From assembly GCF_003202235.1 (NCBI RefSeq), contig NZ_MASU01000008.1, forward strand, positions 62,001-126,000: a DNA stretch of 64,000 nt, read 5' to 3'. Positions 1 through 64,000 of this stretch are shown here, piece by piece. The position numbers and the translations under genes are program-made. This DNA is from Prauserella flavalba. Lineage in GTDB: Bacteria > Actinomycetota > Actinomycetes > Mycobacteriales > Pseudonocardiaceae. Position 1 is the stretch's first letter, and each line of letters begins with the position of its first letter. The notes beneath the pieces are model-generated. The model did not search any database and was not told the DNA's origin. It saw only the letters and a list, made by a program, of their open reading frames with translations.

Positions 1-709
1 CGATCACCGCGAGCGCGAACAGCCCGGCGAGGATCAGCAGCGGCGTGCCCCGCTGGAAGTCCTGGAGCTGGTAGGACTCCGAGTCCTCCGGCTGCGCGCC
101 GCTGTAGGCCAGCACTACGGCGTCGCCGGTGGCGAACCGCGGCGTGCTCGGCTCCAGCGGCATCGTCTTGCGGATCGTGGTGCCGGCCGCGTCGCCGTCG
201 GTGAGCAGGATGTCCACGGCGAGGCACTGGCTGCCGCCCTCCGGCGGTTCCCCCACCTGCACCTGCCCCGGCGCGAGGCACGGCCCCGCCTCGGTGGCGG
301 TCACGTCGCCGTGCACGGGAATCCCGACGGCGTTGGCGCCGTGCGCCGCCGGCTCGCCCCACGGGTACAGCAGCGCGACCCCGGCCACGGTCGCCAGCGC
401 GAACGGGGCGAGCAGCGCGAGCAGCAGCAGCTTCACCCTGCGGGAGGCGGGTTCGGCGGGCCCGTGGCCGTGGCCGTGGCCGACCGGGAGCGCGGGTTTC
501 CCGCCTTTCCCGGGTTCCTCGGGCTCCGTGGGGCGCCGGGGCGCGCGCCGCGGCCGCTCGGCCCGCGGCGTGCGGTCGCGCTCCGGTGCCGGGCGCCGGG
601 TGGCTCTTCCGGAGGCGTGCCCGCGTGGCTCCGGGTCACGGCTGGACCGTGACCCGGCGGGGACCCGGCGGATGGGGCCGGTGTCGTCGTCGGAGATGTC
701 GCGTGGCAC
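1..709 (-). CDS. YibE/F family membrane protein, N-terminal part
   Basis: The reading frame runs off the left edge, so only the first 236 codons are present. The probable GTG start at 709 is followed by about 90 residues rich in Arg, Pro and Glu, a short Gly-His repeat (GHGHGHGP), one membrane segment (VKLLLLALLAPFALATV) and an extracytoplasmic stretch. The last visible residues, just before the edge, start a second hydrophobic segment (GTPLLILAGLFALAVI). This arrangement fits the YibE/F family of multi-pass proteins whose function is not established. No convincing ribosome-binding site precedes the GTG, and an in-frame stop lies about 60 bases upstream, so the start is well bounded; a TTG at about 727 is the alternative. 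It is divergent from the symporter cluster, with 273 bp between them in which I see no gene. Confidence 0.7.
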   Translation of the reverse strand, partial: MPRDISDDDTGPIRRVPAGSRSSRDPEPRGHASGRATRRPAPERDRTPRAERPRRAPRRPTEPEEPGKGGKPALPVGHGHGHGPAEPASRRVKLLLLALLAPFALATVAGVALLYPWGEPAAHGANAVGIPVHGDVTATEAGPCLAPGQVQVGEPPEGGSQCLAVDILLTDGDAAGTTIRKTMPLEPSTPRFATGDAVVLAYSGAQPEDSESYQLQDFQRGTPLLILAGLFALAVI

Positions 710-982
710 CGGCCTATCTTGCGCCAACTCGCCGGAACCGCCCCGCGGGCCCCCGCGTCAGAGCAGATCGAGAACGGAGTCCGGACGGCGGCGTGGCGCG
801 GGCCCTGTCCCGTCGCTCACGTCCGGCTGGGGGTCGGACGTGACCGGGCGGGCCGCCGCCACGCCGTCCCGTTCTCACCCGGCCCCGGCCCGGCCGGATT
901 CCGGCGAGCGAAACGGCCCCGTTGTCGCCGGTGCCGCCCGCCCGGGACCCTCCCGCGTACACCGAACGCGAGGAGGCCGGAC

Positions 983-1237
983 GTGGACGAGCGGACGCCG
1001 CAGCCGCCGGGGCACAACGAGTTCCGGGTGCGCAGAAGGATCGCGCTGGCCGGCGGTGCGCTCACTCTGGTCGTGTACCTCGCGGTTCCCGCCCTCACGG
1101 CGTTCACGACCCTGTTCGACGGGCACCTCGGCCCCGTCGGGCTCGGCTACGTGGCGGCCGCGTTCGCGATCCTGTTCCCGCTCGGCGGCGCCTACGCCTA
1201 CGGCCGGTGGGCCAACCGCAGGGAGGGGGCGCCGTGA
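983..1237 (+). CDS. DUF485-type small membrane protein
   Basis: This 84-residue protein has a short charged N-terminus ending in RVRRR and then two membrane segments (about residues 20-42 and 52-72), with a basic C-terminus. Size, topology and its position directly before a sodium:solute symporter match the DUF485 (YjcH) family, which in many bacteria accompanies ActP/MctC-type monocarboxylate symporters. The GTG at 983 was chosen because GAGGAGG lies 6 bases upstream. Its stop overlaps the GTG of the symporter by four bases (GTGA), so the two are probably translationally coupled. The role of DUF485 partners is not settled; an accessory or stability role for the symporter is inference. Confidence 0.75.
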   Translation: MDERTPQPPGHNEFRVRRRIALAGGALTLVVYLAVPALTAFTTLFDGHLGPVGLGYVAAAFAILFPLGGAYAYGRWANRREGAP

Positions 1238-2769
1238 ACGTCCTCGCCGTGGTGGTGGTGATCGGGATCGTCGCGATCACTCTCGGTCTCACCAGCTTCG
1301 CCGCGCGCCGCAACCGCAGCACCGACGACCACTACATCGCGGGCAGGCGCGTCAGCGGCTGGCAGAACGGTCTCGCACTCGCGGGCGACCAGCTGTCCGC
1401 CGCGTCGTTCCTCGGCATCACCGGGGCGGTCGCGCTGTCCGGGTTCGAGGGGATGTACCTCGCGCTGGGCATCCCGGTGGCCTACCTGCTGGTGCTGCTG
1501 GTGATCGCCGAACCGCTGCGCAACCTCGGCCGGTTCACCCTCGCCGACGCCGTCGGCGCGCGGTTCGACGGCAGGCTGCTGCGTGGGGTGCTCGCGGTGG
1601 CGTCGCTGATCCTGTCCGTGGTCTACATGCTCATCCAGTTCGTCGGCGCCGGCCTGCTCGCGCAACTGTTGCTGGGCCTCGATTTCACGGTCGCCGTGCT
1701 GCTGATCGGCGCGCTCATGACCGTCTACACCTTCCTCGGCGGAATGGTCGGGACCACCTACATTCAGGTGTTCAAAGCGGTTCTGCTGCTCGCGACCGTG
1801 CTCGTGATGCTCGGCATCGTGATGTCGCGGACCGGCTGGAACCCCGTCGGCCCGATGATCGAGGCCGAGCGCCGGTTCGGTGGCGAGGTGGTCGTGCCCC
1901 GGCACGACGACACCACCGCGGGGCTCAACAATCTGTCCCTCAACCTCGGCGTGGCGCTCGGCATCATGGGCCTGCCGCACGTGATGATCCGGTTTCTGAC
2001 CGTGCGTGACGCCAGGGCCGCCCGCCACTCGGCGCAGTTCGCGATGTGGCTCTTCGCGCTGTTCTTCCTGACCCTGCCGGTCTTCGGCTACGCGGCGCTC
2101 AACGAGGTCGGCAGGGAGCGGATCCTCGCCGACAACCCGGGCGGCAACCTCGCCGCGGCGCGGCTCGCGGAGATCATCGGCGGCAACCTGCTGTTCGCGA
2201 TCGTCGTCGGCGTCGTGATGGCCACGATCCTCGCCGTGCTGGCGGGGCTGTCCATCGCGTCGTCGGGCGCCGTCGCCCACGACCTCTACAACGTCGCCAT
2301 GCGTGAGGGAAAAGTCAGCCGCCGCAGGCAGTTCGTGGTCGGCCGCGTGGCCGGCGTGGCGATCTCGGTGGTGGCGATCCTGCTGGCGCTCGGCGCCAGA
2401 TCGCTCAACGTCGCCTTCCTCGCCAACGTCGCGTTCGCCATCGCGGCGAGCACGACGATGCCCGTGCTGCTGCTGACGATCTACTGGCGCGGCTTCAACC
2501 GCGTCGGCGCGACGTGGGGACTCGTCGGCGGGCTCGTCGTGTCGCTGGGGCTCGTGCTGATCGGCCCCGACGTGCTCGGCGAGGACCACCTGTTCCCGCT
2601 GTCGGTGCCCGCGCTCGTGTCGGTGCCCGCCGGGTTCCTGTGCGCGTGGCTCGGCAGTCTGGTGGGCAGGAACCGGCCCGCGGCGAGGGGTATCCCGTAC
2701 GACGACCTCGTCGCCAGGGCGTTCCCCAGGCGGCGGAGCACCGGCGACAGCGAGGAAGTGATGGCGTGA
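1234..2769 (+). CDS. sodium:solute symporter family protein (monocarboxylate type)
   Basis: A 511-residue polytopic membrane protein of the SSS family, with about 13 hydrophobic segments. The N-terminal RRNRSTDDHYIAGRR stretch, the following GWQNGLALAGDQLSAASFLG and the GFEGMYLALG segment are typical of the ActP/MctC branch, which moves acetate, propionate or pyruvate together with sodium or protons. It overlaps the DUF485 gene upstream and the thiamine-diphosphate enzyme downstream by four bases each (GTGA), so the three form one translationally coupled unit. The neighbouring decarboxylase-like enzyme suggests that the imported compound is a short organic or 2-oxo acid, but the substrate cannot be read from the sequence. 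The C-terminal tail is hydrophilic and cytoplasmic. Confidence 0.85.
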   Translation: MNVLAVVVVIGIVAITLGLTSFAARRNRSTDDHYIAGRRVSGWQNGLALAGDQLSAASFLGITGAVALSGFEGMYLALGIPVAYLLVLLVIAEPLRNLGRFTLADAVGARFDGRLLRGVLAVASLILSVVYMLIQFVGAGLLAQLLLGLDFTVAVLLIGALMTVYTFLGGMVGTTYIQVFKAVLLLATVLVMLGIVMSRTGWNPVGPMIEAERRFGGEVVVPRHDDTTAGLNNLSLNLGVALGIMGLPHVMIRFLTVRDARAARHSAQFAMWLFALFFLTLPVFGYAALNEVGRERILADNPGGNLAAARLAEIIGGNLLFAIVVGVVMATILAVLAGLSIASSGAVAHDLYNVAMREGKVSRRRQFVVGRVAGVAISVVAILLALGARSLNVAFLANVAFAIAASTTMPVLLLTIYWRGFNRVGATWGLVGGLVVSLGLVLIGPDVLGEDHLFPLSVPALVSVPAGFLCAWLGSLVGRNRPAARGIPYDDLVARAFPRRRSTGDSEEVMA

Positions 2770-4484
2770 ACGGGTATTCGACGAGCAGGGCGTTCCTGGA
2801 GGCCCTCCACGAGGGCGGCGTGCGGTACGTCTTCGCCAACCTCGGCAGCGACCATCCGGGCCTCGTCGAGGCGTACGCGCGGGCGCGGGCGGACGGCACG
2901 CTGGGCGAGCTGCCCGAGCTGGTGATCTGCCCGCACGAGAGCGTCGCCATGTCGGCGGCGCACGGCTATGCGCAGGTGACCGGTGTGCCGCAGGCCGTGG
3001 TGGTGCACGTGGAGTGCGGCACGCAGAACATCGGCGGGATGCTGCACAACGCGGCGAAGGGCCGCGTCGGGGTGCTGCTCTACGCGGGCGCGTCGCCGTT
3101 CACGCAGGAGGGCGAGCTGCCGGGCAGCCGCAACGAGTTCATCCAGTGGATCCAGGACGTGCACGACCAGCGAGGCATCGTGCGCGGATACACCAAGTAC
3201 GACAACGAGATCCGCACTGGGCACAACGTCAAGCAGCTCGTGCACAGGGCGCTGCAGCTCGCCCGCAGCGAACCGGCCGGGCCCGTGTACCTCGTCGGCC
3301 CGCGGGAGGCGATGGAGTCGCCCGCGCCCGAACAGCACGCGGACCCCGCGTTCTACGGTGCGATCGCTCCGTCGGCGCTCGCGCCGGAGGTGGTCGAGCG
3401 GATCGGCGACGCCCTCGCCGGAGCGCGCAACCCCGTGGCCGTCACGTCGTACCTTGGCCGGGACCCGGAGGCGGTGCCCGCGATGGTGGAGCTGTGCGAG
3501 ACGCTCGCGCTGCCCGTGCTCGAGTCGGTGCCCATGCACGTGAACTTCCCCGGCGACCATCCGCTGCACTGGGGCTACCAGTGGAACGAGCAGCGCGACA
3601 ACCCGCTGCTGGCGGCGGCGGACGTGGTGCTGGTGCTCGGCAGCGACGTGCCGTGGATCCCGGTGAAGAACCGGCCCTCGCGGGACGCGCGGCTGTTCGT
3701 CGTCGACGTCGACCCGCTCAAGGAACAGATGCCGCTCTGGCACGTCGCTGCCGAGTGCTTCGCGAGGGCGGACCTGCGCACGGCCGTCGGCCAGCTCACG
3801 GCGTACGTGCGCGACCGGGTGGACGCCGACGTGGTGGCCGACCGGATGGCCCGCGCCGCCGCCGAGCACCACCGGCAGGTTCGCGCTCAGGTGGAGCGGG
3901 AGCGGCCGGACGGGGACGTGATCACGCCCGAGTACCTGGTGGCGTGCGTGCGGGAGGCGATCGACGAGAACACGATCGTGCTCACCGAGGCGATCACCAG
4001 CTACCCGGTGGTCAGCGAGCACCTGCGCCGCTCCCGGCCCGGCTCGCTGATCGGCTCCGGTGGCGGGTCACTCGGCTGGTCGGCCGGTGCGGCGATCGGG
4101 GTGAAGCTGGCCGCGCCCGAGCGGACGGTCGTCTCGTTGATCGGCGACGGGTCGTACCTGTTCGGTGTGCCGTCGTCGGCGCAGTGGGTGGCGCGGCGCT
4201 ACGGAACCCCGAGCCTGACTGTCATCTTCGACAACCGGGGCTGGAAGGCGCCGAAGATGTCGACCCTCGGCGTCCACCCGGACGGGGTGGCGGCCCAGCG
4301 GTCGGACTTCCCGGTGGGGTTCGAACCCGAGGCGGACCTGCCGGGCATCGCCGAGGCCGCGGGCGGGGCGTGGGGCCGGACGGTGCGCGTCGCGGACGAG
4401 CTGAAGGGTGTGCTCGCGGAGGCTCTCGACGTGGTGCGGGCCGGGCGCTCGGCGGTGGTGAGCGTGCACGTGCCACCCACCTGA
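2766..4484 (+). CDS. thiamine-diphosphate-dependent enzyme (acetolactate synthase/benzoylformate decarboxylase superfamily)
   Basis: A 572-residue enzyme with the three domains of the family. The N-terminal pyrimidine-binding domain carries the cofactor-activating glutamate in ICPHESVAMSAAHGYA. A central transhydrogenase-like domain includes VVLVLGSDVPWIPVKNRP. The C-terminal pyrophosphate domain has the metal-binding GDG...N motif, seen as GDGSYLFG followed by IFDNRGW. The family includes acetolactate synthases, decarboxylases of 2-oxo acids and benzaldehyde lyases. There is no regulatory subunit gene next to it and the sequence is not IlvB-like enough to call acetolactate synthase. The GTG start overlaps the symporter stop by four bases, which fixes the start. 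With the symporter and the IclR regulator, a catabolic role on an imported 2-oxo or related acid is inferred. Confidence 0.8.
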   Translation: MNGYSTSRAFLEALHEGGVRYVFANLGSDHPGLVEAYARARADGTLGELPELVICPHESVAMSAAHGYAQVTGVPQAVVVHVECGTQNIGGMLHNAAKGRVGVLLYAGASPFTQEGELPGSRNEFIQWIQDVHDQRGIVRGYTKYDNEIRTGHNVKQLVHRALQLARSEPAGPVYLVGPREAMESPAPEQHADPAFYGAIAPSALAPEVVERIGDALAGARNPVAVTSYLGRDPEAVPAMVELCETLALPVLESVPMHVNFPGDHPLHWGYQWNEQRDNPLLAAADVVLVLGSDVPWIPVKNRPSRDARLFVVDVDPLKEQMPLWHVAAECFARADLRTAVGQLTAYVRDRVDADVVADRMARAAAEHHRQVRAQVERERPDGDVITPEYLVACVREAIDENTIVLTEAITSYPVVSEHLRRSRPGSLIGSGGGSLGWSAGAAIGVKLAAPERTVVSLIGDGSYLFGVPSSAQWVARRYGTPSLTVIFDNRGWKAPKMSTLGVHPDGVAAQRSDFPVGFEPEADLPGIAEAAGGAWGRTVRVADELKGVLAEALDVVRAGRSAVVSVHVPPT

Positions 4485-4494
4485 AGCTTTCAGC

Positions 4495-4508
4495 CAGTGG
4501 AAACACTG
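4495..4508. promoter_or_regulatory. inverted repeat upstream of the IclR gene, possible autoregulatory operator
   Basis: CAGTG and CACTG face each other around GAAA, and the site also contains TGGAAA, the half-site known from IclR operators in enterobacteria. It lies 37-50 bases before the chosen start of the IclR gene and just after the stop of the thiamine-diphosphate enzyme. A role as the IclR binding site is inference; an intrinsic RNA hairpin of this size would be weak. Confidence 0.3.
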
Positions 4509-4545
4509 CTTGCTCCGGACTGTCGTGATCGCCACCATCACGCAC

Positions 4546-5334
4546 GTGAGCGGGCAGAGTCGCCATGCGGACCGCCCGGCGCCGAAGTCGGTGCTGGCGC
4601 GGGGACTGTCGTTGCTGGACGCGTTCGGAGCGGGCGAGCCCGAACTGAGCCTGGCCCGGATCGCCGCCCGCAGCGGGCTGCCGAAACCCACCGCCCACAG
4701 ACTCCTGGGGGAACTGGTGGAGTGGGGCGCGCTGGAGCGTTCGAGCCCCGGGCACTACCGGCTCGCGACGAAACTCTTCCGGCTCGGCCAGCTCGTGCCG
4801 CGGCACCGGGTGCTCAGGGAGGCGGCGCTGCCGCACCTGGAGCAGCTCTACGAGGCCAGCCATGAGAACGTGCACCTCGCCGTGCCCGACAACGTCTACA
4901 CCCTCTTCCTGGAGAAGCTCACCGGCCGCGAGTCGATGAGCATCCGCTCCCGGGTCGGCGGCCGGATGCCGTCGCACTGCACGGCCACCGGCAAGGTGTT
5001 CCTCGCCTGGGGCGGCCGCGACCGGCTCCGCCGCGTCGTCGACGCCGGCCTGCCCCGGCTGACGCCCAGGACCATCGTGTTGCCGGGCCTGCTGCACCAG
5101 GATCTCGAACGCACGATGGCCCGCGGCCTCGGCATCAACCGTGAGGAGGCCGAGCCCGGCGTGTCCGCCGTGGCCGCCCCCGTGCTCGGCGCGAGAGGTG
5201 AGGTCGTGGCGGCCCTGTCGGTGACCGGCCGTTCCCACCGCCTCGATCTCGACCGGGTCGGCGGCCTCGTGCGTGCCGCGGCGAACGCGATGTCGGCGAC
5301 CCTGCCCGCGCTGTCCGCCGCTCAGAACGGGTAG
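4546..5334 (+). CDS. IclR family transcriptional regulator
   Basis: A 262-residue regulator. Residues about 10-75 form the winged helix domain (SVLARGLSLLDAF, then LSLARIAARSGLPKPTAHRLLGEL). The remaining part is the IclR effector domain, with GGRMPSHCTATGKVFLAW, EEAEPGVSAVAAPV and the closing GRSHRLDLD. IclR proteins usually control catabolic operons in response to a small acid that binds the C-terminal domain, so its target is probably the cluster at 983-4484. I used the GTG at 4546 because homologues usually begin a few residues before the conserved domain; an in-frame GTG at 4525 is equally possible. It is only 61 bases behind the enzyme gene and may be cotranscribed. Confidence 0.85.
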   Translation: MSGQSRHADRPAPKSVLARGLSLLDAFGAGEPELSLARIAARSGLPKPTAHRLLGELVEWGALERSSPGHYRLATKLFRLGQLVPRHRVLREAALPHLEQLYEASHENVHLAVPDNVYTLFLEKLTGRESMSIRSRVGGRMPSHCTATGKVFLAWGGRDRLRRVVDAGLPRLTPRTIVLPGLLHQDLERTMARGLGINREEAEPGVSAVAAPVLGARGEVVAALSVTGRSHRLDLDRVGGLVRAAANAMSATLPALSAAQNG

Positions 5335-5340
5335 CCCGGG

Positions 5341-5374
5341 TTCCGGTCGCGGTGCGCCTTTCGATCGACCGGAA
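5341..5374 (+). terminator. hairpin terminator after the IclR gene
   Basis: Arms TTCCGGTCG (5341-5349) and CGACCGGAA (5366-5374) are perfectly complementary and lie a few bases after the IclR stop. There is no U-tract, as is usual in high-GC actinobacteria. Confidence 0.5.
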
Positions 5375-5648
5375 CGCGGATGCGGAGCCGTGGTGCCGGG
5401 CGCCCGTGCCGCCTGGCCGTTCCGGGGAGCCCGGCCCGGTGGGCCGCGCGGCGGGAAGCCGCTGGTCCCGTCTCGATGCCAGGGCGTTCCCGTGGCCGGC
5501 TCGTGTGGTCACGCCGCGTGGCCTGCTGTCATCCCGTACCTCCTCTCGTGCCGTGGTTCCCCGTCGCGCCTGGGCGCTCGCCGCGCGAGATCCCCTCGTC
5601 CAGGCGGCGCTGCGGGTGCCGGCTCGACGCCGGTGACCGTGCGCTGCC
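5375..5648. other. intergenic stretch without a recognisable gene
   Basis: Short open frames on both strands have arginine- and proline-rich translations typical of non-coding GC-rich DNA, with no ribosome-binding site or family signature. I see nothing here apart from the terminator before it and the promoter after it. Confidence 0.5.
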
Positions 5649-5677
5649 TTGACACTACATCGAACATGTGTTCGAAT
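5649..5677 (+). promoter_or_regulatory. LexA (SOS) box within a promoter
   Basis: TCGAACATGTGTTCGA at 5660-5675 is a perfect 16-bp palindrome that matches the mycobacterial/actinobacterial LexA consensus TCGAAC-N4-GTTCGA. It sits inside a promoter: TTGACA at 5649-5654, a 17-bp spacer and TCGAAT at 5672-5677 as a fair -10. Transcription would start at about the GTG of the next gene (5685), so the mRNA is probably leaderless. LexA bound here would cover the spacer and -10, so the downstream gene should be induced by DNA damage. Confidence 0.88.
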
Positions 5678-5684
5678 CAAGCCT

Positions 5685-7619
5685 GTGAGATGGGATGGCC
5701 AGCGAGCCGACGGGAACGCCGAGCAGGCGCTGCTCGGGCTGTCCGGGCTGATCCGCTCCGTGCGGTCACCGGACTTCTCCGGCGTGACCTTTCACGAGGT
5801 CCACGCCCGCTCGGTGCTGAACAAGGTGCCGGACGCCTCGCGCGTGCCGTTCCGGTGGACCGTCAACCCGTACCGGGGCTGCTCTCACGCGTGTACCTAC
5901 TGCCTCGCGGGGGAGACGCCGGTCCTGCTGGCGAACGGCCGGACGAAACCGCTGGCCGAACTCGAGCTCGGCGAGCAGATCTACGGCACCCGCCTGGAGG
6001 GCGGTTACCGGCGCTACGTGCCGACGCGGGTGCTCGCGCACTGGTCCACGGTCAAGCCCGCCTACCGGATCACGCTGGAGGACGGCACGAGCCTCGTCGC
6101 CAGCGGTGACCACCGGTTCCTCACCAACCGCGGCTGGAAGCACGTCACCGGAGCGCAGCACGGAGCGGCGCGCAGGCCTTACCTCACGACCGGCAACAAG
6201 CTCATGGGAGTGGGTGGCTTCGCCGTCCCGCCGGAACGATCGCGCGCGTATCGCGAGGGTTATCTGCAGGGGATCGGGGCCGGACGGGAACCGGCCGACG
6301 GTGAGGCGCGGGACCGGATCCGGTCGTTCTCGCGGGGGCACGGCGGGCCCAGGGATTCCGCCGTGCCGGTGGCGCCGGAGGAGGACTGGCAGAAGGGCTT
6401 CCTCGCCGGCCTCTACGACGCCGAGGGCAGCCACTCGCGAGGCATCGTCCGGATCGCGAACCTGGCGCCGCACGTACTCGACACGGCCCGTCTCGCGCTG
6501 AAGCGCTTCGACTTCGTGCACGTCGTCGAGGACCCTGGCCGGGCCAGCGGTCTGCGCGTGCTGCGGCTCTCGGGCGGGCTCGCCGAGCGGCTGCGGTTCT
6601 TCCACACCACCGACCCCGCGGTCACCCGCAAACGCACCATCGACGGGCTCGCGATCAAGTCGGCGGCGCGACTCGGGGTGATGTCCGTCGAGCCGCTGGG
6701 AGTGGAGCGGCCGCTGTTCGACATCACCACGGGCACGGGCGACTTCATCGCCGACGGGGTGGTGAGCCACAACTGCTTCGCGCGCAACACCCACACCTAC
6801 CTCGACCTCGACGCGGGCCGGGACTTCGACACCCAGGTGGTCGTGAAGGTCAACGCGCCCGAGGTCCTCGCGGCCCAGGTCCAGCGCCCGAGCTGGAAGC
6901 GTGAGCACGTCGCGATGGGCACGAACACCGACCCGTACCAGCGCGCCGAAGGCAAGTACGAGCTGATGCCGCGCATCATCACGGAACTGGCCGGCTCGGG
7001 CACACCCTTCTCGATCCTCACCAAGGGCACGGTGCTCGCCAGGGACCTGCCCCTGCTGCGCGCGGTGAGCGGGGACGTCTCCGTGGGCCTCGGGGTCTCG
7101 ATCGCGCTGCTGGACCGCGACCTGCAGAGCAGGCTCGAACCAGGCACACCGAGCCCGAGGGCGCGGCTGGCGCTCGTACGGAAGGCGCGGGAGGCGGGAC
7201 TGCCCTGCGGGGTCTTCCTCGCGCCGGTACTGCCGGGGCTCACCGACTCCACCGAGGCGCTCGAGAGCCTCTTGGCGGAGGTGGCCGAAGTAGGAGCCAC
7301 GGGCGTCACGGTGATCCCGCTGCACCTGCGGCCGGGAGCCCGGGAGTGGTTCGCGCGGTGGCTGTCAGAGCAGTATCCGGACCTCGTGCCGCGCTACCGG
7401 CAGCTGTACGCGCGGGGCAGCTATGTCAACGCGGCATACCGGAGATGGCTGTCGGCGCGTGTCACGCCGTTGCTGCGCCGGTACGGGCTCGATTCCCGGT
7501 CCGGCGGTGAGGAGCGTGGCGTGCCAGGGGATGAGGAAGGCGGCTGGCCGGAGGGCAGCATGCCGCGCGGGGCGAGTGAGCCGGCCCGGACGAAGGGAGA
7601 CCAGATGACGCTGCTTTAG
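5685..7619 (+). CDS. Rv2578c/SplB-type radical SAM protein, LexA-regulated, interrupted by an intein
   Basis: The 644-residue precursor contains an Rv2578c-type radical SAM protein (COG1533, the spore photoproduct lyase group) split by a 291-residue intein. The N-extein is residues 1-72 and ends in GCSHACTY; the C-extein starts at Cys364 with [13 protein letters not shown]. Joined, they give CSHACTYC, the CxxxCxxC motif for the 4Fe-4S cluster, and a 353-residue protein. Further family signatures are [30 protein letters not shown] and SILTKGT. The start is the GTG at 5685 ([10 protein letters not shown]), just behind the LexA box, since relatives begin with MRW; an upstream TTG at 5649 falls in the promoter. 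The protein ends in DQMTLL, which resembles a beta-clamp-binding peptide (QxxLF). The biochemical role of this family is unknown; a DNA damage function is inferred from the LexA box. Confidence 0.9.
5901..6773 (+). other. intein with a reduced LAGLIDADG-type insertion
   Basis: The segment starts with Cys1 ([13 protein letters not shown], splicing block A), has a block B-like region with [12 protein letters not shown], and ends with the block F/G residues [11 protein letters not shown] followed by Cys+1. These are the residues needed for class 1 splicing: Cys1, block B His, terminal His-Asn and Cys+1. Between blocks B and F lies a shortened homing endonuclease region. Its second motif, [10 protein letters not shown], keeps the acidic residue, whereas the first, GYLQGIGAG, has Ala where the catalytic Asp is expected, and the motifs are only about 60 residues apart. 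Splicing therefore looks intact but DNA cleavage is probably lost. Confidence 0.9.
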
Positions 7620-7747
7620 GTGCCCGCGCACTCGGGAACCTGGTGGCGGCCGACCACGGTCGGTTCGTTAACCTGAGCCGTCGGCGCAACGCCGCCGTAC
7701 ACCGATGGCAAGACCGCTACCACTGCTTTCCGAGAGGATCCTGCGAA

Positions 7748-9514
7748 GTGCTTCGCACCCACAACGCCGGCACGTTGCGTGTCGAGCAGGCTGGCCAGAC
7801 CGTCACGCTCACCGGCTGGGTGGCCCGGCGGCGGGATCACGGCGGGGTCATCTTCGTCGATCTCCGGGACGCCAGCGGGGTCGCGCAGGTCGTCTTCCGT
7901 GAGGGCGAGATGGCCGAGCGAGCGCACCAGCTCCGCGCGGAGTACTGCATCAAGGTGGTCGGAGAGATCGCGCAGCGCCCCGAGGGCAACGAGAACCCGG
8001 AGATCCCGACCGGGCAGATCGAGGTCCTGGTAACGGAGCTGGAGGTGCTGTCGGAGTCGGCCGTGCTGCCGTTCCCGATCGACGAGCGGCTCGAGGTCGG
8101 CGAGGAGGTGCGGCTCAAGCACCGGTACCTCGACCTGCGCCGCAACGGTCCCGCGAGCGCGATGCGGCTGCGCAGTGAGGTCAACCGGGTGGCGAGGAAC
8201 GTCCTGCACGACGAGGGCTTCATCGAGGTCGAGACGCCCACGATGACGCGTTCGACGCCCGAGGGCGCCCGCGACTTCCTCGTGCCCGCGCGCCTGCGCC
8301 CGGGCTCCTGGTACGCGCTGCCCCAGTCGCCGCAGCTGTTCAAGCAGCTGCTGATGGTGGGCGGGCTCGAGCGGTACTACCAGATCGCCCGGTGCTACCG
8401 CGACGAGGACTTCCGCGCCGACCGGCAGCCCGAGTTCACGCAGCTCGACATCGAGATGAGCTTCGTGGAGCAGGACGACGTGATCGCGCTCGGCGAGCGG
8501 GTCGTGGCGGCGCTGTGGAAGCTCGTCGGCGTCGAGGTGCCACAGCCGTTCCGCCGGATCAGCTACGCCGAGGCGATGGCGAAGTACGGCACCGACAAGC
8601 CGGACCTGCGGTTCGGCCTTGAGCTCACCGAGCTGACGGAGTTCTTCGCCGACACGCCGTTCCGCGTGTTCCAGGCGCCCTACGTCGGCGCGGTCGTCAT
8701 GCCCGGCGGTGCGGACCAGCCGCGGCGGCAGCTCGACGCCTGGCAGGAGTGGGCCAAGCAGCGCGGGCACAAGGGCCTCGCGTACGTGCTCGTCGGCGAG
8801 GACGGCACGCTCGGCGGCCCCGTGGCGAAGAACCTGTCCGACCACGAGCGGGAGCACCTGGCCGAGGCGGCGGGCGCGAAGCCGGGCGACTGCGTGTTCT
8901 TCTCGGCGGGCAAGCCCAACGACGCGCGGCAGCTGCTCGGTGCGGCGCGCGTGGAGATCGCGCACCGGCTCGGCATGATCGACGAGAACGCGTGGTCGTT
9001 CGTGTGGGTCGTGGACTTCCCGCTGTTCGAGGCCGCGGACGAGACCGACGACGTCGCCGTGGGCGGCGGTAAGTGGACGGCGCTGCACCATGCGTTCACG
9101 TCGCCGACGCCGGAGTGGATCGAGAAGTTCGAGTCGGACCCCGGCAACGCGCTGGCCTACGCCTACGACATCGTCTGCAACGGCAACGAGATCGGTGGTG
9201 GCTCCATCCGTATCCACCGCGGGGACGTGCAGCGGCGCGTCTTCGAGGTGATGGGCCTTTCCGAGGAGGAGGCCCAGGAGAAGTTCGGCTTCCTGCTCGA
9301 CGCGTTCCAGTTCGGCCCGCCGCCGCACGGCGGCATCGCGTTCGGCTGGGATCGCATCGTGATGCTGCTCGCCGGTGCGGACTCGCTGCGGGACGTGATC
9401 GCCTTCCCGAAGACCGGCGGCGGTTTCGACCCGCTGACCGGCGCCCCGGCGCCGATCACCGCCGAGCAGCGCAAGGAAGCCGGGGTGGACGCGAAACCGC
9501 AGCCGCGCGGCTGA
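7748..9514 (+). CDS. aspS: aspartate--tRNA ligase
   Basis: A 588-residue cytoplasmic class II synthetase of the bacterial type. An N-terminal anticodon-binding OB domain ([21 protein letters not shown]) is followed by the catalytic core: motif 1 around [23 protein letters not shown], motif 2 in [20 protein letters not shown] and motif 3 in [14 protein letters not shown]. The bacterial GAD insertion lies between motifs 2 and 3. The GTG at 7748 has GAGAGG upstream and gives the usual VLRTHNAG start. In actinobacteria this enzyme is commonly non-discriminating and also charges tRNA-Asn for later amidation; I infer but cannot show that here. The DUF389 gene follows 6 bases later. Confidence 0.97.
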
Positions 9515-9520
9515 CGGCCG

Positions 9521-10462
9521 GTGCTGCACCTCAGGGCCCTCTGCCCGGCCGAGCGCACCGATGCGGTACTGGAGGCGCTCCGGGATTGCCCCGGGGTGGC
9601 CCACGTGGTGCTGCTGCGGGGCGCCGCCGTGTCACCCCAGGGCGACGTGGTGGAGGCCGACATCGCGCGCGAGGCCGCCGACGAGGTCATCACGCGGCTC
9701 TACGAGCAGCAGCTCGACCGCACCGGCGGTATCACGCTGGAGGTGCTGGACACCGCGCTGTCGGACGCGGCCGACCGGGCCGAGAAGGAGGCGCCGGGGG
9801 AGAGCGGCGACGCCGTCGTGTGGCAGGAGCTCGTCAGCCTCACCGGCGAGCAGTCGCGGCTCAACGTCACCTTTCAGGCGTTCCTGACGATCGCGTGCCT
9901 GCTGGCCGCGGTCGGGGTGGTCACCGACTCGCCGGTCACGATCGTCGGCGCCATGGTGGTGGGTCCCGAGTTCGGGCCGCTCGCCGCCGTCGCCGTGGGC
10001 GTCGTGCTGCGGCGCTGGGACCTGGTGCGCCGGGCGGCCGTCGCGCTGGCCGTCGGCTTTCCCCTCGCGATGGCCGTCACCACGGGCGCGACGATGCTGG
10101 GCGAGGCCACCGGCCTGTTCAGCGCCGGCAACCTCCGCGGCGAACACGAGGTGGACTTCATCTTCGAGGTGGGTCCCTACTCGCTGATCGTCGCCCTGCT
10201 GGCCGGGGCGGCGGGCATGCTGGCGATGACCTCGGCGAAATCGGCGGCGCTGGTCGGGGTGTTCATCTCCGTCACCACCGTGCCCGCCGCCGGCTACGCC
10301 GCGGTCGCGGCCGTGCTCGGACAGTGGTCCCGTTGTCTCGCCTCGGTGGGGCAGCTGGCCGTGAACCTCCTGGGCATCGTGCTCGCCGCGGTTTTGGTTC
10401 TCGCGGTGCGGGTACGAAGCAAACGTTTCGCGGCGTCCCCACGGCCACTGCCGAACGGTTGA
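9521..10462 (+). CDS. DUF389 family membrane protein
   Basis: 313 residues. The N-terminal 100 residues form a soluble ferredoxin-like domain that begins MLHLRALCPAERTDAVLEAL, read from a GTG. The C-terminal half holds about six membrane segments, with the family's conserved GAMVVGPEFGPLAAVAVG. This matches DUF389 (TIGR00341-type hydrophobic domain), for which no biochemical function is established. It lies 6 bases after aspS and may be read through from it, although the two functions have no obvious connection. Confidence 0.85.
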   Translation: MLHLRALCPAERTDAVLEALRDCPGVAHVVLLRGAAVSPQGDVVEADIAREAADEVITRLYEQQLDRTGGITLEVLDTALSDAADRAEKEAPGESGDAVVWQELVSLTGEQSRLNVTFQAFLTIACLLAAVGVVTDSPVTIVGAMVVGPEFGPLAAVAVGVVLRRWDLVRRAAVALAVGFPLAMAVTTGATMLGEATGLFSAGNLRGEHEVDFIFEVGPYSLIVALLAGAAGMLAMTSAKSAALVGVFISVTTVPAAGYAAVAAVLGQWSRCLASVGQLAVNLLGIVLAAVLVLAVRVRSKRFAASPRPLPNG

Positions 10463-10499
10463 CGAACGATCCCGCGAAATCTTCATGTTCTCACCGACG

Positions 10500-10529
10500 T
10501 TGTGGTCACCGCTGCTCGTTCACTAGTAG
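10500..10529 (+). promoter_or_regulatory. possible promoter of the phosphotransferase gene
   Basis: TTGTGG at 10500-10505 and TAGTAG at 10524-10529 are separated by 18 bp, and the ATG of the next gene follows 12 bases later. The match to a housekeeping promoter is only moderate. Confidence 0.3.
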
Positions 10530-10540
10530 GGTCGGAGCCA

Positions 10541-11755
10541 ATGACTGTGGACACCTCCTCTACCGACGATTCGCCAGTCGGAGCAGGAGCGGAACTTCTC
10601 TCTGTCGATGCCGCCGTCGCCGCCGCCGAGGCGGTGCTCGCCCAGCGTTTCGGCAGCACGATCACGTTGATCGATGCCGAGGATCTGGCCGGGAGCGGCC
10701 CGGCCACCGTGGTCAGGGCCCGGGTCGACTCGTCGTCCTTCGCCCTGCCGCGCACGCTGGTGATCAAGCATTACCCGGGCGCGGTGCGCCCGGGGCACGA
10801 CGACTCGTTCGCGAGGGAGGCGGCGAGCTACCAGCTGTTCACGGCGCTCTCGCCGGAGGACCGGATGTGTCCCGAACTGCTCGCCCACGGTGCCGGCCAG
10901 CGAGTGCTGGTGATCGACGACCTCGGGCGGATGCCGACGCTCGAGGACAAGCTGTGCGGCGGCGACAGCCGCGCCGCCGAGACGGCCCTGCTGTCGTGGG
11001 CCCGCTCGCTCGGGCGCCTGCACTTCAGCACGGCCAACCGCGAGGCCGACTTCAACGCGCTGCTGCGCAGGCTCAGCCCGCGGAACCGGTCCGGCGAGGC
11101 ACCTGACGACGCCGGAGCCGCGCCGGGCGAGATCACCGAGCGGTTCCCGCCGCTGCTGGAGCAGGCCCTCGGCGTGCGGACGCCCGACGCCGTCCTGCAG
11201 GCCGCCGCGCGTGCGGCGGAGCAGATCAGCTCCGGCGGCTACCGGGCGTTCAGCCCGGTGGACCTCTGGCCCGACAACAACCTGGTGACCGGCGCGGGCG
11301 TGCGGTTCCTCGACTTCGAGCACGGCCGGGTGCGCAGCGCGCTGATCGACGCGGCGCACCTGCGGGTGCCGTTCGTCTCCGCCCCGCAGCCGCTCGCGCT
11401 GCCCGCGGGGATGAGCGAGGCGATGATCGCGGCGTGGCGCGCCGAGGTGGTGGGTCTGTGGCCGGCATTGGCCGACGAGGACACACTCTCGGCGTACCTC
11501 CTCGGCACCGAGCTGCTGGCCGTGTGGCACGCGACGTGCCGGCACCTGCCCGGGCTCGCGGGCGTGCGCAACGCCTCCCGCACCGGCCGCGCGGCCGCGC
11601 TGGCGACCTGGTGGCGCGGGCTCGCCGAGCACGCGGAGCACAGCGAGCGCGAGGGCGACGCCGCCGTCGCCGAGCACGCCGCCACGGTGGCCGCCGCGCT
11701 CGACACGCGCTTCGGGCCCGGCCTGGAGCTCGCGCTGTACCCGGCGTTCCGCTAG
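10541..11755 (+). CDS. aminoglycoside-phosphotransferase-fold protein
   Basis: 404 residues with the protein-kinase-like fold of the APH/choline kinase group. An ATP-lobe lysine is visible in LVIKHYPG and a hinge-like segment in VLVIDDLGRMPTLEDKL. The catalytic loop reads SPVDLWPDNNLV instead of the usual HGDxxxxN: Asp and Asn are kept but the His is replaced by Pro. A DFE triplet (FLDFEHGRV) stands where many relatives have the metal-binding D[IFV]D or DFG. The fold covers antibiotic kinases, choline and sugar kinases and many proteins of unknown substrate, so I give no specific reaction and do not call it a resistance gene. It is monocistronic as far as spacing shows. Confidence 0.75.
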   Translation: MTVDTSSTDDSPVGAGAELLSVDAAVAAAEAVLAQRFGSTITLIDAEDLAGSGPATVVRARVDSSSFALPRTLVIKHYPGAVRPGHDDSFAREAASYQLFTALSPEDRMCPELLAHGAGQRVLVIDDLGRMPTLEDKLCGGDSRAAETALLSWARSLGRLHFSTANREADFNALLRRLSPRNRSGEAPDDAGAAPGEITERFPPLLEQALGVRTPDAVLQAAARAAEQISSGGYRAFSPVDLWPDNNLVTGAGVRFLDFEHGRVRSALIDAAHLRVPFVSAPQPLALPAGMSEAMIAAWRAEVVGLWPALADEDTLSAYLLGTELLAVWHATCRHLPGLAGVRNASRTGRAAALATWWRGLAEHAEHSEREGDAAVAEHAATVAAALDTRFGPGLELALYPAFR

Positions 11756-11817
11756 CACCAAGCATTCCTCGACACGTCCACGCGTCGTTACCCGAGGCTC
11801 ACCGCTGGTGAGTCTCG

Positions 11818-12714
11818 GTGGCTGATGGTGTCCCCGTGGTGTGCGACGACGTGGCCAGGACAGCGATTCCCGAAACCCCACAGACCTCCCTCCCGGTACG
11901 GGCACGGCGCCTCGTCGTGCTCGGCGACTCGACCGCCGTCGGACTCGGCGACCCGCTGCCCGGCGGTGCCTGGCGCGGGATGGGCCCGCTGGTCGCCGGC
12001 TCGCTCGGCATCGAACCCGCGGGGTACCTGAACTGCTCGTTCACGGGCGCGCGCATGGCGTGCGTCCGCACCGGCCAGCTGCCGGCGGCGCTCGCGCACC
12101 GGCCCGACGTCGCGCTGCTGGTCGTCGGTATGAACGACACCCTCCGGTCCGACTTCTCGCCGCGGCGGATCGCCGCGGACCTCGACCACGTGCTCACCGA
12201 GCTCGCCGCGGCCGGTGCGCTGGTGCTGCCCGTCCGGTACCACGACCACGGCCGGGTGTTCCGCCTGCCGCGCTCGCTGCACCGGGCGCTCCGGGCCCGC
12301 ATCGACGCGCTCAACGCCGCCATCGACGAGGTGGTCGCCCGGCACGGTGTGCCGTGCCTCGACCTCGACGCCGTGCCCGGGACCTACGAGCTCGCCTCCT
12401 GGAGCGTGGACCGGCTGCACCCGTCCGAGCTGGGGCACCGGCTGCTCGCCCGCGGGTTCGGGGAGCTGCTCGCCGACGCGGGGTACACGGTGCCCGCGCC
12501 CGTGAGCCTGGTGTGCTCGGGCGGCAAGGAGATCGGTGCGCTCGACCACGTCGGCTGGCTCGTGGTGAAGGGCATCCCGTGGCTGTGGCGGCGGGGTCGC
12601 GACCTGGTGCCCTACGCGGCGGGGATCATGCTGCGGGCCGTCACCGAGCGGTGGCGCCGCACCGGCGACGACGAGAACCCGGCCGAGCTGCCCGCGCCCG
12701 CGGCAGCGCACTGA
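11818..12714 (+). CDS. SGNH/GDSL-family hydrolase
   Basis: 298 residues with the SGNH blocks in order: block I VVLGDSTAVGLGD with the nucleophilic Ser, a block III Asn in VGMNDTLRSDF, and the block V Asp-His pair in DRLHPSELGHR. A C-terminal extension of about 70 residues contains a hydrophobic and basic region (GWLVVKGIPWLWRRGRDLVPYAAG) that could bind membrane. No signal peptide is seen, so the enzyme is probably cytoplasmic. The family hydrolyses esters, for example of lipids or acetylated sugars; the substrate is unknown. The GTG at 11818 has GGTGAG 5 bases upstream; in-frame GTGs at 11836 and 11839 are alternatives. Confidence 0.8.
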   Translation: MADGVPVVCDDVARTAIPETPQTSLPVRARRLVVLGDSTAVGLGDPLPGGAWRGMGPLVAGSLGIEPAGYLNCSFTGARMACVRTGQLPAALAHRPDVALLVVGMNDTLRSDFSPRRIAADLDHVLTELAAAGALVLPVRYHDHGRVFRLPRSLHRALRARIDALNAAIDEVVARHGVPCLDLDAVPGTYELASWSVDRLHPSELGHRLLARGFGELLADAGYTVPAPVSLVCSGGKEIGALDHVGWLVVKGIPWLWRRGRDLVPYAAGIMLRAVTERWRRTGDDENPAELPAPAAAH

Positions 12715-12768
12715 GGCACGCGCCGAGGCGGCGCGACGGATGTCGGCCCCCGCGGCTACCGTCGGGGT

Positions 12769-14136
12769 GTGCACCAAGACGAACTCTTCACGGTGAACCC
12801 GGACGTGGCGCCGCCGCCGGAGCCCGTCGCGGCGACGGAACCGCCGCCCCCGCCGCCGGGCTCGCCGCTGGCCGTGCGGATGCGCCCGCGCACGCTCGGC
12901 GAGGTCGTCGGCCAGCAGCACCTGCTGGGGGAGGGCGCGCCGCTGCGCAGGCTCGTGGAGGGCGCCGCCCCGGCGTCGGTTCTGCTGTACGGCCCGCCCG
13001 GTACCGGGAAGACCACGCTCGCCAACCTCGTGTCGACGGCCACCGGGCGGCGCTTCGTCGCGCTGTCGGCGCTCTCGGCCGGGGTGAAAGAGGTCAGGGG
13101 CGTGATCGAGGAGGCCAAGCGCCGCCGCCGCTACAACGGCGAGAACACCGTGCTGTTCATCGACGAGGTCCACCGCTTCTCCAAGACGCAACAGGACGCC
13201 CTGCTGGGCGCGGTCGAGGACCGCACGGTGCTGCTCGTCGCCGCCACCACGGAGAACCCGTCGTTCTCCGTGGTGTCCCCGCTGCTGTCGCGTTCGCTCG
13301 TGCTGCAGCTGCGCCCGCTCACCGACGACGACATCCGCGACCTCCTCGGCCGCGCGCTCACCGACGAACGCGGTCTCGGCGGCGAGTTCACGCTCACCGA
13401 CGAGGCGATGGCGCATCTGGTGCGCCTCGCGGCGGGTGACGCGCGGCGCGCGCTCACCGCGCTGGAGGCGGCGGCCGACGCGGCTTCGGCCACGCGCAGC
13501 CCGACGATCGAGCTCGCCACCGTCGAGTCCACTGTCGACAAGGCGGCGGTGCGCTACGACCGCGACGGCGACCAGCACTACGACGTCATCAGCGCGTTCA
13601 TCAAGTCGATCCGCGGTTCCGACGCCGACGCCGCGCTGCACTACCTCGCTCGCATGATCGAGGCGGGCGAGGATCCGCGCTTCATCGCGCGCAGGCTCGT
13701 CGTGCACGCGAGCGAGGACATCGGGCTCGCCGATCCCACCGCGTTGCAGGCGGCCGTGGCGGCGGCGCACGCCGTGCAGTTCATCGGCATGCCGGAGGGC
13801 AGGCTCGCACTGGCACAGGCGACGCTGCACCTCGCCACGGCGCCGAAGTCCAACGCGGTGATCACCGCGATCGACAGCGCGCTCGCCGACGTGCGCTCCG
13901 GCGGGGTCGGGACGGTGCCCCCGCACCTGCGGGACGGCCACTACGCGGGCGCGGAGAAGCTCGGCAACGCGCAGGGCTACCGCTACCCGCACAGCGTGGC
14001 CGAGGGCGTGCTCGCCCAGCAGTACCCGCCGGACGAGCTGGTGGGCCGCGACTACTACGAGCCGACCCAGCGCGGCGCCGAGCGTGCCCTCGCCGAGCGG
14101 GTGCCGCGCCTGCGCCGCACCATCAGGGGAGGCTGA
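12769..14136 (+). CDS. rarA: replication-associated recombination protein A (AAA+ ATPase)
   Basis: 455 residues. After a proline-rich N-terminus come [20 protein letters not shown], a Walker A (GPPGTGKT, residues 75-82), the Walker B FIDEVHRF and a sensor region [19 protein letters not shown]. The C-terminal MgsA tetramerisation domain includes [20 protein letters not shown]-like sequence, which is diagnostic of RarA/MgsA rather than of clamp-loader subunits. RarA acts at stalled replication forks. The opening HQDELF resembles a clamp-binding peptide only weakly. It starts 55 bases after the hydrolase gene and is followed after 19 bases by a dehydrogenase gene. Confidence 0.95.
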
Positions 14137-14155
14137 CGCGGCGAAGGAGGGGACC

Positions 14156-15067
14156 ATGACGGGCAAGCCGGTCGTCGCCGTGCTCGGCACGGGCACCATG
14201 GGGCTGCCGATGGCGCTGAACCTGCTCGGCGCGGGACTGCCCGTGCGGGCGTGGAACCGCACCGCCGACCGCGCGCGGCCGCTCGCCGAGCGGGGCGCGG
14301 AGGTGGTCACCGAACCGAGGGCGGCCGTCGAGGGCGCCGACCTGGTGGTGACGATGCTCGCCGACGGCCCCGCCACCCGGGAGACCGTCGAACCAGTGCT
14401 GGATTCGTTCGGTCCCGATGCCGTGTGGGTGCAGATGGGCACGATCGGGTCCGGGTGGACGGAGACCCTCGCCGGCCTGGCCGCCATGGCCGGGGTGGAC
14501 TTCGCCGACGCGCCCGTGCTGGGCACCAGGAAACCCGCCGAGGAGGGCGCGCTCGTGGTGCTCGGCTCCGGGCCGGAACATGTGCGGCAGCGCTGTGAGC
14601 CGGTGTTCGGCGCGGTCGGCGGGCGCACCCTCTGGGCCGGCGGGACGGGCGCGGGCAGCAGGCTCAAGCTCGTCGCCAACGCGTGGGTGCTCGCGCTGAC
14701 CAACGCCACGGCCGAGAGCGTGGGTCTCGCGCGCGAGCTGGGCCTCGACCCCGCCCTGTTCCTCGACGCGATCGGCGGCGGCCCGCTCGACGTCGGCTAC
14801 GCGCACGTGAAGGGCGAGGCGATGATCTCCGGGGAGTTCCCGCTGAGCTTCGCGGTGCGGCACGCGCTCAAGGACGCCGACCTTGTCCTCGCCGAGGAGG
14901 GCGGCGCCGATCTCGCCGGGGTGCGCGCCGCCCGGCGGCACCTGGCGGCCGCCGCGGACGCGGGTCACGCCGACGACGACATGGCGGCGCTCTACCGCGG
15001 AGTCGTGAGCGTGGACGGGGCCGGCGCGCGGCAGGGTCGCACGGCCGGGGCCGACGACGCACGGTAG
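14156..15067 (+). CDS. NAD(P)-dependent beta-hydroxyacid dehydrogenase
   Basis: 303 residues of the 3-hydroxyisobutyrate dehydrogenase/6-phosphogluconate dehydrogenase-like family. The Rossmann motif is VAVLGTGTMGLPMALNLL at the N-terminus, the substrate-binding segment is DAPVLGTRKPAEEGAL (usually DAPVSGG), and the catalytic Lys is in GSRLKLVANAWV. The C-terminal helical domain completes the fold. The ATG at 14156 has a strong AAGGAGGGG ribosome-binding site. Substrates in this family include 3-hydroxyisobutyrate, tartronate semialdehyde and succinate semialdehyde; nothing nearby points to one. The variant substrate motif (GTR for GG) suggests a divergent specificity. Confidence 0.85.
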   Translation: MTGKPVVAVLGTGTMGLPMALNLLGAGLPVRAWNRTADRARPLAERGAEVVTEPRAAVEGADLVVTMLADGPATRETVEPVLDSFGPDAVWVQMGTIGSGWTETLAGLAAMAGVDFADAPVLGTRKPAEEGALVVLGSGPEHVRQRCEPVFGAVGGRTLWAGGTGAGSRLKLVANAWVLALTNATAESVGLARELGLDPALFLDAIGGGPLDVGYAHVKGEAMISGEFPLSFAVRHALKDADLVLAEEGGADLAGVRAARRHLAAAADAGHADDDMAALYRGVVSVDGAGARQGRTAGADDAR

Positions 15068-15112
15068 CCTGACCCGCACATCGACGTCGCCACCGATCCT
15101 GGAGGAGGGCAC

Positions 15113-15517
15113 GTGTCGGCAGGGCAGATCGCCGCACTGATCGCCGCTGGCGCCTTCGTGCTGCTGGTGTTGTTCCTCGCGATCGCGTTGATCAAGCTCG
15201 GCCGCACGCTGGACGAGGCCACGATCGCGATCCGCAAGGCACACGAGAACACCGACCCGCTGCTGCACGGCGCGAACGACACGATCACGCACGTCAACAC
15301 GCAGCTCGAGCGCGTGGACGGCATCACGGCCAACGCGCAGGCCGTCTCGGGCAACGTGTCGGCGTTGTCGTCGGTGTTCACCGCGACCCTCGGCGGTCCG
15401 CTCGTGAAGACCGCCGCGCTGTCCTACGGCCTGTCCAAGGCCGTGCGCGCGCGCCGCAAGGGCAAGGCCGAGGACGGCAAGCACACGCTGCGCCGGGGCA
15501 GGAAGAGCAAGCGATGA
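15113..15517 (+). CDS. DUF948-type membrane-anchored protein
   Basis: 134 residues: an N-terminal membrane anchor (about residues 6-28, IAALIAAGAFVLLVLFLAIAL), then a long amphipathic helical region and a very basic C-terminus ending RRGRKSKR. It matches DUF948, small actinobacterial and firmicute proteins of unknown function. The GTG start has GGAGGAGGG upstream. The stop overlaps the ATG of the next gene (ATGA), which in this phylum is usually a second small protein in front of alaS. Confidence 0.8.
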   Translation: MSAGQIAALIAAGAFVLLVLFLAIALIKLGRTLDEATIAIRKAHENTDPLLHGANDTITHVNTQLERVDGITANAQAVSGNVSALSSVFTATLGGPLVKTAALSYGLSKAVRARRKGKAEDGKHTLRRGRKSKR

Positions 15518-15834
15518 GGCGGCTGTTCTGGCTCGGTATGGGCGTCGCCGCCGGCGTCGCCCTCTCCCGTAAGGCGACCGAAACGGCTCGTCAAGCCACT
15601 CCTGCGGGGTTAGCCTCGAACCTGGGCGACGCCGTGCGGGAGCTGGCGGGCGCCATCGGCGCGTTCGGTGCGGACGTCCGCGCCGGGATGAGCGAGCGGG
15701 AGCAGGAGCTGAACGACATCGTGGAGCGGCGCACGGGCCTTCCGGCGAGGACCGAGGCCACCAGGTACGAGGCGGCGGCCGGCAGGCACGCCGCCGAGTC
15801 GCGCGCCCGGCGAGCGCCCCGGGCGGAGAGCTGA
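15514..15834 (+). CDS. DUF6167-type small protein
   Basis: 106 residues starting MRRLFWLGMGVAAGVALSRK, a short N-terminal hydrophobic stretch, then a charged helical region and a basic Ala/Arg-rich tail. It belongs to the small actinobacterial family (DUF6167) found between DUF948 and alaS. No function is known. The four-base overlap with the DUF948 gene indicates a shared transcript and perhaps a shared membrane role. Confidence 0.7.
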   Translation: MRRLFWLGMGVAAGVALSRKATETARQATPAGLASNLGDAVRELAGAIGAFGADVRAGMSEREQELNDIVERRTGLPARTEATRYEAAAGRHAAESRARRAPRAES

Positions 15835-15931
15835 GCGGCGTCGTTCGCCGCGCTCCCCGCCGTCACCGCCGTCCCCGAAACCAGGCTCGCGCCCGATCCG
15901 GTGCCGCCGAGCCTCACCCAGAGGAAAACCA

Positions 15932-18592
15932 GTGGAAACACACGAGATCAACCTGCGGTTCCTGAACTACTTCGAGGGGCACGGGCACACCAGGGTGCCC
16001 AGCGCCTCGCTGATCCTCGACGACCCGACCCTGCTGTTCGTCAACGCGGGCATGGTCCAGTTCAAGCCGTACTTCCTCGGCGAGGTGCCGCCGCCCTACC
16101 CGCGTGCGACGAGCGTGCAGAAGTGCGTGCGCACCGGCGACATCGACGAGGTCGGCAAGACCACGCGGCACAACACGTTCTTCCAGATGGCGGGGAACTT
16201 CTCCTTCGGTGACTACTTCAAGGAAGGCGCGATCACGCGCGCCTGGGAACTGATCACCACCTCGCAGGCCGACGGCGGTTTCGGGTTCGACCCCAGCCGG
16301 ATCTGGGTCACCGTCTACGAGAACGACTCCGAGGCGGCGGGCCTGTGGCGGGAGATCGCCGGCATCCCGTCCGAGCGGATCCAGGCCCGCGACGGCAGGG
16401 ACAACTACTGGGACATGGGCGTGCCCGGCCCCGGCGGCCCGTGCTCGGAGATCTACTACGACCGCGGCCCCGAGTACGGCCGCGAGGGTGGTCCCGTCGT
16501 CGACGAGGACCGGTACCTGGAGATCTGGAACCTCGTCTTCATGCAGGACGTGCGCGGTGAGGCGAGCCCCAAGTACGGCCACCCGCCGATCGGCGAGCTG
16601 CCGAAGAAGAACATCGACACCGGCATGGGCGTCGAGCGCGTCGCCTACCTGCTGCAGGGCGTCGAGAACGTCTACGAGACCGACCTCGTCCGGCCGGTGA
16701 TCACCAGGGCCGAGGAGTTCTCCGGCCGCCGCTACGGCGCGAACCACACCGACGACGTGCGGTTCCGCGTCATCGCCGACCACGCGCGCTCGGGCGTCCT
16801 GCTCATCACGGACGGCGTCACACCCGGCAACGAGGCGCGCGGCTACGTGCTGCGGCGCCTGCTGCGGCGCATCGTGCGCTCGGTGCGCCTGCTCGGCGTG
16901 CACGAGCCGGTGCTGCCGGAGTTCGCCAAGGTGGTCCGCGACGCGATGTCGCCGTCGTACCCGGAGATCGCGCGCGACTTCGACCGCATCAGCGACGTGA
17001 TGCGCGTCGAGGAGGAGACGTTCCTCTCCACGCTCACGAGCGGTTCGAAGATCTTCGACCTCGCCGCCGAGGAGACCAAGCGCTCCGGTGGCGACATCCT
17101 GGCCGGGGACAAGGCGTTCCAGCTGCACGACACCTACGGCTTCCCGATCGACCTGACCCTGGAGATGGCGGCGGAGCAGGGCCTGTCGGTCGACGAGGAC
17201 GGCTTCCGCACGCTCATGGAGGAGCAGCGGCAGCGGGCCAAGGCCGACGCGGCCGCGCGCAAGAGCGGCCACGGCGACCTCTCCGAGTACCGCAAGGTGC
17301 TGGAGCAGCACGGCGAGACCGAGTTCCTCGGCTACACCGACCTGCAGTCCACGTCGCGCGTGCTCGCGCTGCTGCAGGACGGCGTGCCGGTGCCCTCCGT
17401 CGGCGAGGGGCAGAAGGCCGGGCTGATCCTCGACCGCACGCCGTTCTACGCCGAGAGCGGTGGCCAGATCGCCGACACCGGCACGCTCCTGGGCCACGGC
17501 GTCGAGCTGAAGGTGCTCGACGTGCAGAAGCTCGTGCCCGGCCTGTTCGTGCACAGCGTCGAGGTGCTCGCGGGCGAGGTCGGCCTCGACACCGAGCTGA
17601 CGGCGTCGGTCGACGCCACGCGCCGCGCCTCCATCGAGCGTTCGCACTCGGCCACCCACCTCGTGCACGCGGCCGTGCGGGGCGCCTACGGCAAGCGTGC
17701 CGCGCAGGCGGGCTCGCTGAACTCGCCGGGCCGCATGCGGTTCGACTTCACCACGCCCGGCTCCGTGTCGGCCGACGTGCTCACCGAGGTCGAGGAGGAG
17801 GTCAACGACTATCTCCAGACCGACGTCGAGGTGCAGTCCTACGTCACCACCAAGGACAAGGCACTCGAGCTCGGCGCGGTCGCCCTGTTCGGCGAGAAGT
17901 ACGGCAACGACGTCCGCGTGGTCGACATGGGCGACTACTCGCGCGAGCTGTGCGGTGGCACGCATGTCGACCGGATCGGCCAGCTCGGCCTCGTCAAGTT
18001 GGTGAGCGACTCGTCGATCGGCTCCGGCGTGCACCGGGTCGAGGCGCTCGTCGGCACCGACGCGCTGCGGCACGTGCGCAAGGAGCAGCTGCTCGTCTCG
18101 CAGCTCGCCGGCACGCTGAAGGTGCCGACCGACCAGCTGCCCTCCCGCATCGAGGACGTGCTCTCGCGGCTGCGCAACGCCGAGAAGGAGATCGAGCAGC
18201 TGCGCACGCGGCAGGTGCTCGGCTCGGCGGGGTCGCTCGCCGAGAAGGCACAGGACGTGAACGGCGTTGCCCTGGTGGCCGAGCAGCTCGCCGAGGGCGT
18301 CGACGCGGGCGGCGTGCGCGCGCTCGCGGGCGAGGTCCGCAACCGGCTGGGCTCGCGGCCCGGTGTGGTGGCCCTGTTCGCCCCCGCCGACGGCAAGGTG
18401 AGCTTCGTCGTCGCCACCACCGCCGCGGCCCGCGACAAGGGGCTCGCCGCGGGCAAGCTGGTGCCCGCGTTCGCCGAGGCGGTCGGTGGCCGCGGCGGCG
18501 GCAAGCCCGACATGGCGCAGGGTGGCGGCAGCAACCCCGCGGGCATCGACCAGGCCATCGCGGCGCTGCGCGGTGCCCTCGCGTCGGGGTGA
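15932..18592 (+). CDS. alaS: alanine--tRNA ligase
   Basis: 886 residues, the full length for the bacterial enzyme. The class II core opens with [22 protein letters not shown] and contains [13 protein letters not shown] and [12 protein letters not shown]. The editing domain carries the zinc-ligand motif [12 protein letters not shown] with CGGTHV about 110 residues later. The C-terminal C-Ala domain ends with [14 protein letters not shown], the conserved tail motif. The GTG start has GAGG 9 bases upstream. alaS, ruvX, mltG and aroE are joined by short overlaps and form one transcript, a conserved actinobacterial arrangement. Confidence 0.98.
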
Positions 18593-19083
18593 GCGACATC
18601 CGTCCTGACCGGCCAGGGGAGCAGGATCCCGGGGCCGGCCGCAGGCTTGCCGTCGACGTGGGATCCGTGCGGGTGGGCGTGGCCCTCAGCGATCCCGCGC
18701 CCATCCTGGCTACCCCGCTCGCTACCCTGTCGCGTGATGCGGACGACGACACCGATCTCGACGAGCTGGCGCGGCTTGTCGCCGAACACGAGGTGGTCGA
18801 GGTGATCGTGGGACTGCCGAGGACGCTGGCCGACCGCCACGGGGCGGCGGCCGAGACCGCCGCCGACTACGCCCGCAGGCTGGCCGGGCGGGTGGCCCCC
18901 GTGGCGGTGCGGCTCGCGGACGAGCGGCTCACCACGGTGAGCGCCAGCCGCATGCTGTCGCAGCGCGGCGTCAAGGGCCGCAAGCAGCGTGCCGTGGTGG
19001 ACCAGGCCGCCGCCGTCGAGATCCTGCAGGGCTGGCTCGACGCGCGCGGCGCGGCGATCGCGAGGGAGGCCGGTCCGGCATGA
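18589..19083 (+). CDS. ruvX: RuvX/YqgF family putative pre-16S rRNA nuclease
   Basis: 164 residues with an RNase H-like fold: [16 protein letters not shown] carries the first acidic residue, VIVGLPRTL the glycine-rich segment, and [17 protein letters not shown] the conserved DERLTT motif; a late Asp lies in [12 protein letters not shown]. In E. coli the protein finishes the 5' end of 16S rRNA. The first 20 residues ([16 protein letters not shown]) are a disordered extension. It overlaps alaS by four bases (GTGA) and mltG by four bases (ATGA). Confidence 0.93.
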
Positions 19084-20678
19084 GCACCCCCCACGACGGT
19101 CCCGGCGGCAGGCGCCGTCTCCGGCCCCCGCAGGCGGAGCGCCCGCCCCGGCCTCCTCGGCAGGCCGCCGCCGAGCCGCCCCAGCGGCCCCAGCGCCCGC
19201 TGCCCTCCGACCCGCCGGTGCCGAGGCGCCCGCCCGCCCGCCGGGCGCGGCACGCCGCCCCCGAGCCCGGTCCCGCCGCGCGTCCGGGGGAGCCCAGGGG
19301 CGCGGTGCCCGAGCGCAGGCCCCGGCCGCCGGCCCGCCGGAGGCGCTCGCCCAACGAGGGCGTGCCGGCCGACGAGAACCCCACCGAGGTGCTCGGCCTC
19401 GACTTCGGCGACCGTGACTACTACGACGACTACGGCGACCACGGTGACTACGACGACCTGCTCGACGAGGACATCCGCGACGAGGACGACGACCGGGCCG
19501 TCCCCGAGTACTTCGAGGACGAGCGCGAGGACCGGCCGGAGCCGAGCGCGCCGCGCAAGCGCCGCAAGCGGTTCCTGGGCTGGCTCGCCGCGCTCACGGT
19601 GATCGTCCTGCTCGCCGGCGGGGCCTACTACGGGGCGCGTGAGCTGCTCGGCTTCGGCTTCGAGGACTACGAGGGCACCGGCGAGAACGACGTGCTGCTG
19701 CACGTGGAGGAGGGCGACTCGACGCGCGCCATCGCCACGAAGCTCGACGAACTCGACGTGGTCGCCAGCGCCGAGGCGTTCGTCGACGCGAGCGAGGACG
19801 ACCAGCGCGTGCTGAGCGTGCAGCCCGGCTACTACGTGCTCAAGACGAAGATGTCCGGGGCGAGCGCGGTGAGCGGTCTCGTGGCACCGGACGCCAGGGT
19901 CGGCCAGCTGCAACTGCGGGCGGGCACCCAGCTCGACGATATCCAGCAGCCGGACGGCTCCGTCACCCCGGGTGTGTTCTCGCTGCTGTCGCAGGCGTCC
20001 TGCGCGGACCTCAACGGCACGAGCACGTGCATCCCGGCGGAGGAGCTGCGCCGGGTGGCCGACACCACCGACCCCGCGCAGCTGGGCGTGCCCGAGTGGG
20101 CCGCCGCCGACGCGGCGAGGGCCGAGCCGGGTCGCAAGCTCGAGGGCATGATCGCGCCGGGCGTGTACGACGTGAAGCCGGGCTGGGACGCGACCACGCT
20201 GCTCGGCGAGGTGCTGAAGACCTCGACGCTGCGCATGCAGGCCGCCGGGCTGCCCGACGCCGCCGGGCAAACCGGTTACAGCCCGTACCAGATCCTGATC
20301 ATCGCGTCGCTGATCGAGCGTGAGGCCGTGGAGAACGACTTCGGCAAGGTCTCCCGGGTCCTGCACAACCGGCTCGCGGAGAACATGCGGCTCGAGCTCG
20401 ACTCGACCGTCAACTACGTGCTCCACCAGCCCGAGGTGCGCACCAACGACGCCGACCGGGCGCGGGCCGGTGCGTACAACACCTACCGCAACCGGGGGCT
20501 GCCGCCGACGCCGATCTCGGCGCCGAGCCTGGAGGCCATCACCGCGGCGGAGGAGCCCCCCGAGGGACCGTGGCTGTATTTCGTGAAGTGCGAGACCAAC
20601 GGGCTGTCGTGCTTCTCGGTCGACTACGAGGAGCACCTGCGCAACCGTGACGACGCGATCGCCCGTGGCGTCTTCTAG
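19080..20678 (+). CDS. mltG: endolytic murein transglycosylase MltG
   Basis: 532 residues. The first 160 residues are an unusually long cytoplasmic tail: first Pro/Arg/Ala-rich, then strongly acidic and Tyr-rich (about residues 105-150, with repeated DYYDDYGD-type sequence). One membrane segment follows ([22 protein letters not shown]). The extracellular YceG domain has the catalytic Glu in [10 protein letters not shown], the [11 protein letters not shown] segment and [17 protein letters not shown]. MltG cleaves nascent glycan strands during cell-wall growth. The acidic tail may recruit partners or be a target of serine/threonine kinases, which is inference. The gene overlaps ruvX by four bases and aroE by 14. 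Confidence 0.94.
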
Positions 20679-21522
20679 CGCGCGCCGCGCGGCGGTTCTC
20701 GGCAAGCCGGTGGAGCACTCGCTCTCGCCGGTACTGCACGGTGCCGCGTACGCCGCGCTGGGCCTGCCGGACTGGACCTACGAGCGGATCGAGGCCGACG
20801 CCGAGAGCCTGCCCGGCCTCGTGTCCGGTCTCGGTCCCGAGTGGGCGGGGCTGTCGGTGACGATGCCGGGCAAGCGCGCGGCACTGGACCTGGCCACGGA
20901 GGCCACGCCGAGGGCCACCGCCGTCGGTGCCGCCAACACGCTCGTACACCTGCCCTCGGGCGGCTGGCGCGCCGACTGTACCGACGTGGACGGCGTCGTG
21001 GGAGCCCTGCGCGCCGCGGGCGGGTACACCGGGGGCCGGACGGCGATCGTGCTCGGCGCCGGGGGCACCGCCGCGGCGGCCGTCGCGGGCTTCGCCGCGC
21101 TCGGCCTGGAGCTGGTGCGGCTCGTCGTGCGGGAGCCCGCGCGGGCCGAGGAGTCGGCGGCGGCCGCGAAACGCGCCGGGCTGGCCGTCGAGGTGCTGCG
21201 CTGGTCCGACGTGGACTTCGGCGCCGTCACCGGGGACACCGACGTGCTCGTCAACACGGTGCCGCCCGACGCGGTCGCCCCGCACCTGGCGGAGCTGGCC
21301 ACCGTCGGCTGTGTGCTCGACGTGATCTACCACCCGTGGCCGACGCTGCTCGCCGAGGCCGTCGCCGCACGCGGCGGCCGGGTCGCGACGGGGCTGGACA
21401 TGTTGCTGCACCAGGCTTTCGGCCAGGTGGAGCAGTTCACGGGGCAGCCCGCTCCCCGGGCGGCGATGCGCGACGCCCTGCGCGAGGCGACCGGGAACAT
21501 TCTGCCGCTGCCGCTGGACTGA
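20665..21522 (+). CDS. aroE: shikimate dehydrogenase
   Basis: 285 residues. The shikimate-binding part has GKPVEHSLSPVLHGAAY and GLSVTMPGKRAAL with the catalytic Lys; NTL and DVDG complete the site. The NADP-binding glycine-rich loop is LGAGGTAAAAVAG, and the C-terminal motif LLHQAFGQVEQFTG is also typical. It reduces 3-dehydroshikimate, the fourth step of the shikimate pathway; the other pathway genes are at 32559-35973. I used the GTG at 20665, inside the mltG end; an in-frame GTG at 20647 would add six residues. Confidence 0.92.
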   Translation: MASSSARRAAVLGKPVEHSLSPVLHGAAYAALGLPDWTYERIEADAESLPGLVSGLGPEWAGLSVTMPGKRAALDLATEATPRATAVGAANTLVHLPSGGWRADCTDVDGVVGALRAAGGYTGGRTAIVLGAGGTAAAAVAGFAALGLELVRLVVREPARAEESAAAAKRAGLAVEVLRWSDVDFGAVTGDTDVLVNTVPPDAVAPHLAELATVGCVLDVIYHPWPTLLAEAVAARGGRVATGLDMLLHQAFGQVEQFTGQPAPRAAMRDALREATGNILPLPLD

Positions 21523-21592
21523 TCGTCCGAAAGTCGCTCCCCGCCGTTCACCTTGTGCCCGTAGGGTGAGCGCGACTGGGAGGTAGACACAA

Positions 21593-22789
21593 GTGCGCAC
21601 ATCTCGCGGGTGGTTGCCCGTTCTCGCCGTCGCGGTGCTCGCCGTCTCCGCGGCGCCCGCCTCGGCCACGCCGAAGCCCGGCGCGAGCGTCGAGTTCGCG
21701 ACGTTCAACGCCTCGCTCAACCGCGGCGCCGAGGGCGCCCTGCTCGCGGATCTGTCCACACCGGACAACGCGCAGGCGCGCGAGGTCGCCGAGGTGATCC
21801 AGCGGAGCAGGCCCGACGTGTTGCTGGTCAACGAGTTCGACTACGTGCCCGGCAACGCCGCGGCCGACGCGTTCCGCGACAACTACCTCGAGGTGGGGCA
21901 GAACGGCGCGCGCCCGATCGACTACCCGTACGCCTACACCGCGCCCGTCAACACCGGGGTGCCCACCGGCTTCGACCTCGACCGGTCCGGCAGCGTCGGC
22001 GGCGGCAACGACGCGCACGGCTTCGGCGTGTTCGAGGGCCAGTACGGGATGCTCGTGCTCTCGAAGTACCCCATCGACACCGCGAAGGTGCGGACGTTCC
22101 AACACTTCCGCTGGCAGGACATGCCCGGAGCGCTGCTGCCCGACGACCCGGCCACGCCGGAGTCCGCCGACTGGTACTCGCCGGAGGCGCTGGAGGTTCT
22201 GCGCCTGTCGTCGAAGTCGCACTGGGACGTGCCGGTACGCGTGGGCACGCGCACCGTGCACTTCCTCGTCGCCCACCCGACGCCGCCCACCTTCGACGGC
22301 CCCGAGGACCGCAACGGCACCCGCAACCACGACGAGATCCGGTTCTGGGCCGACTACGTCACGCCCGGCAAGGGCGCGTACATCTACGACGACACCGGCA
22401 GGCGGGGCGGGCTGCGCGCGGGCGAACGGTTCGTGATCGCGGGCGACTACAACGCCGACCCGTTCGACGGCGACAGCGTCGCGAGCGCCGCCCGGCAGCT
22501 GCTGGACGCGCCCCGCGTCCAGGACACCAAGCCGGCCAGCCTCGGCGCGGTCGTGGCGGCCGAACAGCAGGGCGGCGCCAACGCGGAACACAAGGGCGGG
22601 CCGTGGCTCGACACGGCCGACTTCAACGACGAGACGCCGGGCAACCTCCGCGTGGACTACGTGCTGCCCTCGCGGGGCCTGCTCCCGCTGCGGGACGGCG
22701 GGTTCTGGCCCGTGCCGGGGACGGACCTGGCGCGGCTCAACGACGCCTCCGACCACCACCTGGTGCACGTCGAGGTGGCCGTCCCTTAG
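21593..22789 (+). CDS. secreted endonuclease/exonuclease/phosphatase-fold protein
   Basis: 398 residues with a Sec signal peptide (RTSRGWLPVLAVAVLAVSAAPASA, cut probably after ASA). The mature part has the EEP signatures: ATFNASLNR near the start, LLVNEFDY with the metal-binding Glu, VAHPTPP, VIAGDYNADP with the Asp-Asn pair and DASDHHLVHVEV with the final Asp-His. The family includes DNases, sphingomyelinases and phosphoesterases, so the substrate is open. An insertion, DLDRSGSVGGGND (about residues 124-136), resembles an EF-hand-like calcium loop (DxDxSG). The gene starts 70 bases after aroE behind GGGAGGT and is followed after 9 bases by a dehydrogenase gene. Confidence 0.85.
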   Translation: MRTSRGWLPVLAVAVLAVSAAPASATPKPGASVEFATFNASLNRGAEGALLADLSTPDNAQAREVAEVIQRSRPDVLLVNEFDYVPGNAAADAFRDNYLEVGQNGARPIDYPYAYTAPVNTGVPTGFDLDRSGSVGGGNDAHGFGVFEGQYGMLVLSKYPIDTAKVRTFQHFRWQDMPGALLPDDPATPESADWYSPEALEVLRLSSKSHWDVPVRVGTRTVHFLVAHPTPPTFDGPEDRNGTRNHDEIRFWADYVTPGKGAYIYDDTGRRGGLRAGERFVIAGDYNADPFDGDSVASAARQLLDAPRVQDTKPASLGAVVAAEQQGGANAEHKGGPWLDTADFNDETPGNLRVDYVLPSRGLLPLRDGGFWPVPGTDLARLNDASDHHLVHVEVAVP

Positions 22790-22798
22790 CTTGGGGGC

Positions 22799-23749
22799 AT
22801 GAAGATCGCGATCCTCGACGACTACCAGAACGTCGCGCTCGGCCTCGCGGACTGGGCTTCGCTCGATGCCGAGATCGAGGTGTTCACCGAGCACATCCGC
22901 GACCGGGACGAGCTGGCGAGCAGGCTCGCGGGATTCGAAGTGGTGGTCGCCATGCGGGAGCGCACCCCGTTCCCCGCCGAGCTGCTGGAACGGCTGCCGG
23001 ACCTGCGCCTGATCGTCAGCACCGGCGGCCCGCGCAACCCCTCGATCGACCTCAGGACGGCGGCCGAGCGGGGGATCGTGGTCAGCCACACCGGGTACCT
23101 GCCGCACCCGGCCGCGGAGCTGACGTGGGCGCTGATCCTCGCGGCCGTGCGCGGGCTGCCCGCCGAGGAACGGTCGGTGCGCGAGGGAGGCTGGCAGGTC
23201 GGCGTCGGCACCGGGCTGCACGGCCGCACGCTGGGCCTGCTCGGGCTCGGCAGGCTCGGCGCCAAGGTCGCGCGCGTGGGGCAGGCGTTCGGCATGCGCA
23301 CGATCGCGTGGAGCCAGAACCTCACGCCGGAGAAGGCCGCCGAGCACGACGTGACGGCGGTGCCGAAGGAGGAACTGCTGCGCGAGTCCGACATCGTGAC
23401 CGTCCACCTCGTGCTGAGCAGGCGCACGCGGGGGCTCGTCGGCGCCGCCGAGCTGGCACTGATGAAGCCGGACGCGTGGCTCGTGAACACCTCGCGCGGG
23501 CCGATCGTCGACCAGGACGCGCTCGTGGAGGCGCTGCGGGAGCGGCGGATCGGGGGCGCCGCGCTCGACGTGTTCGACCAGGAGCCGCTGCCCGCCGAGC
23601 ACCCGCTGCGGTCGCTGCCCAACACGGTCCTCACCCCGCACATCGGCTATGTGACGCGCGAGGTGTACGAGGTGTTCTACCGCGACGCCGTGGAGGACAT
23701 CGCCGCCTACCAGGCCGGTGAGCCCATCCGCGTCATGCCAGTTCCCTGA
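22799..23749 (+). CDS. D-isomer-specific 2-hydroxyacid dehydrogenase
   Basis: 316 residues. The NAD-binding loop is LGLLGLGRLGAKVARVG. The three catalytic residues are in place: Arg in NTSRGPIVD, Glu in VFDQEPLP and His in TPHIGYVTRE. The opening MKIAILDDYQNVAL is typical of a subgroup annotated as D-2-hydroxyacid dehydrogenase of unknown substrate. Its 3' end overlaps the opposing serine hydrolase gene by 17 bases, so there is no space for an independent terminator between them. Confidence 0.88.
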   Translation: MKIAILDDYQNVALGLADWASLDAEIEVFTEHIRDRDELASRLAGFEVVVAMRERTPFPAELLERLPDLRLIVSTGGPRNPSIDLRTAAERGIVVSHTGYLPHPAAELTWALILAAVRGLPAEERSVREGGWQVGVGTGLHGRTLGLLGLGRLGAKVARVGQAFGMRTIAWSQNLTPEKAAEHDVTAVPKEELLRESDIVTVHLVLSRRTRGLVGAAELALMKPDAWLVNTSRGPIVDQDALVEALRERRIGGAALDVFDQEPLPAEHPLRSLPNTVLTPHIGYVTREVYEVFYRDAVEDIAAYQAGEPIRVMPVP

Positions 23750-24545
23750 GCACCGCGTCGGTGTAGGCGGGCCAGGCCTCGGCCGCCCACGGCCCGAAGT
23801 CGCGGTCGGTCAGCGCGACGCACGCCACGCCGGCGTCCGGGTCGACCCACAGGAACGTGCCGGACTGCCCGAAGTGGCCGAACGTACGCGGGGAGCTGAG
23901 GCTGCCTGTCCAGTGTGGACTCTTGTGGTCGCGGATCTCGAAGCCGAGGCCCCAGTCGTTGGGTTTCTGGTGGCCGAACCCGGGCAGGACGCCGGCCAGC
24001 CCGGGGAACGCCACCTCGGTCGCCCGCGCGAGCGTGGCGGGCGCCAGGAGTTTCGGTTGCTGCAGCTCGGCGGCGAACAGCACCAGGTCGTCCACGGTGG
24101 ACTCCGCGTCGGCGCCGGGGGAGCCGTTGAGTTTCGTGCTGCTCATGCGCAGCGGCTGGAACAGCGCCTCGTCCTGGTAGGCCGCGAACGGGATGCCGGA
24201 GTGCTCGGTGAGCGCGTCGGCGAGCTGCTCGAAGCCCGCGCTGGAGTACAGCCTGCGCTGCCCGGGCGGCGCGTAGACCTTGTGCTCGGTGAAGCCGAGG
24301 CCCGCCGTGTGGGCGAGCAGGTGCCTGATCGTGGCGCCCTCGGGACCCGCGGGCGTGTCCAGCTCGACCACGCCCTCCTCGATCGCGATCAGCGCCGTGT
24401 AGGCGGTGAGCAGCTTGGTGACCGAGGCGAGCGGGAAGACCCGCCCGGTGTCGCCGTGGCTGCCGAGCACGCCGCCGTCGGCGCGCACGACCGCCGTCGC
24501 CGCGTTGTCCACCGGCCACTGCCCGACCACCCGCACGCTGTCCAT
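23733..24545 (-). CDS. serine hydrolase, class C beta-lactamase fold
   Basis: 270 residues. The SxxK motif is SVTK (about residue 41), followed by a YxS/N-type motif in LYSSAGFEQLADAL. The third motif is HFGQSGTFLWVDP, an HxG variant. There is no signal peptide, so unlike secreted beta-lactamases it should be cytoplasmic, and a role as an esterase or peptidase is more likely than antibiotic resistance. It starts 9 bases after the alpha/beta hydrolase gene upstream on the same strand and is the last gene of that group. Confidence 0.82.
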   Translation of the reverse strand: MDSVRVVGQWPVDNAATAVVRADGGVLGSHGDTGRVFPLASVTKLLTAYTALIAIEEGVVELDTPAGPEGATIRHLLAHTAGLGFTEHKVYAPPGQRRLYSSAGFEQLADALTEHSGIPFAAYQDEALFQPLRMSSTKLNGSPGADAESTVDDLVLFAAELQQPKLLAPATLARATEVAFPGLAGVLPGFGHQKPNDWGLGFEIRDHKSPHWTGSLSSPRTFGHFGQSGTFLWVDPDAGVACVALTDRDFGPWAAEAWPAYTDAVLRELA

Positions 24546-24554
24546 GCCCCCAGC

Positions 24555-25202
24555 CTACGAACGCGCGAGGTGCCTCTCGAACCAGACCCCGGCCCGCCCG
24601 GCGACGTGCTCCAGTGCGCCCGGCTCCTCGAACAGGTGCGTCGCGGCGGGCACGACCTCGATCTCGTACCGCGCCCGCAGGTTCCGGGCGGCCTGCTCGT
24701 TGAGCCTGCGGACGTGCTCGTCCCGCTCGCCGACCAGCAGCAGCACCGGACAGCTCACCTCGCCCAGCGCGTCGCCCGCCAGGTCCGGCCTGCCTCCCCG
24801 CGACACCACGGCGCGGACGTACTCCTGCCGCCTCGCCGCGGCGACCAGCGCGGCGGCGGCACCGGTGCTGGCGCCGAACAGGCCGATCGGCAGCTCGTGG
24901 GTGCGGTCGTCCTCGGTCAGCCGGTGGACGGCGTCGACCAGGCGCCCGGCGAGCAGCTCGATGTCGAAGCGCAGCGCGGCCGTGGCGGCGTCGGCGCGCT
25001 CCTCGTCGGGGCTGAGCAGGTCGAACAGCAGCGTGCCGAGCCGCTGGTCCTGCAGCGTCCTGGCCACCGCCACGTTGCGCGGGCTGTGCCGGGAGCTGCC
25101 GGAGCCGTGCGCGAACGCGACCACGCCGGTCGCGTCGGCCGGAATCGTGAGGTCCCCGGGCAGCGCCACGTCCTCGGTCTCGACGGCGAAGGGCACCGTC
25201 AT
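24555..25202 (-). CDS. dienelactone hydrolase-like alpha/beta hydrolase
   Basis: 215 residues of the alpha/beta hydrolase fold. The oxyanion region is VVAFAHGSGSSRHSPRN, the nucleophile elbow is GLFGASTGAAAAL with Ser, the Asp is in LLVGERDEHV and the His in PAATHLFEEPGAL. Close relatives are often fused to, or lie beside, a phosphoribosyltransferase-like domain, and here that gene ends only 3 bases upstream. The pair is therefore the split form of a known fusion; its substrate is unknown. Confidence 0.82.
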   Translation of the reverse strand: MTVPFAVETEDVALPGDLTIPADATGVVAFAHGSGSSRHSPRNVAVARTLQDQRLGTLLFDLLSPDEERADAATAALRFDIELLAGRLVDAVHRLTEDDRTHELPIGLFGASTGAAAALVAAARRQEYVRAVVSRGGRPDLAGDALGEVSCPVLLLVGERDEHVRRLNEQAARNLRARYEIEVVPAATHLFEEPGALEHVAGRAGVWFERHLARS

Positions 25203-25205
25203 CGC

Positions 25206-25862
25206 TCACGCCCCCTTCGCCAGCAATTCGAGGACCTCCTCGTCGGTGGTCTGGCCGAAGTCGTCGTACCACTGGCCGACCGCCCGGAACCCCTCCGGCC
25301 GCAGCGCGCACACCACCTCGTCGGCCTCGGCGCGCAGGCCCGCGACGGCCTCGGCCGCGCACACGGGCGTGGCCAGCACGAGCCTGCGCGGCCCGTCGGC
25401 CCGCAGCGCCCGCAGCGCCGCCGTCGCGGTCACCCCGGTGGCCAGTCCGTCGTCGACCAGCAGGACGTCACGCCCCTCGGCGCGTTCGGGCTCGCGGCCC
25501 CGCAGGTAGAGGTCCACCCTGCGCTGGGCCTCGGCCCGCTCCCGCTCGCACGCCTCCTCGAGCTCGGCGGGACCGAGCCCGAGCGCGCGCACGCTGCGCT
25601 CGTCGAAGGTCGCCGGGCCGTGTGCCGTGACGGCGCCGATGCCGAACTCGGGGTGGCCAGGAGCCCCGATCTTCCTGGCCACGGCCACGTCGAGGGGCGC
25701 GCCGAGCCCGGCGGCGACCTCCGCGGCCACCGGCACGCCGCCCCTGGCGAGACCGAGCACCACCGGCTCCACCCAGTCGCGCTCGCTCAGCAGCCCGGCG
25801 AGCCTGCGGCCCGCGTCGCGCCGGTCGGTGTACGTCTGGCTCGTGGTGACCGGTTGTCGCAT
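25206..25862 (-). CDS. phosphoribosyltransferase-fold protein
   Basis: 218 residues. The PRPP-binding signature is DVLLVDDGLATGVTATAALRAL, and VLGLARGGVPVAAEVAAGL near the N-terminus is the other conserved part. A helical insertion with many Glu and Arg residues lies between them. This group (COG1926) is not a known purine or pyrimidine salvage enzyme; no substrate is assigned. It heads a minus-strand group with an alpha/beta hydrolase and a serine hydrolase, spaced 3 and 9 bases apart, so the three are probably cotranscribed. Confidence 0.8.
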   Translation of the reverse strand: MRQPVTTSQTYTDRRDAGRRLAGLLSERDWVEPVVLGLARGGVPVAAEVAAGLGAPLDVAVARKIGAPGHPEFGIGAVTAHGPATFDERSVRALGLGPAELEEACERERAEAQRRVDLYLRGREPERAEGRDVLLVDDGLATGVTATAALRALRADGPRRLVLATPVCAAEAVAGLRAEADEVVCALRPEGFRAVGQWYDDFGQTTDEEVLELLAKGA

Positions 25863-25901
25863 CAGCTCGTCCGGCCCTCCTCGATGTGCTGACCAGCTGG
25901 T

Positions 25902-26192
25902 TCAGCCGGGTTCCCCGCGCCGCTTGCGGTGGATCACCCAGCCGAGGTCGACGGCCATGCCCACGGCGAGCACGCACAGCAGCACGGTGGCCCACACGAT
26001 GCCGTTCACGGCGAACAGCACCGCCGCGCCCGCGCACAGCACCACGGTGATGGCGGCGAGGACGATCCGCAGGGTCAGCGCGCTGTACGCGGGTGCCGCG
26101 CCGCCGAAACCCGCGGTCGGGTCGTGGTAGCCGGGCAGGCCCCGCGCGTACTCCTCGCGGGTGCGAGGCCGCTGCCTTTCCGGTCGTTCCAT
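25902..26192 (-). CDS. DUF6343-type small membrane protein
   Basis: 96 residues from the ATG at 26192: a charged N-terminus with RPRTREEYARGLPGYHDPTAGFGG, then two membrane segments (about residues 40-62 and 65-85) and a basic tail. It matches a small actinobacterial family, DUF6343, without known function. An upstream in-frame ATG at 26225 would add 11 residues but leaves no good ribosome-binding site. It starts downstream of a strong shared terminator. Confidence 0.65.
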   Translation of the reverse strand: MERPERQRPRTREEYARGLPGYHDPTAGFGGAAPAYSALTLRIVLAAITVVLCAGAAVLFAVNGIVWATVLLCVLAVGMAVDLGWVIHRKRRGEPG

Positions 26193-26231
26193 GTCCGCCG
26201 GATACCCGGCGTGACGGCGTCCCATGCGTGC

Positions 26232-26267
26232 GAAGGGCCTCCGCCGGCGAGCCGGAGGAGGCCCTTC
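26232..26267. terminator. strong terminator hairpin downstream of ptsH
   Basis: GAAGGGCCTCC (26232-26242) and GGAGGCCCTTC (26257-26267) are perfect complements, with CCGG/CCGG extending the stem around a GAGC-type loop. It lies 10 bases after the ptsH stop on the minus strand and separates the PTS operon from the next minus-strand gene. Confidence 0.85.
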
Positions 26268-26276
26268 GTGAGTACT

Positions 26277-26543
26277 TCAGGAGTCGAGGTCGGTCGCCAC
26301 CAGCTGGGCGATCGCGGCGACGGCCTCCTCGGCGCCGGAGCCGTCGGCGGCGATCACCACCTCGTCGCCGAACGCGGCGCCCAGCGTCATCAGGTTCAGC
26401 ACGCTGCCCGCCGCCACCGGCTCACCGCCGTCCTTGGCGATCGTCACCGTGACCGGCTGCGCGGCGGCGGCCTTCGCGACGAGCGCCGCGGGCCTCGCGT
26501 GCAGGCCCACCTTGCTCGCCACCGTGACCCGTCGTTGCGGCAT
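26277..26543 (-). CDS. ptsH: phosphocarrier protein HPr
   Basis: 88 residues. The phosphorylated residue is His15 in VGLHARPAA. A serine (about residue 47, in AGSVLNLM) occupies the position of the regulatory Ser46 of low-GC Gram-positives. HPr passes phosphate from enzyme I to the sugar-specific EIIA. It is third in the order dasR-ptsC-ptsH, 14 bases after ptsC. Enzyme I is not in the window. Confidence 0.95.
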   Translation of the reverse strand: MPQRRVTVASKVGLHARPAALVAKAAAAQPVTVTIAKDGGEPVAAGSVLNLMTLGAAFGDEVVIAADGSGAEEAVAAIAQLVATDLDS

Positions 26544-26557
26544 GGTTCGTGCTCCCC

Positions 26558-27811
26558 TCAGGACCGGGCCGACTTCTCGGTGGGTTCGGGCGCGCCCTCG
26601 CTGGTTGCGGCGCTCTCCTCGTCCTCCTCGCGGCCCGGCGTGCGCAGGTTCCACTTCGTGATGACCCACCGGAAGAGCAGGTAGTAGATCGCCGCGTACA
26701 CCAGGCCGATCGGGATCAGCCACAGCGCGCCGCTCGCGGCCGGTGCCCCCGCGTTGAGCAGGAAGTCGATGCCACCGGCGGAGAACGAGAAGCCGAGGTG
26801 GATGTCCAGCGCGTTGACCAGTGCCAGCGACAGGCCCGTGAGCACCGCGTGGATCAGGTAGAGCGGCCACGCCACGAACATGAACGCGAACTCGATCGGC
26901 TCGGTGACACCGGTGAGGAACGACGTCAGCGCGGCGGAGAGCATGATGCCGCCGACGATCTTCTTCTGGCTCGGTCGGGCGGTCTGCCAGATGGCCAGCG
27001 CCGCGGCGGGCAGGGCGAACATGAAGATCGGGAAGAAGCCGGTCATGAACGCGCCCGCGTTGGGGTCGCCCGCGAAGAAGTTGTTGATGTCGCCGCCGTC
27101 GAAGATCAGCCACACGGGCACGTTGATCAGCTGGTGCAGGCCGACGGGGATCAGCAGCCGGTTGAGGAACCCGTAGATGCCGCCGCCGACCACGGCGTCA
27201 CCGGTCACGGCCTCGCCGAGATTCTGCATGCCCGCGTCGATGACGGGGAAGATGAGGCCGAAGAGCACGCCGAGCACCAGCAGCACCACCGAGTTGATGA
27301 TCGGCACGAACCGCCTGCCGCCGAAGAAGGCCAGGTACGGCGGAAGCTTGATGCGATAGAACCGCTGCCACAGCACGGCGGTCACGAGCCCCACGATCAC
27401 CCCGGAGAGCACGCTGTAGGGCCAGCGGACGGGTTGCAGGTACCAGCCCTCGGCGAACCCTTCGAGCTCGTTGACGGGCGCGAACACCTGCACGACCTTG
27501 TTGAAGACGACGAAGCCGACGACCGCGGCCACGCCCGTCGAGCCGTCTCCCTTGCGCGCGAAGCCCACGGCGATGCCCACCGCGAACAGCAGCGGCAGCC
27601 AGTCGAACAGCCCGCCACCCGCCGCGGCGAGGACCTTCGCGATGTCCTCCGTGGCCGACCATCTGCCGAGCATGTCGTCCTGGCCCAGCCGCGACAGCAG
27701 GCCTGCCGCGGGAAGGGTCGCGATGGGCAGCATGAGGCTGCGCCCGAAGCGTTGCAGTCCCGCCAGCCGCCTGCCCTTGCCCTTCGCCTCCGCAGAGGGG
27801 GTGGCGCTCAT
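26558..27811 (-). CDS. ptsC: PTS EIIC component, N-acetylglucosamine/glucose type
   Basis: 417 residues with about ten membrane segments. The opening SLMLPIATLPAAGLLSRLGQ is typical of the glucose superfamily EIIC, and the signature GVTEPIEFAFMFVAW contains the substrate-binding Glu. LLIPVGLHQLINVPVW matches the N-acetylglucosamine subgroup (NagE2/PtsC2), and the neighbouring DasR-type regulator and dre-like site support that substrate. The EIIB and EIIA domains are separate proteins encoded on the opposite strand (28716-29404). The start overlaps the dasR stop by four bases (ATGA). The acidic C-terminal tail is cytoplasmic. Confidence 0.92.
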   Translation of the reverse strand: MSATPSAEAKGKGRRLAGLQRFGRSLMLPIATLPAAGLLSRLGQDDMLGRWSATEDIAKVLAAAGGGLFDWLPLLFAVGIAVGFARKGDGSTGVAAVVGFVVFNKVVQVFAPVNELEGFAEGWYLQPVRWPYSVLSGVIVGLVTAVLWQRFYRIKLPPYLAFFGGRRFVPIINSVVLLVLGVLFGLIFPVIDAGMQNLGEAVTGDAVVGGGIYGFLNRLLIPVGLHQLINVPVWLIFDGGDINNFFAGDPNAGAFMTGFFPIFMFALPAAALAIWQTARPSQKKIVGGIMLSAALTSFLTGVTEPIEFAFMFVAWPLYLIHAVLTGLSLALVNALDIHLGFSFSAGGIDFLLNAGAPAASGALWLIPIGLVYAAIYYLLFRWVITKWNLRTPGREEDEESAATSEGAPEPTEKSARS

Positions 27812-28563
27812 GAGCGTCCTCCATGTTCCGGAAGGGGGCCGGAATCCGGGGAGTTCCGGTCCAGTTTCATGGTCACCTGGTACTGATCTCCCCGGTACCA
27901 GGACGTCATGTCCTCCACCGGTTTCCCATGCATGCTCGAGATCCGGCGGAAGACCAGTAGCGGGCCCGCCGTGCGGATGCCGAGCAGCCGCGCGGTCTCC
28001 CGGTCCGCCGACTCCGCCCAGACGGTCTGCCAGGCGTGGTCGAAACGGATGTCGTAGTGCTCGGCGAGCTGTGCGTACAGCGAGCCGGTGAGGTCGAGGT
28101 CGAGTAGCCCCGGCACGGCCCGGGGGTGGTACCAGCCGCGCTCGACGGCCAGCGGCACCCCGTCGGCGAGCCGCAGCCTCCGGATGCCCAGCGCCTCCTC
28201 GCCCTCGGCGAGGCCGAGCGCGGCGGCACCGAGGTTCCTGGTCGTCGGGACCAGGCCGCGGCGCCGCATGTCCGCCGTGAACGACATCAGGTAGAGCTGC
28301 AGCTCCATCCGCCCGGCCGCGGTGAACGTGCCCTTGCCCCGCACCCGGGACAGCAGGCCCTCGTCCACGAGTTTGCCGATCGCCGTGCGGACGGTCAGCC
28401 GGGACACGTCGTAGCGTTCGGCGAGCTCGCGTTCCGACGGGATGGCGGAGCCGGGTGGGAGCTCGCGTTCCACCATCCGGCGCAGTATTTCGCGCAGCTG
28501 GGTGTGTTTGGGGGTCGGGCCGTCGACGACGCGGTCGGGGGAGGCGCCGGTCATCGAGTTCAT
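27808..28563 (-). CDS. dasR: GntR/HutC-family regulator, DasR-like
   Basis: 251 residues. The N-terminal winged helix has GSAIPSERELAERYDVSRLTV and then GLLSRVRGKGTFT. The rest is the UTRA effector domain (GIRRLRLADGVPLAVERGWYH and a closing YRGDQYQVTMKLDR). DasR binds glucosamine-phosphate metabolites and represses amino-sugar uptake genes; the DasR assignment rests on the fold, the PTS genes on both sides and a dre-like operator 44-59 bases before its start. The ATG at 28563 follows GGAGGT and is preferred over an in-frame ATG at 28668. It is cotranscribed with ptsC and probably autoregulated. Confidence 0.88.
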   Translation of the reverse strand: MNSMTGASPDRVVDGPTPKHTQLREILRRMVERELPPGSAIPSERELAERYDVSRLTVRTAIGKLVDEGLLSRVRGKGTFTAAGRMELQLYLMSFTADMRRRGLVPTTRNLGAAALGLAEGEEALGIRRLRLADGVPLAVERGWYHPRAVPGLLDLDLTGSLYAQLAEHYDIRFDHAWQTVWAESADRETARLLGIRTAGPLLVFRRISSMHGKPVEDMTSWYRGDQYQVTMKLDRNSPDSGPLPEHGGRS

Positions 28564-28606
28564 CGGCACCTCCGGTGCTCGCGTCGACGGGCGAAGATTG
28601 GTACGT

Positions 28607-28622
28607 TCCGGTCTAGACCATT
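28607..28622. promoter_or_regulatory. dre-like operator (DasR site)
   Basis: TCCGGTCTAGACCATT contains the perfect palindrome GGTCTAGACC and agrees with the published Streptomyces dre consensus (WSTGGTCTAGACCASW-like) in its core. It lies in the 152-bp region between dasR and ptsB, so one site could control both divergent operons. Confidence 0.82.
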
Positions 28623-28669
28623 TATTGATGGGGCAGAATGCTCCGTTACCCGACCGGGTGTCAACCACC

Positions 28670-28692
28670 GTTACGGGTTCGTGCTCCGTAAC
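28670..28692 (+). promoter_or_regulatory. inverted repeat in front of ptsB
   Basis: GTTACGG (28670-28676) and CCGTAAC (28686-28692) face each other around a 9-base centre, 24 bases before the ptsB start. A related CTCCGTTACCCG occurs at 28641-28652. It could be a second operator or a 5' leader hairpin; no known site matches it. Confidence 0.4.
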
Positions 28693-28715
28693 CGAACAGA
28701 TCCAGGGAGACCGCC

Positions 28716-28952
28716 ATGGCGGACGACAGGCCGGCGAAGATCCTCGCGGCGCTCGGCGGCGCGGGCAACATCATCGAGATCGAAGGATGCATCACGCGGC
28801 TGCGCTGCGAGCTGGAGGACGGCTCGCTCGTCGACGAGCCGGCGCTGAAGCAGGCGGGCGCGCACGGCGTGGTGAAGGTCGGTGACGTCGTGCAGGTGAT
28901 CGTCGGCCCCGAGGCCGACACGATCGCCAGTGACATCGAGGACCTGATGTGA
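28716..28952 (+). CDS. ptsB: PTS EIIB component, N-acetylglucosamine/glucose type
   Basis: 78 residues, a free-standing EIIB. The phosphorylated Cys25 is in IEIEGCITRLRCEL, the glucose-superfamily signature. It accepts phosphate from EIIA and passes it to the sugar moved by EIIC. It faces dasR-ptsC-ptsH across the dre-like site. An ATG with GGGAGA upstream sets the start, and the stop overlaps the EIIA gene by four bases. Confidence 0.93.
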   Translation: MADDRPAKILAALGGAGNIIEIEGCITRLRCELEDGSLVDEPALKQAGAHGVVKVGDVVQVIVGPEADTIASDIEDLM

Positions 28953-29404
28953 GCCTGGCCGTGCAGAGCCCCGTCGCGGGCACGACGGTGGCGCTGACCG
29001 AGGTGCCGGATCCGGTGTTCGCCCAGGCCATGGTGGGGCCGGGCCTCGCGGTGCGGCCGGAGGGCGGGCGTGCCGACGCGGTGGCGCCGCTCGACGGCAC
29101 GGTCGTGACGCTGCATCCCCATGCGTTCGTCGTCGCGGGTGAGGACGGCCGGGCGGTGCTCGTGCACCTCGGCATCGACACGGTCAAGCAGAAGGGCGAG
29201 GGGTTCACCCTGCATGTCGTGAAGGGCGAGCAGGTGCGGGCGGGACAGCCCATCGTGGGCTGGGACCCGGACGCGGTGGTGGCGGCGGGCTACTCGCCGA
29301 TCGTGCCCGTGGTCGCGCTCGACGCCCAGGAGGACGCGCTCTCCGGGCTGCGGCTCGGCTCGGCGGTCGCCGCGGGCGACGCGATTTTCACCTGGGCGGG
29401 CTGA
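28949..29404 (+). CDS. crr: PTS EIIA component, glucose type
   Basis: 151 residues of the EIIA-Glc (Crr) fold. The active-site His73 is in VLVHLGIDTV, and the supporting His residues are in TLHPHAFVV (His56/58). It receives phosphate from HPr. The protein begins VSLAVQSPVAGTTVALTEVPDPVFAQAMVGPG-like sequence, the standard start for this family. A GTG start overlaps the ptsB stop (GTGA). A hairpin terminator follows. Confidence 0.93.
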   Translation: MSLAVQSPVAGTTVALTEVPDPVFAQAMVGPGLAVRPEGGRADAVAPLDGTVVTLHPHAFVVAGEDGRAVLVHLGIDTVKQKGEGFTLHVVKGEQVRAGQPIVGWDPDAVVAAGYSPIVPVVALDAQEDALSGLRLGSAVAAGDAIFTWAG

Positions 29405-29420
29405 AGCCGGTCAGTGGGAC

Positions 29421-29449
29421 GGGGATGCCCCACCCCCTCAGGCATCCCC
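29421..29449. terminator. bidirectional terminator between crr and the Rieske gene
   Basis: GGGGATGCC (29421-29429) and GGCATCCCC (29441-29449) are perfect complements around an 11-base loop. The hairpin lies 17 bases after the crr stop and 19 bases after the end of the convergent Rieske gene, so it can serve both. Confidence 0.8.
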
Positions 29450-29467
29450 GCCACCGGACGACCGCGC

Positions 29468-29917
29468 TCACGCGGTCACGATCTGGCCCTGCTCGATGGC
29501 GACCTTGATGGCGGGCAGCGGCTCGGTCGCCGGGCCGTTCCTGACCGCGCCCGTGAACGCGTCGAACCGGGAACCGTGGCACGGGCACACCAGCTCCGCG
29601 CCCTCCGGCGCGACCTTGCAGCCCTGGTGGGTGCACACGGCGCTGAAGCCGGCGACCTCGTTCTGGCCGCGCCGCGACACGATCGCGTCCTGGCCGTCCG
29701 GCGTCGTCACGGCGGTGGCGCCACCGACGGGCACGTCGCTGAGCGCGGTGATCCGCTGGCCGGCGGGGGCCGCGCTCGACGGCTGTCCTCCTTGCGTGGG
29801 CGGGCTTTCGGTCTCACCGCCGCCACACGCGGCGAGCGCGACGGTTCCGGCGGCTGCTCCGGCAACGGCGGCACCGGTGGTCAGAACGGTGCGGCGGGTG
29901 TGAGATTGGGCAGTCAT
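29468..29917 (-). CDS. Rieske [2Fe-2S] lipoprotein
   Basis: 149 residues. The N-terminus has a twin-arginine-like motif (HTRRTVLTTGAAVAG) and a lipobox LAAC with Cys31, so it is probably exported folded by Tat and then lipid-anchored. A Ser/Pro/Gly linker leads to a Rieske domain with CTHQGC and CPCHGSRF, all four cluster ligands present. It may carry electrons outside the cell membrane; no partner enzyme is adjacent. The ATG at 29917 was preferred to one at 29953 because it places the Tat motif at the usual distance. It is divergent from a small membrane protein and an ECF sigma factor. Confidence 0.87.
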   Translation of the reverse strand: MTAQSHTRRTVLTTGAAVAGAAAGTVALAACGGGETESPPTQGGQPSSAAPAGQRITALSDVPVGGATAVTTPDGQDAIVSRRGQNEVAGFSAVCTHQGCKVAPEGAELVCPCHGSRFDAFTGAVRNGPATEPLPAIKVAIEQGQIVTA

Positions 29918-30043
29918 GCCTCTGGACACGAGACCGCCGCCGATTCGGTTCAACCCGGAGCGACATCGAACCGGAAAGGGCGCTGCGTCGTGTCATGGAC
30001 AGAAGCCGGCACAGCCCGGCTGAGTGGCCTTGGGAGTGAAGCG

Positions 30044-30430
30044 ATGGTCCGCTGGATTCTGCGAGTGCTGGTGGCGCTCGGCTTGCTCGGTTCGGCGTTG
30101 GTGCACTGGGTCGTCTGGCTGGACTGGGCCCGATACATGGACGTCGTCGGCCCGCTCTTCCTGGTCAACGTCGTCGCGGGGGCCGTCATCGCGCTCGCGG
30201 TGCTGGTGTGGCGGCACTGGCTGCCCGCGCTGGCGGCGGTCGGTTTCGGGCTCGCGACGCTCGGGGCCTACGTGCTGTCACTGACGGTCGGCTTCTTCGG
30301 GGTGCAGGAGCAGTTCGCCACCCAGGAGGAGGTGTGGGGCGTGGTCACCGAGGTCGCGTGCGTGGTGTTCGGCATCGCGCTGCTCGTGCCGGGGAAGGTC
30401 ACGGCCGCGAAGGAGAGCGGGCGGGTGTGA
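30044..30430 (+). CDS. small four-helix membrane protein upstream of an ECF sigma factor
   Basis: 128 residues with four predicted membrane segments (about residues 4-24, 32-54, 58-82 and 98-118) and a short basic tail. I recognise no family. The ATG at 30044 has GGGAG upstream. The stop overlaps the GTG of the sigma factor gene by four bases, so it is cotranscribed and probably translationally coupled with the sigma/anti-sigma pair; a sensing or accessory role is inference. Confidence 0.75.
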   Translation: MVRWILRVLVALGLLGSALVHWVVWLDWARYMDVVGPLFLVNVVAGAVIALAVLVWRHWLPALAAVGFGLATLGAYVLSLTVGFFGVQEQFATQEEVWGVVTEVACVVFGIALLVPGKVTAAKESGRV

Positions 30431-30939
30431 GCGACGAGGCCGAGCCCCGGCTGATGCGGGCGCTGCACGACGAGCACGCGGCCGCGCTCTGGTCGTACGC
30501 CCTGCGCCTGACCAGCGGGGACCGCGTCCGTGCCGAGGACGTCGTGCAGGAGACCCTGCTGCGGGCGTGGCGCCATCCTGCGGTGCTGGACCAGTCGCAG
30601 CGCTCGGCGAGGGCCTGGTTGTTCACCGTGGCCAGGCGGATCGCGATCGACGACTGGCGCTCGGCCGCGAGCCGCTCCGAGGTCGCGACGGACGCGCTGC
30701 CCGAGCTGCCCGTGCCCGACGACACCGAGCGCGCGGTGCAGGGCTGGCTTGTCGCCGACGCGCTCGGCGAGCTGTCGCCGCGGCATCGGGAGGTGCTCAT
30801 GCTGTGCTTCTTCCAGGGGATGTCGGTCGCCGACGCGGCGACCCAGCTGGGAGTCGCGGAGGGAACGGTCAAGTCGCGGACGCACTATGCGCTGCGGGCG
30901 CTGCGGCTGGTGCTCGAGGAGAAGGGGGTGACCCGGTGA
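30427..30939 (+). CDS. ECF sigma factor, SigL/SigK-like
   Basis: 170 residues. Region 2 has YALRLTSGDRVRAEDVVQETLLRAWRH-like sequence with AWLFTVARRIAIDDWR, and region 4 has the helix-turn-helix LSPRHREVLMLCFFQGMSV followed by LGVAEGTVKSRTHYALRAL. It overlaps the upstream membrane protein gene and the downstream anti-sigma gene by four bases each. The pairing with a zinc-motif anti-sigma factor resembles mycobacterial sigL-rslA, which responds to extracytoplasmic redox stress. That functional parallel is inference. Confidence 0.92.
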   Translation: MSDEAEPRLMRALHDEHAAALWSYALRLTSGDRVRAEDVVQETLLRAWRHPAVLDQSQRSARAWLFTVARRIAIDDWRSAASRSEVATDALPELPVPDDTERAVQGWLVADALGELSPRHREVLMLCFFQGMSVADAATQLGVAEGTVKSRTHYALRALRLVLEEKGVTR

Positions 30940-31592
30940 ACGACGCGTTCGGCACGCGAGCGGATCCGTTCGCGACGTTCGACGCCGCGTACGTGCTCGG
31001 GGCGCTCTCGCCGGAGGACCGCGCCGCGTTCGAGCAGCACCTCCCGCACTGCGGGTCGTGTGCGCGGGCCGTGCGGGAACTGGCCGGGCTGCCGGGCTTG
31101 CTCGCCCAGGTCGACGTCCGTGGCCGGCCGGACCAGGAGCCCCCGCCGCCGGACCTCCTGCCCACCCTGCTGGCCACGGTGCGGCGGCAGCGGCGGCGCC
31201 GGGCGCTGACGGCGCTGGCCGCCGCGGGGGCGGCGGTGGCGGCGTGCGTGGCGCTGGTGGTCGCACTCGTGCTGCCCGGCGGGGAACCGCCGCGGGACGA
31301 GATGACCGCGCTCGGCGCCTACCCCGTGCAGGCGAGCGTGAACCTCACCGAGGCGGACTGGGGCACGCGGGTGGACATGTCGTGCAGCTACCGCGGCGGC
31401 AAGGGCGGCGACTACATCCTCGTCGCCGTGCAGGCCGACGGAACCGTGCGCCAGCTGGCGAGCTGGTACGCGGTGCCGCAGGACACCGCCGAGCTGTCGA
31501 TCGGCACCACGCTCCGGCGCGCCGACATCGACGCGCTGGAGATCCGTCTTCCGCACGGCCCGGCCCTGCTCCGCCTCCCGGTCTCCGGCTGA
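30936..31592 (+). CDS. zinc-motif anti-sigma factor, RslA-like
   Basis: 218 residues. The cytoplasmic N-terminal part holds the ZAS motif HxxxCxxC (His35, Cys39, Cys42 in EQHLPHCGSCARAV). One membrane segment lies at about residues 85-105 (LTALAAAGAAVAACVALVVALVLP). The extracytoplasmic part has the anti-sigma-K-type domain with two conserved regions (VNLTEADWGTRVDMSC and QLASWYAVPQDTAELSIG). The motif can release the sigma factor on cysteine oxidation, as shown for related proteins. It directly follows and overlaps the sigma factor gene. Confidence 0.9.
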   Translation: MNDAFGTRADPFATFDAAYVLGALSPEDRAAFEQHLPHCGSCARAVRELAGLPGLLAQVDVRGRPDQEPPPPDLLPTLLATVRRQRRRRALTALAAAGAAVAACVALVVALVLPGGEPPRDEMTALGAYPVQASVNLTEADWGTRVDMSCSYRGGKGGDYILVAVQADGTVRQLASWYAVPQDTAELSIGTTLRRADIDALEIRLPHGPALLRLPVSG

Positions 31593-31617
31593 CGCTCCGC
31601 GAGCCCCCGCCCCAGCC

Positions 31618-31722
31618 CGCGAGTCGTGCGCTCCCGACCGCGAGTCGTGCGCTCCCGACCGCGAGTCGTGCGCTCCCGACCGCGAGTTGTGCGTTCGGGA
31701 CGGCGAGTTGTGCGTTCAGGAC
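31618..31722 (+). repeat. tandem array of five 21-bp hairpin units
   Basis: Five units at exact 21-bp spacing share the core GAGTCGTGCGCTC (cores at 31621, 31642 and 31663) or GAGTTGTGCGTTC (31684 and 31705). In each core GAGT can pair with the last four bases, with G-U pairs in the variants. The first three units are identical and the last two have drifted. The array lies between the anti-sigma gene and the prepilin peptidase gene, and the same unit recurs at 57333-57602. No open frame or ribosome-binding site gives it coding sense. Confidence 0.9.
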
Positions 31723-31828
31723 CGCACAGCATGTCCGGGGAGGCTCCTGTGTGGCTACGACGAACGGGTGAGATCGGCCGTGGCCGCGCGCGAACGGAGT
31801 CTTCACTCCGGTTGGCCCTTGCCCTTCG

Positions 31829-32524
31829 GTGTACCCGGCCACGACTCTGGACGGCGTGTACTGGGGACTGATCTTCGCCGTCGCCGGCCTCGTCATCGGC
31901 TGGGCCGCGAGCAGGGTGCTGAGCCGAGCGAGGCGCCCTGCCGCCGTGCCGGTCCGGTGGTGCGCGGGCGGCACGGCGTCGGCGTGGGCCGTGGCGGCCT
32001 GGCGGTGGTCGGCGGACGGCATGCCCGGTTGGTGGCTGCCCGTGCCGCTCGCCGTCACCGCGCTGGCCGTCCCGCTCGCGCTCGCCGATCTCCGTCACCG
32101 GCGCCTTCCCGACGTGCTCACGGTGCCCGCGTATCCCCTGGTGGGCACCGCGGTCAGCGTCGCGGCGGTGACGGGGCCCGGAGGCGCACTCGCGTTCAGG
32201 GCGGCCTCGGCCGCCGTGCTGTTCGCGGGAGCCCACGCCCTGGTACACGCCGTCGCGCCGGCCGCACTCGGAGCGGGCGACGTGAAGTTGTCGGGCAGCC
32301 TCGGTGGCGTGCTCGGCGCGACGGGCTGGCCGGCACTCGTGGTCGCCGCCTGCACGGCGGCGGTGGTCACGTTGGTGCTGGCCGCGGCAGCGGCACTGCT
32401 CCGGGTACGCCGGTGGCGCGGAGGAGTCCCGCACGGTCCCGGCCTGCTGGCCGTCACGTGCCTGATCGCGCTCTTCCCGGGCGCCGGGCTGGAGGCCGGA
32501 ACGGAGGTGAGTATGGGCAGCTGA
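31829..32524 (+). CDS. A24 family (type IV) prepilin peptidase-like protein
   Basis: 231 residues with about seven membrane segments. The two catalytic aspartates of aspartic prepilin peptidases are visible in [15 protein letters not shown] and in [13 protein letters not shown] (the GxGDxKL motif). It cleaves leader peptides of type IV or Flp-like prepilins at the membrane. No pilin, secretion ATPase or tad gene is in this window, so its substrate is encoded elsewhere. The GTG at 31829 was used; an in-frame GTG at 31856 is an alternative. It stands between the repeat array and aroC. Confidence 0.85.
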
Positions 32525-32558
32525 AGCAAGATCGGCGCCTCGTGACAGGATTCGGTAC

Positions 32559-33752
32559 GTGTTGCGCTGGATAACCGCAGGTGAGTCCCACGGACCCGCT
32601 CTGGCCGCCATCCTCGAGGGCATGGTCGCCGGCGTCGAGGTCACGACCGCCGACCTGAGCGAGCAGCTCGCTCGTCGGCGACTCGGTTTCGGCCGGAGCC
32701 CCCGCATGGGCTTCGAGACCGACCGGGTCGAGTTCGTCGGCGGTGTCCGGCACGGCCGTACCCAGGGTGGCCCGATCGCGGTCCAGATCGAGAACGCCGA
32801 GTGGCCCAAGTGGGAGAAGGTCATGGCGGCCGATCCCGTCGATGTCGCCGAGCTGGAAGGCCTGGCGCGCAACGAGCCGCTCACGCGGCCCCGGCCCGGT
32901 CACGCGGACCTGCCCGGGATGCAGAAGTACGGCTTCGACGAGGCGCGTCCGGTGCTCGAGCGGGCCAGTGCGCGGGAGACCGCGTCGCGCACCGCGCTGG
33001 GCACGGTGGCGCGGCTGTTCCTGCGGCAGCTGCTGGGCGCCGAGATCGTCAGCCACGTCGTGTCCATCGGTGCCGCCGAGGCCCCGGAGGGGCCGCTGCC
33101 GGAGCCGGGTGACCTCGCCGCGATCGACGAGAGCCCCGTCCGCGCATTCGGTGACGAGGCCACGCAGGCGATGGTCGCCGAGGTGGACGCCGTCCGGCAG
33201 GCCGGCGACACGGTCGGTGGCGTGATCGAGGTGATCGCGTACGGGCTGCCGCCGGGCCTGGGCTCCCACGTCCACTGGGACCGCAGGCTCGACGCCAGGC
33301 TCGCCGGCGCGCTGATGGGCGTGCAGGCGATGAAGGGCGTGGAGGTCGGCGACGGCTTCACGACGGCGCGGCGCTGGGGCAGCAAGGCCCACGACGAGAT
33401 CGACCGCGGCACGGGGCCGAAGGGCGTCACGCGGCGCTCGAACCGTGCGGGCGGCCTGGAGGGCGGCATCACCAACGGCGAGCCGCTGCGGGTCCGGATC
33501 GCGATGAAGCCGATCTCGACCGTGCCGCGTGCGCTCTCCACCGTCGACGTCGAGACCGGTGAACCCGCCGTGGCGATCCACCAGCGGTCCGACGTGTGCG
33601 CGGTGCCGAGGGCGGGCGTGGTCCTCGAATCGGTCGTGGCGCTGATCCTCGCCGACGCGGCGCTGGAGAAGTTCGGCGGCGACTCGCTGGCCGAGTCCAA
33701 GCGCAACGTCGAGGGCTACCTGGCGGGGCTCGAGGCATGGTGGGACCGGTAA
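32559..33752 (+). CDS. aroC: chorismate synthase
   Basis: 397 residues. It opens [20 protein letters not shown], the first chorismate synthase signature, and has [30 protein letters not shown] and [20 protein letters not shown] with the flavin and substrate contacts. The enzyme makes chorismate from EPSP using reduced FMN, the last step of the pathway. It starts at a GTG with a poor ribosome-binding site. aroC-aroK-aroB-aroQ is the conserved actinobacterial cluster. Confidence 0.97.
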
Positions 33753-33798
33753 CGCGGAGTCGGAGGCACCGGGAGGGCGTCCGGGCGCGGAGGCTACC

Positions 33799-35973
<2,175 letters not shown>

Positions 35974-36261
35974 CCGCCGTCCCGGTCCCGCGGACCGCGC
36001 CGCTCATGGTGCGCGGGCTGGGGAAGCCGACGCCGGCGCGGTGACCTCGCTGTTCGCCGACCCAGGGCTGAGCCGGTTCCTGCGGGACGAGCCGGCCCCG
36101 GGCACTCTGCGGCGTATCCGCAGAACCCCCACGGATTCGAGGTCGAACTCGTTGCCACACCACGAGGTCTGCACCCGTTCGGGTGAGGGGGTTCCGTAGA
36201 CTGAGGCGGTCCCGGCCGAGGTATTCCGGCCGTGGGGGAGGGATGGAGGTCCGCCGCCAGC

Positions 36262-37788
36262 ATGCGCACCCGGCATCGCCGAGCACGTCTCGCCGGTGCG
36301 GCGCTCGCCGTCACGGTGAGCGCCGCCCTCGTCGCGGGCTGCACCGCGGGAACCACCCGGCCGCAGGCCGAGGGCGCGGAGCCGGGGATCGGCACGGGCC
36401 CCGGGCGGCCCACAACCACCGAGGAGCAGGTGCCGCTGCAGGCCGACCGGTACCGGGCCAGCCCCGGCATGGTCGCCGCGGGCGGCGCCGACGCCGTCTA
36501 CAACTACGGGCCGACGGTGATGTCGGACGGCGGGCGGACACGCATGTGGTGGTGCAGCCAGTACGGCAGCGCCGCGCCGCCGGGCGACGACATCCTCTAC
36601 GCCGAGGCGAACTCACCGGACGGGCCGTTCGCCGGTCTTGCCGGAGAGCGCGGCATCCCGGAGGCCGTGCTGTCCGGCAACCCGGGTGCGTTCGACGGGG
36701 TGCACACGTGCGACCCGTCGGTGATCCGGGTCGACGGCACGTACTACATGTACTACACGGGCGCGGCGGGCAGCCACGAGCTCGGGAACTCGATCGGCCT
36801 CGTGACCAGCGCCGACGGGAGGCACTGGACGCGCCCCGGCACCGATCCGATCGTGCGGCCCGCCCACGACACCCACCGCGACAACACCTACGGCGCGGGC
36901 CAGCCCGCCGCGGTGTACCTCGACGGCTGGTTCTACCTGATGTTCACCGACACCACGGGCCGCGCCGCGGGCTGGAACGGCGCGGGACAGTTCCTGTTGC
37001 GCGCCAAGGACCCGACGTTCTCCGCGGGTGTGCAGGCACTGGGGCCGCAGGGATTCACCGAGGTGCCGCACACCGAGACGGCGCGCACCAACTCGCTGGT
37101 CGACGCCTTCAGTGCCGACCTGATGTGGGTGGACGCGCTCGACGCCTTCGCCATCGCGCACCAGACCGACAAGGGCACCACGATCACCTTCTGGAACAGG
37201 GAGTTCACGGCGACGCCCTACCAGCCGGTGACGATCCCCGACGAGTGGGAGGAAGGCCCGGGGCTGTTGCGCAGGCCCGATGGCCACGCGCCGGTGTCTG
37301 TCGACGACCCGTGCGGACGGGTGCCCATCGACGTCATCCACGCGACCGTGATCGGCCGGGCCAAGGCGCCGACCGACCTGCGCCACTACGGTCTCGACCT
37401 GCACGGGCTGGACGCCTGCGCCGAGCCGGAGCGGGCGCTGGCCGTGCTCGACGGCTTCGCGATGCCCTCGCCGGTCCGCACGATGGACCTGGTGACCGAC
37501 GGCAAGGTGGTGCGGGTCGACCGGCGTTCCGTGGCCGAGAAGCTGGCCGGGGTGGTGCTGGACGAGCGGCTGCCCGTGCTCGACAGGCTGCCGGTGGACG
37601 TGCGGCTGCGCCCGGGGGCGCGGGCGGTGGAGGCACCCGGTCTCGGGGCCGGTTTCCTTCTGGACGGCACGCTGTGGCCGGTCACCTCGGCGGAGGTCGT
37701 CGAGCTGAACGGCTCACCGGCCGAGCCGGTGAGCCGCGAGGAGTGGGAGGACTATCCGGCGGGGCCGATCTTGGGCTTACGCGGCTGA
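36262..37788 (+). CDS. secreted lipoprotein with a GH43-like beta-propeller
   Basis: 508 residues. A basic start and hydrophobic stretch lead to the lipobox LVAGC, so the protein should be lipid-anchored outside the membrane. The mature part has propeller-like motifs: YNYGPTVMSDGGRTRMWW, HTCDPSVIRVDGTYYMYYTG, YGAGQPAAVYLDGWFYLMFTDT and DLMWVDALDAFAIAHQ. These resemble the five-bladed fold of GH43/GH32/GH130 glycosidases, but I cannot assign a full catalytic set. The C-terminal 150 residues are a separate domain I do not recognise. It may act on or bind extracellular glycans, which is inference. The ATG at 36262 was chosen to place the signal peptide; GTG 36232 is alternative. Its end overlaps the opposing gene by 37 bases. 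Confidence 0.7.
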   Translation: MRTRHRRARLAGAALAVTVSAALVAGCTAGTTRPQAEGAEPGIGTGPGRPTTTEEQVPLQADRYRASPGMVAAGGADAVYNYGPTVMSDGGRTRMWWCSQYGSAAPPGDDILYAEANSPDGPFAGLAGERGIPEAVLSGNPGAFDGVHTCDPSVIRVDGTYYMYYTGAAGSHELGNSIGLVTSADGRHWTRPGTDPIVRPAHDTHRDNTYGAGQPAAVYLDGWFYLMFTDTTGRAAGWNGAGQFLLRAKDPTFSAGVQALGPQGFTEVPHTETARTNSLVDAFSADLMWVDALDAFAIAHQTDKGTTITFWNREFTATPYQPVTIPDEWEEGPGLLRRPDGHAPVSVDDPCGRVPIDVIHATVIGRAKAPTDLRHYGLDLHGLDACAEPERALAVLDGFAMPSPVRTMDLVTDGKVVRVDRRSVAEKLAGVVLDERLPVLDRLPVDVRLRPGARAVEAPGLGAGFLLDGTLWPVTSAEVVELNGSPAEPVSREEWEDYPAGPILGLRG

Positions 37789-38231
37789 GGCCGCGGCCGG
37801 GTGTCGGCTTCCTCGTCCGCGCCGGGTTCGGTGTCCTTGGGCGGTGAGTGCAGCTTCCCGCCCACGAGCAGGCCGAGGCCCGCGGGCACGAGCACGAGCA
37901 GCGCCGTGAAGGCGGCGCCTCCGGTCAGCGCGGACCCGAGCTCGCCGACCCCGGTCTGGTCCACGAACGCCGCGCGGCCGATGACGTTGAGCACGCCGGC
38001 GACCGGCCCGGCGACGAGCGCGGCGATGAACCAGGTGCGGCCCGCGTCGACCAGGCCGAGCCACGCGTCGAGCGCGCTCCACAACGCGGCGGCGCCCACC
38101 AGCAGGGCCAGCACCACGGCGGTGACGGTGGTCGACTCGGTCGGCTGGAAGACCGCGATCTTCGCGAGCGCGACGGTGGCGGCGGCATGCAGCACGGCCA
38201 TGCCGAGTCCGCGAACAACCCAGGACGGCAT
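37752..38231 (-). CDS. small four-helix membrane protein (B-4DMT-like)
   Basis: 159 residues with four membrane segments spread between residues about 5 and 120, and a hydrophilic C-terminal tail rich in Pro, Asp and Arg ending KPKIGPAG. It resembles a small actinobacterial membrane family annotated as B-4DMT transporters, usually next to the aro/pepQ/efp region; that name is from memory of the neighbourhood and the transport function is unproven. It is divergent from pepQ with 50 bases between the starts, and its 3' end overlaps the lipoprotein gene by 37 bases. Confidence 0.65.
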   Translation of the reverse strand: MPSWVVRGLGMAVLHAAATVALAKIAVFQPTESTTVTAVVLALLVGAAALWSALDAWLGLVDAGRTWFIAALVAGPVAGVLNVIGRAAFVDQTGVGELGSALTGGAAFTALLVLVPAGLGLLVGGKLHSPPKDTEPGADEEADTRPRPQPRKPKIGPAG

Positions 38232-38281
38232 CGGCCCACTGTAACCGCAAGTGCCGTCAGGTCGAGCCCTAAGCTTGGCCC

Positions 38282-39400
38282 GTGGCCGAGAATTCCCGCA
38301 CCGCGACCGAGACCCGCGCCGCCCGCAGGGAGGCACTGCGCGACCTGCTCCGCCGAAGCGGACTCGACGCCCTGCTCGTCACCGACCTGCTGAACATCCG
38401 CTACCTCACCGGGTTCACCGGTTCCAACGCCGCGCTGCTCGTGCACGCCGGGGGCGACGACCGCACCCTGTTCTGCACCGACGGCCGCTACACGACCCAG
38501 GCCGCCGCGGAGGTGCCCGACCTCGAGCGCGTCCTCGGCCGGGCCAGCGCGGCGACCCTGCTCGCCCAGGCGGCGGCGAAGGCGGACGACTACGCCCGCA
38601 CGGGGTTCGAGAGCCAGTACGTCAGCGTCGAGCAGCACGCGGCGCTCGCGGAGGCGGCGGACGAGGTCGAGCTGCACCGGGCACCGGGCCTCGTCGAGCG
38701 CCTGCGCGTGGTGAAGGACGAGACGGAGGTCGAGGCGCTGCGCCGGGCGTGCGCCGCCGCCGACCGCGCGCTCGCCGAGCTGATCGAGCACGGCGGGCTG
38801 CGCCCTGGCCGCACCGAGCGGGAAGTGGCGCGCGACCTGGAGAACCGCATGCTCGACCACGGTTCCGAGGGGCCGTCGTTCACGTCGATCGTCGCCGCGG
38901 GGGCCAACTCGGCGATCCCGCACCACCGGCCCTCCGACGCGGTGCTGGCGGCTGGCGACTTCGTCAAGCTGGATTTCGGGGCGACCGTCGACGGGTACCA
39001 CTCGGACATGACGCGCACCGTCGTGCTCGGCACCGCCGCGGACTGGCAGCGGGAGCTGTACGAGCTCGTGCTGCACGCCCAGGCGGCGGGCCGCGCCGCC
39101 GTGGTGCCCGGCGCCGAGGTGGCCGCCGTGGACGGCGCGGCACGGGACGTGATCGCGGCGGCGGGCCGGGGCGAGGAGTTCTCGCACGGTCTCGGCCACG
39201 GCGTCGGCCTGCAGATCCACGAGGCTCCCAGCCTCGCCGCGACCGGCGCCGGTACACTGTCCGCCGGTATGGCGGTCACCGTCGAGCCGGGTGTGTATCT
39301 CGCCGGCCGGGGTGGCGTGCGCATCGAGGACACGCTCGTCGTGCGGGAGGGGACTCCCGAGCTCCTCACCCTGACCAGCAAGGAACTCGCGGTCGTCTAG
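38282..39400 (+). CDS. pepQ: Xaa-Pro aminopeptidase/dipeptidase, M24B family
   Basis: 372 residues. The N-terminal creatinase-like domain has NIRYLTGFTGSNAALLVHAG. The pita-bread catalytic domain carries the metal ligands: Asp pair in KLDFGATVDGYHSDMTRT, His in FSHGLGHGVGLQIHE, Glu in VTVEPGVYL and Glu in RIEDTLVV. It removes residues next to proline in peptides. TAAGCT lies 8 bases before the GTG start, a possible -10 of a leaderless message. pepQ directly precedes efp here as in many actinobacteria, a neighbourhood that links proline peptide turnover with polyproline translation. Confidence 0.93.
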   Translation: MAENSRTATETRAARREALRDLLRRSGLDALLVTDLLNIRYLTGFTGSNAALLVHAGGDDRTLFCTDGRYTTQAAAEVPDLERVLGRASAATLLAQAAAKADDYARTGFESQYVSVEQHAALAEAADEVELHRAPGLVERLRVVKDETEVEALRRACAAADRALAELIEHGGLRPGRTEREVARDLENRMLDHGSEGPSFTSIVAAGANSAIPHHRPSDAVLAAGDFVKLDFGATVDGYHSDMTRTVVLGTAADWQRELYELVLHAQAAGRAAVVPGAEVAAVDGAARDVIAAAGRGEEFSHGLGHGVGLQIHEAPSLAATGAGTLSAGMAVTVEPGVYLAGRGGVRIEDTLVVREGTPELLTLTSKELAVV

Positions 39401-39436
39401 TACGCGGCCCACCGATTCACAGGAGAACTCACACCC

Positions 39437-39994
39437 GTGGCCACCACCAACGACCTGAAGAACGGCCTGGTCCTGAACCTCGACGGCCAGCTCTGGTCGG
39501 TCGTGAACTTCCAGCACGTCAAGCCCGGCAAGGGCGGTGCCTTCGTGCGCACGACGCTCAAGCACGTGCTTTCCGGCAAGGTCGTGGACAAGACGTTCAA
39601 CGCGGGCACCAAGGTCGACACCGCGACGGTGGACCGCCGCAACATGACCTACCTGTACAACGACGGCAGCGACTTCGTCTTCATGGACGGCGAGACGTTC
39701 GACCAGATCAACGTCCCGCGCGAGACCGTCGGCGACGGCGCCGACTACCTGCTCGAGAACACCGAGGTGCAGGTGGCGATGCACGAGGGCCAGCCGCTGT
39801 ACGTCGAGCTGCCCACCTCGGTCGAGCTCGTCATCCAGCACACCGACCCCGGCCTGCAGGGCGACCGCTCCACCGGCGGCACGAAGCCGGCGACGCTGGA
39901 GACCGGCGCCGAGATCCAGGTGCCGCTGTTCGTCAGCACCGGTGAGAAGGTCAAGGTCGACACCCGCGACGGCCGTTACCTCGGCCGCGCGTGA
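39437..39994 (+). CDS. efp: elongation factor P
   Basis: 185 residues with the three beta-barrel domains. The tip loop is [17 protein letters not shown] with Lys32 at the position that other bacteria modify; actinobacterial EF-P with a PGKGG loop is reported to work without modification. The C-terminal signature reads [28 protein letters not shown]-like sequence. It relieves ribosome stalling at polyproline. AGGAGA precedes the GTG start, and the stop overlaps nusB by four bases. Confidence 0.97.
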
Positions 39995-40452
39995 GAAGCC
40001 CGGTGACCTCGGACAACCCTTCCCGGCGCGCGCCCATCGGGCGCCGCGCCTCCCGCCGCCGCGCGGTGGAGTTCCTGTACGAGGCCGCGCAGCGCGAGGC
40101 CGACGCGGTGACGTTGCTGTCCGAGCGGGTCGGCTCGGTGGACGTGGACCCCATCAGCGACTACACGATCTCGCTGGTCGAGGGTGTGACGGCGCGGCGC
40201 GAGCGCATCGACGAGCTGCTCGCTGAGCACGCGCAGGGCTGGACGCTGAGCCGGATGCCGCCGGTGGACCTCGCGATCCTGCGGATCGGGGTCTACGAGA
40301 TGCTCTGGTCGGCCGACGTGCCGGACCCGGTCGCGATCGACGAGGCGGTGGGCCTGGCCAAGGAACTGTCCACCGACGACTCGCCGCGCTTCGTCAACGG
40401 CGTGCTCGGCCGCATCGGCAACATCGCCGACCGCCTCAGGGCGGTGCTCTAG
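39991..40452 (+). CDS. nusB: transcription antitermination protein NusB
   Basis: 153 residues of the all-helical NusB fold, with [20 protein letters not shown] at the start and the conserved [18 protein letters not shown] and [20 protein letters not shown] in the second half. NusB with NusE binds boxA RNA in rRNA antitermination. It overlaps efp (GTGA) and ends before a strong terminator. Confidence 0.95.
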
Positions 40453-40465
40453 CCGGTCACCGCCT

Positions 40466-40496
40466 GGTCGTGAGCGGGACTTCGCCGCTCACGACC
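40466..40496. terminator. terminator between nusB and bldD
   Basis: GGTCGTGAGCGG (40466-40477) and CCGCTCACGACC (40485-40496) form a perfect 12-bp stem with a 7-base loop. It lies between the convergent ends of nusB and bldD and can terminate both. Confidence 0.88.
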
Positions 40497-40508
40497 GCGC
40501 GGCGGCGA

Positions 40509-40997
40509 TCAGTCTTCCTTGGAAGGGCGGGCCTCGGGCGGCAGCACGCCCCAGTCGATCAGCTGCTCGGTGAGCTCACCGGGCGTCATGTCGTAGATGA
40601 TCGCGAGCGACCGCAGGTCCTCGGTGCGGATCGACAGCACCTTGCCGTTGTAGTCGCCGCGCTGGCTCTGGATGGTCGCGGCGTAGCGGGCCAGCGGGCC
40701 GACCTTCTCGGCGGGCAGCTGCTGCAGCCGTTCGAGGTTGATCACGATCTTGGTGGCCGGCTCGGCGCCGGAGGGAACCCGGCCCTCGGGCAGCAACTCG
40801 ACCACCGGGACGCCGTAGAAGTCCGCGAGCTCGGCCAGCTTCTGGACGGTGACCGCACGGTCGCCACGCTCGTAGGAGCCCACCACGACCGCCTTCCAGC
40901 GGCCGCCGGACTTCTGCTCGACCCCGTGCAGGGACAAGCCCTGTTGCTGGCGGATACCGCGGAGCTTGGCCCCGAGCGCCTTGGCGTAATCGCCCAT
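40509..40997 (-). CDS. bldD: BldD, c-di-GMP-responsive developmental regulator
   Basis: 162 residues. The N-terminal helix-turn-helix of the XRE type ([19 protein letters not shown] with [12 protein letters not shown]) is followed by the C-terminal domain that binds c-di-GMP. The ligand signature RGD-x8-RxxD is intact: Arg113-Gly-Asp115, eight residues, then Arg124 and Asp127 (RTED). In Streptomyces, BldD dimerised by tetrameric c-di-GMP represses sporulation genes. The start at 40997 gives the usual MGDYAKALG. It faces the pyr operon across 261 bp, which holds inverted repeats typical of autoregulation. Confidence 0.95.
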
Positions 40998-41064
40998 CTG
41001 GTGGTTCTCCGTTTCCTCGTCCCGAGATCGGCCCGGATGACCGACAGGGAACTCGTGAGTCGAA

Positions 41065-41104
41065 TACTCAGAGTAATGGTTACTCGTAGTCGTCACCAGG
41101 TCAA
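41065..41104 (-). promoter_or_regulatory. bldD promoter with overlapping inverted-repeat operators
   Basis: On the minus strand, TTGACC (41104-41099) and TAACCA (41082-41077) are spaced by 16 bp. The palindrome GAGTAATGGTTACTC (41071-41085) covers the -10, and TACTCAGAGTA (41065-41075) lies next to it, near the start point. The AGTAA/TTACT half-sites resemble the BldD pattern AGTxA-n-TxACT, so BldD autorepression is likely but inferred. The position would also allow an effect on the divergent pyr promoter. Confidence 0.55.
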
Positions 41105-41188
41105 GCAGATCCTCCCTGGCTGCGACGTCTCGCACCCGATCGCACCACCCGAACGGCTGACGAGCCTCACCTGCTACTGTCTGTGCGG

Positions 41189-41255
41189 TTCCCCGCCTAA
41201 CCAGGGGAATCGACATCCTTTAAGGACCCGTCCAGTGAGGCGGGGAAGGAGGTCC
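41189..41255 (+). promoter_or_regulatory. pyrR leader with PyrR-binding loop and sequestered ribosome-binding site
   Basis: The stem-loop CCCG-TCCAGTGAGG-CGGG (41227-41244) matches the PyrR-binding RNA consensus (TCCNGNGAGG loop) and runs straight into the ribosome-binding site AAGGAGG (41247-41253), 5 bases before the GTG. Upstream, TTCCCCGCCT (41189-41198) can pair fully with AGGCGGGGAA (41238-41247) or, in part, with GGGGAA (41204-41209). TACTGT at 41175-41180 is a possible -10, which would start the RNA at about 41186. Translational control by UMP-bound PyrR, as known in mycobacteria, is the likely mechanism. Confidence 0.8.
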
Positions 41256-41258
41256 ACC

Positions 41259-41837
41259 GTGGCGCCACGCCCACGTGGCGCGACGGAACCGGCTGCTGAG
41301 CGCGAGCTGCTCTCGGCCGGGGACGTCGCGCGCACCATCGCCCGAATGGCCCATCAGGTCATCGAGAAGACCGCGCTCGGTTCGGGGACCGCGACCCCGC
41401 CGGTGTTGCTGGGCATCCCGACTCGCGGCATCCCGCTCGCGACCCGCCTCGGCGCGCGCATCAGCGAGTTCTCCGGCGTCGACGTGCCCACGGGCGCCCT
41501 CGACGTGACGCTCTACCGCGACGACCTGCGGCGCAAGCCCACCCGCCCGCTCGAACAGACGCAGCTGCCCACCGGCATCGACGACCGGGTCGTGGTCCTC
41601 GTCGACGACGTCCTGTTCTCCGGCCGCACCATCCGGGCCGCGCTCGACGCGCTGCGCGACCACGGCAGGCCCCGGGTGGTGCAGCTGGCCGTGCTGGTCG
41701 ACCGCGGGCACCGCGAGCTGCCGATCCGCGCCGACTACGTGGGCAAGAACGTGCCCACCTCTCGCTCGGAGGAGGTCTCGGTGCTGCTGTCCGACGTGGA
41801 CGACCGCGACGCCGTGCTGCTGGGGGAACGCCGATGA
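41259..41837 (+). CDS. pyrR: bifunctional pyr operon regulator/uracil phosphoribosyltransferase
   Basis: 192 residues. The PRPP signature is [22 protein letters not shown], with the flexible loop [13 protein letters not shown] and the basic RNA-binding surface ([25 protein letters not shown]) typical of PyrR. It senses UMP and binds its own leader RNA. The GTG start has a strong AAGGAGG that is part of the regulatory RNA. The N-terminal [13 protein letters not shown] is an extension. The stop overlaps pyrB by four bases. Confidence 0.96.
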
Positions 41838-42769
41838 AGCACCTGCTGACCACCGACGGCCTTGCCGAGGACGCCGCCACCGCGATCCTCGACACCGCCG
41901 ACGAGCTCAAGCGCACGCTGCTCGGCAGGGAGGTCAAGAAGCTGCCGACGCTGCGCGGCCGCACGGTGATCACGATGTTCTACGAGAACTCCACGCGTAC
42001 GCGGGTGTCGTTCGAGATCGCGGGCAAGTGGATGAGCGCGGACGTGGTGAACGTCTCGGCGGGCGGCTCGTCGGTCGGCAAGGGGGAGTCGCTGCGCGAC
42101 ACCGCGCTCACGCTCGCCGCCGCGGGCGCCGACTGCGTCATCGTCCGCCACCCCGCCTCGGGCGCGGCGCACCGCCTGGCCGGCTGGCTCTCCGAGGGGG
42201 GCACCTCGGTGGTGAACGCGGGAGACGGCACCCACGAGCATCCCACGCAGGCGCTGCTCGACGCGGCCACGCTGCGCGAGCGGCTCGGCGCGCTCAAGGA
42301 CCGGCGGATCGCGATCGTCGGCGACGTGCTGCACAGCCGCGTCGCCCGGTCCAACGTGCACCTGCTCGCGACCCTCGGCGCGGAGGTGGTGCTCGTCGCG
42401 CCGCCCACGCTGCTGCCCGTCGGCGTCGGGTCGTGGCCGGTGACCGTGTCGCACGACCTGGACGCCGAGCTGCCCGCGCTCGACGCCGTGATGATGCTGC
42501 GGGTACAGGCCGAGCGCATGCACGGCGGCTTCTTCCCGTCCGCGCGCGAGTACTCGATCGCCTACGGGCTCAACGAGGCGCGGCTGGGCCTGCTGCCGGA
42601 GGGCGCCGTGGTGCTGCACCCCGGCCCGATGCTGCGCGGCATGGAGATCGGCTCCGCCGTGGCCGACGCGCCGCAGTCGGCGATCACCGAGCAGGTCCGC
42701 AACGGGGTCCACGTGCGCATGGCCGTGCTGTACCACCTGCTGGCGGGAGACGGAGGCGAACGTGGCTGA
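41834..42769 (+). CDS. pyrB: aspartate carbamoyltransferase, catalytic subunit
   Basis: 311 residues. The carbamoyl-phosphate site is [13 protein letters not shown] (STRTR at 53-57), followed by [13 protein letters not shown] and the HPTQALLD signature ([11 protein letters not shown]). The aspartate domain contains [10 protein letters not shown]. It makes carbamoyl aspartate, the committed step of pyrimidine synthesis. There is no pyrI regulatory gene. It overlaps pyrR by four bases (ATGA). Confidence 0.96.
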
Positions 42770-42839
42770 CAATCGCCCTGCCCGCCGCCACGGTCGCCGA
42801 CCGGGTGCGGGTGTCCCGCAGGGAGAGGGAGAAGAGTGA
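42762..42839 (+). CDS. possible 25-codon coupling ORF between pyrB and pyrC
   Basis: A GTG at 42762 lies 5 bases after GGAGG, inside the last codons of pyrB. The frame runs 25 codons ([13 protein letters not shown]..., then Gly/Pro and a GEGEE end) and stops in a TGA that overlaps the GTG of pyrC (GTGA). The 66 bases between pyrB and pyrC are thus fully spanned by a frame with a good ribosome-binding site. It may keep ribosomes moving across the gap, or be chance; the peptide itself resembles nothing I know. Confidence 0.3.
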
Positions 42840-44134
42840 ACGAGATCGTCATCAGGGGCGCGAGGCTCTACGGCGAGGGCGACCCGGTGGACGTGCACGT
42901 CGCCGACGGCACCATCGCCACGATCGGCGAGGCCGGCGCGGTCACCCCGGGCGAGGACGCCGAGGTGATCGAGGCGCGGGGGCAGGTGCTGCTGCCCGGC
43001 TTCGTCGACCTGCACACCCACCTGCGCGAGCCGGGCCGCGAGGACACCGAGACCATCGACTCGGGCTCCGCCGCGGCGGCGCTCGGCGGCTACACCGCGG
43101 TGTTCGCGATGGCCAACACCGATCCGGTCGCCGACAACGCGGTGGTGGTGGAGCACGTGTGGCGGCGCGGCCGCGAGGTCGGCCTCGTCGACGTGCACCC
43201 GGTCGGCGCTGTCACCGTCGGGCTGAAGGGCGAGAAGCTCGCCGAGATGGGCACGATGGCCAAGTCGGTGGCCGGGGTGCGGCTGTTCTCCGACGACGGG
43301 CACTGCGTGGCCGACCCGCTGTTGATGCGCAGGGCGCTGGAGTACTCGACGGCGCTGGGCGTGGTGGTCGCGCAGCACGCGGAGGAGCCGAGGCTGACGG
43401 TCGGCGCGCAGGCCCACGAGGGCGAGCGCGCGGCGCGGCTCGGCTACACCGGCTGGCCCTCGTCGGCGGAGGAGTCGATCGTCGCGCGCGACTGCGTGCT
43501 CGCCCGCCACGCCGGGGCGCGCCTGCACATCTGCCACGTCTCGACCACCGGCACGGTGGACGTGCTCGGCTGGGCCAAGGGCCTCGGCATCGACGTCTCC
43601 GCCGAGGTCACGCCGCACCACCTGCTGCTCACCGACGAGCGGCTCGCGACCTACGACCCGGTGAACAAGGTCAACCCACCGCTGCGGGCCGGCGCCGATG
43701 TGGAGCGCATGCGCCGGGCGCTGGCCGACGGCGTGATCGACTGCGTGGCCACCGACCACGCCCCGCACGCCGTGCAGGACAAGGACTGCGAGTGGGCCGC
43801 GGCCAGGCCGGGCATGCTCGGCCTGCAGACCGCGCTGTCGATCGTGGCCGAGACGATGGTGCGCCCCGGTCTGCTCGACTGGCGCGGGGTGGCGAGGGTC
43901 ATGAGCGAGCGGCCCGCCGAGATCGCGGGCCTGCCCGACCAGGGCAGGCCGCTGGCGGCCGGGGAGCCGGCCAACCTGGTGCTGGTGGATCCGGACGCGG
44001 AGTGGACGGTGCGCGGCGCCGAGCTCGCGAGCGTGGCCGCCAACACACCGTACGAGGGAATGCGGTTGCCCGCCGTGGTGAGCGCCACGCTCCTGCGCGG
44101 GCGGATCACGTCGCGCGAAGGGAAGATTGGGTGA
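42836..44134 (+). CDS. pyrC: dihydroorotase
   Basis: 432 residues, the long type I dihydroorotase of the amidohydrolase fold. Metal ligands are in [19 protein letters not shown], with a further His in [10 protein letters not shown]-type sequence ([10 protein letters not shown]) and the Asp in [14 protein letters not shown]. The Lys-carboxylation region is around the central barrel strand. It closes carbamoyl aspartate to dihydroorotate. GAGAGGGAGAAGA precedes the GTG start. Confidence 0.96.
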
Positions 44135-44625
44135 TGGAGAGGCTTCTGCTGACGCTGCTGGTCGTCGCGTTCTTCGCGCTCGGGGTCTACGGCATGTGGC
44201 GGGGCTGGCGACGCCAGGCCCGCGCGCAGAGTGTGCGCGTCCCGCCGTTCCCGGAGGTGCCCGAGGGTCTCGGCGAGCCGCTGCTCTCCGCCAAGGGGCT
44301 CTACGTGGCGACGACCAACGCGGGGCACTGGCAGGAACGCGTGGTGACGCGGGGCGTCGGCCTGCGCGGCCCCGCCGTGCTGCGGCTGTACGACGAGGGC
44401 GTCGAGGTGGACCGCGCCGGGGCGGTGAGTTTCTGGATCCCACGCGAGTCCATTGTGGACGTCAAGACCGCCAAGGGGATGGCGGGCAAGGTGATGGGAA
44501 CGGACAGTCTTCTGGTGTTCACGTGGCGCGCCGACGACATCGAGCTCGACACCGGGTTCCGCGGGGACGACCTCGCGGTCTATCCACAGTGGATCAACCA
44601 GGTCAAGGGAGGTGCCCAGGTATGA
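44134..44625 (+). CDS. PH-like membrane-anchored protein of the pyr operon (Rv1382-type)
   Basis: 163 residues: one N-terminal membrane segment (RLLLTLLVVAFFALGVYGMW) followed by a basic stretch and a soluble domain with GLYVATTNAGHWQERVVTRG and FWIPRESIVDVKTAKGMAGKVMG, a PH-like beta fold. It occupies the same place as Rv1382 in mycobacteria, between pyrC and carA. No function is known; placement in the operon is conserved enough to suggest a link with pyrimidine synthesis or with membrane processes that use it. The pyrC stop and its ATG share one base (TGATG), and it overlaps carA by four. Confidence 0.8.
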   Translation: MERLLLTLLVVAFFALGVYGMWRGWRRQARAQSVRVPPFPEVPEGLGEPLLSAKGLYVATTNAGHWQERVVTRGVGLRGPAVLRLYDEGVEVDRAGAVSFWIPRESIVDVKTAKGMAGKVMGTDSLLVFTWRADDIELDTGFRGDDLAVYPQWINQVKGGAQV

Positions 44626-45745
44626 GCGGCACACGCACACCGGCCGCGCTCGTCCTCGAGGACGGCCGGGTTTTTCGGGGCACGGCCTACGGCGCGCAGG
44701 GGCGAACGCTGGGCGAGGCGGTCTTCTGCACCGGCATGACCGGCTACCAGGAGACGCTGACCGACCCGTCGTACCGCGGCCAGATCGTGGTCCAGACCGC
44801 GCCGCAGATCGGCAACACCGGGTGGAACGACGAGGACGACGAGTCCTCGCGCATCTGGGTGGCCGGCTACGTGGTCCGCGACCCGGCGCGCACGCCGTCG
44901 AACTGGCGCTCGAAGCGCGCCCTCGACGACGAGCTGCGCGCGCAGGGCATCGTCGGGATCGCCGAGATCGACACGCGCACGCTGACCAGGCACATCCGGG
45001 AGCACGGCGCCATGCGCGCCGGCGTGTTCTCCGGTGACGCGCTCGCATCCACCGACGACCTGGTGGCCCAGGTGCTCGCGAGCCCGCCGATGCAGGGCGC
45101 CGATCTGGCGGGTGAGGTCACCACGGAGAAGCCCTACGTGGTGGCCGCGGAGGGCGAGCGGCGCTACCGCGTCGCCGCGCTGGACCTCGGCATCAAGTCG
45201 AACACGCCCCGCCAGATGGCCAAGCGCGGCATCGAGGTGCACGTGCTGCCCGCCGCGAGCAGCCTGGACGACGTGCTCGCCGTCGAGCCCGACGGTGTGT
45301 TCCTGTCCAACGGGCCCGGCGACCCGCAGACCCAGACGCACGCGATCGAGCTGACGCGGGCGGTGCTCGGCAGGCAGGTGCCGCTGTTCGGCATCTGCTT
45401 CGGCAATCAGATCCTCGGCCGCGCGCTGGGGCTGGGCACCTACAAGATGCGCTTCGGCCACCGCGGCATCAACGTCCCGGTGCTCGACGCCGACACCGGC
45501 CGCGTGGCGATCACGGCGCAGAACCACGGCTTCGCGCTGGAGGGCGAGCCCGGCCAGCGCTTCGAGTCGCCGTTCGGCGCGGCCAAGGTGAGCCACTACT
45601 GCGCGAACGACGGCACGGTCGAGGGCCTGCGGTGCGAGGACGTGCCCGCCTTCTCCGTGCAGTACCACCCGGAGGCGGCGGCCGGTCCGCACGACGCCAA
45701 CCCGCTGTTCGACGAGTTCGTGACCTTGATGGAGAAAAGCAAGTA

Positions 45746-45746
<1 letters not shown>
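44622..45746 (+). CDS. carA: carbamoyl-phosphate synthase, small (glutaminase) subunit
   Basis: 374 residues. The N-terminal domain has [18 protein letters not shown] and [20 protein letters not shown]. The class I amidotransferase domain has the nucleophilic Cys in [15 protein letters not shown] and the His-Glu pair in [11 protein letters not shown]. It frees ammonia from glutamine for CarB. It overlaps the preceding gene by four bases and shares one base with carB (TAATG). Confidence 0.97.
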
Positions 45747-49060
<3,314 letters not shown>

Positions 49061-49074
49061 CCGGCCGCGCACGT

Positions 49075-49127
49075 GCAGTGAAGGCCCCCATGCCTGCGCT
49101 CAACGCAGTGAAGGTGGCCTTCACTGC
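49075..49127. repeat. nested inverted repeat between carB and pyrF (GCAGTGAAGG element)
   Basis: GCAGTGAAGGCC (49075-49086) and GGCCTTCACTGC (49116-49127) are perfect 12-bp complements. A second copy, GCAGTGAAGG (49105-49114), can instead pair with CCTTCACTGC (49118-49127) in a tight hairpin with a 3-base loop. I recall similar GTGAAGG/CCTTCAC elements between genes of Pseudonocardiaceae, so this is probably one copy of a genomic family. It may act as a terminator or attenuator within the pyr operon. Confidence 0.75.
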
Positions 49128-49153
49128 GGACGTGCCCGAGGAAGGGAGCCCGC

Positions 49154-49984
49154 GTGGTTGAGGGGTTCGGGGCGCGGCTGCGGCGCGCCGTCGCCGCGCG
49201 CGGCCCGCTGTGCGCGGGCGTGGACCCGCATCCGCAGCTGCTGCGGGCGTGGGACCTGCCCGCCGACGCGGGCGGGCTGGAGACGTTCGCGCTGACGGCC
49301 ACCGAGGTGCTCGCCGGGCACGTGGCGGTGGTGAAGCCGCAGTCGGCTCTCTTCGAGGCGCACGGCGCCAAGGGGATCGCCGTGCTGGAGCGGGTGATCG
49401 AGTGCGCGCGCCAGGCGGGCGCACTCGTCCTGCTCGACGTCAAGCGCGGCGACATCGGCTCCACGATGGCGGCCTACGCGCGGGCGTACCTCGGCGAGGG
49501 CTCGCCGCTCGCGGCCGACGCGATCACCGTGTCGCCCTACCTCGGCTTCGGCGCGCTCGAACCGGCGTTCGCCCTGGCCGGGGAGACGGGGCGGGGCGTG
49601 TTCGTGCTCGCGCGGACGTCGAACCCGGAGGGCGAGGGCCTGCAGCGGGCCGACTCGGGTGGCCGCACGGTTGCCCAGTCCGTTGTGGACGATGCGGCCG
49701 CGCGTAACGCGGGCGCCGTTCCGCTGGGCGCGGTGGGCGTGGTCGTCGGGGCCACCAACCGGCCGGGCGAGCTGGATCTCGCTGGGCTGAACGGGCCAAT
49801 CTTGGCTCCGGGTTTCGGTGAGCAGGGGGCCGGTGCGGAGGACCTGGCGCCGCTGTTCGGCGACAGCCTTCCGGACGTGCTGCCCGCCTCGGCCAGGGGC
49901 CTGTTGAAACACGGGCCGGACCCGGCGGCGCTGCGTGCCGCGGTGCTGCGCACGGCCGACGAGCTGAACCGCGTGCTCACGTAG
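49154..49984 (+). CDS. pyrF: orotidine-5'-phosphate decarboxylase, type 2
   Basis: 276 residues of the long (type 2) class found in actinobacteria. The active-site Lys97 is in LVLLDVKRGDIGSTM with Asp residues on both sides, and the phosphate-binding region is near APGFGEQGAG. The N-terminus has LCAGVDPHPQLL. It decarboxylates OMP to UMP, the final step. The GTG start follows GAGGAAGGGAG. The inverted repeat upstream separates it by 93 bases from carB. Confidence 0.94.
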   Translation: MVEGFGARLRRAVAARGPLCAGVDPHPQLLRAWDLPADAGGLETFALTATEVLAGHVAVVKPQSALFEAHGAKGIAVLERVIECARQAGALVLLDVKRGDIGSTMAAYARAYLGEGSPLAADAITVSPYLGFGALEPAFALAGETGRGVFVLARTSNPEGEGLQRADSGGRTVAQSVVDDAAARNAGAVPLGAVGVVVGATNRPGELDLAGLNGPILAPGFGEQGAGAEDLAPLFGDSLPDVLPASARGLLKHGPDPAALRAAVLRTADELNRVLT

Positions 49985-50305
49985 GGTCACGGCCGGGTTC
50001 CTGCCCTGGTCGAACCGTATGTTGATCTTGCACTAGGGTAGGCGTCGTGGCGCAGGCGGGGGTGTCGGCGCCGCACCGGGAAACGGATTCGCAGGGTCGC
50101 GGGCTGACACCGCGCGACCATTTGTGAGTAGGGTCGTCTCTGGCCGTGCCGCGGCGTCCAGTCGCGGCGCGACAGCACCGTCCGCCAGGCCGTCATACGG
50201 CGTCCTGGAGGCGCGGTCAGCGCCCACCCCCGCATTGTGGGTCCAGGTCAAGGGTGGGTACGGTCGCCACACCCACCCAGAATTTGAGTAATACCGGAGG
50301 AAAAC
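49985..50305 (+). promoter_or_regulatory. intergenic region with probable mihF promoter
   Basis: No gene is recognised in these 321 bases. CTGACA (50104-50109) and TAGGGT (50129-50134) with a 19-bp spacer form a possible promoter, with about 165 bases of untranslated leader. GGAGGAAAAC precedes the mihF start. The long leader is not explained by any riboswitch I recognise. Confidence 0.35.
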
Positions 50306-50623
50306 GTGGCACTTCCCCAGCTCACCGAGGAACAGCGTGCTGCGGCGCTGGAGAAGGCCGCCGCCGCCCGTCGCGCCCGCGCGGAGCTCAAGGAACGGCT
50401 CAAGCGCGGCGGTACGACCCTCGCCGACGTGCTGAAGCAGGCCGACGAGGACGAGGTCCTCGGCAAGATGAAGGTCTCCGCGCTGCTGGAGGCCCTGCCG
50501 GGCGTGGGCAAGGTGCGTGCGCAGCAGACGATGGAGCGGCTCGAGATCGCTACCAGCCGTCGCCTGCGCGGCCTCGGCGACCGGCAGCGCAAGGCGCTGC
50601 TCGCCGAGTTCAGCGGCGAGTGA
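50306..50623 (+). CDS. mihF: integration host factor, actinobacterial type
   Basis: 105 residues, starting [19 protein letters not shown] from a GTG. A long N-terminal helix is followed by the helix-two-turns-helix DNA-binding part with [21 protein letters not shown]. This is the mIHF family, a nucleoid protein unique to actinobacteria and essential in mycobacteria; it is not related to the HU/IHF fold. It lies directly before gmk, the conserved order mihF-gmk-rpoZ-coaBC-metK. Confidence 0.96.
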
Positions 50624-50673
50624 GCGAGCGGCGACACCGCGGCTCGATCGAGGCCGGCGTACGCGGCGGCCGA

Positions 50674-51291
50674 ATGACAACTGGTGAGCCGGTGCCGGCT
50701 GAGACGGCCCGGCACCGGCTCACCGTCGTTTCGGGACCATCCGGGGTCGGCAAGTCCAGCGTCGTCGGCGAGCTGCGGCGGCTGAACCCCGAGGTGTTTT
50801 TCAGTGTCTCGGTGACCACCCGCGCGCCCCGGCCCGGCGAGGTCGACGGCGAGCACTACCACTTCATCGACCGCGAGACCTTCGACGACATGGTCGCCAA
50901 GGGCGAGCTGCTGGAGCACGCGGAGTTCGCGGGCAACCGCTACGGCACGCCACGGGCGCCCGTGGAGGCCGCGCTGAACGCCGGACGGCCCGCCGTGCTG
51001 GAGATCGAGCTGCAGGGCGCGAGGCAGGTGCGGCAGGCGATGCCGGAGGCACAGCTCGTGATGCTCCTGCCGCCGTCGTGGGGCGTGCTCGTCGACCGGC
51101 TCACGGGCCGCGGCACCGAGCACGACGAGGCCGTGCGGGCCCGCCTGACGGAAGCGGAGCGTGAGCTCGCGGCCGCCGCGGAGTTCGACGAGCGGGTCGT
51201 GAACGACGACGTGCAGGTAGCCGCGCGCCGATTGCTAGACTTGGTAACCGGCGAAAACAAGTCTTTCGACGATTCGGAGCACAGTCAGTGA
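50674..51291 (+). CDS. gmk: guanylate kinase
   Basis: 205 residues. The P-loop is GPSGVGKSS, the GMP-binding segment is [22 protein letters not shown], and [16 protein letters not shown] follows. It converts GMP to GDP. The ATG at 50674 gives a 16-residue extension before the P-loop strand. It overlaps rpoZ by four bases (GTGA). Confidence 0.96.
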
Positions 51292-51563
51292 CCTCGATTA
51301 CCCTGGGTCCTCAGAGCGAGCACCTCGAGGGCATCACCAATCCGCCCATCGACGACCTGCTCGAAAAGGTCAGCTCCAAGTACGCGCTGGTGATCTACTC
51401 GGCCAAGCGCGCCCGTCAGATCAACGACTACTACGCGCAGCTCGGTGAGGGCCTGCTTGAGTACGTCGGCCCGCTCGTCGAGCCGGGTCCCCGCGAGAAG
51501 CCGCTGTCGATCGCGCTCCGCGAGATCCACGCCGGTCTCCTCGAGCACACCGAAGGCGAGTAA
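51288..51563 (+). CDS. rpoZ: RNA polymerase omega subunit
   Basis: 91 residues with the omega signature: [31 protein letters not shown]-type sequence and [17 protein letters not shown]. Omega stabilises the beta' subunit. It overlaps gmk and lies 7 bases before coaBC. Confidence 0.96.
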
Positions 51564-51570
51564 CACCTCG

Positions 51571-52809
51571 GTGAGCTCGAAACCGCGGGTCGTCCTGGGC
51601 GTCGGCGGCGGTATCGCGGCCTACAAGGCGTGCGAGGTGCTCCGCGGGCTCACCGAGTCCGGGCACGACGTGCGCGTCGTGCCCACCGAGGCCGCGCTGA
51701 ACTTCGTCGGCGCGGCCACGTTCGAGGCGCTGTCCGGTCACCCCGTCCACACGGGGGTGTTCACCGAGGTGCCCGAGGTTCAGCACGTCCGCGTCGGCAA
51801 GGACGCGGACCTCGTGCTCGTCGTGCCGGCCACGGCCGACCTGCTCGCCAGGGCGGCCCACGGACTCGCCGACGACCTCCTCACCAACACCCTGCTCACG
51901 GCCCGCTGTCCCGTCGCGTTCTTCCCCGCGATGCACACGGAGATGTGGGAGCACCCCGCCACGCGCGACAACGTGGCGCTGCTGCGCTCACGCGGCGCGG
52001 TCGTCACCGAGCCCGACTCGGGACGGCTGACCGGCGCCGACACCGGCAAGGGCAGGCTCGCCGACCCGCGCGAGATCGTCGACGTCGCCCGTCTGCTGCT
52101 GGCCCGCTCCGACGCGCTGCCCCGCGATCTCGAGGGCCTGCGCGTCGTCGTGTCCGCGGGCGGCACCCGGGAGCCGCTCGACCCCGTCCGGCACCTCGGC
52201 AACCGTTCCTCGGGAAAGCAGGGCTACGCGCTCGCGCGGGTCGCCGCCCAGCGCGGCGCCGACGTCACGCTCGTCGCGGCGCACACCGAGGCACTGCCGG
52301 AGCCCGCCGGCGCCGAGGTCGTGCACGTCTCCACGGCGCGCCAGCTCGGCGCCGCCGTGGAGGAGGCGGCGAGCGCCGCCGACGTCGTCGTGATGGCCGC
52401 CGCCGTCGCCGACTTCCGGCCGGCGGACACCGCCGACCACAAGATCAAGAAGACCGAGCACAGCCCGGACCCGACGATCGCGCTGGTCCGCAACCCGGAC
52501 ATCCTCGCCGGGCTCGTCGAGGCCCGCAGGCCCGGCCAGGTGATCGTCGGCTTCGCCGCCGAGACCGGCGACGAGCAGGGCGGCGTGCTCGACCACGCGC
52601 GGGCCAAGCTCAAGCGCAAGGGATGCGACCTGCTGGTGGTCAACGCCGTCGGCGAGGGCAAGGCCTTCGAGATGGAGGAGAACACCGGCTGGCTGCTCGG
52701 CGCCGACGGCACCGAGCAGCGGATCCCGCTCGGGGCGAAGTCCCTGCTGGCGGCCACAGTGTGGGACGCGGTGACCGAGCTGGTGCGGCGCCGCGCCCAT
52801 CGCCAGTAG
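51571..52809 (+). CDS. coaBC: bifunctional phosphopantothenoylcysteine decarboxylase/phosphopantothenate--cysteine ligase
   Basis: 412 residues. The N-terminal CoaC flavoprotein domain starts [21 protein letters not shown] and has [15 protein letters not shown] with the catalytic substrate-binding motif (PAMN variant PAMH). The C-terminal CoaB domain has [27 protein letters not shown]-like sequence, the AAAVADFRP segment and KIKKTE. It makes 4'-phosphopantetheine in CoA synthesis. The GTG at 51571 gives the usual compact start. Confidence 0.95.
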
Positions 52810-52864
52810 GCTCACACCGGGCGTTCGCCCACGTGCTGTTGTCGACCGAGGATGTGAGGACGTC

Positions 52865-54067
52865 GTGACCGCGTCGAACCGTAGGCTGTTCACGTCGGAG
52901 TCGGTGACCGAGGGTCACCCGGACAAGATCTGCGACGCGATCAGCGACTCCATCCTGGACGCCCTGCTGGCGAAGGACCCGCGCAGCCGGGTCGCCGTGG
53001 AGACCCTGATCACGACGGGCCAGGTGCACGTGGCCGGCGAGGTCACCACCGAGGCGTACGCGGACATCCCGACGATCGTGCGGGAGCGCATCCTCGACAT
53101 CGGCTACGACTCCTCCGCCAAGGGCTTCGACGGCAACTCGTGCGGCGTGAACGTGGCGATCGGCTCGCAGTCGCCGGACATCGCGCAGGGCGTGGACACG
53201 GCCTACGAGTCGCGGCTGGAGAACGCCCTCGACGACCTCGACAAGCAGGGCGCCGGCGACCAGGGCCTGATGTTCGGCTACGCGTGCTCGGACACACCGG
53301 AGCTGATGCCGCTGCCGATCGCGCTGGCCCACCGCCTCGCGCAGCGGCTGGCCGCGGTGCGCAAGGAGGGCGTGCTGCCCTACCTGCGGCCGGACGGCAA
53401 GACGCAGGTGACGATCGAGTACGCGGGCGAGCAGGCGGTGCGGCTGGACACCGTGGTGGTGTCGAGCCAGCACGCCGACGGGATCGACCTGGACAAGATG
53501 CTCGGCGTCGACGTGCGCGAGCACGTGGTGGCGCCGGTGCTGGCCGGGGTGGAGCTCGACTCGGCGGACGTGCGGCTGCTGGTGAACCCCACCGGCCGGT
53601 TCGTGGTCGGCGGTCCGATGGGTGATGCGGGCCTGACCGGCCGCAAGATCATCGTGGACACCTACGGCGGCATGGCGCGGCACGGTGGTGGCGCGTTCTC
53701 GGGCAAGGACCCGTCCAAGGTGGACCGCTCCGCGGCGTACGCGATGCGCTGGGTCGCCAAGAACGTGGTCGCCGCGGGCCTCGCGGGCCGCGTCGAGGTG
53801 CAGGTGGCCTACGCGATCGGCAAGGCGGCCCCGGTGGGCCTGTTCGTGGAGACCTTCGGCACCGAGCACGTCGACCCGCTGAAGATCCAGGCCGCCATCA
53901 CGGAGGTGTTCGACCTCCGCCCTGCGGCGATCATCCGCGACCTCGACCTGCTGCGCCCGATCTACGCCCAGACCTCGGCGTACGGGCACTTCGGCCGCCC
54001 CGAGCTGGACCTGCCGTGGGAGCGCACCGACCGCGCCGGTGCGCTCAGGAGCGCGGTGGGCGCCTGA
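52865..54067 (+). CDS. metK: S-adenosylmethionine synthase
   Basis: 400 residues. It opens [23 protein letters not shown] and has the ATP-binding [12 protein letters not shown] and the [18 protein letters not shown] glycine-rich signature. It makes SAM from methionine and ATP. TAGGCT at the coaBC end (52807-52812) could be a -10. No SAM riboswitch is seen in the 55-base leader. Confidence 0.97.
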
Positions 54068-54124
54068 CCCGGTGCCCGCCCCGGTGGTGGGCTACCGACG
54101 GGTTTCCCTTAGGCTCCCGATCTC

Positions 54125-55234
54125 GTGGTGGACACTCAGGACGTCGCGGCGTCGCGCAGGGCCGGGGAGCAGGCCGCCGGGGCGGCGAAGCCCACGAGCA
54201 CACGGCACATCAGCTGGGACGCCATCCGCGTCCTGGGCATCGTGGCGGTGCTGGCCTTCCACGCGACGTTCCTCGCGCCGCACACCCTGCCGGGCTTCGA
54301 CATGCCGCCGGGGCCGCTGCAGATGGACTTCCCGTTCGGCGCGTCCATCCTGATCGTCATCTCCGGCTACTTCGCCGCGATGACCATCGGCAGGGGAACC
54401 CCGCTGCGGTGGTGGTTGCGGCGGCTCGCCCGGCTGCTGCCCGCGTTCTGGGTGGCCGTCGTGGTGATCTTCCTGGTCAGCATCGTGCTGCACCCCGAGG
54501 GTTTCCCCCGGCCGTCCTACGGTGACCTGGTCGGCAACCTGGCGCTGGTGCACACGCTGCTGCCGTCGGTGGAGTATGTCGACCTGTCGCACTGGACCGT
54601 GCCCGTGCAGGTGTGCGGGTTCAGCGCGATCGCGCTGCTCGCCTGGAAGGGCAGGGTGCGGGGCCGCACCGCGACACTGGTGATGTGGGCGGTGCTGCTT
54701 ATCCCGCTCGCCGTGCGGTACGTGTTCATGCGGCCCGGCGAGGTCGCGCCGTGGGCGAGCATGATGATGGACGGCACCGGGCTCAACCGCGCTCACCTGC
54801 TGATCGCCGGCGTGGCGATCTACCGCTGGTCCAAGGGCCGGATGAGCTTCGCGCAGCTGTACTGCATGCTCGGCGTGGTGATCCTCGCGCACGACAAGCA
54901 CCCGCCGGACGGTGACTCGGTGATCGCGTTCGCCGTGGCGCTGGTGCTGATCTGCGTGGCCGCCTACCAGCCCGCGTGGGAGCTGCCCGTGCTCAGCCGG
55001 CTCGCGAAGCCCATCAGCTGGCTCGCCGGGATCTCCTACGGCGTGTACCTCATGCACTACGTGATCGGCACGATCGTCGCCAGGCACCTCGCCGACCTCG
55101 GCGTGCCGTGGTGGGGCTGGGTGCCGGCGTTCGTCGTCACCGCGATCCTGCTGGGCTGGGCGCTGACGCGGTGGGTCGAACAGCCCGTGTTCACCTTCCT
55201 CACCCGGCGGCTCGACGCCAGGCAGCCCCGCTGA
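54125..55234 (+). CDS. acyltransferase 3 family membrane protein
   Basis: 369 residues with about ten membrane segments. The family's conserved His is in WDAIRVLGIVAVLAFHATFL (about residue 54), followed by FPFGASILIVISGYFAAM, and the C-terminal part has SYGVYLMHYVIG. Such proteins O-acylate cell-surface glycans, lipids or antibiotics. The neighbours metK and priA give no substrate clue. The N-terminal 35 residues are a soluble Ala-rich extension. Confidence 0.88.
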   Translation: MVDTQDVAASRRAGEQAAGAAKPTSTRHISWDAIRVLGIVAVLAFHATFLAPHTLPGFDMPPGPLQMDFPFGASILIVISGYFAAMTIGRGTPLRWWLRRLARLLPAFWVAVVVIFLVSIVLHPEGFPRPSYGDLVGNLALVHTLLPSVEYVDLSHWTVPVQVCGFSAIALLAWKGRVRGRTATLVMWAVLLIPLAVRYVFMRPGEVAPWASMMMDGTGLNRAHLLIAGVAIYRWSKGRMSFAQLYCMLGVVILAHDKHPPDGDSVIAFAVALVLICVAAYQPAWELPVLSRLAKPISWLAGISYGVYLMHYVIGTIVARHLADLGVPWWGWVPAFVVTAILLGWALTRWVEQPVFTFLTRRLDARQPR

Positions 55235-55257
55235 GCCGCTCTGGTAGAGAAGACGGC

Positions 55258-57318
55258 GTGAGCCGTCCCGAGACCACCCCGCTGTGGGAGCTGCCGCAGC
55301 CCAAGCCCGGCAAGGGCAAGCGCGCGGCGGCCTCCCGCAAGGGCCGCCGGGAGCCCGCGGAGACCGCGCCGGTCGCGCGGGTGATCGTCGACGTCCCGCT
55401 CGCGCACCTCGACCGGACCTTCGACTACCACGTGCCGAAGGAGCTCGACGAGGCCGCCGTGCCCGGCTGCCGCGTGCGCGTGCGGTTCGCGGGCCAGCTC
55501 GTCGACGGCTTCCTGCTCGAGCGCGGCGACACCACCGAGCACCAGGGCAGGCTCGCGTTCCTGGAGCGCGTCACCTCCAGCGAGCGCGTGCTGCCGCCCG
55601 AGCTGGCGGCGCTGTGCCGGACGGTCGCCGAGCGCTACGGCGGCACGCTCATCGACGTGCTGCGGCTGGCCCTGCCGCCCCGGCACGCCAAGGCCGAGGC
55701 CGAACCGCCGCGCGAACCCGCGCCCGCGCCGGAGCCGCCCGACGTCGCGGGCTGGGGACGGTACCCCTGGGGGCCGGGGTTCACCGACGCGCTGAGTGCG
55801 GGCCGGGCCGCGCACGCCGTGTGGCAGGCGCTGCCGGGGGAGGACTGGCCCGCGCGGCTCGCGGAGCTGGCGGCCACCGTCGCCGCGCGGGGCCGGGGCG
55901 CCGTGCTGGTGGTGCCCGACCACCGCGATGTCGCCCGGCTGCGGGCCGCCTGTGCCGCGCTCGCCGGGGAGGACGCGGTCGTCGCGCTGTCGGCTGATCT
56001 CGGCCCGGCGGAGCGGTACCGCCGCTGGCTCGCGGTGCTGCGCGGCGCGGTGCGGATCGTGGTGGGCACGCGGGCCGCGATGTTCGCCCCGGTCGCCGAC
56101 CCGGGACTGTTCGTGGTGTGGGACGACGGCGACGACCTGCACGCCGACCCGCACATGCCGTATCCGCAGGTGCGGGATGTGCTGATCCTGCGGGCGCACG
56201 CGAGCAGGGCGTCGTTCCTCGCCGCCGGGTACGCCAGGACCGCGGAGGCGCAGCTGCTGCTGGAGTCCGGGTGGGCCCATCCGATCGTCGCCGCGCGCGA
56301 GGAGCTGCGGGCGTGCGCTCCGCGCGTGACACCCACGGGTGAGGACTTCGACGTCGCCCGCGACGAGGCGGCCCGCGCCGCGCGCCTGCCGGCCGTCGCG
56401 TTCGAGGCGGCCCGCGCGGGGCTGGCGGCGGGCGCGCCCGTGCTCGTGCAGGTGCCCCGGCGCGGCTACGTGCCGGGGCTGGCGTGCGGGCACTGCCGCT
56501 CGCCTGCCCGGTGCCGCCGGTGCGCGGGCCCGCTGATGCTGCCGGGCGGTGGCGAGGCCGGGGTGCCGCGGTGCCGGTGGTGCGGGGTCGCCGACGCGAG
56601 CTTCCGCTGCGCGGCCTGTGGCTCCGGCCGGTTGCGGGCCGTCGTGGTGGGCGCCAAGCGGACCGCGGAGGAGCTGGGCAGGGCGTTCCCCGGTGTGCCG
56701 GTGCGGACCTCGGGCGCCGGTGAGGTGCTCGCCGAGGTGCCCGGCGCGCCCGCGCTCGTGGTCGCGACGCCCGGCGCGGAGCCGGTGGCCGAGGGCGGCT
56801 ACGGCGCGGCGCTGCTGCTCGACGGGTGGGCGCTGCTGGGCAGGCAGGACCTGCGTGCCGCCGAGGAGACGCTGCGGCGGTGGATGACGGCGGCCGCGCT
56901 CGTGCGCCCGGCGAAGGAGGGCGGCCGGGTTGTGGTGGGCGCCGACGCCGGGATCGCGCCGGTGCAGGCGCTCGTGCGCTGGGACCCCGGCTGGCACGCG
57001 GAGCTGGAGCTGGCCGAGCGCAAGGAGCTGGGCTTCCCGCCCGCCGTGCGCATGGCGAGCTTCGAGGGCACGCCGGAGGCCGTCGCGGCGCTGCTCGACG
57101 AGATCAGCCTGCCCGAACAGGCGGAGGTGCTGGGCCCGGTGCCGGTGGGGGAGGTCGACGAGGACGGCCGCGCCGAGCGGGAACGGGCGCTCGTGCGGGT
57201 GCCGCGCGCCCAGGGCCGGGCGCTGGCCGCGGCGGCGCACGCCGTGAACGCGCTCCGCAACGCCCGCAAGGAAACCGATCCGGTCCGCATCCAGCTCGAC
57301 CCGCTGACCCTGATCTGA
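55258..57318 (+). CDS. priA: PriA-like primosomal protein N', helicase motifs lost
   Basis: 686 residues. The N-terminal DNA-binding domain (VIVDVPLAHLDRTFDYHVP and GCRVRVRFAGQLVDGFLL) and the zinc domain with four CxxC pairs (CGHC, CRRC, CRWC, CAAC) are intact, as is the C-terminal part (RKELGFPPAVRMASFEG). In the helicase core, the Walker A GxTGSGKT is missing and the DEAH box is replaced by VVWDDGDDL. This loss is a known trait of actinobacterial PriA; the protein probably keeps a fork-binding or primosome-scaffold role without helicase activity. GTG start, no overlap with neighbours. The downstream space holds a large repeat array. Confidence 0.93.
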   Translation: MSRPETTPLWELPQPKPGKGKRAAASRKGRREPAETAPVARVIVDVPLAHLDRTFDYHVPKELDEAAVPGCRVRVRFAGQLVDGFLLERGDTTEHQGRLAFLERVTSSERVLPPELAALCRTVAERYGGTLIDVLRLALPPRHAKAEAEPPREPAPAPEPPDVAGWGRYPWGPGFTDALSAGRAAHAVWQALPGEDWPARLAELAATVAARGRGAVLVVPDHRDVARLRAACAALAGEDAVVALSADLGPAERYRRWLAVLRGAVRIVVGTRAAMFAPVADPGLFVVWDDGDDLHADPHMPYPQVRDVLILRAHASRASFLAAGYARTAEAQLLLESGWAHPIVAAREELRACAPRVTPTGEDFDVARDEAARAARLPAVAFEAARAGLAAGAPVLVQVPRRGYVPGLACGHCRSPARCRRCAGPLMLPGGGEAGVPRCRWCGVADASFRCAACGSGRLRAVVVGAKRTAEELGRAFPGVPVRTSGAGEVLAEVPGAPALVVATPGAEPVAEGGYGAALLLDGWALLGRQDLRAAEETLRRWMTAAALVRPAKEGGRVVVGADAGIAPVQALVRWDPGWHAELELAERKELGFPPAVRMASFEGTPEAVAALLDEISLPEQAEVLGPVPVGEVDEDGRAERERALVRVPRAQGRALAAAAHAVNALRNARKETDPVRIQLDPLTLI

Positions 57319-57332
57319 TCGGGACCGCCGTT

Positions 57333-57602
57333 CGCGAGTCGTGCACTCGCGCTCGCGAGTCGTGCACTCCCGCTCGCGAGTCGTGCACTCCCGTTCGCGA
57401 GTCGTGCACTCCCGTTCGCGAGTCGTGCGCTCTCGACCGCGAGTCGTGCGCTCCAGCCTGCGAGTCCCCCGTTCCTGACCGCGAGTTGCCCGTTCCGGCA
57501 CCGCCGAGCGCTCGACTCGCGCGCCGGAACGCACAACTCGCAGTCCTGAGTGCACGACTCGGCGTCCTGAGTGCACGACTCGCGGGCGGGAGCGTACGAC
57601 TC
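57333..57602. repeat. array of 13 hairpin units in two opposing blocks
   Basis: Eight forward cores start at 57336, 57357, 57378, 57399, 57420, 57441, 57462 and 57483; five inverted cores start at 57506, 57527, 57548, 57569 and 57590. All steps within a block are exactly 21 bp. The commonest core is GAGTCGTGCACTC; units at 57462 and 57483 have diverged most. The blocks are inverted relative to each other, so the region can also fold into one long stem. It lies between priA and fmt and uses the same unit as 31618-31722. The region 57319-57706 holds no other gene apart from the short frame at its end. Confidence 0.9.
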
Positions 57603-57660
57603 GCGCGTGACGGTCATGCCTTCACAGCGGTCGGGCGCGGGCACGTGTGGGTGCGCGGCT

Positions 57661-57710
57661 TAGACTGGCCGGCGATGTTGTTCTCCCTCACCGCCCCGGA
57701 TCGCCGATGA
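57661..57710 (+). promoter_or_regulatory. fmt promoter -10 with an 11-codon leader frame
   Basis: TAGACT at 57661-57666 is a likely -10. An ATG at 57675, where transcription would start, opens the frame [11 protein letters not shown], whose TGA (57708-57710) overlaps the fmt ATG as ATGA. A leaderless short frame ending exactly at the fmt start could couple fmt translation to initiation on leaderless mRNA. There is no separate ribosome-binding site right before fmt other than weak GGA at 57697-57700. Confidence 0.4.
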
Positions 57711-58633
57711 GGCTCGTGTTCGCGGGCACCCCCGAGCCCGCCGTGCCGTCGCTGCGGGCACTGCTGGAATCCCCTCGCCACGAGGTGGTCGCCGTCGTCA
57801 CGCGCCCCGATGCCCCCGCGGGCCGGGGCCGCAGGCTCGTGCGCTCGCCCGTGGGCGCGCTCGCCGACGAGCACGGCATCGAGGTGCTCACGCCGCCGAA
57901 GGCGGGCGACCCGGAGTTCCTCGCGCGCCTGGCCGAGCTTGCTCCCGACGCGTGCCCCGTCGTCGCCTATGGCGCGCTGCTGCCCCAGCGGACGCTCGAC
58001 ATCCCGCGCCACGGCTGGGTCAACCTGCACTTCTCGCTGCTGCCCGCGTGGCGGGGCGCCGCGCCGGTGCAGGCCGCCATCCGGGCGGGCGACGAGATCA
58101 CCGGCGCGTCGACGTTCCGCATCGTCAGGGAGCTCGACGCGGGACCCGTCTACGGCGTGGTCACCGAGAAGATCGGCCGCACCGACACGGCGGGCGAGCT
58201 GCTCGGCAGGCTCGCCGTCTCCGGCGCCGCGCTGCTGGCCTCCACGATGGACGGCATCGAGGACGGCTCGCTGCGGGCCGTCGAACAGCCCTCGGACGGG
58301 GTCACGTACGCGCCCAAGGTGACCGTCGACGACGCGAAGGTGTCCTTCACCGACCCGGCCGCCGCGATCGACCGGCACATCCGCGCGGTGACACCAGACC
58401 CCGGCGCGTGGGCGCTGTTCCGCGGCGAGCGGTTCAAGCTCGGCCCCGTGTCGCCGGTCGAGGGACCCGAGCTGGCGCCGGGGGTGCTGCTGGCCGAGCG
58501 CAAGCGGGTGCTCGTCGGCACCGCGACGACACCGGTGCGGCTGGGCGAGGTCCAGGCACAGGGCAAGAAACGCATGGCGGCGGCCGACTGGGCGCGCGGC
58601 ACGAGGATCGACCACGAGGAGCGCCTGACATGA
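57707..58633 (+). CDS. fmt: methionyl-tRNA formyltransferase
   Basis: 308 residues. The N-terminal formyltransferase domain has [31 protein letters not shown] and the catalytic [20 protein letters not shown]. The C-terminal OB domain binds tRNA. It formylates initiator Met-tRNA. The stop overlaps rsmB by four bases (ATGA); fmt, rsmB and the next gene form a coupled set. Confidence 0.95.
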
Positions 58634-60048
58634 ACACCGGCAGGCACCGCAAGCCGGACCGGAACCGGCGGCCCGCGCCGCGCAAGCACGGCCCGCGCAA
58701 ACCACCCGCGGAGGACCCGGCGCGGCAGGCCGCGTTCGACGCGCTGCGCGCGGTCAGCGAGCGCGACGCCTACGTGAACCTGGTCCTGCCCGAGCTGCTG
58801 CGCGAGCGCAGGATCACCGGCCGCGACGCCGCGCTCGCCACGGAGCTGACCTACGGCACCGCGCGGGCGCAGGGCCTGCTCGACGAGGTCATCACCGCGT
58901 GCCTCGACCGCGAACTGTCCAAGGTGGACACGGTGGTGCTCGACGCGCTGCGGCTCGGCGCGTACCAGCTGCTGCGCACCAGGATTCCCGCGCACGCTGC
59001 CGTCGCGTCCACAGTGGACCTGGTGCGTGAGGCCGCGGGCTCGCATGTCGGCGGGTTCGTCAACGCCGTGCTGCGCAAGGTGTCCGAGCAGGATGAGCAG
59101 GCCTGGGTCGAGCAGCTCTCGCCCGACCGCGAGAGCGACCCCATCGGCTACCTCGCGCTGCACACGGCACACCCGCGCTGGGTCGCGCGCTCGTTCGCGG
59201 AGGCCTTGGGCGACAAGGGTCCCGAGCTGGAGGCCGCGCTGCGCGCCGACGACGCGAGGCCCGCCGTGCATCTGCTCGCCAAGCCGGGCGAGATCAGCGC
59301 CGAGGAGCTGGCCGCCATCACCGGCGGCGACGAGGCACCCTACTCGCCCTACGGCGTGCACCTGCCCACCGGCACCGGTGACCTCGCCGAAGCGGAGCCG
59401 ATCCGCGAGCGCCTGGCGGTGGTGCAGGACGAGGGCAGCCAGCTCGTGGCGCTCGCCGCGGCCAACGCGCCCGTCGAGGGCGAGGACGTCCGCTGGCTCG
59501 ACCTGTGCGCGGGTCCCGGCGGCAAGGCCGTGCTGCTGGGCTCGCTGGCGGCCATCTCCGGTGCGACGGTCGACGCCGTGGAGGTGACGCCGCACCGCGC
59601 GAAGCTGGTCGAGCGGGCGGCCGAGGGCCTGCCCGTGACGGTGCACACCGTCGACGGCCGCGACCCCGGGCTGGAGGGCGGCTACGACCGCGTGCTGCTC
59701 GACGCGCCGTGCAGCGGGCTCGGCTCGCTGCGCAGGCGGCCCGAGTCGCGGTGGCGCCGCCGGCCCTCCGACGTGCCGGGCCTGACGAAGCTGCAGAGCG
59801 AGCTGCTCGCCTCGGCGTTCCGGCTCGTGCGGCCCGGCGGGATCGTGGCGTACGTGGTGTGCTCGCCGCACCTCGCCGAGACGGAGGGCGTGTTCGGCGA
59901 CGGCGTGCGCAGGGCGAAGGCCGAGGTGCTGGACGCACGGGAGTTCTTCCCCGGCGTCCCGGACCTGGGCGACGGGCCGTACGTGCAGTTGTGGCCGCAC
60001 CGCCACGGCACCGACGCCATGTTCTGCGCGCTCGCCAGGGCACGGTGA
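58630..60048 (+). CDS. rsmB: 16S rRNA m5C967 methyltransferase RsmB
   Basis: 472 residues. After a very basic N-terminal tail ([20 protein letters not shown]) comes a NusB-like RNA-binding domain ([40 protein letters not shown]), then the SAM-binding domain: motif [15 protein letters not shown], motif [22 protein letters not shown] with the release Cys, and motif VI around [16 protein letters not shown] with the catalytic Cys. It overlaps fmt and the next gene by four bases each. Confidence 0.94.
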
Positions 60049-60545
60049 GCCGGGTACTGGGGCTGGTCGCCGCCTCGTGCGGCGGCGTGGAGACCCGGCT
60101 GTGCGCGGAGCTCGCCGGGCCCGCCGCCGAGCGGGGCTGGCGGCTGGCGGTCACGCTCACGCCCACGGCCGAGCGCTGGCTCGCCGCGAGCGGCGAGCTG
60201 GACCGGCTCAGGGAGCTCACCGACCTGGAGGTCCGCAGCCGCTCGCGGCTGCCGGGGGAGCCGCGCCCGCACCCCGATCCGGAGGTGTTCCTGTTCGCGC
60301 CGGCGACGGCGGGCTCGGTGGCGAAGCTCGCGCTGGGCATCGCCGACAACCAGGCGCTGACCGTGCTCGGTGACGCGCTGGGCGACCCGGCCGTGACGAT
60401 CGTGGTCGGCTACCAGGTGCGCGACACCCGCTCCGGCCATCCGGCCTGGCGGGGCCACCTCGACGCGCTCGTGTCCGCAGGTGTGCGCACCCACCGGCTG
60501 GACTGGGCGGGACCGTGGACGGACGTGCTCGACCTGCTGCCGTGA
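60045..60545 (+). CDS. flavoprotein-like protein (HFCD/phosphopantothenoylcysteine decarboxylase fold)
   Basis: 166 residues. It begins [21 protein letters not shown] and has [13 protein letters not shown] and [27 protein letters not shown], which follow the pattern of FMN-binding decarboxylases of the CoaC type (VVAPATANTxAKxAxGxxDN). No partner ligase domain is present. An oxidative decarboxylase role is possible; the substrate is unknown. It overlaps rsmB by four bases. Confidence 0.75.
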
Positions 60546-60833
60546 ACGCGGGGCGCCGCAGCGGGCACTACCGGGTGCGAGACACCCTGACGGCGCGCAC
60601 GGCGGACCTTGGTTTCCGATCGTCGAGTCTCCGGCCACCTGGGCACGAGGGCGACGCCGTACGCGGTGCGGCCCGGTGCGCACGTCGGCGCCCAGCGCGC
60701 CGAGCGCCCCGACCAGCTGCTCTTCTGTCCACATCGGATGGATCCTGCCCGCCATGGCTGCCCGGCGCGGGCACGGTCCGCTCCCGTCGACCGCAGCGGG
60801 CAGCGGCCGGGCAACTGGGACGAAAACCCCGCG
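60546..60833. other. intergenic stretch, possibly a gene remnant
   Basis: No intact gene is recognised. On the minus strand a frame from the ATG at 60755 reads plausibly for about 30 residues ([20 protein letters not shown]) and then turns into composition-driven Arg/Pro sequence, which may be the remnant of a frameshifted gene or chance. The rest has no signature. Confidence 0.35.
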
Positions 60834-60876
60834 GAGGGGTGCGCACCCATCGGTGGCGTGCGCACCCCTCTACACT
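60834..60876 (+). promoter_or_regulatory. rpe promoter with a 13-bp inverted repeat
   Basis: GAGGGGTGCGCAC (60834-60846) and GTGCGCACCCCTC (60858-60870) are perfect complements around 11 bases. Each arm contains the self-complementary octamer GTGCGCAC (60839-60846 and 60858-60865). TACACT at 60871-60876 is a likely -10 for a near-leaderless mRNA starting at the rpe GTG (60884). The repeat covers the -35 region, so it is a plausible operator. Confidence 0.6.
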
Positions 60877-60883
60877 CGCGCGC

Positions 60884-61573
60884 GTGGCCCATCAACCGCT
60901 GATCGCACCAAGCATCCTGTCCGCCGACTTCGCCCGTCTCGGCGAGGAGATCGACGCCGTCGCGAAAGCCGGGGACACCCGCGCCGACTGGGTACACGTG
61001 GACGTGATGGACGCCCACTTCGTCCCCAACCTCACGCTGGGCCTTCCCGTGGTGCAGTCGCTGCTCAAGGCCACCGACATCCCGCTCGACTGTCACCTGA
61101 TGATCGAGGACCCCGACCGCTGGGCTCCCGGGTACGCCGAGGCCGGCGCGTACAACGTCACCGTGCACGTCGAGGCCGCGCACGACCCGGTGATGCTCGC
61201 CAAGAACCTGCGGGCGGCCGGGGCGAAGGCCGGCCTGTCCATCAAGCCGAACACGCCGCTCGAGGACCACCTCGACACCCTCAAGCACTACGACACGCTG
61301 CTGGTGATGTCGGTGGAGCCCGGCTTCGGCGGGCAGTCGTTCATCCCCGAGGTGCTGGAGAAGGTCCGCACCGCCCGCCGCCTCGTCGACACCGGCCACC
61401 TGCAGGTGCTGGTGGAGATCGACGGCGGCATCAACGCCGACACCATCGAGCAGGCCGCCGAGGCCGGCGTCGACTGCTTCGTCGCGGGCTCGGCCGTCTA
61501 CGGCGCGCAGGACCCCGGCCAGGCCGTCGCCGCGCTGCGCGCGCAGGCCGCGAAGGCCAGGGCGGCGCACTGA
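60884..61573 (+). CDS. rpe: ribulose-phosphate 3-epimerase
   Basis: 229 residues, a TIM barrel. Conserved parts are [32 protein letters not shown] with metal-binding His and Asp, [30 protein letters not shown] and [13 protein letters not shown] with the catalytic Asp. It interconverts ribulose 5-phosphate and xylulose 5-phosphate; ribulose 5-phosphate is also the substrate of the RibB part of the ribBA product downstream, which links it to the riboflavin genes. ribD follows after one base. Confidence 0.96.
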
Positions 61574-61574
61574 G

Positions 61575-62612
61575 GTGACCTTTCCCGCACGCGAGCACGA
61601 CACCATGACGGTGGCGCTCGCGCTGAGCGAGACCGTGCGCGGCACCACGAGCCCGAACCCTCCGGTCGGGGCGGTCATCCTCGACGCGGACGGCAACCTC
61701 GCGGGCCGGGGCGCCACCCAGCCGCCCGGCGGGCCGCACGCCGAGGTGATGGCCCTGCGTGAGGCGGGGGAGCGCGCCAGGGGCGGCACGGCGTTCGTGA
61801 CGCTGGAGCCGTGCTCGCACCACGGCCGCACGCCGCCGTGCACGGGAGCGCTGCTGGACGCCGGGGTCACGACCGTGCGCTACGCGGTGGCCGACCCGCA
61901 TCCGCTGGGCGGCGGGGGCGCCGAGGTGCTCAGGGCCGCCGGGGTGGACGTCGAGGGCGGGCTGCTCGCCGCCGAGGCCGCTGGTGGTCCGCTGCGGGCG
62001 TGGCTGCACTTCGTGCGCACCGGCCGCCCGCACGTGACGTGGAAGTACGCCGCCACGCTCGACGGCAGGGTCGCCGCCGCCGACCGGACGAGCCGGTGGA
62101 TCTCCGGCCCCGTCTCGCGCGCGGAGGTCCACGCCATCCGGGCCGCGGCCGACGCGATCGTAGTGGGCACGGGCACCGTGCGCGCCGACGACGCGTGGCT
62201 CACCGTGCGCGACGCCGACGGCGCGCTCGCGCCCCGGCAGCCGCTGCGCGTGGTGGTGGGCACCGGCGGCATACCGGAGGGCGCGCGGGTGCTGGACGAG
62301 TCGGCGGAGACGCTGCTCGCCAGGACCCACGAGCCCGACGAGGTGCTCACGGCACTCGCGGAGCGCGGCGTGGTGGACGTGCTGCTGGAGGGCGGGCCGA
62401 CGCTCGCGGGCGCATTCGTGCGGGCCGGCCGGGTGGACCGGATCCTGGCCTATGTCGCGCCGATGCTCCTGGGGGCCGGGCCCGCGGCGCTCGGGCCTTC
62501 CGGAGTGTCAACCATCACCGAAGCACACCGTTGGCGGGTCGAAGGGGTCACCATGAGCGGTGACGACGTGCGGATCGCCGCCGTCCCGCTCACCGGCGAG
62601 GGAGGCAGCTAG
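61575..62612 (+). CDS. ribD: bifunctional riboflavin deaminase/reductase
   Basis: 345 residues. The N-terminal deaminase has the zinc motif GGPHAEVMAL with EPCSHHGRTPPCTGALL. The C-terminal reductase has WKYAATLDGRVAAADRTSRWI, AIVVGTGTVRADD and the closing VDVLLEGGPTLAGAFV. It does steps two and three from GTP. The GTG at 61575 comes one base after the rpe stop; the ribE start shares one base with its stop (TAGTG). Confidence 0.95.
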   Translation: MTFPAREHDTMTVALALSETVRGTTSPNPPVGAVILDADGNLAGRGATQPPGGPHAEVMALREAGERARGGTAFVTLEPCSHHGRTPPCTGALLDAGVTTVRYAVADPHPLGGGGAEVLRAAGVDVEGGLLAAEAAGGPLRAWLHFVRTGRPHVTWKYAATLDGRVAAADRTSRWISGPVSRAEVHAIRAAADAIVVGTGTVRADDAWLTVRDADGALAPRQPLRVVVGTGGIPEGARVLDESAETLLARTHEPDEVLTALAERGVVDVLLEGGPTLAGAFVRAGRVDRILAYVAPMLLGAGPAALGPSGVSTITEAHRWRVEGVTMSGDDVRIAAVPLTGEGGS

Positions 62613-63238
62613 TGTTCACCGGGATTGTCGAGGAGCTCGGCGAGATCGCGCGCGTCGAGCCGTTGTCCGACGCGGCGCGCCTCACGGTGCGTGGTCCGCT
62701 GGTGACCAGCGACGCGCGGCATGGTGACTCGATCGCGGTGAACGGCGTGTGCCTGACCGTCGTCGAGGTCTCGGGCGACGAGTTCACCGTGGACGTGGTG
62801 CACGAGACGCTCAAGCGGTCGAGCCTCGGCAGGGCCGAGGCGGGCCGCCAGGTGAACCTCGAGCGCGCCATGCCCGCGAACGGCCGGTTCGGCGGCCACG
62901 TCATGCAGGGCCACGTCGACGGCACCGCGACCTTCCTCTCGCGCGATCCGGACGGGCTCACGCACTTCGCCTTCCCGGCCCCGCTGGGCCGCTACATCGT
63001 GGAGAAGGGCTCGATCGCGGTCGACGGCGTCTCGCTCACCGTCGCCGGCGTCGCCAAGGAGGAGTTCTCGATCGCGCTCATCCCCACGACACTGGAGCTG
63101 ACCACGCTCGGCCGCACCGAGCCGGGCGACGTGGTGAACATCGAGGTCGACGTCCTCGCCAAGTACGTCGAGAAGCTGGCTGCCGTCCACCTGCCCGGCA
63201 CCGGGGTGGACAATGGCAAGGGCAAGGAGGACGCGTGA
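62612..63238 (+). CDS. ribE: riboflavin synthase, alpha chain
   Basis: 208 residues with the two similar barrels of the enzyme. It begins [17 protein letters not shown]; the two repeats carry [13 protein letters not shown] (first) and [13 protein letters not shown] (second), and [13 protein letters not shown] lies between. It dismutates lumazine to riboflavin. The symbol follows common Gram-positive use (ribC in mycobacteria). The stop overlaps ribBA by four bases (GTGA). Confidence 0.95.
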
Positions 63239-64000
63239 CCATGACAGATGCCCGTCCCTCGCTGGACATCGAGACGATCGAGCAGGCGATCCAGGACATC
63301 GCCGACGGCAGGCCGGTCGTCGTGGTCGACGACGAGGACAGGGAAAACGAGGGCGACCTCATCTTCGCCGCCGAGAAGGCCACGCCGGAGCTGCTGGCCT
63401 TCATGGTCCGCTACACCTCCGGCTACGTGTGCGTGCCGCTCACCGAGCAGGACTGCGACCGGCTCGACCTGCCGCCGATGTACCACACGAACCAGGACAT
63501 GCGTGGCACCGCGTACACGGTGACCGTCGACGCCTCGGAGGGCGTGAGCACCGGCATCTCGGCCGCCGACCGCGCCCACACGATCCGCCTGCTCGCGGAC
63601 CCGAAGTCCCAGCCGGGCGACTTCCGCAGGCCCGGCCACGTGGTGCCGCTGCGCGCCAAGGAGGGCGGCGTGCTGCGCAGGCCGGGGCACACCGAGGCCG
63701 CCGTGGACCTGGCGCGGATGGCCGGGCTCGCCCCCGCGGGCGTGCTCTGCGAGATCGTGTCGCAGAAGAACGAGGGCGACATGGCCCGGCGCGACGAGCT
63801 CGAGGTGTTCGCCGCCGACCACGACCTGCGGCTGATCACGATCGCCGACCTGATCGCCTACCGCAGGCGCAAGGAGAAGCAGGTCGAGCGCGTCGCCGAG
63901 GCCCGCATCCCGCTCGCGGCGGGCACGTTCCGCGCGATCGGCTACGACAGCCTGCTCGACGGCATCGAGCACGTCGCCTTCGTCTACGGCGACATCGGCG
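63235..64000 (+). CDS. ribBA: bifunctional DHBP synthase/GTP cyclohydrolase II, 5' part
   Basis: The frame is open to the window edge (255 codons visible). The DHBP synthase domain is complete: [53 protein letters not shown] and [28 protein letters not shown]. The start of the GTP cyclohydrolase II domain follows ([18 protein letters not shown]). It makes the two riboflavin precursors, from ribulose 5-phosphate and from GTP. AAGGAGG is 4 bases before the GTG at 63235; the in-frame ATG at 63241 is an alternative start. Confidence 0.94.

Follow-up and report, generated by a model that had tools for sequence, protein, structure and literature searches.

A class 1 intein with a probably inactive homing endonuclease at the third cluster cysteine of an Rv2578c-family radical SAM gene in Prauserella flavalba and its relatives

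A gene for a radical SAM protein of the Rv2578c family in Prauserella flavalba is split, exactly at the third cysteine of its CxxxCxxC cluster motif, by a class 1 intein. The reading that we favour, at a probability of about 0.75, is that this intein is of homing origin, that its LAGLIDADG endonuclease has decayed, and that it is tolerated as a spontaneously splicing passenger in an enzyme made from a LexA-type promoter, with a possible sensitivity to oxidation as a side effect. The precursor is very probably inactive as an enzyme, because the place of its third cluster cysteine is taken by Cys1 of the intein and the remainder of the enzyme follows only after the intein. An acyl shift at Cys1, transfer to Cys+1 and cyclisation of Asn291, steps that would normally run spontaneously, would then restore the cluster motif. 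The intein would be found at a cluster cysteine because its endonuclease recognised the conserved DNA of the motif, and because only exact excision removes it. A side effect of this site would perhaps be a disulfide between Cys70 (position -3) and Cys1, which under oxidation might pause splicing reversibly.

The window, that is, the whole 64-kb stretch of DNA analysed, holds the gene on its forward strand (5685..7619, +) as a single uninterrupted frame of 644 amino acids, from a GTG start codon at 5685 to a TAG stop codon at 7617-7619. The N-extein of 72 residues (5685..5900, +) contains the first two cluster cysteines, Cys66 (-7) and Cys70 (-3), and ends in Tyr72 (-1). The intein (5901..6773, +) has 291 residues, from Cys73, its Cys1, to His290-Asn291, and the C-extein, with the radical SAM core and the stop codon (6774..7619, +), opens with the Cys+1 codon at 6774-6776; this Cys+1 is predicted to be the third cluster cysteine once the protein is spliced, to a product of 353 residues. 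The original prediction had placed the intein exactly at the third cysteine, which is borne out to the base, and had noted that precursor and product both show a complete CxxxCxxC motif, which is literally true of the sequence. When the intein is removed in silico, N-extein and Cys+1 together make CSHACTYC, the pattern seen in the intein-free alleles (70 loci), and PF04055 (radical SAM) scores above its cut-off.

That intein-bearing Rv2578c families exist had also been stated beforehand, rightly: by its profile match the protein is of an already catalogued kind, the intein-containing Rv2578c family radical SAM protein of NCBIfam (NF038136; 866.4 bits, E 1.1e-260, cut-off 700, with a query that lacked the start residue; 867.4 bits in the profile search of the whole genome). 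The match covers the whole protein, with the intein inside the profile, and the P. flavalba protein differs from that family in nothing beyond its sequence, with an intein of 291 residues and a decayed endonuclease motif. The intein scored above the cut-off of TIGR01445 intein_Nterm and below that of PF14890 Intein_splicing (the query for the intein alone also lacked its last Asn). Throughout the 8.09-Mb assembly there was one intein_Nterm match, which is the intein at 5901-6773, and one match to the Rv2578c family, all 14 candidates having been scored. The nearest named relative found was Prauserella endophytica, 92% identical.

The residues expected of a class 1 intein (Cys1, block B His, block F Asp, penultimate His, terminal Asn and Cys+1) are all in place. 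Block B (VASGDHRF, 6096..6119, +) has SxxH instead of TxxH and includes the invariant His71, and among the 125 distinct homologous inteins this block is S/G-x-D/E-H-like, not TxxH; blocks F and G form the end of the intein (6717..6773, +). C1, H71, D274, H290, N291 and C+1 are identical in 125/125 distinct inteins, and so is the Tyr at -1. The dN/dS of the splicing domain ranges from 0.09 to 0.43 in 19 congener groups and is 0.13 in the genus of P. flavalba, where that of the extein is 0.11. From this conservation we infer that the intein is splicing-competent; in the literature searched, mostly without subscription journals, no report on the splicing of an intein of the NF038136 type was found. 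A coupling between residue -2 and the presence of the intein (Thr or Ser in 76/109 intein rows and 15/67 intein-free rows) was considered and rejected after a sign test on independent pairs (median p 0.25).

The same observations bear on the alternative that the intein is dead and the gene a pseudogene, which we hold to be very improbable: the frame is intact, the splicing residues are invariant, and both dN/dS values for the genus are low. In its favour are three relatives with frameshifted inteins (L149, L152 and L155), 45 of 390 genomes of the family without a match at E <= 1e-60, and the suggestion, in the available text of a study of Streptomyces ambofaciens, that loss of the orthologue costs that organism little (PMC12924846). 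The three frameshifted loci all belong to one genus (g266) and have the N- and C-terminal parts of the intein in different frames; they are either broken alleles or sequencing errors.

Homologues were collected in a search of the phylum (396 genomes, 212 with a match at E <= 0.001 and 14 over the NF038136 cut-off) and in one of the family (390 genomes, 345 with a match at E <= 1e-60 and 225 over that cut-off). The 209 loci read comprised 129 with an intein (125 distinct inteins), 70 without, and 10 with no assignable allele. A survey of the insertion point in homologues had been named as a check on the prediction, and it agreed with it: the intein lies at the third cysteine in 129/129 assigned intein-bearing loci, a figure conditional on the motif, since the allele script demands C...C..C. 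Loci were moreover chosen by their match to a model built for the third-cysteine site, and mostly three candidates were scored per genome, so that inteins elsewhere in the gene were possibly missed. In seven of the 10 unassigned loci, inspection of the separate pieces again places the intein start at the third cysteine: four of these are cut by integrative elements (L093, L136, L138 and L150), and three have the frameshifted inteins described above. Of the other three, one (L178) is a frameshifted intein-free allele, and two (L148 and L151) consist of the C-terminal part alone on its contig. The set of 192 rows used below omits five duplicates or paralogues (L191, L196, L197, L199 and L201) and two loci with short C-exteins (L160 and L179); the omission of 16 near-identical rows left 176 rows for the extein tree, 172 of them different (L063/L119, L065/L161 and L066/L163 are identical). 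Two of the omitted loci, L196 (genome G437) and L197 (G485), lie in genomes that carry the intein in the main gene; each is an additional copy, without an intein, of a related radical SAM gene (CFARPTHTRLGL).

Active LAGLIDADG homing inteins carry an acidic residue in both motifs. In P. flavalba the first LAGLIDADG-like motif (GYLQGIGAG, 6258..6284, +) is followed by Arg where active-type homologues have Asp, as it is in two congeners (L054 and L055), and the second (6396..6428, +) keeps its acidic residue, with PF14528 scoring at about its cut-off. The endonuclease is probably dead, because of this Arg and because the two motifs stand 46 residues apart, compared with 83-112 in acid-bearing homologues. 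Acid-bearing inteins, of at least 330 residues (334-365 aa) and with the acid at the tenth position of a first motif of the GYLCGMIRGDG type, made up 32/192 rows. Another 70 rows, P. flavalba included, were classed as decayed (248-345 aa) by a rule of our own, namely that the first-motif acid is missing or the intein is shorter than 330 residues; 18 of these 70, not including P. flavalba or its two congeners, keep the acid and are shorter, and activity may persist in part of this group. Mini-inteins of 143-166 aa accounted for 23 rows and intein-free alleles for 67.

The distribution of these states is mainly that of a mobile element. On the 176-row extein tree, which is blind to the difference between gain and loss and on which long branches that meet were flagged, the presence or absence of the intein changes at least 25 times, as against 45-62 times in 200 shuffles of the labels; among the 124 rows of the family it changes 21 times. 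Two pairs, all of their members in one genus, join an allele with a mini-intein of 143 aa to a nearly identical intein-free one: L130/L092 (exteins 95.8% identical, pairing SH-aLRT 97%) and L085/L131 (95.2%, 88%). Mini-inteins of 143 aa are unable to home by themselves, and exact loss of the intein is the simplest reading of such pairs. Identity of the inteins and identity of the exteins are loosely related (Spearman 0.29 over 7626 non-independent pairs). Furthermore, a homologous intein is found at the same cysteine in seven divergent loci (L021-L027, on an extein branch of 2.33), and L022 and L025 (2/7 scanned) score above the cut-off of NF033668 PA0069, a different family of radical SAM proteins. 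These two proteins share with that of P. flavalba the cysteine of insertion and a homologous intein, and differ from it in family and in retaining the first-motif acid. Between P. flavalba and L025 the exteins are 34% and the intein splicing domains 72% identical, and for the 12 inter-genus pairs listed as most discordant, identity is 32-36% in the extein and 69-76% in the splicing domain. These comparisons suggest that the intein was transferred across radical SAM families, between Rv2578c-type and PA0069-type proteins. The insertion site lies within rank 15 of 302 nine-residue stretches ordered by conservation, and a tendency of inteins to insert next to invariant residues has been noted earlier (PMC5050341). 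The intein was also searched in phage records, with no match at E 1e-5. Site and mobility pattern are in our view ordinary homing biology, for which no switch is needed.

Part of the evidence sits less easily with a passenger. The dN/dS of the endonuclease part is below 1 wherever a usable value was obtained (0.13-0.54, 13 groups; 0.34 in the genus of P. flavalba), and this part has one constant length within several genera, so that it may keep a role; such values are not expected of a pure relic and may leave room for a benefit. In two genera all the rows read carry HEN-less inteins (g241, 4/4, and g259, 3/3), which a benefit would explain equally well.

The promoter of the gene carries an SOS (LexA-type) box, TCGAACATGTGTTCGA (5660..5675, +), with 0 mismatches and 9 bases 5' of the start codon. 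The window holds no other perfect site, and the 8.09-Mb assembly has 11 in all, with 0 for the reversed pattern; a lexA locus of the same assembly has a site with one mismatch. A box with at most two mismatches precedes 139/140 loci of the family, with or without the intein, and 176/189 of the homologous loci with enough flank: 70/70 with decayed inteins, 22/22 with mini-inteins, 21/30 with acid-bearing inteins and 63/67 without an intein. The 13 loci without a box include 3/3 of family f5, at a guess streptomycete-like, and 6/7 of family f19. Of the full-length downstream pieces taken as controls, two had a box (one or more of the controls fell short of full length and were scored as misses). 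The designation of the locus as a DNA damage gene is supported as far as the promoter goes. A consensus box that is conserved in orthologues is what is expected of a LexA regulon member, and LexA would be predicted to bind here. The LexA motif of Streptomyces venezuelae is given as tCGAAC-N4-GNNCGa, and a radical SAM gene of that species, vnz_31145, is reported to have a LexA peak and to be induced about 20-fold by mitomycin (PMC9380542); to judge from the numbering, we would guess that it is SVEN_6313, named as the Rv2578c orthologue in S. venezuelae in the available text of PMC12924846. Two other perfect boxes in the P. flavalba genome lie just upstream of an SbcD gene (L225) and 20 bases upstream of the reading frame of dnaB, the replicative helicase (L221).

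As to function, the enzyme is possibly SplB-like, with a putative role in DNA repair. A splB predicted to be SOS-regulated is described in alpha- and beta-Proteobacteria (PMC3323433), and a link of the orthologue to DNA repair is called speculative in the portion available of PMC12924846. Sequence similarity to SplB is weak (E 0.28-0.85 for the PDB SplB chains; E 7.7e-4 for TIGR04070 with the C-extein of L022). An AlphaFold2 model of the intein-free protein L064, built from five sequences, was weak (mean pLDDT 62.2, below 50 for residues 61-97, the cysteine motif); in a search with its overall fold, SplB entries took ranks 1-3 (best E 6.5e-6, TM 0.40-0.45), not far ahead of other radical SAM enzymes. 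The contig of L064 is labelled Candidatus Melainabacteria, probably through a binning error, and holds an actinobacterial-type Rv2578c gene whose product is 68% identical to the P. flavalba protein in alignment.

The position of the intein invites the idea, raised in the original prediction, that splicing is itself a switch. In its redox form, the Cys70-Cys1 disulfide would hold the precursor in an oxidised cell until the cytosol is reduced, and the intein would be kept for that purpose, an oxygen-sensitive enzyme being made only when it is able to keep its cluster. The idea is chemically sound, and it is not new, having been published for a different intein in a comparable position. A redox block of splicing is plausible because Cys70 stands at -3 to Cys1, as reported for the intein of Pyrococcus abyssi MoaA (Callahan et al. 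2011) and for a trap engineered into the Ssp DnaE intein, which a Cys-3/Cys1 disulfide blocks (PMC3922620, PMC10663303); Cys70 and Cys73 supply the pair of cysteines that a MoaA-type trap needs. MoaA is itself described as a radical SAM enzyme (PMC5352715). Its intein thus has, like that of P. flavalba, a radical SAM host and a Cys-3 able to pair with Cys1, a Cys-3 that we infer to be the second cysteine of CxxxCxxC, and protection from oxidation has been proposed for it in the text available; it differs in being archaeal, in residing in a different enzyme, and in that the trap is reported there, whereas in P. flavalba it would be a prediction from the sequence. Oxidation is likewise reported to block splicing of the Mycobacterium smegmatis DnaBi1 intein (PMC6195587), also actinobacterial, although according to the accessible part of that source it belongs to class 3, has a helicase as host, and is blocked through an internal disulfide, Cys48-Cys118. 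Cys-3 and Cys1 occur together in 129/129 assigned intein loci, but the radical SAM motif sets Cys-3 and the allele script requires it, so this conservation is uninformative. Purifying selection on the splicing domain and the persistence of HEN-less inteins in some genera also favour a retained switch. Against it are the many changes of intein state, the mini-inteins with near-identical intein-free relatives, the transfer of the intein across families, and an SOS box that is the same without the intein, and we consider it unlikely. Still broader, and in our judgement quite unlikely, is the proposal that insertion at the third CxxxCxxC cysteine automatically creates a Cys-3/Cys1 redox trap, so that transcription under SOS control and maturation held back by oxidation form a two-key control in hundreds of Actinobacteria; were it true, the active enzyme would need both DNA damage and a reducing cytosol, and the persistence of HEN-less inteins would be accounted for.

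The other form of the switch, in which the precursor binds [4Fe-4S] or iron through Cys66, Cys70 and Cys1 and splicing is thereby blocked or triggered, seems to us scarcely credible. The CxxxCxxC motif is formally complete in the precursor. However, inteins hold Cys1 in their Hint active site, and the bond that is cut is the amide of this residue; Cys1 must occupy that site here, and it is the C-extein that carries the radical SAM core. An AlphaFold2 model of the precursor, built from 10 sequences, was too poor for geometry (mean pLDDT 51.2, junction <50). Between passenger and regulator, the family provides a natural experiment: at one cluster cysteine, and with the same SOS promoter, the intein is full-length, decayed, reduced to a mini-intein or missing, and there are close relatives that lack it. 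A redox effect, if found, would carry what is reported for MoaA over to a gene that is common in Actinobacteria; if there were none, it could be argued that trapping of the MoaA type is a by-product of the site.

The boundary between intein and C-extein appears in a further role in four genomes of three genera (G438, G616, G618 and G713), in which the gene is cut exactly at this junction. A group II intron or other Rfam RNA had been considered at the odd C-exteins and was rejected, with no match at E 0.1; these C-exteins are cut by integrative elements. The junction elements are located at L216:1380-15218, on L217 and L218 (G618), on L220 and L093 (G438), and on L219 and L150 (G713); the insert measures about 13.8 kb in G616 and about 22.2 kb in G618, and its ends are on different contigs in G438 and G713. 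A gene for a large serine recombinase (Resolvase and Recombinase domains) lies at the intein-side end in G616, G618 and G713, the three scanned. The accessible text of PMC12924846 gives the Rv2578c orthologue gene as the attB of phage Samy in Streptomyces; in the literature searched, mostly without subscription journals, an intein junction as attB was not found. Half of the attachment site would here be intein DNA. The attL ends read CACAA(C/T)TG and the attR ends ACAACTG (TTGGCTG in G713), and joining the ends gives a dyad in G616 (reached by 0 of 500 shuffles), a less clear one in G618 (16) and G438 (36), and none in G713 (275).
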